Below are positions 1-64,000 of a stretch of DNA of 64,000 bases, piece after piece. Both the position numbers and the translations under genes were made by a program. Source of the stretch: Bryopsis sp. KO-2023 (Eukaryota > Chlorophyta > Ulvophyceae > Bryopsidales > Bryopsidaceae); NCBI GenBank assembly GCA_030272585.1, contig BSYQ01000004.1:5580001-5644000 (forward strand), written 5' to 3'. Position 1 is the first letter of the stretch, and the number at the start of each line of letters is the position of its first letter. The notes beneath the pieces were generated by a model that saw nothing but the letters and a program-made list of their open reading frames with translations, did not search any database and was not told where the DNA came from.

Positions 1-2954
1 TCTCTTACCCCCACTCAAGATTTTCTATCCACCAAAACGTCACTATAATATCACAAAGTCAAAACCCCATTTCTCTTTCTTTCTTTCCTTTCTTTTTTTT
101 TTCCTTCCTTTCGCCCTTTTTCTTGCTTTTCTTTTTTTTTTTTTTTTTCGTGTGTTTTTTTTCTGAGTTTTTTTCTTTTCCCACCTTTTCTATCACTCAG
201 CCAACCCCTCCCACGCTTTCTCTTTAAAAAAAAAAGAACACCACACACAGATATGAAAAAAAAATCCACACAAAGATCAGCATTTTTCACCCATTCTCGT
301 TCCATTTTTTATGGGGGTTCCCCTTCCAGGTGTTTTTCCCTTTTTCCCTTTTTCCTTTTTGTTTTTAATCTTGTTTGAACTCCACGCATCCATTAGAAAG
401 AAAAAAAAAGAGACACCATCACAACTTGAAATGAAAAGGGGGTAGCTTTTCAAGAACGAAAAAGGAAACAAAAAAAAGAAAAAGAAAGAGTCTCTCTCCT
501 ACTGAATATATATATATAGATATTTCTTTTCTTTTTTTTGTTATGGGGGGCAAGTTTGTAATGCTGTGAGAAGCATGTCGAGCTCTGAATGGGTAAAACA
601 AGGGCATCTCAGGGAATCCACCTCATCTCTGTTCGACATTGAAGGGAAAGACATGTCCCTGCTGAAAGAAACATTTTCCAATGTCAATTCAACCACCAAA
701 AACTCGAGAACACTAAATAGAAACAACAAAGCAAATAATGGGGACAAACAAAAAACAAAACAAACTGAATATAAATATAAATATCTATCTAGAATTAAAA
801 ATATATATGTAGATATATATGTATATATATTTAACTATGGGGAAAAAAAAACCAAGCCAAATATAAATATAAATATAAATATCTATCTAAGTTGAAAAAT
901 ATATATATATATTTAAATATGGTTATAACCGTGCCAAAAATTCGTACGCTGTTAATGTGAATCGAGAGGTGGGGGGGTCCCCAGATGCCATTCAATTGCA
1001 TAGTGGGTAGCCGTGGAATTTTCATCTGTGCTGTCATGTACAGCCTATTAACATAGTTATGTGAATGGGAAGCACTCAGCCTTTCGGTCGTGCGTAAAGA
1101 CATGTCAATTTCAGTATTTACGTGTACGTGCGTGTGTGCGTGGAAAGGAAAGTGGATGAACCACAAGGATGTTTCTGATATTAATACGTGGAAAAAACAC
1201 CAGTCCACTTCCTGGGGTATTGTCAAGAGGCCTGTAGGTGGTGATGGAAATCACCCTGAAAAATCGTTTGACAACCCCACTTGGCCACAGCCAGATCCAA
1301 TGTTTCAGGGTTTTTTTTTTCCGTTTTTCATGTTTGCTTTTTTTTTGGAGGGGGGGTGAGAGAGCGCACGCCATCCCACTTCTTCCAACTTCTTTTTCGA
1401 CAGTTTTGTGTGTTTTAGAAATGATTTTGAAAAAGAAACAAAAGGTCAATATGTCTGGAAAGAAGGGGGGGGGGAGGAGGCAGCACCTCTTCATTAGCTC
1501 GCCCAGCAAAGCTCTGGGACTCGCAAGATCGTTCATGTAATTGAGCGTTTGGAGTTCTTGCGCCACAAGATTCTTGTGCTCGGAAGAACCCATGTAACTA
1601 TCGTTTCCTGGGGTCGGAAGATTTAACAACAGCCCTTCATGCACCAAGATGGAAAAATAAAAAGAACACAAAAATGTCACCTCCTTTTCCAAAAAAGTTG
1701 AAATGAAAAAGCTTGTTATGGATCCTACGCTGCTTTTCGTGTTAATTTATTTCATTTTTTTTTTCTTCCTTTTTTGTTTTGTTTTGGGGGGGGGGGGGGG
1801 AGAGGATAATGAATTTGGGAGCCCATCCACAACCAAAAGACTGGAAAACAAAAGATTTGAAGAACAAACTTTCTTTTTTTCAAGAAAGGACAAAATTGAT
1901 CTCGGTGATTGCTGGAAGACTTTGTTTCCAACATCAACATCCCTTAATCGAGTTTTTCCACTTGAGCCAGTTTCACTTTGTTGATTCTTCGATTGGTTTT
2001 TAATCATTGGGCCTACCATCTGAAATGGAGGTGGGTGCACATGAAGGGAAAAAGTTGCTGGTGGGCTCCAGTCCCCCCATTCGGAGTCCCATCGATGGCC
2101 CAACCTTCGGTGGACCGCTGCTGCTCAAATGCTTACCGATGCCCTGCCCATTCCGACACTCTGGAGTCTGACATAGAAGCAAGAGACCCACCGATCACTC
2201 ATTATCCCTCAGCTATTTTCTATCTCTCAGTTGTTTTTGCCCTTATTTTTCTTATGTTTCTATTCTACTTTTTTTTTTTTTTTTTTCCGGGAGGGGAGGC
2301 GGTGGGTTTTTGTTTTTTTTCCGTTTTAATCAATCAACTGATTTGTTGCTAGCTTGTGGAGAGGGTCGCAAGGTTGCAAGGGGGGAACAAGCAAAAGGTG
2401 CACCCGAGAAATCCAAGCGCCCCCCCCCCCCCAAAAAAAAGAAAAAACTAATTAAATAAAAAACAATTTTCAACGACATTCGTACACTGTGAACCACATT
2501 TCTTCGTAAAATTTGTCAAAATTCTGGGCAGGGAACGGAGACCCACGTTGGCTGCCAAGCTGCTGTCTGGTTTTGGAAATCCCCCAGATCCACTCCTCGT
2601 CTCAACCAATACATTGTCCAAATCTGTGTTTTGACCATTAGCTTGCGACTGGCCCTCTGTAAAAAAGAAAAAGACAGCAAAAGGCAAAAAAAAGTCGAAA
2701 TTCGGTACATGAATCCATGGCAATTATGGTTGCTCGCGATGAATTCCACACGAAAAACAAAAAATGACCTGGAGAAAATTCTCTCTCTCTCTCTCTCTCT
2801 ACTCCTCCCTTGCAGATTTCTATTTCTTTTCTTCCTAACTGTTGTTTTCGCTTGGTAAAACTTCGCCAAGTTTTCATATATATCTCTACACGACCATTTA
2901 ATCCATTCCTCCTTTGATGAGGGTTTTCTTTTCCTTTCTTTCTTTCCTTACTTT

Positions 2955-2985
<31 letters not shown>

Positions 2986-2998
2986 GGGGTTGAATTTG
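1..2998. other. gene-poor low-complexity stretch, weak minus-strand coding signal
   Basis: This stretch is mostly T-rich, A-rich and G-run low-complexity DNA. No complete gene can be drawn. Two minus-strand segments look weakly protein-like. One is around 2450-2650 (rich in Ser, Asn and Gln). The other is around 1485-1640 and contains SSEHKNLVAQELQTLNYMND. They lie downstream of the MYB gene on the same strand and could be extra C-terminal exons of it, but no convincing splice chain was found. A diverged AT-rich duplication sits at about 770-905, with two copies of an ATAAATATCTATCTA-type block. A dispersed-repeat copy lies near 1050-1115. Confidence 0.4.
1050..1115 (+). repeat. dispersed SINE-like repeat, copy 1 (short, diverged)
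   Basis: The segment contains CACTCAGCCTTTCGGTCGTG, followed by CGTAAAGACATGTCAATTTC. It aligns with the core of the longer copies at about 9850-10115 and 48850-48990 (a GCACTCGGCCTTTTGGCC-like block, then CGTAAA, then TCAATTTCA/TTCAATTCAA). Only the core is recognisable here. Confidence 0.5.
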
Positions 2999-4400
2999 TC
3001 AACATTTTGGGCAAGTTTCATCATTAGTAATAGAACTGTGATGAAGTCTACGTCGGATTTTGCTTTCCGTGATCTCGGAAATTTCTTTCAAGAGAGAGAT
3101 GTGGTCGGAAGCTACCTCACTCCCTGTGACGAGCGCGCCACAGAAGGCCTGACCCCACCCCCCCCCAAAAAAAAGAAAAACGCTCCCCCCAACGAGTCGC
3201 ACCTTGTTGCCGCGATAGCAATTTCCCTCTTTTCGAACGCTTCACCCCGTTGGCATTTTTCCGCCGCGCCAGAGCCGCCCAACGGTTTTTCACGGCGTTA
3301 TCCGTGCGCCCTCCCACGAGTTTCGCTATCAACGTCCACCTGTTCCCATGGACGGCGTGGGCTTTTTGAAGAATGTCGTCCTCCTGCGCGTATCACCGTC
3401 GTTTTTTTTTCAACACCCAAAGCTCGCCACACGGTTTCATGTCCAGCAACTTTTTTTCCCTCCCCCACCCCCCACGTGAGAACAAAAATAACATACATGA
3501 TCTCTCCAGCTCGTTCAGAATCCTCCCCTTCCCTCCCAACCCCCGTCTCACACCACATCAAGAAGGTCCTTCAGGAACACTAGCTCCTGCGCCTCGAAAG
3601 GAATGCGCACCAGAAATAATTTCCCCCACTTAGCCATAAAATACTTATTTCCCCCGAGGTACTCCGTCGGCCTTAAGTACAGGACGAGGAAAACCGTCGC
3701 AGCTCCCGCGTACTAATACTAAAAATGTATCAACCCAACGACAAAGATTACTGCTCTATGCCACCGCACCTCCTCGCTCCAGGAGCCCTTTTTGACGTCC
3801 AGGCTCAAGCAATTTTTCCACCGTCTTCTACACTGCGCTTTCCGAAGGTAGGACAAAAAAACAAAAAAAAACGGTCAGGCGTAAACCACCGAGAGCCAAA
3901 AATACCGCCGTCGAGTTTCAAAACTTCAACCACCCACCTGCTTACTGCCTTTGTTGGTCCTGAGTTTATCCGCGATCAATGACCACCGCTTGTCACCATA
4001 TTCCAACACCAAGTGCCGCAAAGCCTCGTCTTCCTGTCCGCACAAGTTTCCAGCGTGAACCAGGCGGGCATAAAACACACCACAAGACGCATCCGTTCAC
4101 AGAAACTCGTTCCCCCCTCCCCGCGTCAATACGTCGCGTATGTACACCCAAAGTCGACCTATCGGAAGGCGGCCCCGCACCTGAGCTGTCCACACGATCG
4201 AATTCGGCATCCTCGGGTGGGCCGCGGACTTGTCTGGTGAGTTTGGAGCACTGAGGGGGCAAGCAAAGACTGTGATGGCGCGGCTCTCCAAAAATGTCCA
4301 ACAATCGAGTCAGGTGACAAGACAGACCGATTTATTACCCCACGTGCGCGTCGAATTCCTGGTGTACCCCCACTACTCCAATTTCGTGCATGTCTGACAT
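2999..4400 (-). CDS. R2R3-MYB transcription factor, FLP/MYB88-like
   Basis: DNA-binding transcription factor, expected in the nucleus. Six exons: 4400-4339, 4250-4181, 4033-3938, 3832-3770, 3383-3203, 3123-2999; all phases agree, giving 198 residues. After a short acidic N-terminus come two MYB repeats. The first runs from [20 protein letters not shown] through WSLIADKL to CRRRWKNCL. The second runs from [13 protein letters not shown] through [10 protein letters not shown] to [14 protein letters not shown]. Each repeat has the regularly spaced Trp residues, and [10 protein letters not shown] is the recognition-helix signature. The CRRRW..L..D.K.G.WS.EED linker resembles the FLP/MYB88 class, which controls cell-division and stomatal genes in land plants. 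A role here is not shown. The C-terminus is short for the family, so further 3' exons toward 1500-2700 are possible. The start is the first ATG in frame with the MYB repeats. Confidence 0.85.
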
Positions 4401-5101
4401 CGGGACAGCGTCACAGTCTTTTTCCTGGTGGAAACTCTGCATCCACCACCATGACTACCGGACGGGTACGACGATGGCCCGTTCTGCGGTTTGTAGTTTT
4501 TTTCAACCAAACCGCCTGTAGTACATACGCCCTTGTGTTTGGCCGCTTGGCAGGGAGGGAAAAATCCTGGTGAGATCGCCTCCACAGGGCGACCCAGCGT
4601 CACGCGGACCGCAATTTCAGGGACTTTCTGCTGCAAAAAAACGGTGGTTCGTTTCCATGGGTCGAAACGCCAGAGAAACGCCCCCCAGGTTCAGGTCTCG
4701 TCTGCGAGCATTCGACTGCGCCGAGGACGCGCGCTCACTGCTCTCTTTTCGCCTCGCCGCACTCAATGATTCCACCCTGCGTATGAATAGGAGAGGCGCG
4801 GACTTGGGGAATGCGCCCATCGGAGGAGAGTTTCTTTACCACCCGGAAAACCTTCGACAGATCCTCACCGCAAACCAACCAGGCGATTCCAAACCACCAG
4901 TCCACCCACACCCAAGAAGTCAGACCTGAATCCAAGAGAGTCCTGGTCCACCAACACAAATGTGCATCGTTTGGGAAAAGGAATATCCTTTCTCCTTGTG
5001 GATAGTACTTGTCTGCGTAACACCACGAAGGCCAGAATGGTCCCAAAATTGTGGGTGGGGCCTCACAGAAAAAGTTCAATTGCCCGACTGCAGACAACAC
5101 A
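4401..5101. other. intergenic, nothing recognised
   Basis: This is GC-richer sequence upstream of the MYB gene. Short open frames occur on both strands but none resembles a known family. It probably holds the MYB promoter and 5' UTR. Confidence 0.4.
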
Positions 5102-5103
5102 TA

Positions 5104-5926
5104 CAGTAGTGATTCCGATATAGTGCCGCTCGATATAGTGCCGGCTTTCAGTATAGTGCCGCTTTTCTTCCAGAACCAGAACTGAAACGATATTGTGCCG
5201 GTTTTGGCAAAACCGGCACTATTTCAAACATCTGCACAAGGATGATAAAAATCTAACAGAAAACTTGAAAATGAAGAAGCCGCAAAAAACATACATCAAT
5301 CAATTACAGCAAAAGAGGCCATCACCCAAAAAAACATCACAAGCGAGTTCTGTATTACGAGAAAATTTCATGTCAGACTGAAGTCTCATCAGAACACTCC
5401 GTCCCTCCCTTTGCCTGTGGCGGCCTGTCCACATTGATGCTGTAAAAAATGAGGCGGAGAAAGCTTGGTGTTGTGCGAAACGCTAAACACTAAAAGTGGA
5501 CGAGAAACTGTGACACTTTGAAAGGTTTCTAATGGCTAGAATTTAGTGGTGTAAGATTTGTGGCTAAAGATATGTGGTTCAGAGTTGAGATAATTTGTGG
5601 TGGCGACGAGTGTTGGAAAAGGATAAGAAGGGACTTGTGGAACGGATATTAGGGTGTAAAAAAACGTTTTGGTCTTTCTTAGTTACATTGCCCATGCAGC
5701 GTTGCTGAACGCTTACTGGGTTGGGAACGTGGGTGGAACAATTTAATCTTGATTTTTTTGCAACATAATAAAAGCTTTGCTTGCGTAAGTGTTGGTTCTT
5801 CGCACTCGCAGCACCCAGTCCGACTGGAAATCATGGATCGGGCGCTGATTCGATATTGTGCCGGTTTCGATATAGTGCCGCTTTTTCGCTGGGGCGCAAG
5901 GCGGCACTATATCGGAATCACTACTG
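5104..5926. mobile_element. pogo/Tigger-like MITE (non-autonomous DNA transposon)
   Basis: The element is 823 bp. Both ends carry the same inverted repeat, CAGTAGTGATTCCGATATAG, continuing for at least 5 more bases, flanked by a TA on each side (5102-5103 and 5927-5928). A CAGT start and a TA target duplication are typical of pogo/Tigger elements of the Tc1/mariner superfamily. The ends contain repeated GATATAGTGCCG-type motifs: three within 60 bp at the left end and three near the right end. They could be subterminal transposase-binding repeats, but that is inference. The interior has no transposase frame, so the element depends on another copy for movement. The near-perfect terminal repeats suggest a fairly young insertion. 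Confidence 0.88.
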
Positions 5927-6300
5927 TAACGCCTTGAAACGTGGACACGTGGTGATATGGCGTTTCGTCAGAACTCTTCCCCACACGCAGCATTCCCAAA
6001 TATAGAGGTGCCGTCGTGGGAGAAGGGCGCAAAGCTGGCGTGGACTGGCTGGGCAACAAGATTTCACTTTTTCATGAAGGCGCAAATCACGATGGCACGT
6101 GCCGGCTCTGCAGAGCGTTTAGGATGACTGTAAAAGTCGAGCGCCCCCCCGTTCTTCATTTTCTGTTTGAGCAGCGCACAGCCTCCTTTCCCACGTACGT
6201 GGGCCCACCCGCCACAAGAACAAGGAAACAGTGGCGCTGCTTGTGTTACAGTGAGGAGCCCAGCAAAGCTTCTGCAGGAGCTCTCCCCACCAGCCGTCGT

Positions 6301-6597
6301 TCACCTTAAGGATCCACAAGCTTGTGGATCCTTAAGGTTGTGGCTCTGTGCAATGAAATATCCTTCCTGAAACGACTCGAACTCCTGAACTCGAGTACTT
6401 TCTGCAGCAGAACGGCACGAGAAACGGCAACTTTCCAGCTGCAAACCCACCTTGTAAGTTGCTGGCGAGCCAAAAAAGACTGCGGGAACGCGTGGCTCCG
6501 CGCGGACTTCTATAAACACATATGTGTCTGGCATGTCGACAACGCTTTTCACGCCGGCGACAATTTGCTTTTTGCCACGGAGATATTTTCCCCACAA
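6301..6597 (-). CDS. unidentified open frame, possible exon
   Basis: I do not recognise this protein. The frame starts just after a possible splice acceptor (TATTTAAG) and stays open for 98 codons. Its first 49 codons have a natural protein look (DMPDTYVFIEVRAEPRVPAV, then FFGSPATYK) and end at a possible donor (GTGGGT at 6450). The next in-frame acceptor (TTTCAG, exon from 6366) would add 21 residues and a stop at 6301. The last part is encoded by half of a 36-bp palindrome. No ATG-bearing first exon was found upstream, so this may be a relic or chance. Confidence 0.25.
   Translation of the reverse strand: MWGKYLRGKKQIVAGVKSVVDMPDTYVFIEVRAEPRVPAVFFGSPATYKVGLQLESCRFSCRSAAESTRVQEFESFQEGYFIAQSHNLKDPQACGSLR
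6303..6338. repeat. perfect 36-bp palindrome
   Basis: Two 18-bp arms meet with no spacer: the left arm is ACCTTAAGGATCCACAAG and the right arm is its exact reverse complement. The centre is an AAGCTT hexamer. A perfect palindrome this long with no loop is unusual outside regulatory or recombination sites. Confidence 0.95.
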
Positions 6598-7484
6598 CTT
6601 AAATACTGTTCACAAGGAACTTTCCTCAAATAAACCCGTTGATAAAGAAATCAATAGAGAGTAGTCATGCATTTGCAGACAAAGCATGCAAAAGAATTTC
6701 CAAGTTTTTAGAGACCTGCAGGTCCCAGCTGGGAATAAAAGCAGGACGGTTGAAGAGAACGCTGCCAAGAGCACCAGTGGCGTTTTGACCCGTTGAGCCC
6801 GACTTCTCCGTTCAAAACAACAGCTCTTTGGGACGTGATACGTCTGACTTACTCGGAGTGCGCCAGTCACGTGCACAGCCCCGTGGTTTGGTCGTGTCTG
6901 CGGACGTACTAAACCTGGTGTGCATTCTCGCTCGGGTTCGGGAAGCATTGCTTTGCTCGCCTCCTTTGTGTCCATTTCCGCTGTGCCCGATTAATATTTC
7001 TTTCAATATTGCAAGAAAACACTCGCAACAGGAGGCTTTAGAAAGCCGATGCGGTGATGACTGCATGTTGCACAGGTGTCTCCACCACAAAAAGGCACTC
7101 CGCAGCAAAAAAAGCCAGCGTTCAAAGATTGTCAGATCTCACGACGAGGAAAATTTTAAAATAACGGACAACACGAGAAAAACAAAAGAGGGAAAACTGC
7201 GCCGTCGACGTCGTCCTTTGAAATCCGAATCCCAGACTCTGGATCGGAGGCTGGATTGTCTGCTTGCAACGCGAGCAAATGTTGCAATTTTCTGAGATGG
7301 GGGACAAGATGATATCAAACAGTTGATGAAGGTAGGTTGCGAAAGAAATTAAAGCAGTGGTCAAGGTTCCACGATTGGGGATTTTCCTCCATCAACTTCC
7401 CCACAGAAAAAGCATGGCTTGGGATGAGCAACCATACGACTAAACTACCCCAACGCAAAGGGAAGTTTTATGGAGTTCTCCCTG

Positions 7485-7516
7485 TGATGCATATATTGGT
7501 TGATGCATATATTGGT
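7485..7516. repeat. 16-bp direct duplication
   Basis: Two exact adjacent copies of TGATGCATATATTGGT. They are probably a replication-slippage product or a small footprint. Confidence 0.9.
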
Positions 7517-8826
7517 GATAGCGTCTCCATTACCCATCCAACTTTTTGAGTGGAGTCCAAAAATTGAACTCCACTCTTAATTTAATTTAATTTTAAAATT
7601 GCATGCATGTTCAAAAAGACAAAAAGGGTTTGCTCCAATGATGAGCGATAACAGTCTAAAGGAAATTTGAACATGGGAAATCAAACAGACACAGGCGAAG
7701 TCGCCCCACAGTATCTCATCCCCTGGAGCTGAGTTTCAGACTCGTGATCTGGACAGCATGAATGAAAAAACTAGTAAGACACTCGTTCGTGCCGTGATTC
7801 TAGTGCAGACTCCATTTGTTCGTTTGATTGGGCATCAGTTTCTGAGCAGTTTCCTCAGCCAGATATGATGGTTCAACTCTCGACATCCAAAGAGGATCCT
7901 GGTGACTTGGATGGATTATCTCATTTAAGTCCAGAGGGGGGGGGGGGGAGGGGGATTGATCAATAATTGGTGGCATTTGAGGACAAGATTCCCTCCATCC
8001 TTCATTTCGAAAATCCACAAATGCCAAGCATGAGCCAAGCCCTGAAAACGAACCAATGGAAATCCCGATCTTGGGCAGTCACGAGCAGAGCATGAATTCT
8101 GATCGAGGCTGCAGCAGTTTTTCACATATTGCAGCTTATCATCAGCAGACCACAGCAAGCAGAAAAGCTTTTCTCAATCTGGCATCCCTGAGTGTTGTTG
8201 CAGGGCAGTTCCACCAAGGCAAAATCGATACCTCCCTAGTAAATTCTTCCACAACCACCCTGTCAAGCATTGCACCTTGGGCCAGCAGCACCTCGATGTT
8301 GCTCTCTTCCTGCCCATCGGAACAGCCCCCCAAAATGGAGGTCGATCAACTCCAGCCAAACCCCGCCCCCATTAGACAAATATCGTCACAATCCCAGTTA
8401 TGGGAGGTGCTTTCACTGTCGAGAATCGAGGCACGAAGCTTCCAGAAAAGCACTCTCCACTATTTTTGCCCAGTCAAATTCGACTGCCGATAACCCATTA
8501 TGTGCATATGCCACAGAACAGAAAGGATGCTTGCCATCCAATTTCTTTTTTTTGTTAAACATAATTGAGATTCTATATGCATAATATTACACCCACCAAA
8601 GGTCGGACAGACACCAATAAACACTGATAAAAAGGAAAAAAAAAAACCCATTCACTCAGCATCCACAGCCCGTTCCTGAAAATCAATCCCAGTCAGCCGA
8701 CATTTGACACAATTACACTAAAACTATTTGTTTCCCCCGGAAACTGCTCGACCCTCGTCTTTTTTTCTTTTTCTTTTTCTGTTCTGGCCTTGGCAAATTT
8801 TGCTCGATTTTCTATGATTGGCTTGG

Positions 8827-11800
8827 CTAAAACAATGGGCACCTCCCATCTTTGACAGGAATGATGCCATGCTCTCGGACATAACCGGACTCCTCCATGA
8901 CCTAAAAATGAAAAAAAAAAAAGAAAGAAAAACCTTGTGTAAGTGAATCAACCACCAGATTTTTATTGGCGAATGTCAAACTGTGGGGGCATCTTTTGGT
9001 CAGGCTGAACAAAAAATAGTCAGCAAAAATCATGACAATGATAACTAGTAGTGGTAAAATCGTGTCTATTTTTAAGAATTCGCAGAAGGAAAAATAAATT
9101 TGTAAAAAAAACAGAGGATGAGAAAGAGTCCAGATAGCAAAAGGGAAAACAATCCAGAATCTGACAAAGTGAACATGAAAAAAAACAGCTAAAAATTCCA
9201 TGGTGCAGAGAATATACTTCTATATTTACATGTTTGGGGGCTCAAAGTACTCAATGTCAGACTCGATGAAATGTAATGAATTATGAAGGCTTTTTTCAGC
9301 CGGTAGTAATTTCTTTTTAAATAAGCATAGTACTCATTATTGTATTCTTTGCATGCAAAGATTTTAAAAACAAAAAGACGTACCTGATCGAACAGATGGA
9401 GGCGGTTTGCACTGACAGCCTGTTCCCTCAAAATCTTCATGACCTTCCAGGCTTTTGCACAGCTGGTTCTCCAATGCACACTTAACCGCCCATGAAGCAA
9501 ATTCTGGAAAAAAAGGGCAGAAAAAAAAAAGAACAATTGAACAATCCGATAGATTGATTTGATGTGTTGATGCCTCAGTAAACAAAAAATTGAACAGCGA
9601 AGTATACCAACTGCATTTTCAACAAAAGAAAAAAAAAAGGGAAAAAAAAGACATCGCATATTTTCGGGGGGGGGGGGGGGGGAGAGCAAACAACCTTTAG
9701 GTATAAAATGAAAGGGCCAGTTTTTTTTATTTCCGTAGTTGGCCGGCTCAGAAAAAAAAAGTGGGGGGGGGGGGGGGCTCTTTTTTATTTGTTCCAATCT
9801 ATTTTTTTTTTCTTTTTGGATCTGGTGGGTCCAGCACATTCTGTATTTTTCCTGGCAGTTTTCTAGAACATCTCAAGGCTCTTCATCAGGGGATCTTCTC
9901 GCACTATTTTTGGTTGGATAAGCAATTTGGATCAGCGATTTTTTCTCGACATCCTCGAATCAGTTCCTTCTTAGTCTACCTTTTGGGTAGAGACTTAAGT
10001 ATGGACATTCTAATGATACGGTGGTTTCTCTTTTTCTGAGTCAGACTCTATATATTTCCGTGAACGGGCTGCACTCGGCCTTTTGGCCATGCGTAAAATA
10101 ATTTTCAATTCAAAATACACATATAATTTCAATCCAAACATATATTCGTTCTATTTTTTGTTTCATTTTATTTTCAAAAACGGGGAGAGACAGCAAGCAT
10201 CGATCCAACACCTCCAAAACCTCACCTTGTATTTTTCCTCCTTCGTTTCACCCCCCGAGTAGAAGCCTGTCGCGACTTTGACAAAATGCTGAGACCGCTC
10301 CGACAGCTTGAACTCCTCCTCCTTCACTTCCTTGGGCGGCAAATCTTTTTTCTTCTTGATGTTCATGCCAGGGACACACACAAACCCCCCCACGCTCCTC
10401 TCGGTGAACAGGCTGCTGTGATTGCCGATGCCCCTCTTCATAATGTGGTCAGCCGTTACAATGGGCATGCCTTTGATATATTCGTAAGGTTCGTCTGTTT
10501 CGAAATAAACGGGATTTCCCTCGGCTTTCCTCTTGACTCCGACGTTCACCATTGGCTTCTTCGTTTCTGAAACGGAATCGGCTCCTGGTTGAGGAAAGCA
10601 TGACAGGCGGCAGTTTGAATTATAAGTTATCGAGTTGGGAGTGATGGCATTTAAAAATATATATATATTTATTCCACTCAAGGGAGCATCTATTCTTTTG
10701 AAAATATCCCACTAAAGGGAGCATTTATTCAAAAAAAAAAAATCCCACTGAAGGGAACATTTATTAAAAAAAATATATATGCAGGGAGCATCTATAACTA
10801 AAAAAGCACCACACTGAATCGAACATTTATTTCTAAGTCCAACCCCCTCCCAAAAAAAAAATATATCGTTTTGCTTCCCCCACCCCTTTTCTGTTTTTCG
10901 CACCCTGCTCATCATTCACGCCACCATCCGGTTGCTCCTCCTGCTCCTTTCTTGCTTGTGGCAGCCCCATGGAAAATAACACTGGTGCTGGGACCAGATT
11001 TGACACTTCCTTTTCTGCACCAGCAGCAGCTTCCTGCATCGACTCACTTTCCACTTGGCCTCCAAACACCACATTCCCTTCAACCTGTCGAGGTTCCTGC
11101 GACTGGGCCCCAAAAACGACATTGCCCGAGTGTCCTTGCGACTGGGTGCTGAAACCAACCTTTCCCTGATATTCTTGCGGCTGGGCCCCGAAAACAACAT
11201 TTCCCTGGTCTTCTTGAAGCTGGGTCCCGAAAGAAACATTTCCCTGGTGTTCTTGAAGCTGGGCCCCAAAACCAACGTTTCCCTGGTGTTCTTGAAGCTG
11301 GGCCCCGAAAGCAACATTTCCTGGACCTTGCAGCGATGCAGTCCTGAAAGCCACGTTCGCTGGCTGCCCGCCAAATCCTGCACCCTCCTGATTTCTCGCC
11401 CCAAACTCGGACATCTCCATCGAATCCTGACCTTGAATTCTCAACCTCGGATCTCTATTCACTCCAGCAGGGGGGGCAGGGTTAGGATTTTCTCTGGGTG
11501 GGGTTCCAGATTCCCCCCCTCCATCGCCGAAGCGGGGTTGCTGCTCTGCGTCCCTTTGCAGGATGGGTTTTGCGACGGGAGCCCCTGAACTGGAAGTGAG
11601 TCGACCCCAGTCAAATTTTCCTTCACGCTTCTTGGGTGGAGTCTTTGGGGAGCCCACTGGATGCTGATCAAACGCAGTCGAACAATCGACAACTAGAGAC
11701 TGGGACGGGACGGCTGCCGACAAGTGTGAGGGCCCAGCTCCAAATCCCCCGGATCGAAACTCCATTTGGCTCGGGCCCTCTGGAGTGGGGGAGGGGAAAC

Positions 11801-14415
11801 TGTCCGATCCGAATTGCACAGGCATTTTCAACTTTTCCTCTCCATAGCGCACAGGTGATTTTGTTTTTTCGTCAGACCCCCAAGCTCCCTGCTTGTTACG
11901 GGGTGTGCTGTCTCCACCGAACGGGTCAGAATTACTGAGCGGCATGTTTTGGCCACCACTGAATCCGGGAGCTGCTCCGAAACCTTGAATTCCGAAGGGT
12001 GCGTTGGATGGGAGCCCCTGTCCGACTGGAGTGGAGTCAGAATTCTGCACCCTGTTTGCATAAGGATCGAACCGAGCTGGGGAGGTTTGGTTGGAAAAGA
12101 AACCTGCACAGAGAGAATTACACGCACGCACACACCCAGAGATTCGTGTCAGTGCAAAATTCAAACAAGAAAGTCGACAATACGTTGAGAATGTCTGGCA
12201 AAGATGCGCAGATGGTCAGCGGGGCAATGACCCCTGATAATGTATTTAAACAAATATATATATCACAAAGCAAAAAACAGAAATCAACACCCCCCCTCCC
12301 TCCAAAAAAAAACAAAAAAAAACATTTATCTCCCAAAACAACAACAACAACATTCCCCCCCCCCAAAAAAAAAAAAAGAAAAAAGAGAGAGAGGATGAGA
12401 AGAGTGATCAGCAAACCAACCTGTCGGATTGGATGTCACTTCCTGCCATTGAGGTGCCATGCTGTAGTCGCTGGTGTCCATCGCTGTTCCCGAATTCTGT
12501 CCGCTGTGCGCCATGCTCCGGGCAGCCCCTCCACCGAAAATGGAATTGGTTTGTCCGCGTTTGGAAGGTGGGGCCCTCACCGAATCAGGCGTTATGGTCA
12601 CACCTGCGATCCACAGCCAAGGAGAACGTCACTCTTTTTTTTTTTTGGAGGGATCCACATCGGGATTATTTGACCCTTGAAAAAATGATCGGCCCACTGA
12701 CATGTGGATCGTTTTGGAACAATTCCAGTGCACTTCTCCTGGTCCTTGTTTAGATTCATATATATATATATATAATTCATTTATCTTGAAAAAAAACACC
12801 CTTTAAAATAGAAAATAAAACATTTTTTCCTTTTCTCCTTCTTTTTCTTTGTCTCATTCTTTTTTTTGGGGGGGGGGTGGGGGGTGGGACAAGTGTGCAG
12901 AAAACACCAATGAGTGATCTTCTCAGAAGTTAAAAAAAGAAGGGAGGAAAAGGCGGGTTAGGAGGGGGAAGGGGGGTACTTCTGCAACTCACCTCTCAAT
13001 CCACCAAAGAGCTTCCCACCACTGTTGGGCCTAGCAACAGTTCTTTTCATGACGGTTGCCCTATTGTAAGGCAGCACATATCGAGGGGGCCGAGTGTGCC
13101 CCACTTGAGGGACGGGTTGGTCGAACAGCTTGCACAGATTAGTCACCTGCACATGCACACACACACACGACCATTGCTTTCCACCAAAATGGACAGGGAA
13201 GAAATTTTAAATCGGAAAAAAACCCCACCAAGGCGGTGTTCGAAAATCATATCGAAAAGGCTTCGATTGCCTGCAGGTGTGCATGAAGGGGTTTCAGAGT
13301 TTTCCGTTGGGTTTTTTTTCCCAAGTTCGATCTTTTAGTGTCAGGAGTGAATTTATGTATATTTTATGTATTTAATTGAACTATGTGCAGCCAACTTCCA
13401 CCCAAACAGACGAGATGGAGTATGTTGCCCAGCTAAACCCAGTAAATTATCCCTTTTTTCTTGGAAAGGGAGCAAAAGCAGTAGTTTTTTTTAATTTTTT
13501 TGTTGGGGGGGTCCCAAGAGGTTCATATCAGGGGGATTGCATTGGCTGAGATTCTTTTCAAGTAATTTAAACAAGCAACAGCTGTTTGGTTAGCTTCATA
13601 TTATTCGAGGGGGGGGTAAAAATATCTTGGGTCGGACCTGCTCCTCTTGCAGGTGGTAGATGAACTTCTGTCGCCCGAAATAGTTGTCTTGCAGAACCGG
13701 TTTGAACCGGCTCTCGGGAATCTGTTTCATGAACGCCGGCGGAACGACACGAACCTGCGCCGGAAACTGTCCACCCCAAGCGTTTGGGATCAAGTTTTCG
13801 GCGCCTTGAGACGCCGCCGCAAAAACTCCGGACAACATCTTCAAGGAAAAAAAACAAAACAAAAGACGTCGATAGTCGTCATCATTGCATCCACCTTCCG
13901 AAGAAAGAAAAAATAAAAACCAGTGTTTTTTGCAAAGCGTTTCCAACAGGCGTCCATTCCAGCGCTCTTACCCTTTCTTCGTAATTGAATAAGAACAACG
14001 CCGTCCCTGGGCAAACTTTCTTGACCTCCGACAGATTGTTCGTTGGCAAACCGAACAGATTCAGCTCCAAGCACTCCCCCTCCGTCGAATTCGTGCACCC
14101 GAAAATGAATCCGCGCGGGATTTTGTTCGCCACCGAGGCACGCAACGGGCTGCTGTCCTCGCGCTTCTTGATTTGGGGCCTGGGCGCCAATCGATTCTTG
14201 GGTTTGGTTTGGTTCCCCGAATTTCTCGACCGGCCTTGTGGTCGTTCGACCCTCCCATCGAAGCCGGACGGAGGGATGTTGCTGCCGCCACCGCGTTCAC
14301 CACGGGGACCCCACTGCCCTCTGTGTCTCCCGCCTCGACCACCGCCACGATTCCACTTCCTTTCCCGGTACGGCTTCCCGGTGTCGCCGTAAGGCGTCAG
14401 AGTTCTTTTGTCCAT
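8827..14415 (-). CDS. DCD-domain protein with FG-repeat-like disordered region
   Basis: Eight exons: 14415-13972, 13838-13638, 13146-12993, 12603-12421, 12103-10904, 10584-10226, 9503-9384, 8901-8827; phases agree at every junction, giving about 911 residues. Residues 20-95 are rich in Arg and Gly. A DCD (Development and Cell Death) domain follows at about 95-215, with GFIFGCTNSTEGECLELN, then NLFGLP, PGTALFLFNYEER, and NAWGGQFPAQVRV in the next exon. DCD domains are known from plants, mostly in stress- or cell-death-linked proteins. The 1.2-kb exon encodes low-complexity sequence with many FG dipeptides, including about seven tandem 13-16 residue units of the type GNVGFGAQLQEHQ. The C-terminal exons carry a conserved-looking PYEYIKGMPIVTADHI segment of unknown function. 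The end of the long exon (GTGCGA donor) is the least certain border. The chosen ATG is the first one in the frame. Confidence 0.82.
9850..10115 (+). repeat. dispersed SINE-like repeat, copy 2
   Basis: This copy lies in the intron before the seventh exon of the DCD gene. Its reverse complement aligns over about 110 bp with 48850-48990: GCCGAGTGCAGCCCGTT, then a GACTCAG..AAACCACCG block, then AATGTCCATA and a TCT.TACCC.AAAGG block. The end with TTCAATTCAA looks like the simple-repeat tail of a SINE or the 3' end of a LINE. No target duplication could be placed with confidence. Confidence 0.6.
10670..10832. repeat. diverged tandem repeat in DCD-gene intron
   Basis: About five diverged units of 30-45 bp share CCACTGAAGGGAGCATTTAT, separated by A-runs and TATATA. 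It lies wholly within the intron after the 1.2-kb exon. Confidence 0.75.
11055..11322 (-). repeat. in-frame minisatellite encoding FG-type protein repeats
   Basis: This part of the long DCD-gene exon consists of tandem units of about 39-48 bp, all multiples of three. They encode variants of GNV-x-FGAQ-x-QE-x-Q, including GNVGFGAQLQEHQ, GNVSFGTQLQEDQ and GNVVFGAQPQEYQ. Variation lies mainly at three positions while FG and the flanking Gly-Asn-Val are kept, which suggests selection on the protein. Confidence 0.85.
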
Positions 14416-15486
14416 CCTCTCGCGAAAGTCGACGCCGCGCTCGTGAACGTCTGGATAAAACTCCAGCAAGACAGGCGAACAAAGCTTTGACGCCGAAAGG
14501 TTGGGAGCGAATTTCCAGTCCGTCCCTGAATTCCAGATTTCAGTTTTACAGAAGTGCAAGGAATCGCAGCAGTGGGGAGGAAATGGAAAAGATAATGGGA
14601 GCAGAGAGAGAGAGGGATGTTCTACAGGAAACCTTGAGGTGTGTCGTCATATCTCAGTGGATTTGCCATCGACTTTTCTTTTTGTTCTTTTTTCTTTTTT
14701 TTGCTTTTTTTCAAAACTATTACTTGGATGGCTGGCCGAACATCACCCTCATTCGAATCAGGGAGGATCAAATCCACTTCGGTGATTCCATCCGGGCCTC
14801 CTGGCGATGGTGTCCCTGTTGGGAGAGATCAGTACAGGTGCAAAAACACTTGTGGAATATCGCATTCTTTTAAACCATTACATATATATACTTAAGTATA
14901 TATATATACATACTATTTTATTTTGTAAGACCTAGACAAAAAAGATCATCATTTGGGTGCCTTGCTGGATGTTTCTGGCAACCTTATCGGCATGGATCAG
15001 AGTCAGTCCGCGGAGTGCACCAGGGGGGTGCTTGTGGTCAGCTCCTTTTTACCTGTTTCCTTTTCTCTTTTTCTCATTATATCCCCCAGAGGTGATGAGA
15101 TTATCCACCATCAGCATTATTTGGGTTTGCTGCCCCAATGATATATTCAGGCCCCTCACTGCACATCCAGGACATAAAAGCGGACATATACCGTTTCAAC
15201 GGAGCTTTCGTCTTCCAGCCATATCTCAGCAAAAGCAAAATTGGAACAAAAACATCTTCTCTTTAAACATTCCCCATGCATTCGATTTTCTCAACACCCT
15301 CAAAACAAAAACGACAAAACCCAGACCTCAAAATCACCCCCCCCTATTCATACTCATATCGACCCACTAAAAAAAACGAAGGGGAAAACTCCCAAACACA
15401 AAAAAAAGCGCAAGAAACCTACCCCCTGGAATCCCCCCCCACCCCCTCCCTTTCTCAAGAAACACACAGTCTAGCACTCTGAGAAC
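14416..15486. other. intergenic, nothing recognised
   Basis: This spacer lies between the start of the DCD gene and the end of the RPC5 gene. It contains C-run and A-run tracts near 15350-15460 and a TATATACTTAAGTATATATA-like AT stretch near 14880. No coding signal was recognised. Confidence 0.4.
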
Positions 15487-18400
15487 CTAACAGCTCATTT
15501 TAATTTGCCAGAAGCCCCCCGGTTTGGAATCGCACAATGTCTTCATGACTTTCATGAACAATGCTTCGGTGATGCTGACCCCCTTGGCTTTGGCCGCCTC
15601 CTTGATTTCCGTTTTCTTAAAAATATCCTTCGCTGGGTTCGCCAACAGTTCGATGAGCACTGTTCGGAACGGGTCAATCTGGTCATCCCCCAACGACACC
15701 TGGAGGAATTTTCACACCACATGGGAAAATTCTTAACACACGATCAGTTAAATGCACCACCACCACGAAGGTCCTGTGAAATCATATTTCGATCGACTAT
15801 GAATGCTTTGGTGATTCAGGGGATAGGGCCGGAACACCCATGAATTTCTGAAGAGGTGAACTATGCTGGTGGTGACTAATATACCACTGGGGGGGAAGAG
15901 CTTCTCCACATACCTGCAGGTAAACCCCTTTCACTCGTTGAAAAGCTCCGGAGGCAACTATGGCATTGTGAAGAGTGGCATCGCTGGCGCGACCTGCCCC
16001 TCAAAAAAAGGAAGTTGAAAAATAATAGAGGTAAACTGCAGAACATGAATCAGAGGTGCTCAGGGATTATTAGATCGATTATTTCAAAAATCGATCAGGC
16101 CATTTTTTCCCAGTTTTTTTTTTTTCCCTTCTTTCTTTCGGAGGAGCATTTGAATCTTTCCCCATGGCTAAACCTGGTGCAGCCCTGTGCATGCAAAACG
16201 TCGGTTATTTATTGAGTGAATAAAAACGGGTCTCCAATTGGTGAGATACTCTAATTGGTCATTCAGCCACCCCCTCCCAAAAAGAAAAATCATAATAAAA
16301 ATAAAATAAAATAGTAAAAAGGGAGGGGGGAGAGGGGAAACCAGATGGCAATTCTCACAAACACCACCAGATATGAAAAACTTGATATTAATTCAAAGAT
16401 GGGCACCTGCTGCAGCAACAGGTTGAGCGCTGGGAACAGTGGCCAGCCAAGCTCTTATATTTCCAAGATTCGCCACTGGGTTTTCCTTGAACAATTGCGC
16501 CAAAACTTTCGGAAGCTTCGCCAGCACTTTCGGATCGATCTTCTCGGCCCCGTCCTGACGCGAAAAAAACATTAAGAAAGAAAAAAAAAAAATCCGTGAA
16601 GAATTCATCGAAACTTAGTCAAATTACATCTCAATATTCGTCCATTGATCTCCTCTGTTCCCAAATATTACCCAACAATTGATCTTTGACCGATCAGGTA
16701 CCGGGCCATAAAGTCCAAACACCTCAAAAAAACCTACAGAATTCATCGAAACCGACTTGACGTTAGCAAACCGGCGAATTGTAGCAAATAAATTTTTGGT
16801 AAAGCAATCTTTTTTCAAAATTTTGCGTTGGCTATTTTCTTTAATAAAATGTTGCATGAAATAAAAATTTGTGTTAGAATATGTCGGGGAGTTTTTCGAA
16901 AGTGGATGCGGAATCGAGTGTCGAGAAAAAAAATTAAAAATGATCACCTCCAGTTTGAAACCCCCATCTTGGCCTGTTGGTAAATTTTGGGAGCGAATGG
17001 CTGGTGCGAACGCCTCCAGGTATTCAGCTTTATCCAAAGTCATTTTGATATCGCTGAAAAACACCGCATCCAATCAACAAAAAAATTTCAGTCTAAAATC
17101 TCATTCATGGATTCCTTTTATTGTTTTATTTCTATTGTTTATTTTTGTTTTTAAACACGAAAACTAGATATTTTCCTTAGATCTAAGTTGGCCTTTTCAA
17201 GCCAGCCGTCCTCAGTCTAATTCTAAGGCTTTCTCATTTTTCAAAACTACATTTTCGTCTATCGTTTCCCCATCCCTCCCTCCCTCCCAAAAATAAATAC
17301 GAAAATAAATAAACAAAATTGAAAAAAGTCCAGTCGTTAGTTCATTTCCCCGCTTTAGCATCCTACTTTGGGGTTGCTTGGGTCATTTGATCGCAAATGT
17401 GGGAGGTGATGGGGGCACTAGAAGCGTGGGGGGTCAACAGCTTCCAGGCCTCGTCGTTTTCTTGCTTCAACATGTGTGCATAAGAAGTCAATCTCCGTTT
17501 CACTTGGGCTTCCGTTTCCTTTTTTTGGACCTTCACCTGCAAGCATACACACACACAGAATCGAAGTCAGACTCAGACCCAGTGTCAGACTCAGAATCAG
17601 AGTTTGACGGACACTGATCCCCATTGGGATGTTGATAGGGGGACGACGCCTTTTTTTCACCGATTTTTCTAATTTTCTTTCTTGTGAAGCAGTTCTTACA
17701 GTGCAGTTAGTGTGTGGGGGGGGACTCCTGATATAACCCCCCACACCATATGTCAGAGGAATAAACAAGAAAAAAAAAAAGAGAAAAAATTTGCTCTCCT
17801 GTCCCCCCCCCCCAAAAAAAAAGGGTGGTTTTTTTTTACAGTACTCTGCAACATTAAAAAACTTGATCTATAATGGTGAAATCCGTCGTTCTGGTTTTTA
17901 CTTCACTCTTTTCCTTTCAATACGTGGATAAGAGACGGAGCCATCCTCATTCATATCCACCGAACATCAACAATATCTGGGAAACGGAAAAGGGGGGGGG
18001 AGGGAAAGCAGGGGGTGATGATGGGGTCAGTGCTTTGCGATGGGTGTAAGAATTACCTAGAAAAAAACTTCTTTTCTTTTTTTTTGGAATTATTAAAAAA
18101 ATTAAAACATGTTTTTTTTTGGAATCTTACATTGAGTTGTTTCAGGCCTCCTCCTTTTTTCTCCTCCACTGGTTCCCTGTCCTCTTCGTCCTCCCTTGAA
18201 TCCACATGCGATATGCTAGGCCGCATGTGAAACATGCTATCCACTCTGGACAAATATAAAGCTCCGTTCCGAACCAACCCGATCTATTGTTGCATCGTGA
18301 AAAAAAAAACCCAATAAAAAACAGAAACCCCAAAAAAGTGAAAATATTTCAATAGACATTTAAATACGTACGAGTATTTTATGGGCAGGGGAAAAATTTG

Positions 18401-19858
18401 GGGTATGTAGATGAGTAAAGATACTTGAATTGATACAAATATTTTATGTGCAGGGGAAAAAAAAGGGTACATGTTTGACTACGGACGATGAAATAGATAC
18501 AAATATTTAACGTGCAGTTAAAAAAAAAAAAAAAAGTCTTGGAAGGGTTTGACAATGGAGGTGCCCGATTGTTCCTCTGCGATGATATGGATTTGATATG
18601 TTTGCAGCTATATATATACAAAACAGAGAAAGAAAAAAGTAACAGTAAAAGAAAAGAAAATGTGCAAAATGAAAGAGCCTCACCGCATAAGCCGTCGATT
18701 GGGTGACCTCGCTCGATTTCAACGTGAATTTTTTTATTCGATGTTTCTCGCAGCAATGCTCGTCGTATTGATTGCTGGTGGTGTCCAGCGGAATATCCAT
18801 TTCCAATCGATTCGCCTTTGGCTTGAACCTTATCTTTGCAGCAAAAACAGAATCTGTTGATCTGTTCAATCCCCTCTTCTACCGACATAAAAACATGATG
18901 TACACATAATAATGAAAATAAATATGTATATTTTCTTTTCTGCTCTTAGAAATCCAGCCAAAAAAAAAGATTTTAAAAAGCATGAATTGCAAAACAATAA
19001 TTCAACTTGTTAGAAGATTTTTATTTTTTTTTGAACTTGGTGCCGCAGCTAAAACAAACAAAAAATACAGAAACCTAAAAAAAAACATGAAAAAAGAGAG
19101 GCCGCCTGTTTGATCCCAAAATTGATATTTTCAGGCGAAATTTTTTCAACATCTGCCTGCACCCTTTTTTGTTAAACCCAAAAATATTCCAGAAAAAATA
19201 ATAAAAAATGTAGATGTATATATAAATCCACTTGTTTTTACCTGCTCCGCTTCGTCTGTGGAGTAAGGCCTCCATGCTGGTCTCAAGGGATATTGCATCA
19301 AATACAGCTGTGAATAAAATAGAACACAGTTCATTGAAAGCAAAAGAAATTACAATCGCAAAGATTCTAAATGAAAACACAGGTGATCTATTTCTTTGGA
19401 GGGAAGGGGATTGTGCATTTGAAGAGAATTCTTGAAAATGAAATGCTATTTCTAAAACCGAAAAGTTGAATAAAACACTCAGATATCCACAGCTGTCAAT
19501 GTAAGAAATTTCTCCACCAAAAAAAAGTGTTAAGAATACAAAATAAAAGCCCCAATGACAAGGGGGGGGGGACCCACAGAAACAAAATTGAATGAATCAT
19601 TCCGGTGGAGAAGCTATTTATGCATCCATTTCAACGGAAACTACATCCAGATTAAAAAAAAAACAAACAGGAAAACATGTCAGTTTGGCCATCAGCAAGG
19701 TTTTCCCAATTATTTTCAAAAATATAGGAACTGGACATCATGGTCTGGCTTCAACGAGTGATTCTCACTTGAACGTCGACCAGCGAAGTCGACCCCAAAT
19801 GAACGTCCATTTCGAACAGCAGCTCATCGTCATCGTCCAATCCACTGACGGCCCCCAT
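15487..19858 (-). CDS. POLR3E: RNA polymerase III subunit RPC5 (POLR3E/RPC37-like)
   Basis: Subunit of nuclear RNA polymerase III; the RPC5-RPC4 pair acts in initiation and termination at tRNA and 5S genes. Exons: 19858-19769, 19307-19242, 18878-18684, 18283-18131, 17536 to about 17450, 17053-16948, 16554-16407, 15993-15914, 15699-15487. The order of motifs follows the animal protein. An acidic start with FEMDVHLGSTSL is followed by LYLMQYPLRPAWRPY, then AKIRFKP and LEMDIPL. Next comes NGALYLSRVDSMFHMRPSIS, then LKQLNVKVQ and VKRRLTSYAHMLKQENDEAW. A helical C-terminal domain ends in GGFWQIKMSC. The donor of the fifth exon is not resolved: the open frame runs to 17363, and the phase needed by the next exon is met only by a weak GTTGAC site near 17430, so a small exon may be missing. 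The total is about 380-400 residues. The identity is strong and the middle is approximate. Confidence 0.85.
18345..18520. repeat. diverged tandem repeat in RPC5 intron
   Basis: Three diverged units of about 60 bp share GATACAAATATTTTATGTGC followed by an A-run. They lie in the intron between the third and fourth RPC5 exons. Confidence 0.65.
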
Positions 19859-21012
19859 TCCACTCACTGGATAAAAAATGAACGGAAGAGTCGATTGCTC
19901 GCTTTTCGCAACGGGCAAGGGAGAGCTTGAGCAAGAATAGGGTGACCTACGACTGCACGTCTAATCAAGAAGTGGAAAGAAAGAGTGAGAAAGAGCTTGA
20001 ACCAAAACAATGTGGAGGGTCTGATACGACTGAAATGGTGGAGGAAAGTATGGAAAAGAACTTAGATGTGGTCGAAATATTGAAAAATAGGCACCTGCTA
20101 CAACTCTCCACGGGGTTTCCTTCGGACGACCAAGTTGGTCGGACCAACTACGAGGGATGATCTCTTTTTTGGAATTTTTTTACCACTTTAGGGTTTAAAA
20201 TTCCTTCCAGACCCAACCCCCCCAAGGCATGCATTGATCAAGTTCAGTGGTGAGGAACTGATATCATTCGAAACTGCAGTGGAGCTTGGGGGGGGGGGGG
20301 GGGTTGTTCACCTCATAATCACATATTGAGGATCACATGATATATATATATCCTAAGTATAATTGGGGGCACACACATATATATGGCTTGGTTTGAGGAG
20401 CCCCTGTCGTGGCCATATTGGATACCGTTCCGGTTGGGGAATTAGGAGGGTTCTAAAAGGTGACTGTGTCTGACTGGACCTATTATGATGATGATAATAA
20501 TAATCCCCTTCCTCACATCTAAGTAATGGTAAGGAACATGGACTCAACTCAATAAAAAATGGAAGCATGCTCTGGACTGTATGAAACCGCAATCGATAAA
20601 TCCCTGGCTAGGATCCAGAGATGGGTCGAATGGACATCACGTGAGAAAGTACTTCCAATATTTTCTTCTTCTCGTATTTTTCAGGTCAGTTCGAACAAGA
20701 AATCAAACACTGCAATACAAGGTCGGCTTTCAGAAATCCTCACAACCACCCCTCCCCCCCAAAACAAAAACCAACAAAAGTGCGCCCCGAACAAAGTGGG
20801 TTGAGGGTTACCGAAACCCCTCTTTTCTCCTCCTTTTTTTCTTAATTTAAAAGAGTGAAACAAACAAACAAGGCAAAATGGAGAGATAAAAAGAGAATAG
20901 ACGCTTTTTTTTTTGGAGTCATTGGCCTCCTCCAATTTTAATGTTTTTTCCGGACGAAAATAGATGATCGGATCATCTGTTGGATGATCATGTTGGATGA
21001 TTTTAACATGCA
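19859..21012. other. intergenic, no gene recognised
   Basis: This is the spacer upstream of RPC5 and downstream of SRP14, both on the minus strand. It holds a 17-base G-run near 20288. A plus-strand frame of about 77 codons at 19927-20160 has no family resemblance. A short plus-strand segment near 20590-20640 reads AIDKSLARIQRWVEW, which faintly resembles LINE reverse-transcriptase text; too little is left to call it. Confidence 0.35.
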
Positions 21013-22858
21013 TCAATTCTCTTTCTTTTTTCCCTTGGGCTCCTCTTTCCGTTTCTCCTTCAATCCATCAGAGTGCGCCTGTCGACACATCGATATGAAA
21101 TCAGAAAAAAAATAATCCATTTTCAGAGGAGAAAAAGTTGAGCAGTATAGAAACGACCAAACAGGCATCCAAAAGGAGCCCTTCCCACGAAAAAAAAACA
21201 CAAAAAAACCCCAACAATCGAACAAAATGGTTTGCTGCAACCATTCCATCGTTAGATTTTGATCTATGCATGGACAATTTCAAAATAAGCGAGAGAAAAG
21301 CAACACTTCACCCACTTTGAGGTGATTTTCAGCTTTTTTTTCTTTTTCAGCTTTTTTTTTATAATCTTCCACCTCAATCTATCGAGGAAATCCACTGTGG
21401 CTTATTCTCATCGTTTTTTTTTTCCCCTGATTTTCACAGCTATTTTCGTCTGATCCTATTTTCTTTTACCTTGATGATGGTCATGAACGAATCGTTGAAT
21501 CTTTTGTAATCCACGATTTGTACCTGCAAGCACTCACCAAAAAAAATGAATAAATGATCATATATTGACATGTCAGTTTTGTTTTTCCAAAGGAGGGGTT
21601 CAAATTTATGCCGATTTTCAATTTTAGATGCTTCCCCTCGCTGCATTGGATTTTTTTTTCCCTCCCTTATATAATATAATAGAAAAAAAAACAACAACAA
21701 CAAAACTAATTTGCCTAATTTTCCAAAGTCAAGACTTGGGGGCAAATATGCCCTCAGTAAAAAAAAAAAATGAGAATATTGAGAATAAAAACATAGGCTG
21801 CGCAAGACAATCAATTGCGTTTCATAAGAGTTTGCAGCAGTTGGATGCAAATTAAAATTTGTGCAACCAAAAAAATTCGCGAATGTTTCTTCACGGAGAC
21901 TTACTGTCGTGGAAATGTTTTTCTTGCCGTCGCCTGCTTTTATCACCAAATAGAATTCGATTTCCTTGAAAAAAAACCCAGAAAAACAACCTAAAATGCC
22001 CCGAATATATATATATAGATGAAGTATTGACGAGAAATACCGATTTTCGATATCTATTTTCTAACTCAACAAACATAGTTTTGATCTGTCGCCGTTTATG
22101 CATGACGTACATCCATCCACGGTGTCGAAAAAAAATTGAAAAAAAACACAATAAAATAAAAAGAAAAATATAGTTAAAACAAAACAAAATCAAATTAAAA
22201 CAAATAAAAATAGTAGATAGATAATAGTAGATAACACATGAAACTCAAATGCCTGGTACTGAACCTATTCCTCCACTCTTCAAATGCAACATTTCACAAA
22301 TCCCCCCCTCCCCCCGTCCCCTGTACATAGATGTATGCCAAAAAATCCTGTAAGACTGTGATCGTACCTCTCCCTCCCTCTTGTGTTTTTTCGCCTTCAA
22401 GTTCCCTGAAAACAAAAACTCCAACAACTTAAATAAGGGAACCCCCCCCCCCCCCGAAAATATCCGGAGAAAAATATCGATCATTCAAATATTGGCTGCC
22501 ACATTTATCAACATAGTTGATTGCTTTTCTCTTCACTCCAGTTCTTGGAGTGGGGGGGGGGGTTCCACTAAAGATTGAAAAATAAAGAAATTTTTGAAAG
22601 AAAAACCTCCATCAAGAAACACCACTCCAGTACAACTGTACCATTTCCCCAGATTGCTTGATTCTGGAGGTTGAAAAAAAATCGCTCTCCCGAAATCGTT
22701 TCATGTCGGGAAAAAAAAAGGACAGGAAAGCAAACCACAGGGCAAAAAAAAAAAGACTCACTCCTGACAATGGTCATCGTTACGGCACCCTTGGTTCGAC
22801 ATCGCCCAAACATGCGCGTCAATTCGTTCAAAAAAGGGTCGTTTTCCAACGCCACCAT
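21013..22858 (-). CDS. SRP14: signal recognition particle 14-kDa subunit
   Basis: SRP14 pairs with SRP9 on the Alu domain of SRP RNA and slows translation while secretory ribosomes are taken to the ER. Five exons: 22858-22762, 22405-22368, 21964-21905, 21523-21470, 21078-21013; all phases agree, giving 104 residues. The order of conserved parts is exact: MVALENDPFLNELTRMFGRC at the N-terminus, a Lys-rich RNA-binding loop (NLKAKKHKREGE), then FYLVIKAGDGKKNISTT in place of the usual ..RA.DGKKKIST. The helix DYKRFNDSFMTIIKAHSDGL is followed by a basic tail ending KGKKKEN. It is slightly shorter than plant (about 120) and animal SRP14. The start is the ATG whose context matches family N-termini. 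Confidence 0.92.
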
Positions 22859-23245
22859 GTCGACCGAGATTCCACTCCAAAACAAGAAGGACCACCACCT
22901 CTTTACAATTCCACTGGAAACGACTATCGAAAGATGACCCCAAAAAAACGCCCTTGCTTGCGGTGATAAGAGTGGTTTCGGGAGAAAAAAAAGTCTGTCA
23001 AAACATCCACAGTGGAAAATTTCACATCAAATCATTTTCCCCCTTTTTTTTTGGCACATACGAAATCAAGAAAACGTCAAAGCGAAGGATTCTGCACCTT
23101 GGAGGCACACACACGCTCCAATTTTTTTTTTCTGATTGTATTTGGGCAGAGGTGGTTTCTGTTTTTTCTGCGCTGCTCGAATTTCGTTTTTCTATCGGAG
23201 TTGCGTGTGGTTAACGGAGAAACGCTGGGAAAACACAACAGCAAA
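22859..23245. promoter_or_regulatory. shared promoter region between divergent SRP14 and NAA35
   Basis: Only 387 bp separate the two divergent start codons, so both promoters and 5' UTRs must lie here, unless an upstream non-coding exon lies elsewhere. No clear TATA box was seen; T-runs lie at about 23042-23054 and 23120-23130. Confidence 0.6.
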
Positions 23246-25603
23246 ATGTCGGATTCCGAGTGGCTGGACGTAGCGCCCTTTTTGAGCGCCGTGTCCGAAA
23301 GTTTATCTCTGGGGGAAATGGTGCACGACGAGGTTTTCAGTCTTAGTCAAGCCATGAGCGCGGTGGCGATAGGGGCTCCGAAAATGGACGCCGGGATGGC
23401 GGCAGGCAAAGCGCGTACGGCGTCGGAACTGATCATGGAAGGCAAGGCGCCACTGTCTCTGTCGGCGGAGGAGCTCGTGGGGGTGATGGACCAGCTGCTG
23501 GCGTTGGAGGCGGGATACCTGCATGGAGCGTCGCTGGGGCAGACGGTGTATACGTGCTTGTATATGCAAGACCTCGCGAGGTGAGCGAATCCCGAAACGA
23601 ATCGCCCCAAAAAAAACAAAAAAAAACACCACCATGGTGCAAAGTATCCTCCCTTCCATCAAGCATGCATGCAAAACGTCAGATTAGAAAATGTATGATT
23701 CTGTGGAAAAACTAAAGCTTTGCAAACATTTTTGACCAAAATAAAACAATTCTTTGGTGGGTTGGGTTGGAGAAGATATTTATTTTCTTCTTTTGGTGCA
23801 GCAAAAAATCACTGGGGTAGAAAAGGGGGGGAAAAAAAAGAAAAAAATCATGGATGTATGAATCGATGCAGGATTTTTTGCTTTTCTTTTCAAATCCTGA
23901 TTTGAAGAGGAGGGAGGAGGGGGGGGAAGTAAACAAAGAGATTCATCCTGACATGCATTCAAATTCGTTTGATTTCAGAATTCGATAAAGAAATGTGTGG
24001 GTGTGGGTTTTCATTCAGACTGGAGGATGATCTTTACCTGTCAGCATTTTGTCAAGCCTTGAGGGCAACCTGCAGCGAAGTCCGGACCATAATAATGATG
24101 TCCTGCGTCTGTGAGGTCAGCAACGAAACCCTGCTATTTTACCAAGCAAAAAAAGATCGCATTTTTCTGTTCTAGTTTGGAAGGATGCGTTTCTGTAAGT
24201 CCTTTGGAACAGACACAAAAATTGAGTGCTAAGTACTCATTTGATGAACTATGAATCAAAGTCCGACCCGTCGCGGCCCATTTCCCCCCAAAAAAAGCAG
24301 GGAAAGCCAAATCAGCAGCGTTTTGATTGTCTTTTTCAATTGATTCCCCCCCCCCCCCCCGTTATATATATGTTTCTAGAGTTTCTATATTTTTTGGATG
24401 TGGACCAGGAAGAGGATTTTAATGCACTTTGTAACGGGTTGGAATTGGACCATCCGGAGGGAAATTCGAGTGCCCGTGTGTTGCAGCAGGCGAACAAAGC
24501 GGAAGAAGTCCTCACACAACAATCCAAGAAAAAAAAACCCCAAGCCCAGGTACAAAACCAGACAAACTATGCCTTGTTCTTTTTCTGTTCCTTGCCTTTT
24601 TTTTTTGCCACCTTTTTTTTTTCCTTCCCTTTCTTCCTGATGTGTCGGAAAAACACGCTCCAAAACATTAACAAGTTCGATTCGATTTTTTGTTCAACAA
24701 AGGGAAAAGGAAAGGAAAAAAAAAGCCGATCAGAATGGGAAAAGAAGCAAAAAACCAAAAACACAAGGCATGCATGCATGGAAATTTGTGTTGCCATTTC
24801 GAAACCCTGATTCAGTCACCCTGCGCAGGATGCGATATTTTTTTACCGTGTAGGGTGGTGGGATTGGGTCCCTGCCGCCTCTAGTGGCCCGGGCGCTGCT
24901 TTCCAGAATTCGAATGAGGAAAGCCCTGCACATGGGGCTGGAAAGGGCCATGAAAAAAACAAAGCAGGATCTGGCCCAGGCGTGCAAACACTTCGCAGCC
25001 GGGCTGTCGGAAATGGAAATGATTAGAAGCACCGCGAAACTGGGGGCTGAGATAGTGCCTGGGTTTGAGAAAGGGTTGGATCAGGCGCCTGCTCCTGGGG
25101 GGCCCGTACGTGTGTCACAGGTAAAAAAAATAAAAAAAAATAGAAAATAAAAAGAGTTAAAGTTAACTGTGGCTGGTTGTGAATTTTAAAGGTAAAAAAA
25201 TTAAAAAAAATAGAAAATAAAAAGAGTTAAAGTTAACTGTGGCTGGTTGTGAATTTTAATTACTTTTTGTTGATTTAATTGATCAGGAAAATAAAAGGAG
25301 TTTTGCCGAACGACAAGATATTCTTGATATCAAAAAACGGAATGTCGGAAAAAAATTAAAAAAATAGATTAAAGAAAAATTGGAGGGAGAAAATTGAAAC
25401 GATTAAAACATGGTGGAGGAAATACGTGTAGGGGATTATGGGATTGAAAATTTTCCATGAAAACCTGTGGAAAAAGCAGTTTTTTTGGCCTGTTGTTCCT
25501 CCATAGGCTTTGACGTTGGATGAAACCTGGGACCGTTTCGAAAATCTGCTAGGGGAGCTTCAGATGGCATGCTCTTTGACCACAGTTGGAGGGTGCGTTT
25601 GAG

Positions 25604-25634
<31 letters not shown>

Positions 25635-27929
25635 CAGACAGAAAAATCATGATGTTTAAAATGAGCAGAGACAGACAGCCACACTTTTTTTTTTTCAACT
25701 AATTGCTATGTGCAATTAAAAATGTGCCATTCTGTGTGGCAAAGTTTGTATTCATTTATTTTTTCGTTCATTAGTTTTATTTAATTATCCACATTTTTTT
25801 CTTTCAAAATAATGAAAAGAATCCCCGGCAAAAAAATTCGAAGCCGGTTTTGGACCTTCGTTGTGATTTCTCTCTCTTTTTTTTTGATCTTTTCCTCCAG
25901 ATACAAGGAATTGAAGACGTTCCTGTTGGCAGTTGTTAAAAAATGCACCACCCCTCTGGCGCGCTCCGTTTTACACATTCAGTTGGACGCCAGAAAAGGT
26001 ATTTCTTTGAGCGAACCCCCTCGCTGGTGCCCGTCTCGGAGAATGATCGCCGACGCCGTCAATTTGCCACACAAAAATGGCGAAGTAAGCGTCGAAGTGG
26101 ATGTGTTCCTGGAACAGACCTTGATCGGGGTGAGCGTCATGCTATTTTTTCTGGGTTTTTTCTGTATTTTTTCTGTATTTTTTTTGTATTTTTTCTGGGT
26201 TTTTTTTTCTGGTTTTTTTTGTATTTTTTTTGTATTTTTTTGCTTGATTTAAGGGATGTAAGGGATATTAGGAGGGGGTGATTCTGACTTAGAGCTAGAA
26301 ATGGCAGGTGTTATCCATAGCATCCCTGACTAATATCTCCTGGAGCTCACCGATTTCATCCTGTTCATTGAATTGAATTGAAATTATTTACGCAAGGCCA
26401 CAAGACGTATGCGTACCTCACAGATACTTCACACTTAACATTTATTGTTCCCTGGGGTTTCATAAAGGTCCAATGTCAGACCAGCTTTGAAAAGTTCAAC
26501 AAACAATCTTCTACAGATCCTCGGTCAAAGCCACATCCCCCCGAAATTGGGATAAGCATATCTTTGCCGTGTGTGTGTGTGTGTGTGTGTTGCTGGGCTA
26601 ATCGATTCATTTTTTTCTGTTTTCTGTTTAAATTTTTGAATTTCTGATATGATCTGAATTTTTTTTCTTATTCCTGCGGAGAAACTTGATCATTTATTTT
26701 TCACAGGTTCAAAACTGGTGTCAATGCATGTGCTTGAATCGCAGTAGACAACGGCGGCGATTGAAAAAAGGACTGGAGGATTGGAAAAACCTGTTGGACC
26801 ATGCGTACGCCGCAGACAACTCCCCCGGATTCGTTAATCACGTCAAAGAGAGGGGCTGGCGATGGCCTCCCCAGATTCAACAAGGAAATGTCACGCATCT
26901 GCAGGTGGTGGTGCTTTTTTTCATCTTTATTTGTTTATTTGTTTTATTTCTACTTTTTCTTTTTTTTTGGGGGGGGGGTGAATTCAAACGAAAAATCTGA
27001 ACTTGAAGAGAATCAAGGCCGATTCATTTTCATTGTTTTGCAATTGGGGGAAGGGGGGTTGGAATCGAGCGGAAATCTGGATTTGAAGAAAATTAAGGAC
27101 ATGGAGTTTCAGGGGGGGGGGGCAGAATGTATTGTGTCGAGGATGAAGTCTGAATGGGTGTGGAAAAGGGTGGTGTGGCCACAAGTGCCCAAGAAAAATC
27201 CATTATTAGCGGTATGTGAACTGGAGTCAATGAAACGTGTTTGGTGGGGATGTTACATGCAGGGTCCGCTGATGTCATGGATTGAGCTGGAATGCTGCCA
27301 ATCGATGATCCTGCATTTGTTGATGGGGTGTGAATTGGACCTTTACCATGCGAGGGAGTTATTGATGATATTCTGGTGAGCAGGGCTTTTTTGGGGTATT
27401 TTTTGGACAACTTGAATCCACGAGATTTGTTTTGCTGGTTCCCCAAAGAAGCTAAATTGATGGAGGATGTAGTGCAAAATATTAGTTCTTGTAGATTAAG
27501 ATTGTAGGTCTATCATGCAGCTTTCAGCATGTAATGCAGTTCACATGCAACATGCAAGATGCATATTTGATGACATGCAAGATGCATATTTGATGACATG
27601 CAAAATGCAGATTTGATGACATCCAAAGTGTAGATGTGATATTCTTTTTTTTGTTGGGATCGTGAGCAGGTACTGCGAATATCTGTTTGCAAGGGTTTTG
27701 GGTGCCACCCGAGAGCTTTTCAATGCCAGACCAGGGGCCATCGTCTTGCCGCAGGAGGGGTCACCCGGGGACAAGGCAAAAAAAGCCAGTAAAAAAAAAA
27801 CGAAGGAAAAGGAACATGAGCTCGTCAGAACACAGAAGCACGCAGCAGAGGTGCCTTGTTTGGAATAGCTCCCCTAAAAAAAAACAGAAATAGAAAAATC
27901 CAAATAAAAAAAAAGTGGCAGCGATGGAT

Positions 27930-27965
<36 letters not shown>

Positions 27966-29005
27966 TTCTTTTTTGTTTTGTTTTGCACCCTCCTCCCCAA
28001 GAATCAAACGCTCCCGGCCGAATGAAGATCTCCACAAAAGGCATTTCTGAGGGGTTCTTTTTGGTGGTTTATGTTTCTTTTTTTCCGCTCAGCTTGCTCT
28101 GTTGGAGGTGGAGCGGCAAATGTGCCAGGGATTGATCAGACTGTTGTTGGGCATCGACATGGTGGGGGCTTCGGCTCCGGTGCAGTCTCCTTTCAACACG
28201 GAGGCGGAACGCTTCCATCAGAGGTTCTCCACCTTCATGGAGCTGGAAACCCCGGAGCCCTTGGACTATCGGGCTTTCGTTTCCAACACGAATCCTAATG
28301 GCACTTCGGCAGCCAAGGTGATCACCACAGTTGACTTTTTCCTTTTCGCTTCGTCCCTCCCCCTCCCTCACTCACTTTCATGTCTCATTTTTTCCGCCTT
28401 TTTTTTCAACTGTATTTTTTGTTTGGGCCGACGCTGAAGAGTTTTATATGAAATTTTCTCTGTTTTCTCCCCCCCCCTCTCTCTCTCTTTTTTCAACATT
28501 TCCCAAAAAAAAGCTGAAAAAAAAAAGCTGCAATGGAACTAAAGAAAAACAGTCTTTTGAATAATAACAATTCTTTATCTTATATATTTTTTTTTTTTGG
28601 GGGGGGGGGGTTGAAGGAAAGGCAAGAGAGAAAGAAAACAGAGAGCTAAAATTGGATATTCTTTTTTTTTTTTAGCGAAAGCGACACCTGCATGGTTTCA
28701 ACAAACATAAAAAAATATTGAATCGATCATGGGGTTTGGCATAGGTCCTGGAGGGAGCAGTGAAATCTTTCACTTCTTCACGGGACCACGCCCAGCTGAT
28801 CATACAACGCTCTTCCGTCTCGGGGATGTCCGAAACGAAACTCGCAGAGGTGGAAGCCCTCGAGAAGGTGGCCAAAATCAATAAGGTCACATCGGGGGTG
28901 TTGATGTCCCTCATAGCAGCCTCCGGCGAGGAAACAGACATGAAAGCAAAATTCAGCTTCGAAATTAACTCTTTTTACCCGGTGGTGTCGATTACAAGGG
29001 GTTGA
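23246..29005 (+). CDS. NAA35: NatC N-terminal acetyltransferase auxiliary subunit NAA35 (MAK10)
   Basis: NAA35 is the ribosome-associated scaffold of NatC, which acetylates N-termini beginning Met-Leu, Met-Ile, Met-Phe or similar. Eleven exons: 23246-23580, 24019-24115, 24409-24549, 24854-25120, 25507-25592, 25901-26129, 26707-26904, 27263-27375, 27670-27850, 28093-28317, 28745-29005; all phases agree, giving 710 residues, close to the human length. Signature parts are SLSLGEMVHDEVFSLSQAMS and APKMDAGM near residue 50, ELVGVMDQLLALEAGYLHG, QTVYTCLYMQ, RSRQRRRLKKGLEDW, and a long helical C-terminal half. A Lys-rich insert (about residues 475-500) is extra. Intron 4 opens with a tandem duplication that copies its own donor. 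The gene is divergent from SRP14 and converges on CDK20. Confidence 0.93.
25121..25262 (+). repeat. 71-bp tandem duplication including a splice donor
   Basis: Two copies of about 71 bp start at GTAAAAAA (25121 and 25192) and share GAGTTAAAGTTAACTGTGGC and what follows. The first copy begins exactly at the donor of NAA35 intron 4, so the second copy carries an intact-looking duplicate GTAAAA donor. The copies differ by only a few A-run changes, so the duplication is recent. Confidence 0.9.
26355..26425 (-). repeat. dispersed SINE-like repeat, fragment (copy 3)
   Basis: In NAA35 intron 6, ATTGAATTGAATTGAAATTA is followed by TTTACGCAAGGCCACAAGAC. This matches the TTGAATTGAAATT...GCAAGGCCAAAAGGCC start of the copy at 48850-48990. 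The rest has diverged or was not captured. Confidence 0.5.
27545..27625. repeat. short tandem repeat, about 24-bp unit
   Basis: Three to four copies of GATGCATATTTGATGACATG(CAA) lie in NAA35 intron 8. The last copy is diverged. Confidence 0.8.
27931..27970. repeat. (CTTT)n microsatellite
   Basis: About ten CTTT units lie in the polypyrimidine part of NAA35 intron 9. Confidence 0.95.
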
Positions 29006-29634
29006 TGGGGCGGGGGTTATTCTATTCCCCCCCCCCCCCCCCCCCCTTTTTGGATGGATTTGAATTTTTTTTTGTTTTGGTTGCAAGTTGGAGGGGGTGA
29101 GATTGGAATTGAAAAGGATATTTGTAAGAAAACGAAAGAAACAATCAGCTGGATGGTGTTTGTTTGTTTTTTTTTGGGGGGGGTCCCCTGAGAGGACTCC
29201 CCTCTTTCTGTGTTGTTTTTCTTTTTGAGAAATGTGGGAAAAATGGTATGATGTCGAGAAACTGAGAATTTTTTGTTGCTGTGGAGCAATATGATGGGAG
29301 GTTGAATGTAGCAAATGAAGACGGAGTTTTTCTTTGTTTGTTTGTTCGTTTTTCCCTTTTTTGGGACGTTTTTTTTTCTTCCCTTTTCTAGATGTTGGTT
29401 TTGTCAGGTTTTTGGTGCATGGTGGAGAAATTGGAAAAAAAATGCCGTATATTATTACAACAGGAAAAAAAATCCACAAAGAAAGAAAGGGAGGAGTTGT
29501 CCTAGGAGTATATTCTATGTATAAATCATTTTCTAGAATTTCTTTTTCTGAAGGCCTCCCTCCCATCAGCTTTTTCTTGTTCGTTTTCTTTGCTTTTTGC
29601 TTTTTCCTTTTTTTTTTCTTGTTCCCCCCCTTTT
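29006..29634. other. convergent 3' intergenic region (NAA35 / CDK20)
   Basis: This is the shared downstream space of two convergent genes. It holds a C18-type run near 29029-29047 and T-rich stretches. No gene is recognised. Confidence 0.5.
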
Positions 29635-31763
29635 TCAGTTGTGGAATTTTGCACTTCCTTGGACTAGAGTTGCGATTTCTTCGGGGGTGGCGGGCTTGGG
29701 GTCGACTTGGAAGTATTTGTGGGAAAGGACATCATTGACAGTTGGTCGATGAGCAGGGTTGTAACTAGAAAAAAAGCCAGAAAAAAACCATCCAGTTTGG
29801 TAAAGCACAAAAAATAAACAAACAGAAACAAGATCAAGAGATGCCAGGAATTGGAATTATCCCCCTCAACTCCCCCCCCCCCCCCAAAAAAAAAAAAAGA
29901 AAATAGAATACTGACTGAATAAAATAAATAAATAAAATTGTGTTTATAAGAACTGTGACTTATGGTCCATCAGCTCGAAATGTTAATGGAGGGGTTAACA
30001 GGCCTACTCCAGAAAAAAAAAAAAGCCAAACTTTCCCCTGAAAAACAAGTTAATATTTTATCTAATTATGATTTTTTGCCCAACACATGAACATCAAAAC
30101 ACAAAATTGACATTTCAACATAGCAAAGATCTGTTTTTCAAAACCATAAAACAAGATTATTTGGTGGTATGACTGACATAAGAGATAACCCCACCCCTTG
30201 TGTTGTGGTAAGGTCCTTTTCCTGACCTTAGCAGCTGGGTAAGGAGCGACAAGGCCTCAATGCTGGCTTTTGGTAGGACTTTGCTGAAGGGGATCCCTGT
30301 GCATTCCGGAAAGAGAATCTTTCCATAATCTGGCAAAGATTTCACCTCCGGCCAAGTTTTCTCATCGATAGATCCCAAGGTCTGGACCACCCCTGCCAGC
30401 TGCTCAATATCTGTTTCGCCTTTAATGATGGGCTCTCCTCCTGGACAGAAATTGTCATTATTACTATTTTAAAACCAGAAAGTAAAAAACGTTGCAAAGG
30501 CAACAAAAGAAAAGGCTTAGAATAATTTATTCTTTTCTGTACCCGTTGCACACCAGCATCCACACCCAACATCACTCGACCTGAGAAATGCTGTGAAGAA
30601 TACCCACCACCGCACACACTCACCTAACAGCTCCGAGAAAATCATTCCTGCAGCCCAAATGTCGACTGGGGAGCCGTACGACCTTGCTCCGTACAACAGC
30701 TCCGGAGAGCGGTACCATCTGGTGGTAACCGTGTGTGTGTACATCGGCCTACCATCGTTACAATCATCGAATCTGGCCTGGCCAAAATCCCCCAACTTCA
30801 CCACCCCATCGATCGACAGTAACACGTTTGTTGGCTTCAAGTCCCGATGGAGTATTCCTGAAAATCAAATCAATAAGAATGGCCCCCTTTTTTTTTGTTT
30901 TTCAACAAGCATCTGTTGATATTTGACTAACAAAAAACAAAAAACAAAAAAACAAAAAAACCTGGGGATTAGTTGGGTGGCAGCTGTGTTCCTTTTGATG
31001 AGATGTGTGAAATTCTGGTGGTTTGGATTGTCTTTTCTTTTTGCCCAATTGCAGGAAGCCCCTCCCTCTCAGCCAAGTAAGCTTTCTGTTTCTTTTTTTT
31101 GGACGAACCTGCATCATGACATGCAGCAAGGCCTTGCAGCATTTGTTTCATAATGCCCTTGATAACGCCCTCAGTTGGTACCCCCTTCAACTCATGCAAC
31201 AACCGACCAAGGTCGATCGCACAATACTCCAGCACCAACGTCAAATACGTCCCCTTCCCATAAGAAGAAAACACAACACATCATTCCTTGCAAAGACGTC
31301 AGAAATCACCCCAAAGACGTCATTGATTGTGCGATGGTGACAATCAATGATTGATTTGTCTTCCCCCACCCCCCCAACCACCAGCACCACCAGCATACCC
31401 GCCGACAGACATCGATCAGACGCACGATGTTTTCATGCTGGATGCTCTGCAAGGCCTCCACTTCTCGGAAAGTGTCATAATGCACTCCTCGCTGGGGTTG
31501 CCTGACGAATATGCGTTTCAACGCGATGATTTCCCCAGACAACAGATCCTTCGCGCGAAACACCTGATCGAATATCCATCAACACACTTACTGTTTCTTA
31601 CTGGAAATCAGAGGGGGTTGAACGAACTGGAAAAGCCCAGCGATATAACTTCACCTACTTCGCCAAATGCACCTTGCCCAATGCGGTTGATAGTTTTGAA
31701 TCTGGGTATGGCTCCATCGTCCACAAACAAATCGTCAGGCGAATAAAGCGATGTTCTGACCAT
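29635..31763 (-). CDS. CDK20: cyclin-dependent kinase 20 / cell-cycle-related kinase (CCRK)
   Basis: Serine/threonine kinase of the CMGC group. Family members activate RCK/MAK-type kinases and control cilium or flagellum assembly and the cell cycle. Six exons: 31763-31659, 31563-31399, 31253-31109, 30857-30624, 30440-30227, 29764-29635; phases agree throughout, giving 330 residues (human 346). The glycine loop is RIGQGAFGE at about 27-35 and the ATP lysine is in IIALKRI. The C-helix is [18 protein letters not shown]. The catalytic loop is HRDLKPTN, followed by DFG in LGDFGQARF and the activation segment [20 protein letters not shown]. The C-lobe text [27 protein letters not shown] and FSKVLPKAS matches CDK20 rather than CDK1, CDK7 or plant CDKF. 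An in-frame stop directly precedes the ATG, fixing the start. Confidence 0.93.
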
Positions 31764-32695
31764 CTAAGCCTCGTTCTGGAGGAATCGATACATACGAATC
31801 CAACAATAAAGGACGACTGTGTTTTTTCATTGCTGGCGAACGGTTTGTGTTGGTTAAAACTCGCTGCACTTGAAAATGCCAATGACGAACGGTCTGTCCT
31901 GCGTTGGATCAGTGGTTTGGAGGATGAGTGCGACTGACATTGATGGGCTTGACGCTTTTGTGTGGTTAGAAAATATGTGACGATTTCTCTATTGGGTGGC
32001 AATAGGGTCAGGAAGCCCCCCCCCCCCCCCCCTGGATCCAACAAACATCTGACTGCATTGTGGAGGAAATCGGGTTGTGATTTGGCATGGGTGTGTGTGT
32101 CCTCCCACAGACATCAGTTCTTCTGCTCCACCATTGAGAAAGACCAAAATCGACAAGCATTATCCATCCCTCTCCACTCCATTTTTTTAGTTGGAAAAGG
32201 CTGCATTTTGTGTGGAAAAAAAAAAGGCAGCATGGGCATGGAGGTATGCATGTTTTTTTTTTTTTTTGACAAAAGCATCTACAATTCTTTAGGACTCTTT
32301 CGTTCCATTCTCCTCTGGATTTTTTTTTTCTCTGTCCCCCTCCAGCTTCCCCCCCCAGAAAACCAAATAGTATCTGCAACACCCGAAAAAAACAAAAGAA
32401 AAAAAAAAATACTCCCTCCAATCGACATCCCCAGGATCGAACAAATGTTGTTTGTTTTTTTTTCTCTCTTTCCCCCTCTACTGTGTCTTTTTTCTTTTCT
32501 TTTTTTTTTTTTGAGGGGGGGGGGGAGGGTTTTTTTTTTTCTCCCTTTTTTTTGAAACTCCCCACACCCTTTTCTTTTTCTGTTGTTGGATTATGACCTG
32601 AATTGGAGGAGATGATTTTTTTTCCCAAGAAAGAGAGCAAAGAAGAAAAAAAATAATAATGGCTTAAAAAAAAGAGAAAAAAGTAACTGGACATA
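31764..32695. other. intergenic between CDK20 start and calnexin end
   Basis: The part next to 31763 should hold the CDK20 promoter. The rest is rich in T, C and A runs (for example a C18 run near 32016-32033). No coding signal was recognised. Confidence 0.45.
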
Positions 32696-37920
<5,225 letters not shown>

Positions 37921-38778
37921 CCTTCGTCCCCAACCAGGGTGGCGCGAAAAGAAGAAACAGAAGGCACGATCGCAGGGAGAGAAAAACGCAAACGCTGTGC
38001 AAGCACACGACGATTGGCTGAAACGTGAAGGGGGGTCGAGGATTTTGGGTGGGGAACGGAGAAGCCGGGTGACGTGGCGAGGCAATTGAGTTTCACGTGA
38101 TTGGATCATCCATACCAGAAAAAAGAGAAATTCACTCAAAAATCCATTTGGCAACTCAGCTCTGTTGGGTTGAGATTGGATCGCCAGGTTTCCTGATCCT
38201 TGTTGAATCAACATGAGAATTTTTCCAAAACATCATTTTTCTTAGTTGTTGAATCGGATCCAAATTAAAACCTTCTTTCTACTGGGAAAAAGGTGTTGGC
38301 AGAGAGAGAGGAGGATCACAGCAGTCTCAACCAAGGTTTCATGGAAACATATGCATGCATATTTCTATAAATATATAACCGTGGAAGCTACCAGGATGTT
38401 GTTGCGAACACGTCCCTAAATTCCCGAATGAACAACACTGGATCAAAAGACGGGAGGGTCCCCTGGCAGCATCCATCACTTCTCGACCGAGACTTGCCCC
38501 CCCCCCCCCAAAGCCTCTTGATTCTCCTCTGTATTTTTGAATAATTTTTGAAATTTGTTTCAAAACCGTTGGCCACCAGTTCCAACTCCGTCCACCAATG
38601 GAAAAAAGGCCACTCTTCCCTGCTCTGTTTTTTTTTTGTTTTTCCTCCTAAAATTTTCAACAAAGTTGTATTTTCCTCCGTCTATGTCTGCATTCCCCCA
38701 GCATTACCCACCAACTAAAAATCAAATAGGTACCAAAAAATAAAACAGTTGTTGGAAAGAAAGAAACAAAGAAAGTGC
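37921..38778. other. intergenic, calnexin promoter side
   Basis: This is the spacer upstream of calnexin and downstream of ITPase, both on the minus strand. The motif CACGTGA at about 38094-38100 contains a G-box/E-box core that could serve calnexin, about 175 bp from its ATG; that is inference. The rest shows nothing recognisable. Confidence 0.4.
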
Positions 38779-39642
38779 CTAGGAGCTCTTCGCGGCAGCT
38801 TCCGGCAGCTTCTCAGCAACTTCCCCCTCCTCTTTCTGGTATCTCTTCACCAACTGCTCCCGCATCTTTTCTAAAGACCTGTACCGGTGGCTTATCGTAT
38901 TTTTGACGCTTTTTTCCATCTCGGCGTAGGTCTGCTCGAAACCGTCGGGTTGAAACACCGGATCCCACCCGAAATTCGTTGGACCCCTCGCGTCGACTAT
39001 TTTCCCCTCCGTTCGTCCGACGAACACCTCGGGATCCTCGTCGGGCCCACCGCAAAACGCAAAGATGCACTGCGCGAACGCGCTCTTGTCCTCATACCCC
39101 ATCAGAATTTTGACCAAGCCCTCCAACCCGATCTTGTCAAGAAACCACTTGATGTAAGGCCCTGGCAATTCTTTCAACGCATTGAAACACAAGCTCGTGT
39201 CCTCCACTATCACAGGCCCCTTGACCTCCTTCGCCGCGAGCCTGCATTTTTCCTTCGAGATCTCCTCGGGTTCTCCTTGCAGCTCGGGGAGATCCAATTT
39301 GCGCGAGTGCAGAACAAACGGCAACTCTTCCCCCGCCGACAGGATCGCACACACCTCCTCCAGCTTCCTTTTGTTTCCTGTGACGAACACGACGATCGGC
39401 TTCGACACGGGCTTATCCTCGATCGGTTTCGCGCCTTCCCCTTCGACCGCTGCCCGCTTGGATGATTTCAGCGCTTCTGGAGCGGGCCTCTTGTTGGAGT
39501 TGTTCACCACGGGGTTGGCGGCGTTGCCGCCACCCACGCTCGGCCTCTTGTTCGAACTCATTCGAAAATACAAAATTGAGCAGTTGCGGAAGGTAATGCC
39601 CGAGCGCGGGCGTGTGAAACACGGTCTGAGAGTTTGTAGCAT
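38779..39642 (-). CDS. ITPA: inosine triphosphate pyrophosphatase (HAM1 family)
   Basis: The enzyme hydrolyses ITP, dITP and XTP to monophosphates plus pyrophosphate and so clears damaged purine nucleotides. It is intronless, with 287 residues. The core from about residue 82 holds [13 protein letters not shown] (substrate loop), [40 protein letters not shown] with IKWFLDKIG after it, [19 protein letters not shown], and [10 protein letters not shown] near the end. The family body is about 190 residues, so this protein has an N-terminal extension of about 80. Its first 28 residues are Arg-rich with no acidic residue and could be an organelle-targeting peptide; an internal ATG at 39558 would give a cytosolic form. 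The lack of introns contrasts with most neighbours (PUM3 is the other intronless gene). Confidence 0.95.
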
Positions 39643-40471
39643 GGTGAGAAGTGGCGAAATTCAATTCAAACCGACCATTAACGCCACCAAATCCTGGTCG
39701 AAATCGACAAAACATCATCCTACATCGTTGAAGGGGTGTCGCTCCCACAGGTGGACCCAAGAGGGTCTGAAATCAATTCTGAGAAGTCTACAAGGTCTGC
39801 TCATCGAGAAGTGTGATGGATGATGCAAAGAAAGCCGTTAAAATCGCCAGGTTCCTATGTGCGACATGAGGAGGGTTGGTTTAGGGTTTAGGGTTGCGCG
39901 AGCGACCGACATAGGGCACGTTCGTCGGACATGGGACCACGGTCCTTGGCGACTTTTAACGAGATGTTGATACAAATCACTCCACATCGCATCAACAAAT
40001 CAACATCACGAAAAGTCGTCAAGACGTCATAGATCAGATGGAGATGTATGAGTATTGGGAATTGTGGTGGTCAGGAGTTCCAATACTGGCCAGTATCGTA
40101 ACTGCAGTACTATTCATTAATGGGTGAATCAATTCTGAGTTGTCCCAGCAAAGTCCCAAACACAGATTGCCCACATGTTCTGGATTTCCGGAAAGCCTGG
40201 GATCCTCCAGAGTGCCGTTCCACTGTCTGCCCCACAATCAATCAATTCCAGAAACTCGATGATGCTCTCCACCTTTGGTGGGAGCAGTTCATTTTGAAAA
40301 CAAGCTGGACCTCGGAGGAAACTCCATGTCTCGGTTCTACTATGTAGGGGGAAGGATGTTCAAAACAAGTTGGGATGACAGACCAACCCACTCAACATGC
40401 ATGAAAGAAGATTAAATAGAGCACGAGGATCGAAACCCCGATGCCACAAGCGAACAAACCAATGACCTGGC
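39643..40471. other. intergenic, ITPase promoter side
   Basis: This is the spacer between the ITPase start and the adenosine kinase stop. It contains a telomere-like motif at 39880-39893 and is otherwise of mixed composition with no recognised gene. Confidence 0.45.
39880..39893 (-). promoter_or_regulatory. telo-box (interstitial telomere-type motif)
   Basis: TTTAGGGTTTAGGG on the plus strand, read as CCCTAAACCCTAAA in the direction of the ITPase gene, begins about 240 bp upstream of its ATG. AAACCCTA telo-boxes are known promoter elements of plant housekeeping genes, and TTTAGGG is the plant-type telomere repeat. It could also be a healed break relic. Confidence 0.6.
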
Positions 40472-43771
<3,300 letters not shown>

Positions 43772-44017
43772 TTTTGCTCGCGAGTGATCGAAACCGTCGG
43801 CCAAGGAAACTGAACAGGGAGAGTTGAATTGGAGCAGCGAACAGGTCGGAAGGGAAAGAACAAGCGTCTCAAGTGCGATTGTTTTGTCAGAGAGAGTATT
43901 TATAGATTGACAGACATACGGGCGCTGGCGGCGTACGACATAGCTGCAACCTTATTTCTGGCGGCCTTGGCTCTGTTTTTGCTCGGGCAGGTGCGGTTTC
44001 GTTCAGCGTCGTTCGAG
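43772..44017. promoter_or_regulatory. shared upstream region between divergent ADK and PUM3
   Basis: Only 246 bp separate the two start codons. No TATA box was seen. The PUM3 frame is open upstream of the chosen ATG back to 43829 but has no better start there. Confidence 0.6.
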
Positions 44018-46627
44018 ATGGCCAAGCGAAGGAACGTGGAGGCCAACAAAAAGCGCGTCTCTAATGAGCGCGCTAAGCAAGCGCAGATGAAGCGCGGCGG
44101 CGGGCCACCCAAGAAAGAAAAGAGGTTTCGGAAAGATGGCGGAGAGCCTGCACTGAAGTTCGACCGCGACCCTCAAAAGAGCGCCGGGGGGAGGAAGAGG
44201 CCCGGGAAAGATTCGGGTGATGCGCCGGCCGGGAAACGACAAAAGATGGACTTCAACTCCAGAAAATCCGATAAGGCCACGGGAAAGCATGTTCATCAGA
44301 AAGGGAAACGGGAATTCAAGCCGGCGGGAAAACAGGTGCATAAAAAAGGAAAATCGGATGGCAAGAACGGGGGTAAACCTGGCGCACCTGCGGATGGGGA
44401 AACCAGGATGAAAAAATCCGAGTGGAAAGCTATGATCAGGGAGCGCAAGGGGTTGCACAAGAAGAATTTCAATCTGGTACAGGAGGTGGTTTTCCTTTGG
44501 GAAAAGATGAGGCCTAGAAAGGTCACCACCGCCCAAAAGATGAAGCTGGTTACCTCTATTTTATCCAAAACGGGGGGAAAAGTGGCGGAGCTGGTGAAAA
44601 ACCACAGGGCCTCCAGGGTGATTCAATTTTGCTTGAAGGAGGGGTCAGACATACAGCGAAAAGCGATCATGAAGGAGGTGAAAGACAACATCTTGGATTT
44701 GGCGAAAGATAAGTACGGCCGCCACCTGGTGCTGAAGCTGGTCAACTACGTTCCGAAGGAGCACCGAGGGGCTCTGGTGAAAATCTTCGGAGGGGAAATT
44801 CTCACCTTGCTGAAACATAACTACGGGGCCGACGTGGTGGCTGATCTGTACTATCAAGTGGGGGATGAGGAAAAAGTGACTATGGTGTTGGAATGCTACA
44901 GCAAAGAGGTGAGCTTGCAGCAGCAGTTGCTCCTGCATGACGATGAGGGGGAGGGGGAGGAAGGTTCTCAGCAACCCAAAAAAAAGAATTTCGATAAGGA
45001 CACTGCGCTTGAGACAGTTCTGGGGAGGTTGGACTCCGTGCGTCGAACCTCCATTATCAAAGGCTTGACCGAGAACCTGAATTTGATCGTGGAAAAGGGG
45101 CTGTTGCACCCCCACCTGGTGCACAAGCTTCTGATGGAGTTTTTGCTGAGCGGGCCGACGCTGTTGGTGGATGACATGGTGCGGGTGATCGCCGAAACGG
45201 GGGATGGGATCCTAAAGATCATGCACACGAAAGAGGGGGCTACGAGTGCTGTCATGGTGCTGGGCTATGGCAGCAGCAAGGTGAGGAAAGCGCTGGTGAA
45301 GGGATTCAAAGACTACGTGAAAGATGCTGCTTTGGACGAGTGGGGGCATGTCGTGGTGCTGGCTGCTTTGTCTTTCGTGGATGACACCAGCCTGACGAAC
45401 AAGATTTTCATAAAAGAAATTGCTAAAAACCTGAAGGAGCTGTCCTTCAGCGAGTTCGGCTCCCGGGTGCTCCTGGAATTGGTCAATCCTGGGGCGGAGG
45501 CCCACATGCCTGAGGAAATTCGGTCGATTCTGCACCCCAAGCAGCGGCAAGTGAAAATCGGGAAGAAAAAGGCCAAGGTGGAGGTAGGGGAAGAGGGGGA
45601 GGATGTCAGTGAATTGGAGGAGGAAGAAGAGAGTGAACCGGAAAAAAGTTCGGAGGAAAAAATGCGTGTGTTGGGGCAATCCTTGAAAGATCCGATGGTC
45701 AGGTGTAAGGAAGTGTTGGGGGAGGGGGCCGGTAGCTTGACGAGCGCTTTGCTGAAATTGTGCACCTCCGACACCGGTGGTTTATTGAGATCTCAATTCG
45801 GGGCAAACGTTTTGGTCGAGGTCGCCACTGGGGGAGGGGGGCCGTTCACTGAACTGGCCGAAGCAGAAATTCCTGCTGTTCACGATGCAATCATCGGGTG
45901 TCTGTCATCGGAACCGGAGGGGGGTGCTGGAGTGTTGGAGGAGGAGAGCGACGGCTCGGATGCGGAAGAAAATGTGGAGGATTTTCTGGATGTTTCTGCG
46001 GAGGAGGGGGGCACTGACGAGGAGGAGTCAGATTCTGAAAGCGATCCGCTTGCGGAAAAGTTGGAGAATGACCAATCTGATGCTGACTCTGATTCTGAAA
46101 GCGATATGGAAGAGGTGAGCTCCGAGGGGGACCCCTCTGAAGCCCACGAAACAGAAGAGCAGAATGGTGGAGGCAAGGTGGATGGTTCGGTGGCCGAACA
46201 GGAGGACTTGCAATCGGAAAAGACAGGTGCTAGGAAGGGCAAATCGCCCCCCAGGCATGTCTTGAGCAATCGGGTTGGCAGGCGAGCCTTGGTGCGAATG
46301 GTAAAAGCTTCGACCTCGGGGGATGACGGTGGGGGGGAAATCGCGTGTGCTTTTGTGGAGAAATTATGGGCACAAGTTTTCAAAGGCCGGTGCTGCACGT
46401 ACCTCGGGAAGGAGGCGGAAATTGTGGTGAGCAGTTTGCTGGACTGTGGGGTGGCTTCTGTTTGCGAGGAGGTCAAGCAGGAACTGGAATCCCAGATAGA
46501 GGGGTCCTTGGTTGAATGGGCAGGGAGATTCCAGCGTCGTATGGAATTCGACCACTCCCAGCCGTGGAAAAAGTTAAAAAATCGGAGAAGAAAGAAAGAA
46601 GGAAAAAAGGAAGCCAAGAGTGAATAG
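44018..46627 (+). CDS. PUM3: Pumilio-family nucleolar protein PUM3/Puf6 (APUM24-like)
   Basis: Puf-A/Puf6 proteins bind RNA and act in 60S ribosome and rRNA processing in the nucleolus. It is intronless, with 869 residues. The N-terminal 130 residues are Lys/Arg-rich and disordered, like a nucleolar signal. Then comes KKSEWKAMIRERKGLHKKNF, typical of the family before its PUF array. PUF-like repeats include VKNHRASRVIQFCLKEG near 190, LAKDKYGRHLVLKLV near 225 and LLKHNYGADVVADLYYQ near 265. A CPL-type domain lies around 380-600, with IMHTKEGATSAVMVLGYGSS. An acidic Ser/Glu/Asp stretch (about 640-725) and a basic tail (KKLKNRRRKKEGKKEAKSE) follow. It is longer than animal PUM3 (about 650), mainly through the acidic insert. 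The ATG at 44018 begins the typical basic region. Confidence 0.93.
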   Translation: MAKRRNVEANKKRVSNERAKQAQMKRGGGPPKKEKRFRKDGGEPALKFDRDPQKSAGGRKRPGKDSGDAPAGKRQKMDFNSRKSDKATGKHVHQKGKREFKPAGKQVHKKGKSDGKNGGKPGAPADGETRMKKSEWKAMIRERKGLHKKNFNLVQEVVFLWEKMRPRKVTTAQKMKLVTSILSKTGGKVAELVKNHRASRVIQFCLKEGSDIQRKAIMKEVKDNILDLAKDKYGRHLVLKLVNYVPKEHRGALVKIFGGEILTLLKHNYGADVVADLYYQVGDEEKVTMVLECYSKEVSLQQQLLLHDDEGEGEEGSQQPKKKNFDKDTALETVLGRLDSVRRTSIIKGLTENLNLIVEKGLLHPHLVHKLLMEFLLSGPTLLVDDMVRVIAETGDGILKIMHTKEGATSAVMVLGYGSSKVRKALVKGFKDYVKDAALDEWGHVVVLAALSFVDDTSLTNKIFIKEIAKNLKELSFSEFGSRVLLELVNPGAEAHMPEEIRSILHPKQRQVKIGKKKAKVEVGEEGEDVSELEEEEESEPEKSSEEKMRVLGQSLKDPMVRCKEVLGEGAGSLTSALLKLCTSDTGGLLRSQFGANVLVEVATGGGGPFTELAEAEIPAVHDAIIGCLSSEPEGGAGVLEEESDGSDAEENVEDFLDVSAEEGGTDEEESDSESDPLAEKLENDQSDADSDSESDMEEVSSEGDPSEAHETEEQNGGGKVDGSVAEQEDLQSEKTGARKGKSPPRHVLSNRVGRRALVRMVKASTSGDDGGGEIACAFVEKLWAQVFKGRCCTYLGKEAEIVVSSLLDCGVASVCEEVKQELESQIEGSLVEWAGRFQRRMEFDHSQPWKKLKNRRRKKEGKKEAKSE

Positions 46628-48423
46628 AGGGGCTTTCATCCAGGGGTGTGGATTTGTGTTTGGTTGCATTTTTGTCCGGTGGCTTGTTCTCTGCCTGCGT
46701 GTTTTCAATGCTTTGTGCTGAGCTCCAGTACAGGAACAACGGATTGGGGTTTGTCTAGAGATATCATGTAGGTCGTCATTGTCAGAATGTTGAAAGAACC
46801 TGTCCAAGTCCAGCTTCCGAAAACTGAATCCTCTTGCCAACTCGAATGGTCTTGTTTTAACATGAAAAGTTTGGGCAGGTCACTTTAGTTGGAACCTGTT
46901 GCTTGGGAGGGCTGGTGTAATTGGTGGGGTCCTGATGGGGCTCTACCCCAAGTGCACCGAACGCTGAGCAACCCTAACTGATTTAACCCAGCCCAGATTT
47001 GTGTGGGGCGCAGCCGACGAACCGACACACACACACTCTCAAGTGGCCTATCTTTGGATCGATCTCACCAACACATTGATTCTGATTGTTGAACCTCAGA
47101 TAATGATGTGACAGCCGACGTTGTCATTGACGACTTTTGTCGAGGCATCAGAAACACATGGCAGCTCATGACAACCGCGTCCAGCCGCGGATCGCGGATC
47201 GCTCGGGATTCCATCCAAACACCACGACGACCACGCTCGTCGAAGCACGTCGGTCGCTCCCCAAACCTTACAAAAACAAACACGAAACGCGCCGCCCGAA
47301 AGATCCGCATCGGACCAACCCTCCAACAAATCGCAAAGGTCGGCGTGTGATGCGTTTCTGGAGGTTCTCTCGTCGAGCGACCCATCTCTGTCCAAAAGTC
47401 GTGGCTATACACGAATCCCTGGAGGTACAGTGTATCTTCTTTTTTTCGCAAATCTTTCGGCACGCCGCCACGTCTTGCGATCAAAATCGCTGGACCCATG
47501 CGTGGACTTTCCGCGCAGAAAGTCTACCGACAATTACACAAGATACACAATAACGTACAAGAGGGGGTCGCTTCATAATCCCAAAGAGGTCCTAAAAAAG
47601 TTCGCACCGTCCCTTTTTTCACCCCCGTTTCCCCCTCAACTACAGAAGCAAACAGAAAGGGAGGGGCAACCCCACGCGCCCGCTGGGGAGGATAAGGAAA
47701 AAACACACACACCAGGAAGAAGGGTGTCTGATCCTGGGTTTCGTGATAGGGGACCTCCCGTGTAGCATGGCGCCAGTCGCTCAGCAACGTCCAGAAAGAC
47801 AGTGAAACGCACAAAAAGCAAGGAACCGCCAACCTCGTGAACGAAATCCACGCTCCTTCGTAAGGTAACAACATCAAGATGTGCGTTGGGCGAGTGGGAA
47901 GCCATGTTAGAGTTTTCGGTTGGACGGTGGTTGGCGAGCGGGGCATCGGGGTACTGACAGCATTCTCGTCCACGAGTTTGGCGGGAACAAGCATATCTGG
48001 GGTTACGTAACGGTCCGGAGTGATGATGTAATTCTTCGATCCGTTACCCTGCTGTTATTGGTGGCGAGCGTGGCGTCCTGGGAAATCGCTGGACGCTGCT
48101 CGTTCGATGGAAGGTCTTAGACGTTCATCTGATGGATGCATTGATTGAACCATCACCTCATTTGCACACATTTGAAGCGGACATGCATGCATGCATGCAC
48201 CTCATGTCGATCGCCCCCATGCGACCCCCCCCCCCACTCACACACCCCAATCCTCAGAACATAATTTTTCCCAGCCAACCAAATCTCCAGGTGCCAAAAC
48301 GACACTTTTACACACACAATGAAATCGCTGCCATATTCGTTCCAAAGATGGTGGAAATTTAACACAGCTAGGTGCGATTGTCGACCATGCAGGGTTTTCC
48401 TTTTTTTTTAACTCAGGGCAGCC
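46628..48423. other. unassigned region; possible minus-strand gene 47905-47096
   Basis: About 1.8 kb lies here without a recognised gene. The part from 47070 to 47920 is GC-richer and has protein-like minus-strand frames. One begins with ATG at 47905 (MASHSPNAHLDVVTLRRSVD), followed by FVHEVGGSLLFVRFTVFLDV. Another, around 47395-47096, includes SHADLCDLLEGWSDADLSGG. No splice chain joining them was convincing and no family was recognised. Confidence 0.3.
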
Positions 48424-51400
48424 ATGTTCTCAGCAATGATTCCGACCATGATTTGCCTGGGGTCGACGATCGTGGCGCGTTCCCAGCAAGCAGTGATCAG
48501 CTCCAGGGCTTGCAAACGTTTCGGCCGCCAGATTGCCGACCTCACCGATTTGCTGAGGGCTGTGCAGCTGTTGGAGCAGGAGCTGGGGTTGGAGTTTCTG
48601 CAAGGGCTGGTGGAGTTGATGCAGCAAATGAAGCGGGCGAGCAGGTTGATGGAAAGGGCTTGCAAGATGCCGTGGATTTACAGAGTGATCAAGGCCAACG
48701 ATGTGAATTCGCGGTTCGAGGCCATATCTCAGAACCTCGGGGTTTCGTTGATGGGTAGGAATGCTTCTCTATGATGTCTGCCGACCCATATCGCATTCAA
48801 TTCTATGTTTTTCTTTCTGTTCGTTTGTTTATTTCTTTGTATATATATGTATATATATACATTGAATTGAAATTGCACAAGGCCAAAAGGCCGAGTGCAG
48901 CCCGTTTACAAAAATGAGTTATGGGCTGATTCAGGAAGAAACCACCGGTTCATCCAAATGTCCATATCTAGCTCTGTACCCCAAAGGATATATAATTTTA
49001 TGTATAGAGTTTTTCTTTCTTTTTTTTTTTTGGGGGGGGGGGGGGTGGAGGAGCAAAAAGGTTCCTAGCTTCAGTTCAATCAGCATAATTAGTCATTTCT
49101 TAATTTGAACAAAATCGTTGTCCGATGTTTATTCATATTTATAGTTATGGATGTTTTTTTTTTGAGAATCCGAGGAACCATTGTAGTCCCTATGTCATTC
49201 CATTTGGCTCAGTTGCTTCAACAATGGAAGCATGCAACTCAAAGACTTGACTCCATGTCTGTCAGGTTTGCACACGTGCCTTGTGGCGGATGGCATCGAC
49301 GGTCGATTCAGAGTGCTGCGAGCTGATCTGATCGACCTGGAGCATCGATTTCGGTGTGCCGTTTTCCCTCTGGAACGAAAAGAACTGCAGCTGTTCAGGA
49401 AAACCCAAAGGACGGTCAATCAGAGTTATCGGGGGAGGATCGCCGCCGGCGAAGCAGTGCAGATGCTGAGGGAAACGATCCAGAGGGCTGTCGGAGCGGA
49501 ACGACTCAAGGTGGACTGAAAAAAAACACCTCTGTTTGTTTGTAGATATCTGGGAGGGTGCTTCTCAAATGCAAGCTGGGGTGGATGTCCGGGGCATCGA
49601 CATTCAAATATGAAAAATAAATGACTAATATTTTGCACAACACATATGTTATTGGTTTGCACGAGGCCGCCCTAAAACTCCCAAGTGAAATTCTTCCACA
49701 ATGGAAGAATTTTTTTTTTTAATTCAATAATAATAAGAAAAATAATTCACAGTTTTCACATGCAAACGTGGAATTGGTTCTGTTTTTTTTGACAGCGGGA
49801 TTGGGGTGTGTTATTCTCAAGGCGGAGGCCGGGCGAATTTCCAAGCAGCTGTTTCAAGACATCGAAATCGCACGAGAAGGTGACTGCTCATTGGAGGAGC
49901 ACGCGAACCGGCAATTGCTGATGGCGATCAACAGCGTGGATAGGGCGCCCCCGGAGTTCTTCTGCCCTCTGGGTTTGACCGTCATGACTAACCCTGTCGT
50001 GCTGGTGGAAACCGGAGTCACTTACGAAAGGGAAAGCATCGACATCTGGTTGAATGACTACGGTTACCGAGTCTGTCCTGTGACGGGGTTGAGTTTGCGA
50101 TGCGATGGGGTGGTTGATATTGTGGAGAATAAATCCTTGAGGGGGCTGATAAGAGAATGGCTGAGGGGGAATGATTGTCGGCGGGTGAGAATAACGGAGG
50201 GGTTAGCCTGTTTCAAATGGTGTTTAAAAAAAAGAACACACACCCATATATATACATATATATATATATCTATATACATTTTGCTCTAAGGTGGTGGCCG
50301 AATTTCGATCTGTGGGAAGCAGGCTGAGGATGTGGGTGTCCAGAAAAAATATAGTATTATTATTATTATTATTATTTTATGTTCAAGTGAAATGGCAGTT
50401 TTTGGGGGCATTAGAATGTTTCTGCTTAAACGAAGACTTTTTTGTTTCGAGAATGCAGTTTTTCTTTTTACAAGAAATTCTCACTGTAAAAATTGTTTCG
50501 GGAGCGCTTTTTGATTCTTGATTTTTGAGGATGAAAAACAAAAATTGTGGAAAAGAAGAAAAGGGCCCCATGTGCAAGGATCTGGTTCTGGTTGGTGGTG
50601 GAGCTGTGTGAGGTTTTGGTTTGATTGCTTGTTTGGTTTGTTTTTGTCTTTTGTTTTTGGGCTTTCCAGGGGAGCATTGTTCTCGACACTCGTAATTTGT
50701 TGGAGGAAGGGCTGGATGATGACGGCTCGATGTTGACTTACTCGCAAATGGAATCTGAGGAGTTTGGGTTTACCCCTGAAAACACCCCCACCCATGACAC
50801 CAGCGATTTTCTCACCGCCAGATCGGTGCAGCCGATTTGGTTTTGGGAAGAACAGGACCCAACCGACATTTTTTATGCCACGCAGGTGAAAATCCTTGAG
50901 AACGTTTGAAAGCAATCTCCTCCACCCCCCTCCCCCCCCCAAAAAATAAAGATTAAATTAAAAATTCAGATAAAAGCCAAAAGCAAACAAACAGTTGAGC
51001 GAAAAAAGGAGAGAAAAAGAAATGACGGTGGTGCAATCTACAAAAAAAAATGATTGCCTCAAATCATGAGAAAGGATTCGATATACTGTAGATAATTATT
51101 CGAGTGGTTGATTTAAGAAGAAAAAAACAAAGGTGAAAAGTGTGGGTCTTTTATTTTTCAAATTTCAGCTGCGTCATCAACATGAGTGAGCTCTATTTTC
51201 TGATTTGCAACGTAGTTGTGGTTTCTTTTTTAAAAATATTAGTACTGTTTTGTGTGTCCACCAGGGTGCCTTGGAAAGAATGCAAGAAGCAGCCCGTAAT
51301 GGTGATGTTGAGGTTTTGAGGACTCTTTCTCGGGAAGCCAAGATGCTTGATGATGCAAATCAGGTGAAATCACAAATAATGGAGCTCATATATAAGAGAT

Positions 51401-54400
51401 ATAACATGAAACAACACAATGACAATAATTATATAATTTATATATCTAGTACATACATCAAAATATTTTTTTTACATTTTCAAAATAATTCGTTGGTATG
51501 CGCTATAATTGTCCCCATCTCACCACCATCGGTTTCGGGAGGGTAGTTCCTGAATATATATATATATATATATATTTTTTTTTCCCTCGGATGATGGTGA
51601 TGACTAAAAGCCATTTGGCAGGAGGGTTTTCATTTTATCTATTTTTTATTTTTTTTTGGAGGGGGAGGGGTAGATTTTCCCTTGGGTCCATAAATATGAT
51701 ATTCTGCATCAATCATGATTATCCTGGAATGTTTTTTTTTTCTTTCTTTTAATGAAGTGGGTAAGATAGGTACATAACGTTGATACTGCTGGTGTGTTTT
51801 TTGGATTTTTGTTTTTTCTCTTTTTTAATAAGGACGGAATGGGGTTCTTGCATCTGGCAGCCTCATGCGGTCAAGAAGGAGCTGTCCGATACCTTATATC
51901 GCTGAGACTGGGAATCAACAGAACTACTCAGGTAATCGAAAAAAAAAAAAAATACACATAAAAACCAACATTCATGAACTGCATACCCTACCTCCTTCAC
52001 CTGCTTTTGTCATCCGACCCCCTACTGTTTTTGTTTTTTTTTCCAATAGAAAAAACACTACTGTTCTTTTTTGTCTTTTTTTTTTTTTTTTTTTTTTTTT
52101 GGGGGGGGGGGGGGAGTGCTGGGCTTGTCGCAGCCTCTGTGACTTTAACATAGATGATTATATATATATACATATATATATATATATGTATATTTATTTA
52201 TTATTTTCTTCTTCAACTTGTAAAAAGAAAGGTTGAACTTTAATAATAATAATAATAATAGTGACGGTGTGTGTTTTTGTGTTTCTTTTGTCCTTTCTGA
52301 ATAGAGGGATTCCTGGACGCCTGTGTATTTGGCAGCATTGGGTGGACACGCCTCGGTGGTTCGAACCCTGCTGGAAAACAACGCCGACATAACGCGAACA
52401 GACGCGGTAATAAAAAAAAAAAAATGAGCAAAAGGAATTTTTGTTTCTCTTTTTGAGAAATCTATATCAAAGAATGAATTCTTCTTGATGTGTCTTATCA
52501 CACATCTTTTTTGCAAACATATTTTTTCGAAGGCTAAGCATCCAGGCTAAAATCCCCATATTGCCTGTCCACTATGCATTTGAACCCACCGCTCGTGTTC
52601 AAGAGAAAAAAAAAGATGCATCGGGGGCTTGCATTCCTAATTTTTCTTCGTTTTTTCGAAAAAAAAAAACAAAAAAAAACAGACGAATGGGTGGACTCCA
52701 TTGCATGCGGCTGCAAATCATGGACATGTGGAGGTCGCCAGCGAACTCTTGCATCATGCGATAAAAAAGAAAATGAGGCAGTACATCGACGCGCCAGCAA
52801 AAGTGAGCCTCCCCAATTTAAAAAAATACAGTGAAAAGAATAAAATAGAAATGAAATAAAATGAATGCAAATCAATGCATCATGCTCTCCACTTACTCAC
52901 TGAACGTCCACCAGTTTACAGATATGACTAATGAAAGTAGATCGTGAAGCTAGAACCTTCTGTCAACAGAGTCATGTTTTTTAAATTCTTTTTTGGAGTA
53001 CTGGAGGTTTGATTTTCTCATTGGATCATCGTTCTGGCAGAAAACTGTGAGCATTCCATTAAAAAAAAAAAGAAAAAAGAAAATGAAAGCTCTGTCTTTA
53101 CTGGGTGTTTTTCTGCAGTTGCTGTTCGCGAATTCTATTTATCAGATTTTTGTTTTCTTGCAAAAAAAAGGTGACTTTTTTGCAATCATAAAAGGGGCAT
53201 CTTCTATAATGGAAATTTGAGCATGTGTTCATGTATATACATATCCACACACCATATAGAAACGGGCTTTTTTTCCCTCGTTTTTTCTTTTTCCCCAGGA
53301 TGGATGCTCGGCGGTGCATCTGGCTGTTTGCTCCGGAAAAATTTCACTCGTTGAGCTCATGCTTCAATACACTTTAAACATGAATAAAACATGCCAGGTG
53401 AGAAAATACTACGATATTCGAAGTTGATGCAATGCCATCTTTTCAAATATATATTAAAAAAACCCACACAATTTTCCGGCGAATGTCCATTACATCGTAA
53501 AACTCTCCACAGTTGCAGTGGGTAGAACCAACACTGGGAATCAGCCTCGAATACTCGGTGATTTTAGAGGGGAAAAAAAATATCCCCATGGCCGGTATAT
53601 ATACATCTATTTTTGTTATTTTTATTTTTACTTTTGTTTTTTGCTGCAGGGTGGGAAGACTGCTTTGCACTATGCATTGGAAAAGGAGATCGTATCGATC
53701 ACCGAATTGCTTCTTGATGTTGGGATCGACCCAAACATACAATCCAAGGTCCATATCATTTACAGCATATAATATTCATAATTTATGTAATTTTTCATGA
53801 ACAGAATTTCCCTCTCCAACTGGGTGTATATTTGTCAAGATGTCAATACTGGCTGGCGGCCGGCCATACAATACAGAACAAATTGCAACCAGAATACTTT
53901 GTGTCCTAATTTCTGGTCGGAAAGCTTTTTTGAAGCAAATGGTGTGTATGGATGGGGGGGGGGGGGTACATGAGGATTGATATTTTGATTTCCCACATGA
54001 AAACGAGCTATATTTGTCCATGTTTTATTTTTGGCTAATTGTGTTACAGAATGGTATCACCCCGCTCCACATCGCACAGAGGCGGAACAACCTGGCATTG
54101 GGGGAAATGCTGCTGCAACGAGGGGCAAATCCCGATCTTGCTGGAAAGGTGTGGTTTTTTCTCTTCTTCTGAAAGGCTTATTTTTTTTCCTGTTTTGTTT
54201 TGGGGACATGGTGAATGTCACTTGTTCTGGTATTGTATTTGAAATAAAGGAAGCAGTTGTTTCGTTTATGCCGGCGTGTGTGGATATGGGGGTAATCCCC
54301 AAAAAGAAATATTGAAAAAAAAGAGGAAAAGGAGCTGGTTTTTTTCGAGGTCAAACTGCTGAAGATGAAAAGCTTGTCATGTGATTTCGATGGACGGGGT

Positions 54401-55120
54401 GTTACTTTGGCATATTGTGTTTTTACTGAAAAGATGGTTTTTCGTGTTTTTTTTTGCGGCAGGATGGAATGACGCCCTTGCATTTGGCCATAATTGCAAA
54501 TCATGCTGAATTTGCCAGAATGCTCGTTCTAGAAGGAGGGGCAGATTTTCGAAAGAAAACCAAAGTGAGGGAGGAGCTTTTCTTCACCGCCACCTATTTT
54601 TGCTTTTATTTTTTTAACTTTGTTTTTTCTTTTTTTTTTCCTGAAAGAACGAATCAATGGCTGTAATTAAACCGGAAAAAGCATCGGCCCCACCAAAACC
54701 AAAAAAAATTGATAGTAAGAAACTCATCGCCACCCTTTGTTTTATTCGTTGTTTTTTTTTCCTTCGATCCCTTTTCTTTTTTTGCTTCTTTTTTTTTTCT
54801 GGTTCCCCCCCAAATATCCAAATATCATTATCTTCCCGTGGTCTGTTTTTGTTTTTCTTCCCGTTCTAACCATGGACTTCCCGTCCCCACCCCCCCCCAA
54901 AAAAAATCCTCTGCAGCCTTTTTGCCCGGGGGTTGCCAGGAGTCGAAGCCTTCGATGTTTTGCCAGCTCCAGCGACTGCGAATCCGGAAATGATTTGCCC
55001 CGGCGCCGGCGGCCATTGCAGCTGGCAAAAGATTACGGGCACGTGGAACTGCAAAAATTCTTGAGAAGGCGATCCATGTCAGGATTTTGGCGACGGAAGC
55101 CTAAGCACGCTTCGTTTTAA
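48424..55120 (+). CDS. U-box E3 ubiquitin ligase-like protein with ankyrin repeats
   Basis: Likely E2-binding ubiquitin ligase. Exons read: 48424-48754, 49266-49510, 49822-50184, 50670-50885, 51265-51363, 51833-51931, 52305-52406, 52683-52802, 53299-53397, 53650-53748, 54050-54148, 54463-54564, 54917-55120. The first two encode a helical bundle resembling the N-terminal domain of plant PUBs (LLRAVQLLEQELGLEFLQGL). The third encodes the U-box: PPEFFCPLGLTVMTNPVVL, then GVTYERESIDIWL and CPVTG. The fourth is an acidic linker. At least eight ankyrin repeats follow (for example TPLHAAANHGHVEVASELL), nearly one per exon. The last exon has a half repeat (PLQLAKDYGHVELQKFLRR). Uncertain points: the first exon may have upstream partners; an extra exon may lie at 50291-50335; and the exon near 54646 (NESMA) fits in phase only with a short donor. 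About 600 residues. Confidence 0.8.
48850..48990 (-). repeat. dispersed SINE-like repeat, copy 4
   Basis: In intron 1 of the U-box gene. It starts ATTGAATTGAAATTGCACAA, then GGCCAAAAGGCCGAGTGCAG. It matches the reverse complement of the copy at 9850-10115 over more than 100 bp, including AAACCACCG and AATGTCCATA. Confidence 0.65.
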
Positions 55121-57040
55121 TTTATCATATTCGAAAGTCTATTTTCTATCCTAGTTTTTGAAACTGTGGGCGGTTGGTTTGCCCTTTTTTTTGGGGGGGG
55201 GGGAAGGGTTGATATTGAACCTTGTGGTGGTGTGATCGGGTGATGGGGACCCCCCCCCCCCAAAAAAAAAAAAAAAAAAGGAAAGTGTGGTGAATATGAA
55301 AAGAGTGAGGTAGTGAGCAGGGATCCTCCCGAAAAAAGTGTGACCGAGGTGGGGGGAAAAGTGAGATAGGCAGCAGAAAACGAGGGGGAGAAAAACAGGG
55401 ACGGGGGAGAAAAAAAAGGGAAGAATTTCATAGAAAAAAAGACAGCCAGAAAATGATGTATTTTTGGCAGGAGATGTTTTGTTTTTAGGTGGGGTTTTTT
55501 TCTTCTTTTTTTTCTTTTTTTCAGGGGTTTTGATTTCTAGCTGTTTGTTTTGAGAATGGGACTAAAAGAAAAAAAAAAGGAGGAATGGGGAGATTGCTGT
55601 CTGCACTTTTTTTTTTCTTTTTTTTTTATTTGAAGAGATTTTGATCTTTGGTGATTCGAAAAAAAGAAAAGAAAAATATATAGAGAAAAGAAAAAGTCCG
55701 AAAAAAAAAAAAAACAACTGTTAGATTCTTAACAAAAGAAAAAAATATATGTCTAGTGCGATCGTTGCATTTTTTTATTGTTTTTCTTTTTTTTTTTTTA
55801 CATGCTGATAAATACATGTGTGTGATAAAATGCACACATGTGAAAAGATTTTTAAATTTAAAACAAAAAAATATAAAGGATAGATTAACACATCGAAAGC
55901 ATTGGTTGAAACCAAAGGGAAAAAAAAAAGGGAAGGAAAAAAAAGAAGCTGGAAAAAAGAAAAAATGAAAAGGAGGGTTTGTTTATGTTTTATGTTTTGT
56001 TTTTGTTTTGTTTTGTTTTATAAACCATCTCCCATTGATATTGCGAGAAACGGATAATTTGAAAAAAAACACACAAAAGGTCATCTTTTATAAAGAAAAA
56101 AAAAAACATTAGTTGAAAGTGACATTTCGGTTTTCAAAGTGATCAATGTCGGAGAAAAAAGAAGAAAAAGAAAAAAAACAGCGAGTTTTTTTTTTTTTTT
56201 TTTTCATTGGTAATTTATATAAAAAAAATGCCTGGCTAAAAAACAATTCCACGAAAATGTGGGTAGAGATGGGACCGGTGAATGCCGGGGGTTGAGTTTG
56301 GGAAAGCAATGCTTCAGTTCTTTTTAGTAAGGGAGAAAATATTTATATAAAAGATTATAAAATATTAAAGAAAACGAGGGGGGTTAGGGGTGAGGCTGGG
56401 GACCTTTTTAAAAAAAAGAAAGAAAGAAAAAAAAGTTCCAGACAAAAAAAGGAGAGAGAGAAAAAAAATGTTCATCTGTGTGGTTGAGGGAGGGGGGGGG
56501 GGGGGGAATAGAGAAGGAAAAAAAAACGAAGCCAATTTTTTCTCCCTTTCCCTTTTTAAATTTTTTTTGTTTTGTTTTTTTTGGTGGTGGGATCGTGTTT
56601 TTACAGAAGATGAGGTTTGTGACTTTAAATGTTGTAATTCCCGAAGTCAAAAACAATGGACCTCCTCCCCTGGGGGACTGCGCTGCTGCGTGTTCATTTT
56701 TTTCTTCCAATGTTTTCTGGGAATGTCTATTACAACAGGGGCTTGAAAGCCCCCTGTTACCCCCTAGCGCCCATCCACTAAAAAATTATGTGTATATTTA
56801 TTTTAAATGGGCAGCATAGGGGTCCATCGCTCTAATGGAAGTAAACCACAATCTCCGTATTCATGTTTGGTATTCATATTTGAATCACCCCCTTCCACCG
56901 AAGTTCTTATGCGCAAGACTCCTAAAATCAATGTGAGGATCTTTTTTTTTGGGGGGGGGAGGGGATGCTCCCTGGATTCCATCCCCAATTCTATTCTAAG
57001 GCTCATATGTGGTCTGAACAGATTTTAAAGAATATGATAT
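55121..57040. other. AT-rich intergenic region, nothing recognised
   Basis: About 1.9 kb of T-, A- and G-run low-complexity sequence lies between the U-box gene and the mobile-element cluster. The open frames are all low-complexity (Lys- or Phe-runs). No gene is supported. Confidence 0.5.
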
Positions 57041-57448
57041 TCAAGGTTCAGGGTCCTTACCAGACCTGGGCCCGACCGGACCGGCAGCAAAAAACCGGTC
57101 CGGTCCGGTCCAACCTGTCTAAGGACCGGCCAACCTGTCCGGTCCTGTCCGGTCCAGCGAAAAAACGCCGGTCCTTGCAAGACCGGACAGGCTTTGACCG
57201 GTCCTGGCCTGTCCTGTCCGGTCCATCGGTCCGAAGTGCCTGTCGAAAATGTGGAACGGGTTTCGACAGGCATTTCCGGCTTTGGACAGGCAAACCGCCA
57301 AATTCACCGGACTTAGACAGGACAACAACCGGTCTTGGACAGGCCCACAACCTTTCAAAGACCGGCCCACAACCTGTCGAAGACCGGTTAAACACCGGTC
57401 CAGACAGTGCAAATCGGCGGTTTCAGACAGAAGTTTACCTGTCTTGGA

Positions 57449-57913
57449 CAGAGATAGGACTTGGGCCAAATTTTTGGTCCGACTCCGGTCCGGTCCGGTT
57501 ACGGTCGGGTTACGGTCACCGTACTACGGCCGTAACTCCGTACCGTAACCGGAGCAATATGTTGTTTTTACGGTACGGAACAGGTACGGTATAACTACGG
57601 TAGGCCCTAAATCACCGTGAAGTAGCGTGGTTCAGTGCTAAAGCGTTAGGCTGCAGTCAGTAGGGTCGCGGGTTCGAATCCCCCTGGGTTCCTTTGGAAT
57701 CGCGGGACCCTGCGGGGGTCACTTTCTACGGTTTACGGTTGTTACGGCCGTTACGGTCGTTACGGTCCGGTACGGAGCGGTACGGAGTGGTACGGTGCTA
57801 CGGTTACGGCCGTAAAAGTACGATTTTCTGACGAAAATTGTACTCCGGTTACGGTCCGGTTACGGTGGTTACGGTCCGGTTACGGTGACCGTAACCGTAA
57901 AGTCCTATCTCTG
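57449..57913. mobile_element. hAT-type MITE with tRNA-like cargo, copy 1
   Basis: The 465-bp element has terminal inverted repeats CAGAGATAGGACTT / AAGTCCTATCTCTG and is flanked by an exact 8-bp duplication GTCTTGGA (57441-57448 and 57914-57921). An 8-bp target duplication and a CAGAG terminus are hallmarks of the hAT superfamily. The interior is made of TTACGGTCCGGTTACGGT-like repeats around a tRNA-like segment. It has no coding capacity and was presumably moved by a hAT transposase in trans. Confidence 0.92.
57618..57692 (+). other. tRNA-like sequence inside the MITE
   Basis: GTGGTTCAGTGCTAAAGCGT resembles a tRNA A-box region, and CGCGGGTTCGAATCCCCC is a near-perfect B-box with T-loop, about 45 bp apart as in a real tRNA. 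The T-stem has a mismatch and no clean acceptor stem was found, so it is a tRNA-derived fragment (SINE-head-like) rather than a working tRNA gene. Confidence 0.6.
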
Positions 57914-57988
57914 GTCTTGGACAGGTCAAGCGCCTGTCGAAACAGGAACAACCTCGCGCGATGTGTGAAAGTGTGAACGTCACTGCAG

Positions 57989-57996
57989 TATAAAAG
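57989..57996 (+). promoter_or_regulatory. TATA box of the hAT transposase gene
   Basis: TATAAAAG preceded by GTGAACGTCACTGCAG, about 107 bp upstream of the first ATG. Spacing and context fit a Pol II core promoter. Confidence 0.6.
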
Positions 57997-58437
57997 GGAA
58001 CCCTGCATGCGCGGAAAACCTAGCATCATTCCGCCTACAGCAAGAGCAAACAAGCACGCACGCACGCACGTACGCACCAGGAAAGCCAACGAAAGATGTC
58101 GCCAAAAATGACGCTCCGCAACAAGAGGACGGCCGGTGGGAAAAAGGGAGGTGGGACGGAGGGGGAAAAGTGGACACCGCGAAGGGAAAGGGAAAAAAGG
58201 GACCGGCGTCGAAAGCGGAAGGAAAAAAGGGACCAGCGTCAAAAGCGGGAGGAGAAAAGGCACCGGCGGCGAAAGCAGCGAGTTTGCCGCCGCCTCCACC
58301 GCCCATGGAAGCACCCACGGTGGACACGGTGGACATGGCGGACATGGATGTAAGGGTGTTGCAATTTTTTGTTGGTGAAAAAAAAAATGTAATGAAATAA
58401 TGAAATTTCCAGAAAATCAATTTGAAGATATGTTTTT

Positions 58438-58697
58438 TATCCTTTCAATTTCACATCTGGAATTTATGGTTTTTGTTTTTTTTCCTTGCAATTGCACCTC
58501 TGGAATTTATGGTTTTTGTTTTTTATCCTTTCAATTTCACATCTGGAATTTATAGTATTTGTTTTTTATCCTTGCAATTGCACCTCTGGAATTTATTTTT
58601 TTTTGTTTTTTATCCTTGCAACTTCACATCTGCAATTTATAGTATTTATTTTTTATCCTTGCAACTTCACATCTGGAATTTATAATATTTATTTTGT
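58438..58697. repeat. tandem repeat, about 43-bp unit, intron 1 of hAT gene
   Basis: Six units of about 40-46 bp share TTATCCTTGCAATTTCACAT and CTGGAATTTATAGTATTTGT. The array fills nearly the whole intron. Confidence 0.9.
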
Positions 58698-59099
58698 TAC
58701 CAGGTGGACATATTTGGAGGTTCATCAGGGAACCTTCGAAAGAGGTTGAGGGATGTCGCTGATGAGAGGGAGGGGGAGGAGGACGAGGCCATGCAGAGGA
58801 TGAAGGTGCCCCGGGCAGGACGACTGCAGCCATTAGAAGGGTTTTATGAAGGGGAACTGGATTTCCTTGATGACAGCCCGCCCCCATTCAGGCTGGGGAC
58901 ACTGCCACCACCCATGGCGAAGCCGCGTCAAGGTTCTGCAGGAAAGGGCCCTTCAGGTTCAGAACCATCACAGACATCACAGGTGAGATAAAAGGAAAAC
59001 ATGGAAATGATAAGTTAAAGGTCGGGATGGGTTGCAAACATGATCCAACCACTGCATGGAAGTGGATGATTTAAAAACTGAAAATTGCTTTCCTTTCCC

Positions 59100-59392
59100 A
59101 AAAATCTTTGCCCTGGTCTTGGTCTGACCTGTCCAGACCGGAAAAACAACCGGTTCTGGACAGGAGTTGATGCCTGTCCAGACAGGTAACAGCCTTTCCT
59201 AGGCAGGTAAAGCGCCTGTCCAGGCAGGTATGTCCTGTCCAGACCGGGTAAATAACCGGTTCTAGACAGGATGTGTTGCCTGTCCAGACAGGTATCTACC
59301 TGTTCTAGACAGGTATCAACCTGTTCTAGACAGGTCGTCTGCCTGTCTGGACAGGTCATATACCTGTCCGGACAGGCAAGTAACTGTTCACA
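59100..59392. repeat. palindromic CCTGTC/GACAGG array B, intron 2 of hAT gene
   Basis: A run of CCTGTCCAGACAGG-type palindromes and half-palindromes (also ACCGGTT) with spacers of about 4-12 bp. It contains at least nine CCTGTC and a similar number of GACAGG motifs. No inverted termini or target duplication could be assigned. Confidence 0.85.
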
Positions 59393-59704
59393 TATAATGC
59401 CTTCTTCATGCTAAGTATTCTCTGTTTTCTTGTGTCCAGGGGGAAAGCAGGAAGAGGAGACCCTCGGCAAACGCCTGGGTCAAGCGCCTCTTCCTCAAGC
59501 CCGATGGCACCCTCCATAAAATCAGTGATTTTACGGAGGGTGGGGAGGTCACACAGAAGCTTGTTTGCAGGCTGTGTGACCTCCCCGTGAGTTACCACCG
59601 CAGTTCCCTCACGACTGCGAAGAACCACGCCAAGGGCCACCAACTGAGGACGGAGGAAGATATGCGGAAGAGGGAGGAAGCGGGATGGTAAGAAAAAGGG
59701 ACCC

Positions 59705-59925
59705 AAAACACTGTTGAATGTGCTGAAAAAGAAACACAAAACACTGTTGAATGTGCTGAAAAAGGGACCCAAAACACTGTTGAATGTGCTGAAAAAGAAA
59801 CCCAAAACACTGTTGAATGTGCTGAAAAAGAAACACAAAACACTGTTGAATGTGCTGAAAAAGGGACCCAAAACACTGTTGAATGTGCTGAAAAAGAAAC
59901 CCAAAACACTGTTGAATGTGCATGT
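59705..59925. repeat. 30-bp tandem repeat, about 7 units, intron 3 of hAT gene
   Basis: Units read AACACTGTTGAATGTGCTGA followed by AAAAG(A/G)... in two alternating versions (GAAAC-type and GGGACC-type). The array is open in several frames only because the unit length is a multiple of three. It is not a CRISPR: the units abut with no unique spacers. Confidence 0.93.
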
Positions 59926-60090
59926 GAATCTGATGCATGGTGTCCAACAGAAACTGAAACAGGTATTATGTGTGTTGCAGGCCACGGGGCAACACTGACA
60001 GCACGTCGGGGGTGGTGGTCCACACGGTGAGGAGGGCCTGGAAACCGACGGAGCATGCATGGAAGGTAGCATGCAAGAAGCTGGCGGAGT

Positions 60091-60130
60091 AAGTGTGTTT
60101 GTTTGTTTGTTTGTTTGTTTGTTTGTTTGT
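60091..60130. repeat. (GTTT)n microsatellite
   Basis: About nine GTTT units at the start of intron 4 of the hAT gene, followed by imperfect CTTTGT repeats to about 60178. Confidence 0.95.
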
Positions 60131-61414
60131 TTTTGTCTTTGTCTTTGTCTTCGTTTTTGTTTTTGTGTTTGTTTTTGGTGTTGAATGTTCATGTGCATGT
60201 GTGCTTCAGGTGGGTGGCGGAGGAAGGGCTTCCCCTCTCATTGGGGGAGTCAGAAGGATTTCTGGGTTTTGCCCGCGCCTTGAACGGCCGGGCAGCCCGG
60301 ATTTCCAGACGGTCGGTGGGGCGGAAGATGGAGGGGCTGTTCCACGAACGCCTGGCCCGGGTAGCCCAAGAAATCAAAGGCCACCGAGATTTGCAGCAGC
60401 AACCGGCCTTCACCGGGGATCTGTGGACATCACGGTGAGCATTGTGTCTTTGATAATTGGTACCGTACGCACAGACTTCAATGTGCCAGCGATTTCAGTG
60501 TAACAATGTTTGATGATGTGCCAAGCTTGTTGTAACGCGTAACATGTGTGCCAATGTGCCAGACGCACCACAAAACAATCAAAATAACAAAATCACACCC
60601 ACAATCCACAATAACCACCCAACACCAGATTTAGTCTTTGTGGACCAGAAGAGCACTCTACTCCTCCGGTATTTTGTCCTTCTCTTGGAAATCCCCAACA
60701 AGAAAATATAATTGGAATTTCCTTGTACACCACATTCAGATGAGGAACATGAGGCCTATCCACAACTATCCCCTAAACTATCTGTTTTGGGAGTATGTGT
60801 ATGTTATTGTTTGTTTTTGGACACTTCTGGACTGGGCTGGGTTCAGATCTGTTAGGGTTATTTGGACATAAGAGTTATTGATTCAAAGACAATTCTGATC
60901 TAGCTGGGATTACTTCTGGTTTGGGGAATCACAGTGTGATATTTTAAAGCAGCCTAGACACAGACACAAGTACGTAACATAATTGATGAGTGTGCCACAA
61001 CCCACGTAACGCGTAACACGATGTGCCGCGCCAACCTCAGTGTAACCGTAACGGCACATTGAAGTCTGTGCGTACGGTAATCTGAATTGTTAACCATGCT
61101 GTTGTGTTTTGATTTGTTGTGATGTGTTTTGATTTGTTGTCATGTGTTTGATTCGATTTGCTGTGTTGTGTTTTGATTTGTTGTCATGTGTTTTGATTTG
61201 ATTTGTTGTGATTTGGTGTTGTGTTTTTGCAGGGCGGGTGACAAGTACTTGACTGTCACCGCCCACGCCGTGGATGTCTCCACCAACCCCTCGCAGATGA
61301 AGGACTGGATGCTCGGGGTGTTCCACCTGGATGTGGAAAGGGCCACCTCCGCTGCAATCCAGCAGCTGGTGGAAGACCAGGTTCTCCCGAGCATCCAGTT
61401 GGAGGGGTACAGGC

Positions 61415-61813
61415 CAGTCATGGGCTGCACAGGACAGACCCCTGTCTTGTGCATCGCACAGGACAGGGTTCTGTGCGGGTTCTGTGCACCCTGTGCTGTC
61501 CTGTCCTGTTTTTCGAAAATCCAGGACAGACGTGCACAGGGTCAGATCTGTGCTGCACAGGCGCACAGATTGCATAGCACAGCACAGAATCTGCACAGAA
61601 CTGCACAGAACTGCACAGACTCTGCACAGAATTTGCACAGACTCTGCACAGACCTGCACAGACTTTGCACAGACCTGCACAGACCCTGCACAGACCCGGT
61701 CTGTGCTGTGCTGTGCAAGTCTGTGCACCTGTGCAGCACAGGTCCAACCCTGTGCACAGAACAGACAGTCTGTTCTGTCCTGTCCTGTGCACAGGGGTCT
61801 CAGCCCATGTCTG
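61415..61813. mobile_element. hAT-type MITE inserted in the hAT transposase exon
   Basis: The 399-bp element has ends CAGTCATGGGCTG and CAGCCCATGTCTG (reverse complement CAGACATGGGCTG, one mismatch), flanked by an exact 8-bp duplication GTACAGGC (61407-61414 and 61814-61821). Without the insert and one duplication the exon reads LEGYRPTITTDAGAN, the expected hAT catalytic text. The interior is an array of CTGCACAGACTCTGCACAGA-like repeats, a different motif family from arrays A-C. There is no coding capacity. Confidence 0.93.
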
Positions 61814-62273
61814 GTACAGGCCCACCATCACCACCGATGCGGGAGCTAATATAGCAGCCGCATTTGACAAGTAAGTGAACCAACCAAAAAAAAAATACGG
61901 TGCTTGTTTGAAATTAAATGTAAGAAACAACCACAAGTTGAAATAGCATGCAATGTGATGCCTGGAAACATGTCCACCTCCCCAAGGAAAAACAAAAAGA
62001 AAAATAAAAACACTTAAGAGTATGTGTGTAACAAATTGCAGCCGAAACAGTCTCAACTGGGACTGGATGCGATGCTGCTGCCACACGCTCCACAATAGCA
62101 TGACGTCTGCCCTCAGCACCGCTCCCATTGGAATTCAGGACAGCCTGAAAAAAGCTACGAGGCTGGTGGAGTATTTTTCAAGGTAAGGACATGAAATGAA
62201 AAAAGTTATGGAAGTGAACGATACTATAAGGGAATTTTTATTTTTTTTTCTAAGTTGTTAGTGTGCATTGTGG

Positions 62274-62588
62274 AGGACCTGTCTAGACAGGTCTTTGTCC
62301 TGTCCAGAAAAGGTTAATGTCTGTCTAGAACAGGTTGATTCCTGTCCAGACCGGTTCATCACCTGTCAAGGACAGGACGTTTTGCCTGTCTGGACAGGAA
62401 GTTTTGCCTGTCTGGAAAGGACAGACCTGTCTAGACAGGTCCTTCTCCTGTCCAGACCGGTTCATCACTTGTCAAGGACAGGACGTTTTGCCTGTCTGGA
62501 CAGGAAGTTTTGCCTGTCTGGAAAGGACAGACCTGTCTGGACAGGAGAAGGACCTGTTCAGACAGGTCTATTGCCTGTCTGTTAAAGG
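62274..62588. repeat. palindromic CCTGTC/GACAGG array C, intron 7 of hAT gene
   Basis: Similar to array B: CCTGTCTAGACAGG, CCTGTCTGGACAGG and ACCGGTTCATCAC blocks. An internal stretch of about 110 bp (TTTTGCCTGTCTGGACAGGA and neighbours) is directly duplicated. Confidence 0.85.
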
Positions 62589-62909
62589 TCAGATATGACG
62601 TTTGTTTCTTTGTTTTTTGTGTAGATCTACCACAGCCAGGTTCCAGCTCGACACCCTGCAAAGGGAGGACCTGGAGGGTCGAGGCCAGGAGGTGCCCACA
62701 GATTCGGAAGACGAGGTGGAGGTGGAGCTTGTGGAGGGAAATACAAACCCCCCCAAAGCCATCCTGAAGCTCAAAGTGCCCCAGGCCACGAGGTGGAATA
62801 GCACCTACGCGATGGTGGAGAGGTATGTCATGTTGTTGGTCATTTCTTTTGTTGTTGTTTTTTTTTTCCTTTGTGTTTGTGTTTAACATTGTTGTGCCTT
62901 GTGTGTAGG

Positions 62910-63230
62910 CAGAGATAGGACTTTCCGGTTACGGTACCGTAAACCGTACCGTAACCCCACTCCGGTCACTTACGGTTACGGTAGTTACGGTCCGGACCTG
63001 TGACAGTTTTTCTTAGTGGTAGTGGAAGTGTGGGTTAAGTGGGGTTCGAACTCGTGATCTTCGGATCGCGAGACTTTCTATTTTCGTCCTAACCGCTCGA
63101 CTGAGTGGTAGTTGGTGACGGTTAGTTGGGTGACTGACCGATCATAGTGGGACATTGTGTGAATGTGTGAAAGAGTGAGAGGTGGTTCCGGGGAGGATTC
63201 GAACCTCCGCCGTAACCGTAACTAGACTTT
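62910..63230. mobile_element. hAT-type MITE, copy 2 (left end; right end unclear)
   Basis: It begins CAGAGATAGGACTTTCCGGT, the same terminus as the MITE at 57449, then shows the same TTACGGTACCGTAAACCGTA-like repeats. It sits one base after a splice-acceptor-like GTGTGTAG, so it appears to have landed at the first base of the next hAT exon. The matching right terminus was not found. The MITE-like sequence fades near 63230, so the copy may be truncated or overrun by the element to its right. Confidence 0.7.
63040..63118 (-). other. tRNA-like sequence (minus strand)
   Basis: Read on the minus strand: ACTCAGTCGAGCGGTTAGGA (A-box-like), then GATCACGAGTTCGAACCCCA (T-arm and B-box GTTCGAACCCC). 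A further B-box-like GGTTCGAATCC lies on the same strand at about 63193-63211. These look like tRNA-derived pieces within MITE copy 2 rather than functional tRNAs. Confidence 0.5.
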
Positions 63231-63319
63231 GACCGGTCCGCACTACAAGAGTAGTGTGGTGGTGGACTCGGTGTTCTTTGTAAAGTTCCATTGTCTTATA
63301 CCACTCCCGCGTCTTACAA

Positions 63320-64000
63320 GTGGTTTCGGAGCGAAAGTGTACAGAGCTACACCGAACGATCGGGCGGCCTGTAGAAGTGGGTTCATCGTGAAGACCGGGG
63401 GGAGAACCAGAAATGTCGGCTGAAGACTTGAACAACGTGCTGGAGTCAGTAGCAGCACTGAAGACGGGGTGTAAAGCACTGGAAGACCGTCTAGGGGAAC
63501 TCGAAGGGTTGGAGATAAAGACAGAAATCGCGAATATCCACAAAGCAGGACAGAACGTGGAGAAACTGGTGAATAAGCATGGCGACGAGTTCGCAAAGGT
63601 TCACAAAGCAGGCTTGGCAGTCGAAAAACTGGCGAATAAGCATGGAGAGTCCTTACAGAAACTGTCGAAAGCGGTCGGCAAGCTCGATGAAGCGGGAGCC
63701 GGGCTACAGGACAAAGTCAAAGCTGTAAAGGAGAAAGTAGCCGAGCTTGGAACCACGAACGAAACCAGACATGTCGAGACTACCGGAAAACTGGAGTTGT
63801 TGGAAAAATCGGCGGGCGAGATCCGCGCGGACATGCTGAAAGTTCGACAGGGAGGCACGAAACTGGAACAGAAGGTGTCAAAAGTGAGCCTCGAAAGCCA
63901 AGCGAACCACCAGAAGCTTATGCAGAAGTTGGACGAACTGACGCTGAGCCAAACCCTACGAGAAACCCAGGCGATGGAGTTTCGGACGGAGACGGACACG
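63320..64000 (+). mobile_element. possible 5' part of an LTR retroelement, running off the window
   Basis: GTGGTTTCGGAGCGAAAG near 63318-63336 resembles the TGGTATCAGAGC-type primer-binding site of plant LTR elements. About 80 bp later an ATG at 63413 opens a frame that stays open for 196 codons to the window edge. It encodes a long charged coiled coil with recurring KAGLAVEKLANKHG-type segments, as in some Gag proteins. No LTR, protease or polymerase is in view, so family and age cannot be set. A host coiled-coil gene is the alternative. Confidence 0.4.

Follow-up and report, generated by a model that had tools for sequence, protein, structure and literature searches.

Terminal-motif arrays in the transposase introns of hAT transposons from the chlorophyte Bryopsis sp. 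KO-2023

The CCTGTC..GACAGG arrays in a 64,000-nucleotide stretch of the Bryopsis sp. KO-2023 genome (the window; GCA_030272585.1, contig BSYQ01000004.1, positions 5,580,001 to 5,644,000) belong to a transposon of the hAT superfamily, which we named hAT-1. Subterminal repeats are a known feature of hAT elements; here, the same family-specific motif is also arrayed in the introns of the transposase gene. The intronic arrays of hAT-1 are the same as its terminal ones and three related families are organized alike, which points to a transposase that binds the gene encoding it and may also control that gene.

The hAT-1 element and its arrays

The window contains the 5' part of one hAT-1 copy (Table 1), preceded by the 8 bp GTCCTTAC and with its later exons located downstream of the window (loci L006 and L054). 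At another genomic locus there is an intact copy of 6,990 bp, with inverted ends (CAGACCTGGGC / GCCCAGGTCTG) and 8-bp target site duplications (TTGGAGAG in this copy and CTCACAAG in another one). Its gene has 12 exons and codes for a 903-aa Hermes-like transposase with the hAT C-terminal dimerisation domain (Pfam PF05699, 44.8 bits against a cut-off of 21.4). Residues 289-499 and 840-900 align with the Hermes structure 6dww (phmmer E 1.4e-13), and the alignment takes in the DLWT, TDxGAN, and SER motifs, whose residues we take to be catalytic. A BED signature (Cx2Cx16Hx3H) was found by pattern in this transposase and in those of two further families, hAT-D and hAT-6, although a Pfam search of the hAT-1 protein at E 0.1 returned no BED domain.

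By motif mapping, the intact copy has subterminal repeats at each end and, in all, four arrays of a single motif: at the 5' end (A), in intron 2 (B), in intron 7 (C), and at the 3' end, located at ~0.2, 1.8, 3.9, and 6.7 kb along the element. An earlier, sequence-only reading of the window had described three arrays, one before the promoter and two in introns. All three are real, with B and C lying between GT-AG-bordered exons and A, split by a nested MITE, upstream of a candidate TATA box, but the fourth falls outside the window. In the intact copy, this candidate TATA box starts ~50 bp beyond the centre of the final palindrome in the 5' array. A further array, lying within exon 6, is built on another motif and is part of another family's MITE, whose empty site is matched by the search query sequence. 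Both intronic arrays are present in the full hAT-1 copies found: B is complete at 98-100% in 14 genomic places, and C was seen next to it in 14 of 14. Other introns of the gene contain unrelated minisatellites. ARAGORN detected no tRNA genes in 57000-64000; a tRNA-like stretch is present in a nested MITE, where the program likewise calls none.

Table 1. Features of the hAT-1 copy in the window
Feature	Position	Strand	Details
hAT-1 copy, 5' end CAGACCTGGGC	57061..64000	+	start common to other copies; extends past window; interrupted by nested insertions
Array A, outer part (5' subterminal)	57061..57448	+	motif count; 99% identity to 5' end of L007 copy
hAT-N MITE within array A	57449..57913	.	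465 bp; ends CAGAGATAGG; TSD GTCTTGGA; TTACGG array
Array A, inner part	57914..57946	+	final palindrome 57933-57946
TATAAAA, candidate TATA box	57989..57995	+	putative promoter element
Transposase exons 1-8 of 12	58096..62822	+	mapped from intact copy; GT-AG borders
Exons 1-4	58096-58349, 58704-58982, 59440-59687, 59981-60088	+	
Exons 5-8	60210-60434, 61233-61870 (interrupted), 62042-62182, 62625-62822	+	
Array B, intron 2	59128..59376	.	12 palindromes; mean step ~21.4 bp
MITE, intron 5	60463..61077	.	27-bp perfect inverted ends; TSD TA (or GGTA); site unoccupied in other copies
hAT-D MITE within exon 6	61415..61813	.	ends CAGTCATGGGCTG / CAGACATGGGCTG; TSD GTACAGGC; TGCACAG array
Array C, intron 7	62278..62588	.	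palindromes ~21 bp apart; contains 106-bp direct duplication
hAT-N-type element just past the end of the intron of exon 8	62910..64000	.	TSD TGTGTAGG; reaches L006:5015; contains a Ty3-type retrotransposon

The motif density is, as had been claimed, far above that of the rest of the window: 54 of its 80 CCTGTC/GACAGG hexamers lie within 57061-62588 (four of these in a MITE of another family), with 25 in the first 57 kb. At the rate of the first 57 kb, the expectation is 0.18 hexamers for 57061-57460, 0.11 for B, and 0.13 for C, as against 13, 15, and 20 observed; none of the 300-bp stretches tested in those 57 kb has more than one. The array unit is a CCTGTC-(2-3 nt)-GACAGG palindrome, and the spacing, previously described as irregular, proved to be regular. 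In the intact copy, successive palindrome centres are on average 21.36 bp apart in B and 21.27 bp apart in C (12 sites per array; single steps 19-22.5 bp), i.e., two DNA turns. Excluded from these step measurements were, in the 5' array, 5 to 6 outer sites; in the 3' array, two sites that overlap; in C, one duplicate that overlaps; and, in hAT-6, a weak tenth match lying on the splice acceptor.

Across 91 Mb the palindrome occurs 308 times, against four for its reversed control. The tie between arrays and hAT family holds among the first 50 palindromes listed, of which 47 lie within hAT-1-type genes or elements and three in loci that were not fetched. For 19 of them, an exact 26-bp hAT-1 5' end lies no more than 1.5 kb away, and a further 28 were placed, by manual reading of the fetched loci, in gene copies of hAT-1 or its sister subfamily or in variant-end elements. 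The exact end, used as the criterion since ends with two mismatches are too loose, occurs 125 times versus about 15 gene copies. Seven short elements (335-1,305 bp; two in apparently duplicated sequence) combine hAT-1-type ends with identical 8-bp target duplications and have no gene introns. The earlier proposal, a MITE lineage that grows through amplification of its motif, holds only insofar as MITEs with hAT-1-type ends likewise carry arrays. No hAT-1-type ends with a target duplication flank either array in the loci searched (L005, L007, L012; decayed remnants could escape), and we reject the idea that B and C are MITE insertions whose ends are intact.

Intronic arrays in related hAT families

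In three related hAT families, whose termini have other motifs (TGCACAG, TTACGG, and CGTTAC), introns also hold arrays of the family's own motif, which occupy different introns in different families. Array steps measure either about 21 bp or 10.1-10.7 bp. Two of the three were encountered in the nest of insertions at the hAT-1 locus, and the third belongs to a pair of families retrieved to test the prediction that intronic arrays would be present. Agreement was obtained in only one of these two because the other, a fifth intron-bearing hAT family (L059) that is unalignable with hAT-1, has no intronic array. The family list rests on a Pfam search for the dimerisation domain in which 150 of 185 candidates were scored. 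The hAT-N array is present in 26 of 28 fetched copies, the other two showing none within the stretch read, and that of hAT-6 in eight places at 92-100%. A clean target duplication was not detected around the hAT-6 copy in L058, though a short element with hAT-6-type ends (L013) has one. The joined exons of the hAT-D copy in the window are out of frame after exon 1, and its exons were judged by tblastn matches.

For all eight intronic arrays tested, the best match is to the termini of their own family (cosine 0.40-0.66), the borders of arrays and controls, here and in the search for ends, having been drawn after viewing the sequence, and the controls leaving out hAT-N introns and hAT-D introns past the ninth. 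Arrays B and C of hAT-1 also partly resemble the hAT-D termini (0.23 and 0.29, above shuffles).

Proposed function and origin of the intronic arrays

We favor, as the probable explanation, that these are hAT subterminal-repeat arrays serving as sites for the element's own transposase, with the intronic ones allowing that transposase to act on its own gene. Of the three candidates advanced in the sequence-only reading, a transposase-binding platform is the best supported, because ends and introns share a motif within each family and this motif shifts with the family; the transposase is, on these grounds, the putative binder. The arrays would constitute helically phased rows of sites, whose palindromes transposase dimers probably read via the putative BED-type zinc finger. 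As in Ac, Tol2, and Hermes, the terminal arrays would serve to recognize and pair the ends; those in introns 2 and 7 would bring the transposase onto its own gene, the likeliest use being feedback. As the protein accumulates, it might coat the introns and thereby lower productive transcription or splicing; that the effect is such a negative feedback is a tentative proposal, somewhat short of an even chance. With similar reserve, we envisage a design common to this hAT clade, in which each lineage fills one or two transposase introns with phased arrays of its end motif, the intron code tracks the family, and the resulting code-matched feedback switch senses the transposase level and limits copy number.

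A neutral origin, in which end sequences entered introns through errors of gap repair or as nested MITEs that have since decayed, and there multiplied and persisted as minisatellites, appears unlikely to us. It draws on the unrelated minisatellites elsewhere in the gene and on the array repeat number, which ranges from 12 to 18 across near-identical copies, a fast change as in a neutral minisatellite. Moreover, between hAT-1 and its sister subfamily (S2), half-sites are kept no better than ordinary flanking intron (129/144 versus 179/205, p=0.61), though better than spacers (57/76, p=0.006). Nevertheless, within arrays the half-sites have pairwise identities of 0.75-0.91 against 0.26-0.44 for the near-random spacers, a comparison biased toward half-sites as sites were picked by motif similarity, whereas a 33-bp minisatellite in the same gene is nearly uniform (0.94 over all columns). 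We accordingly reject ordinary minisatellites, although the window copy of C has its internal duplication. The S2 arrays also occupy the same two introns despite partly different spacers, and the occurrence of four motifs in four families indicates recurrence.

Equally doubtful is a role in the transposition of the full-length element, whereby extra docking sites along its 7 kb would capture and bridge the distant ends. While the intronic arrays match the ends in motif and phasing, and the four arrays are spread along the element, the seven short elements have no gene introns and exact ends far outnumber gene copies; these short elements show only that they themselves can do without intronic arrays.

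A host DNA-binding protein, e.g., a silencing factor, is a much poorer candidate, since four motifs, each common to a family's ends and introns, would need one host factor per family; the unknown DNA-binding protein proposed earlier has lost probability, as the motif changes in step with the transposase family. Least probable of all is an action as RNA, in which splicing would be guided by hairpins or by pairing of intron 2 with intron 7: folding is pronounced in B (z -17.5), C (-18.9), hAT-6 (-7.7), and hAT-D intron 2 (-4.0), but the values for the hAT-D intron 4 array (-0.7) and hAT-N (+1.9) reject hairpins as a principle common to all families.

Known systems and implications

A Tol2 intron holds an internal inverted repeat, of which our literature search returned no record. 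The literature searched likewise yielded no description of a transposase gene with arrays of the transposase motif in its introns, which does not by itself show that there is none. The hAT transposases are known to bind family-specific subterminal motifs (PMC3260210, PMC10368747, PMC3143072, each as far as the available text goes). Like hAT-1, maize Ac/Ds has hexamer clusters near its ends (AAACGG, cooperatively bound by the transposase), but the text available describes them in the terminal 200 bp and in that portion mentions no intronic arrays (PMC3260210). The Hermes transposase, related to that of hAT-1 by sequence, binds subterminal repeats through its BED domains, two repeats forming a quasi-palindrome that is cooperatively bound; in the sections available these repeats are mapped at the two ends only, whereas the hAT-1 palindromes form rows of at least 12 and also occur in introns (PMC10368747). 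Tol2/Tgf2 elements have many subterminal repeats (17 left and 18 right in Tgf2) and require the BED finger for binding, but the repeats, in the account as available, lie haphazardly inside both ends, unlike the regularly phased and also intronic hAT-1 arrays (PMC4890040).

Beyond the transposons proper, the hAT-derived BED protein ZBED1/DREF binds TGTCG(C/T)GA(C/T)A and must self-associate to do so, according to the available text. This site is near the TGTC-NN-GACA core of the hAT-1 CCTGTCNNGACAGG, a likeness that is a lead only; unlike the hAT-1 transposase, ZBED1/DREF is a host transcription factor (PMC6179265). The P element repressor, which affects the transcription and third-intron splicing of its own gene, offers a precedent for a self-acting transposon protein, but it belongs to another superfamily and phased intronic arrays are absent from the part of its description available (PMC7776569).

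The subterminal repeats of hAT elements have so far been treated as end-recognition sites, and here the family code is present in introns too. Such recurrence, across four or more related families and four motifs, would mean either that each transposase binds the transcription unit encoding it or that some process repeatedly copies ends into introns. A single genome thus yields transposase/motif pairs (CCTGTC, TGCACAG, TTACGG, and CGTTAC) on which changes in BED-finger specificity may be studied, and its long, evenly spaced rows of sites would provide material for studies of cooperative binding.

Anatomy of hAT-1 and spacing of its arrays

The hAT transposon hAT-1 begins at base 57061, and alignments with its other copies start there or at most 3 bases away; array A forms its 5' subterminal region. 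The genome searched (91.1 Mb, 28 contigs; the window corresponds to C4:5580001-5644000) holds an intact copy on contig 7 (6,990 bp; L053, where L numbers denote separately numbered stretches of this genome) with flanks TTGGAGAG and inverted ends CAGACCTGGGC/GCCCAGGTCTG, and a contig 1 copy with both ends flanked by identical 8-bp duplications, CTCACAAG. Twelve GT-AG exons of the intact copy give a 903-aa frame, which has the hAT dimerisation domain and resembles Hermes structures; by the tests made, hAT-1 is an ordinary hAT. The intact copy contains four motif arrays, namely at the 5' end, in introns 2 (B) and 7 (C), and at the 3' end. The sequence-only reading had recognized A, B, and C and had rightly placed the latter two in introns of the transposase gene, yet its total of three was too low because hAT-1 extends beyond the window end.

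We scored the palindrome as CCTGTC, 2-3 nt, and GACAGG with up to 3 mismatches, measuring distances from center to center. Five arrays tested have 12-21 sites each, with at most 3 in 200 mononucleotide shuffles of each. The supposedly irregular spacing did not hold up: in the intact copy, B and C each have 12 sites, with mean steps of 21.36 and 21.27 bp, respectively. The distance between neighbors is 21.8 bp over 5 steps of the inner 5' array and 20.5 bp over 14 steps of the 3' array; regularity is lower in the outer 5' array. As the step is about two turns of DNA, the palindrome sites face one side.

Genomic distribution and the window copy

The pattern CCTGTCNNGACAGG occurs 308 times genome-wide (reversed pattern, 4), and the exact 26-bp 5' end of hAT-1 occurs 125 times (reversed control, 0). 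Of the 308 palindromes, the first 50 on the list come from contig 1 and a portion of contig 2; among these, 19 lie within 1.5 kb of the exact 26-bp end, against ~0.4% expected by chance, and 28 of the other 31 fall in gene copies of hAT-1 or its sister subfamily S2 or in variant-end elements (loci read by eye), in line with the suggested link of arrays and hAT family; the loci read take in all 31 except C1:10703099, C2:1406620, and C2:1773152. Array B is complete in 14 places, including the window, at 98-100% identity, each with array C nearby as weaker opposite-strand matches; a fifteenth B on contig 3 is in two pieces, and on contig 14 B and C are separated by 51 kb. The search with the transposase exon gave 15 matches; identity is 97-99% in 13 of them, 95% in the window copy, and 83% in S2 (L013, L014).

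In S2, introns 2 and 7 again carry arrays, with 17 and 10 palindromes, respectively; their register matches that of hAT-1, and the spacers differ in part. Between the intron 2 versions, 129/144 half-site, 57/76 spacer, and 179/205 non-array positions are kept; half-sites are better kept than spacers (p=0.006) and not better kept than ordinary intron (p=0.61), making this comparison weak evidence for a possible constraint on half-sites, and our reading does not depend on it.

Eight short elements in the fetched loci show matching target duplications: seven have hAT-1-type ends and the motif, and the eighth has hAT-6-type ends and lacks the hAT-1 motif. Stretches L009 (C2:3930001-3940000) and L010 (C2:3975001-3985000) have MITEs in common whose target duplications also coincide (CTAGCAAC; GACTCAAG), suggestive of a segmental duplication with its two copies ~45 kb apart. 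The window copy of hAT-1 is broken, with nested insertions.

Insertions in and downstream of the window copy, with other features observed (positions without prefix are window coordinates)
Feature	Position	Context
hAT-N MITE	57449-57913	in array A
tRNA-like stretch	57620-57700	mid hAT-N MITE; resembles box A and box B on visual inspection; no tRNA called by ARAGORN
MITE with 27-bp ends	60463-61077	in intron 5
hAT-D MITE	61415-61813	in exon 6
hAT-N-type element	starts 62910	directly after exon 8's intron
Long hAT-D element	L006:5150 to L054:2705	TSD ATCCCAAG; nested further downstream
Ty3-type retrotransposon	62999-63318 and 63392-64000; L055:1-6290	inside hAT-N-type elements; gag-like frame in window; L055 reads as polymerase and integrase-like
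Ty3-type terminal repeat	62999-63318; L006:3841-4160	99.7% identical to each other
MITE	L054:460-1485	8-bp duplication GTATCAAG, ends CATACTATGGATC; holds TGATCG/CGATCA array
Minisatellites, 43 and 33 bp	58431-58695 and 59692-59921	further transposase-gene introns; ordinary, unrelated to CCTGTC motif
(AAAG)n runs	35536-35640 and 36290-36380	long, almost perfect, ~650 bp apart
Eighth short element, 958 bp	L013:1742-2699	duplication CCTGGGAC; in S2 gene copy
hAT-D intron arrays	L006:6680-6817 and ~7400-7600	TGCACAG, two introns

Intron arrays in related families

The related family hAT-D (ends CAGTCATGGGCTG; motif TGCACAG), 28-50% identical to hAT-1 in blocks and 65% in the dimer domain, has arrays in two introns, the first found in ten places (one covering only 73/221 bases, one in two pieces). 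In hAT-N (ends CAGAGATAGG; motif TTACGG), the intron array of L025 comprises 15 TTACGG at a ~10-bp step; 26 of 28 fetched copies have such an array, and L024 and L036 have none in 1,482 bases read. The otherwise nearly alike copies L024-L051 vary from 12 to 18 repeats, a possible clock for array turnover.

Intron arrays were predicted beforehand for further intron-bearing families, of which two were fetched, and the prediction held in one. That family, hAT-6 (L058), has CGTTAC/GTAACG palindromes ~20 bp apart at its ends and nine at 21.25 bp in an intron, an array found in eight places at 92-100% identity. VRDEI follows this intron and also follows intron 11 of hAT-1 (positions compared by eye), which has no array (cosine 0.07); hence, the intron that carries an array is not the same one in every family. 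The other family, L059 (4 kb), does not match the transposase of hAT-1 even at E 1, nor does it show any intron array by eye or tandem-repeat search. What is known here of the trait thus concerns four related families and does not extend to hATs in general; the families compared are intron-bearing ones, as distinct from those with long single frames (774-839 aa).

We compared eight intron arrays from five families, counting S2 (scored against hAT-1 ends), with termini by cosine similarity of 6-mers. Own-family termini were the best match for all eight (0.40-0.66; shuffle maxima ≤0.20), the highest value to another family being 0.29 (array C of hAT-1 against hAT-D). As controls we used 18 stretches: nine introns of hAT-1, seven of hAT-D, and two stretches of hAT-6. 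They reached at most 0.11 against the termini of their own family; the top control value against any family was 0.20, equal to its shuffle maximum, and one low control value, 0.09, slightly exceeded its shuffles (0.07).

Candidate binder and proposed role of the intron arrays

It is established that hAT transposases bind subterminal motifs specific to their family, as shown for Ac (PMC3260210), Tgf2 (PMC4890040), Hermes (PMC10368747), and Herves (PMC3143072). Given that each family has a motif of its own, common to ends and introns, the transposase would be the economical candidate for the binder of its family's arrays, including those in the introns of its own gene. The site of ZBED1, a hAT-derived BED protein, is also close to the hAT-1 core TGTC-NN-GACA (PMC6179265).

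Since short elements without the transposase-gene introns have spread, a role in the gene is more likely for the intron arrays than a role in the jump. Our choice among possible effects is negative feedback, whereby transposase on the intron arrays would act against its own gene, because the P element repressor (PMC7776569) offers a precedent on both transcription and intron splicing. The array anatomy would also be compatible with activation, with chromatin effects, or with sequestration of excess protein. RNA structure was rejected as a common factor, with fold z-scores ranging from -18.9 to +1.9. What departs from the ordinary hAT pattern is that, in four related families, introns contain helically phased arrays matching the family's own code; the literature listings and excerpts searched showed us no report of this.
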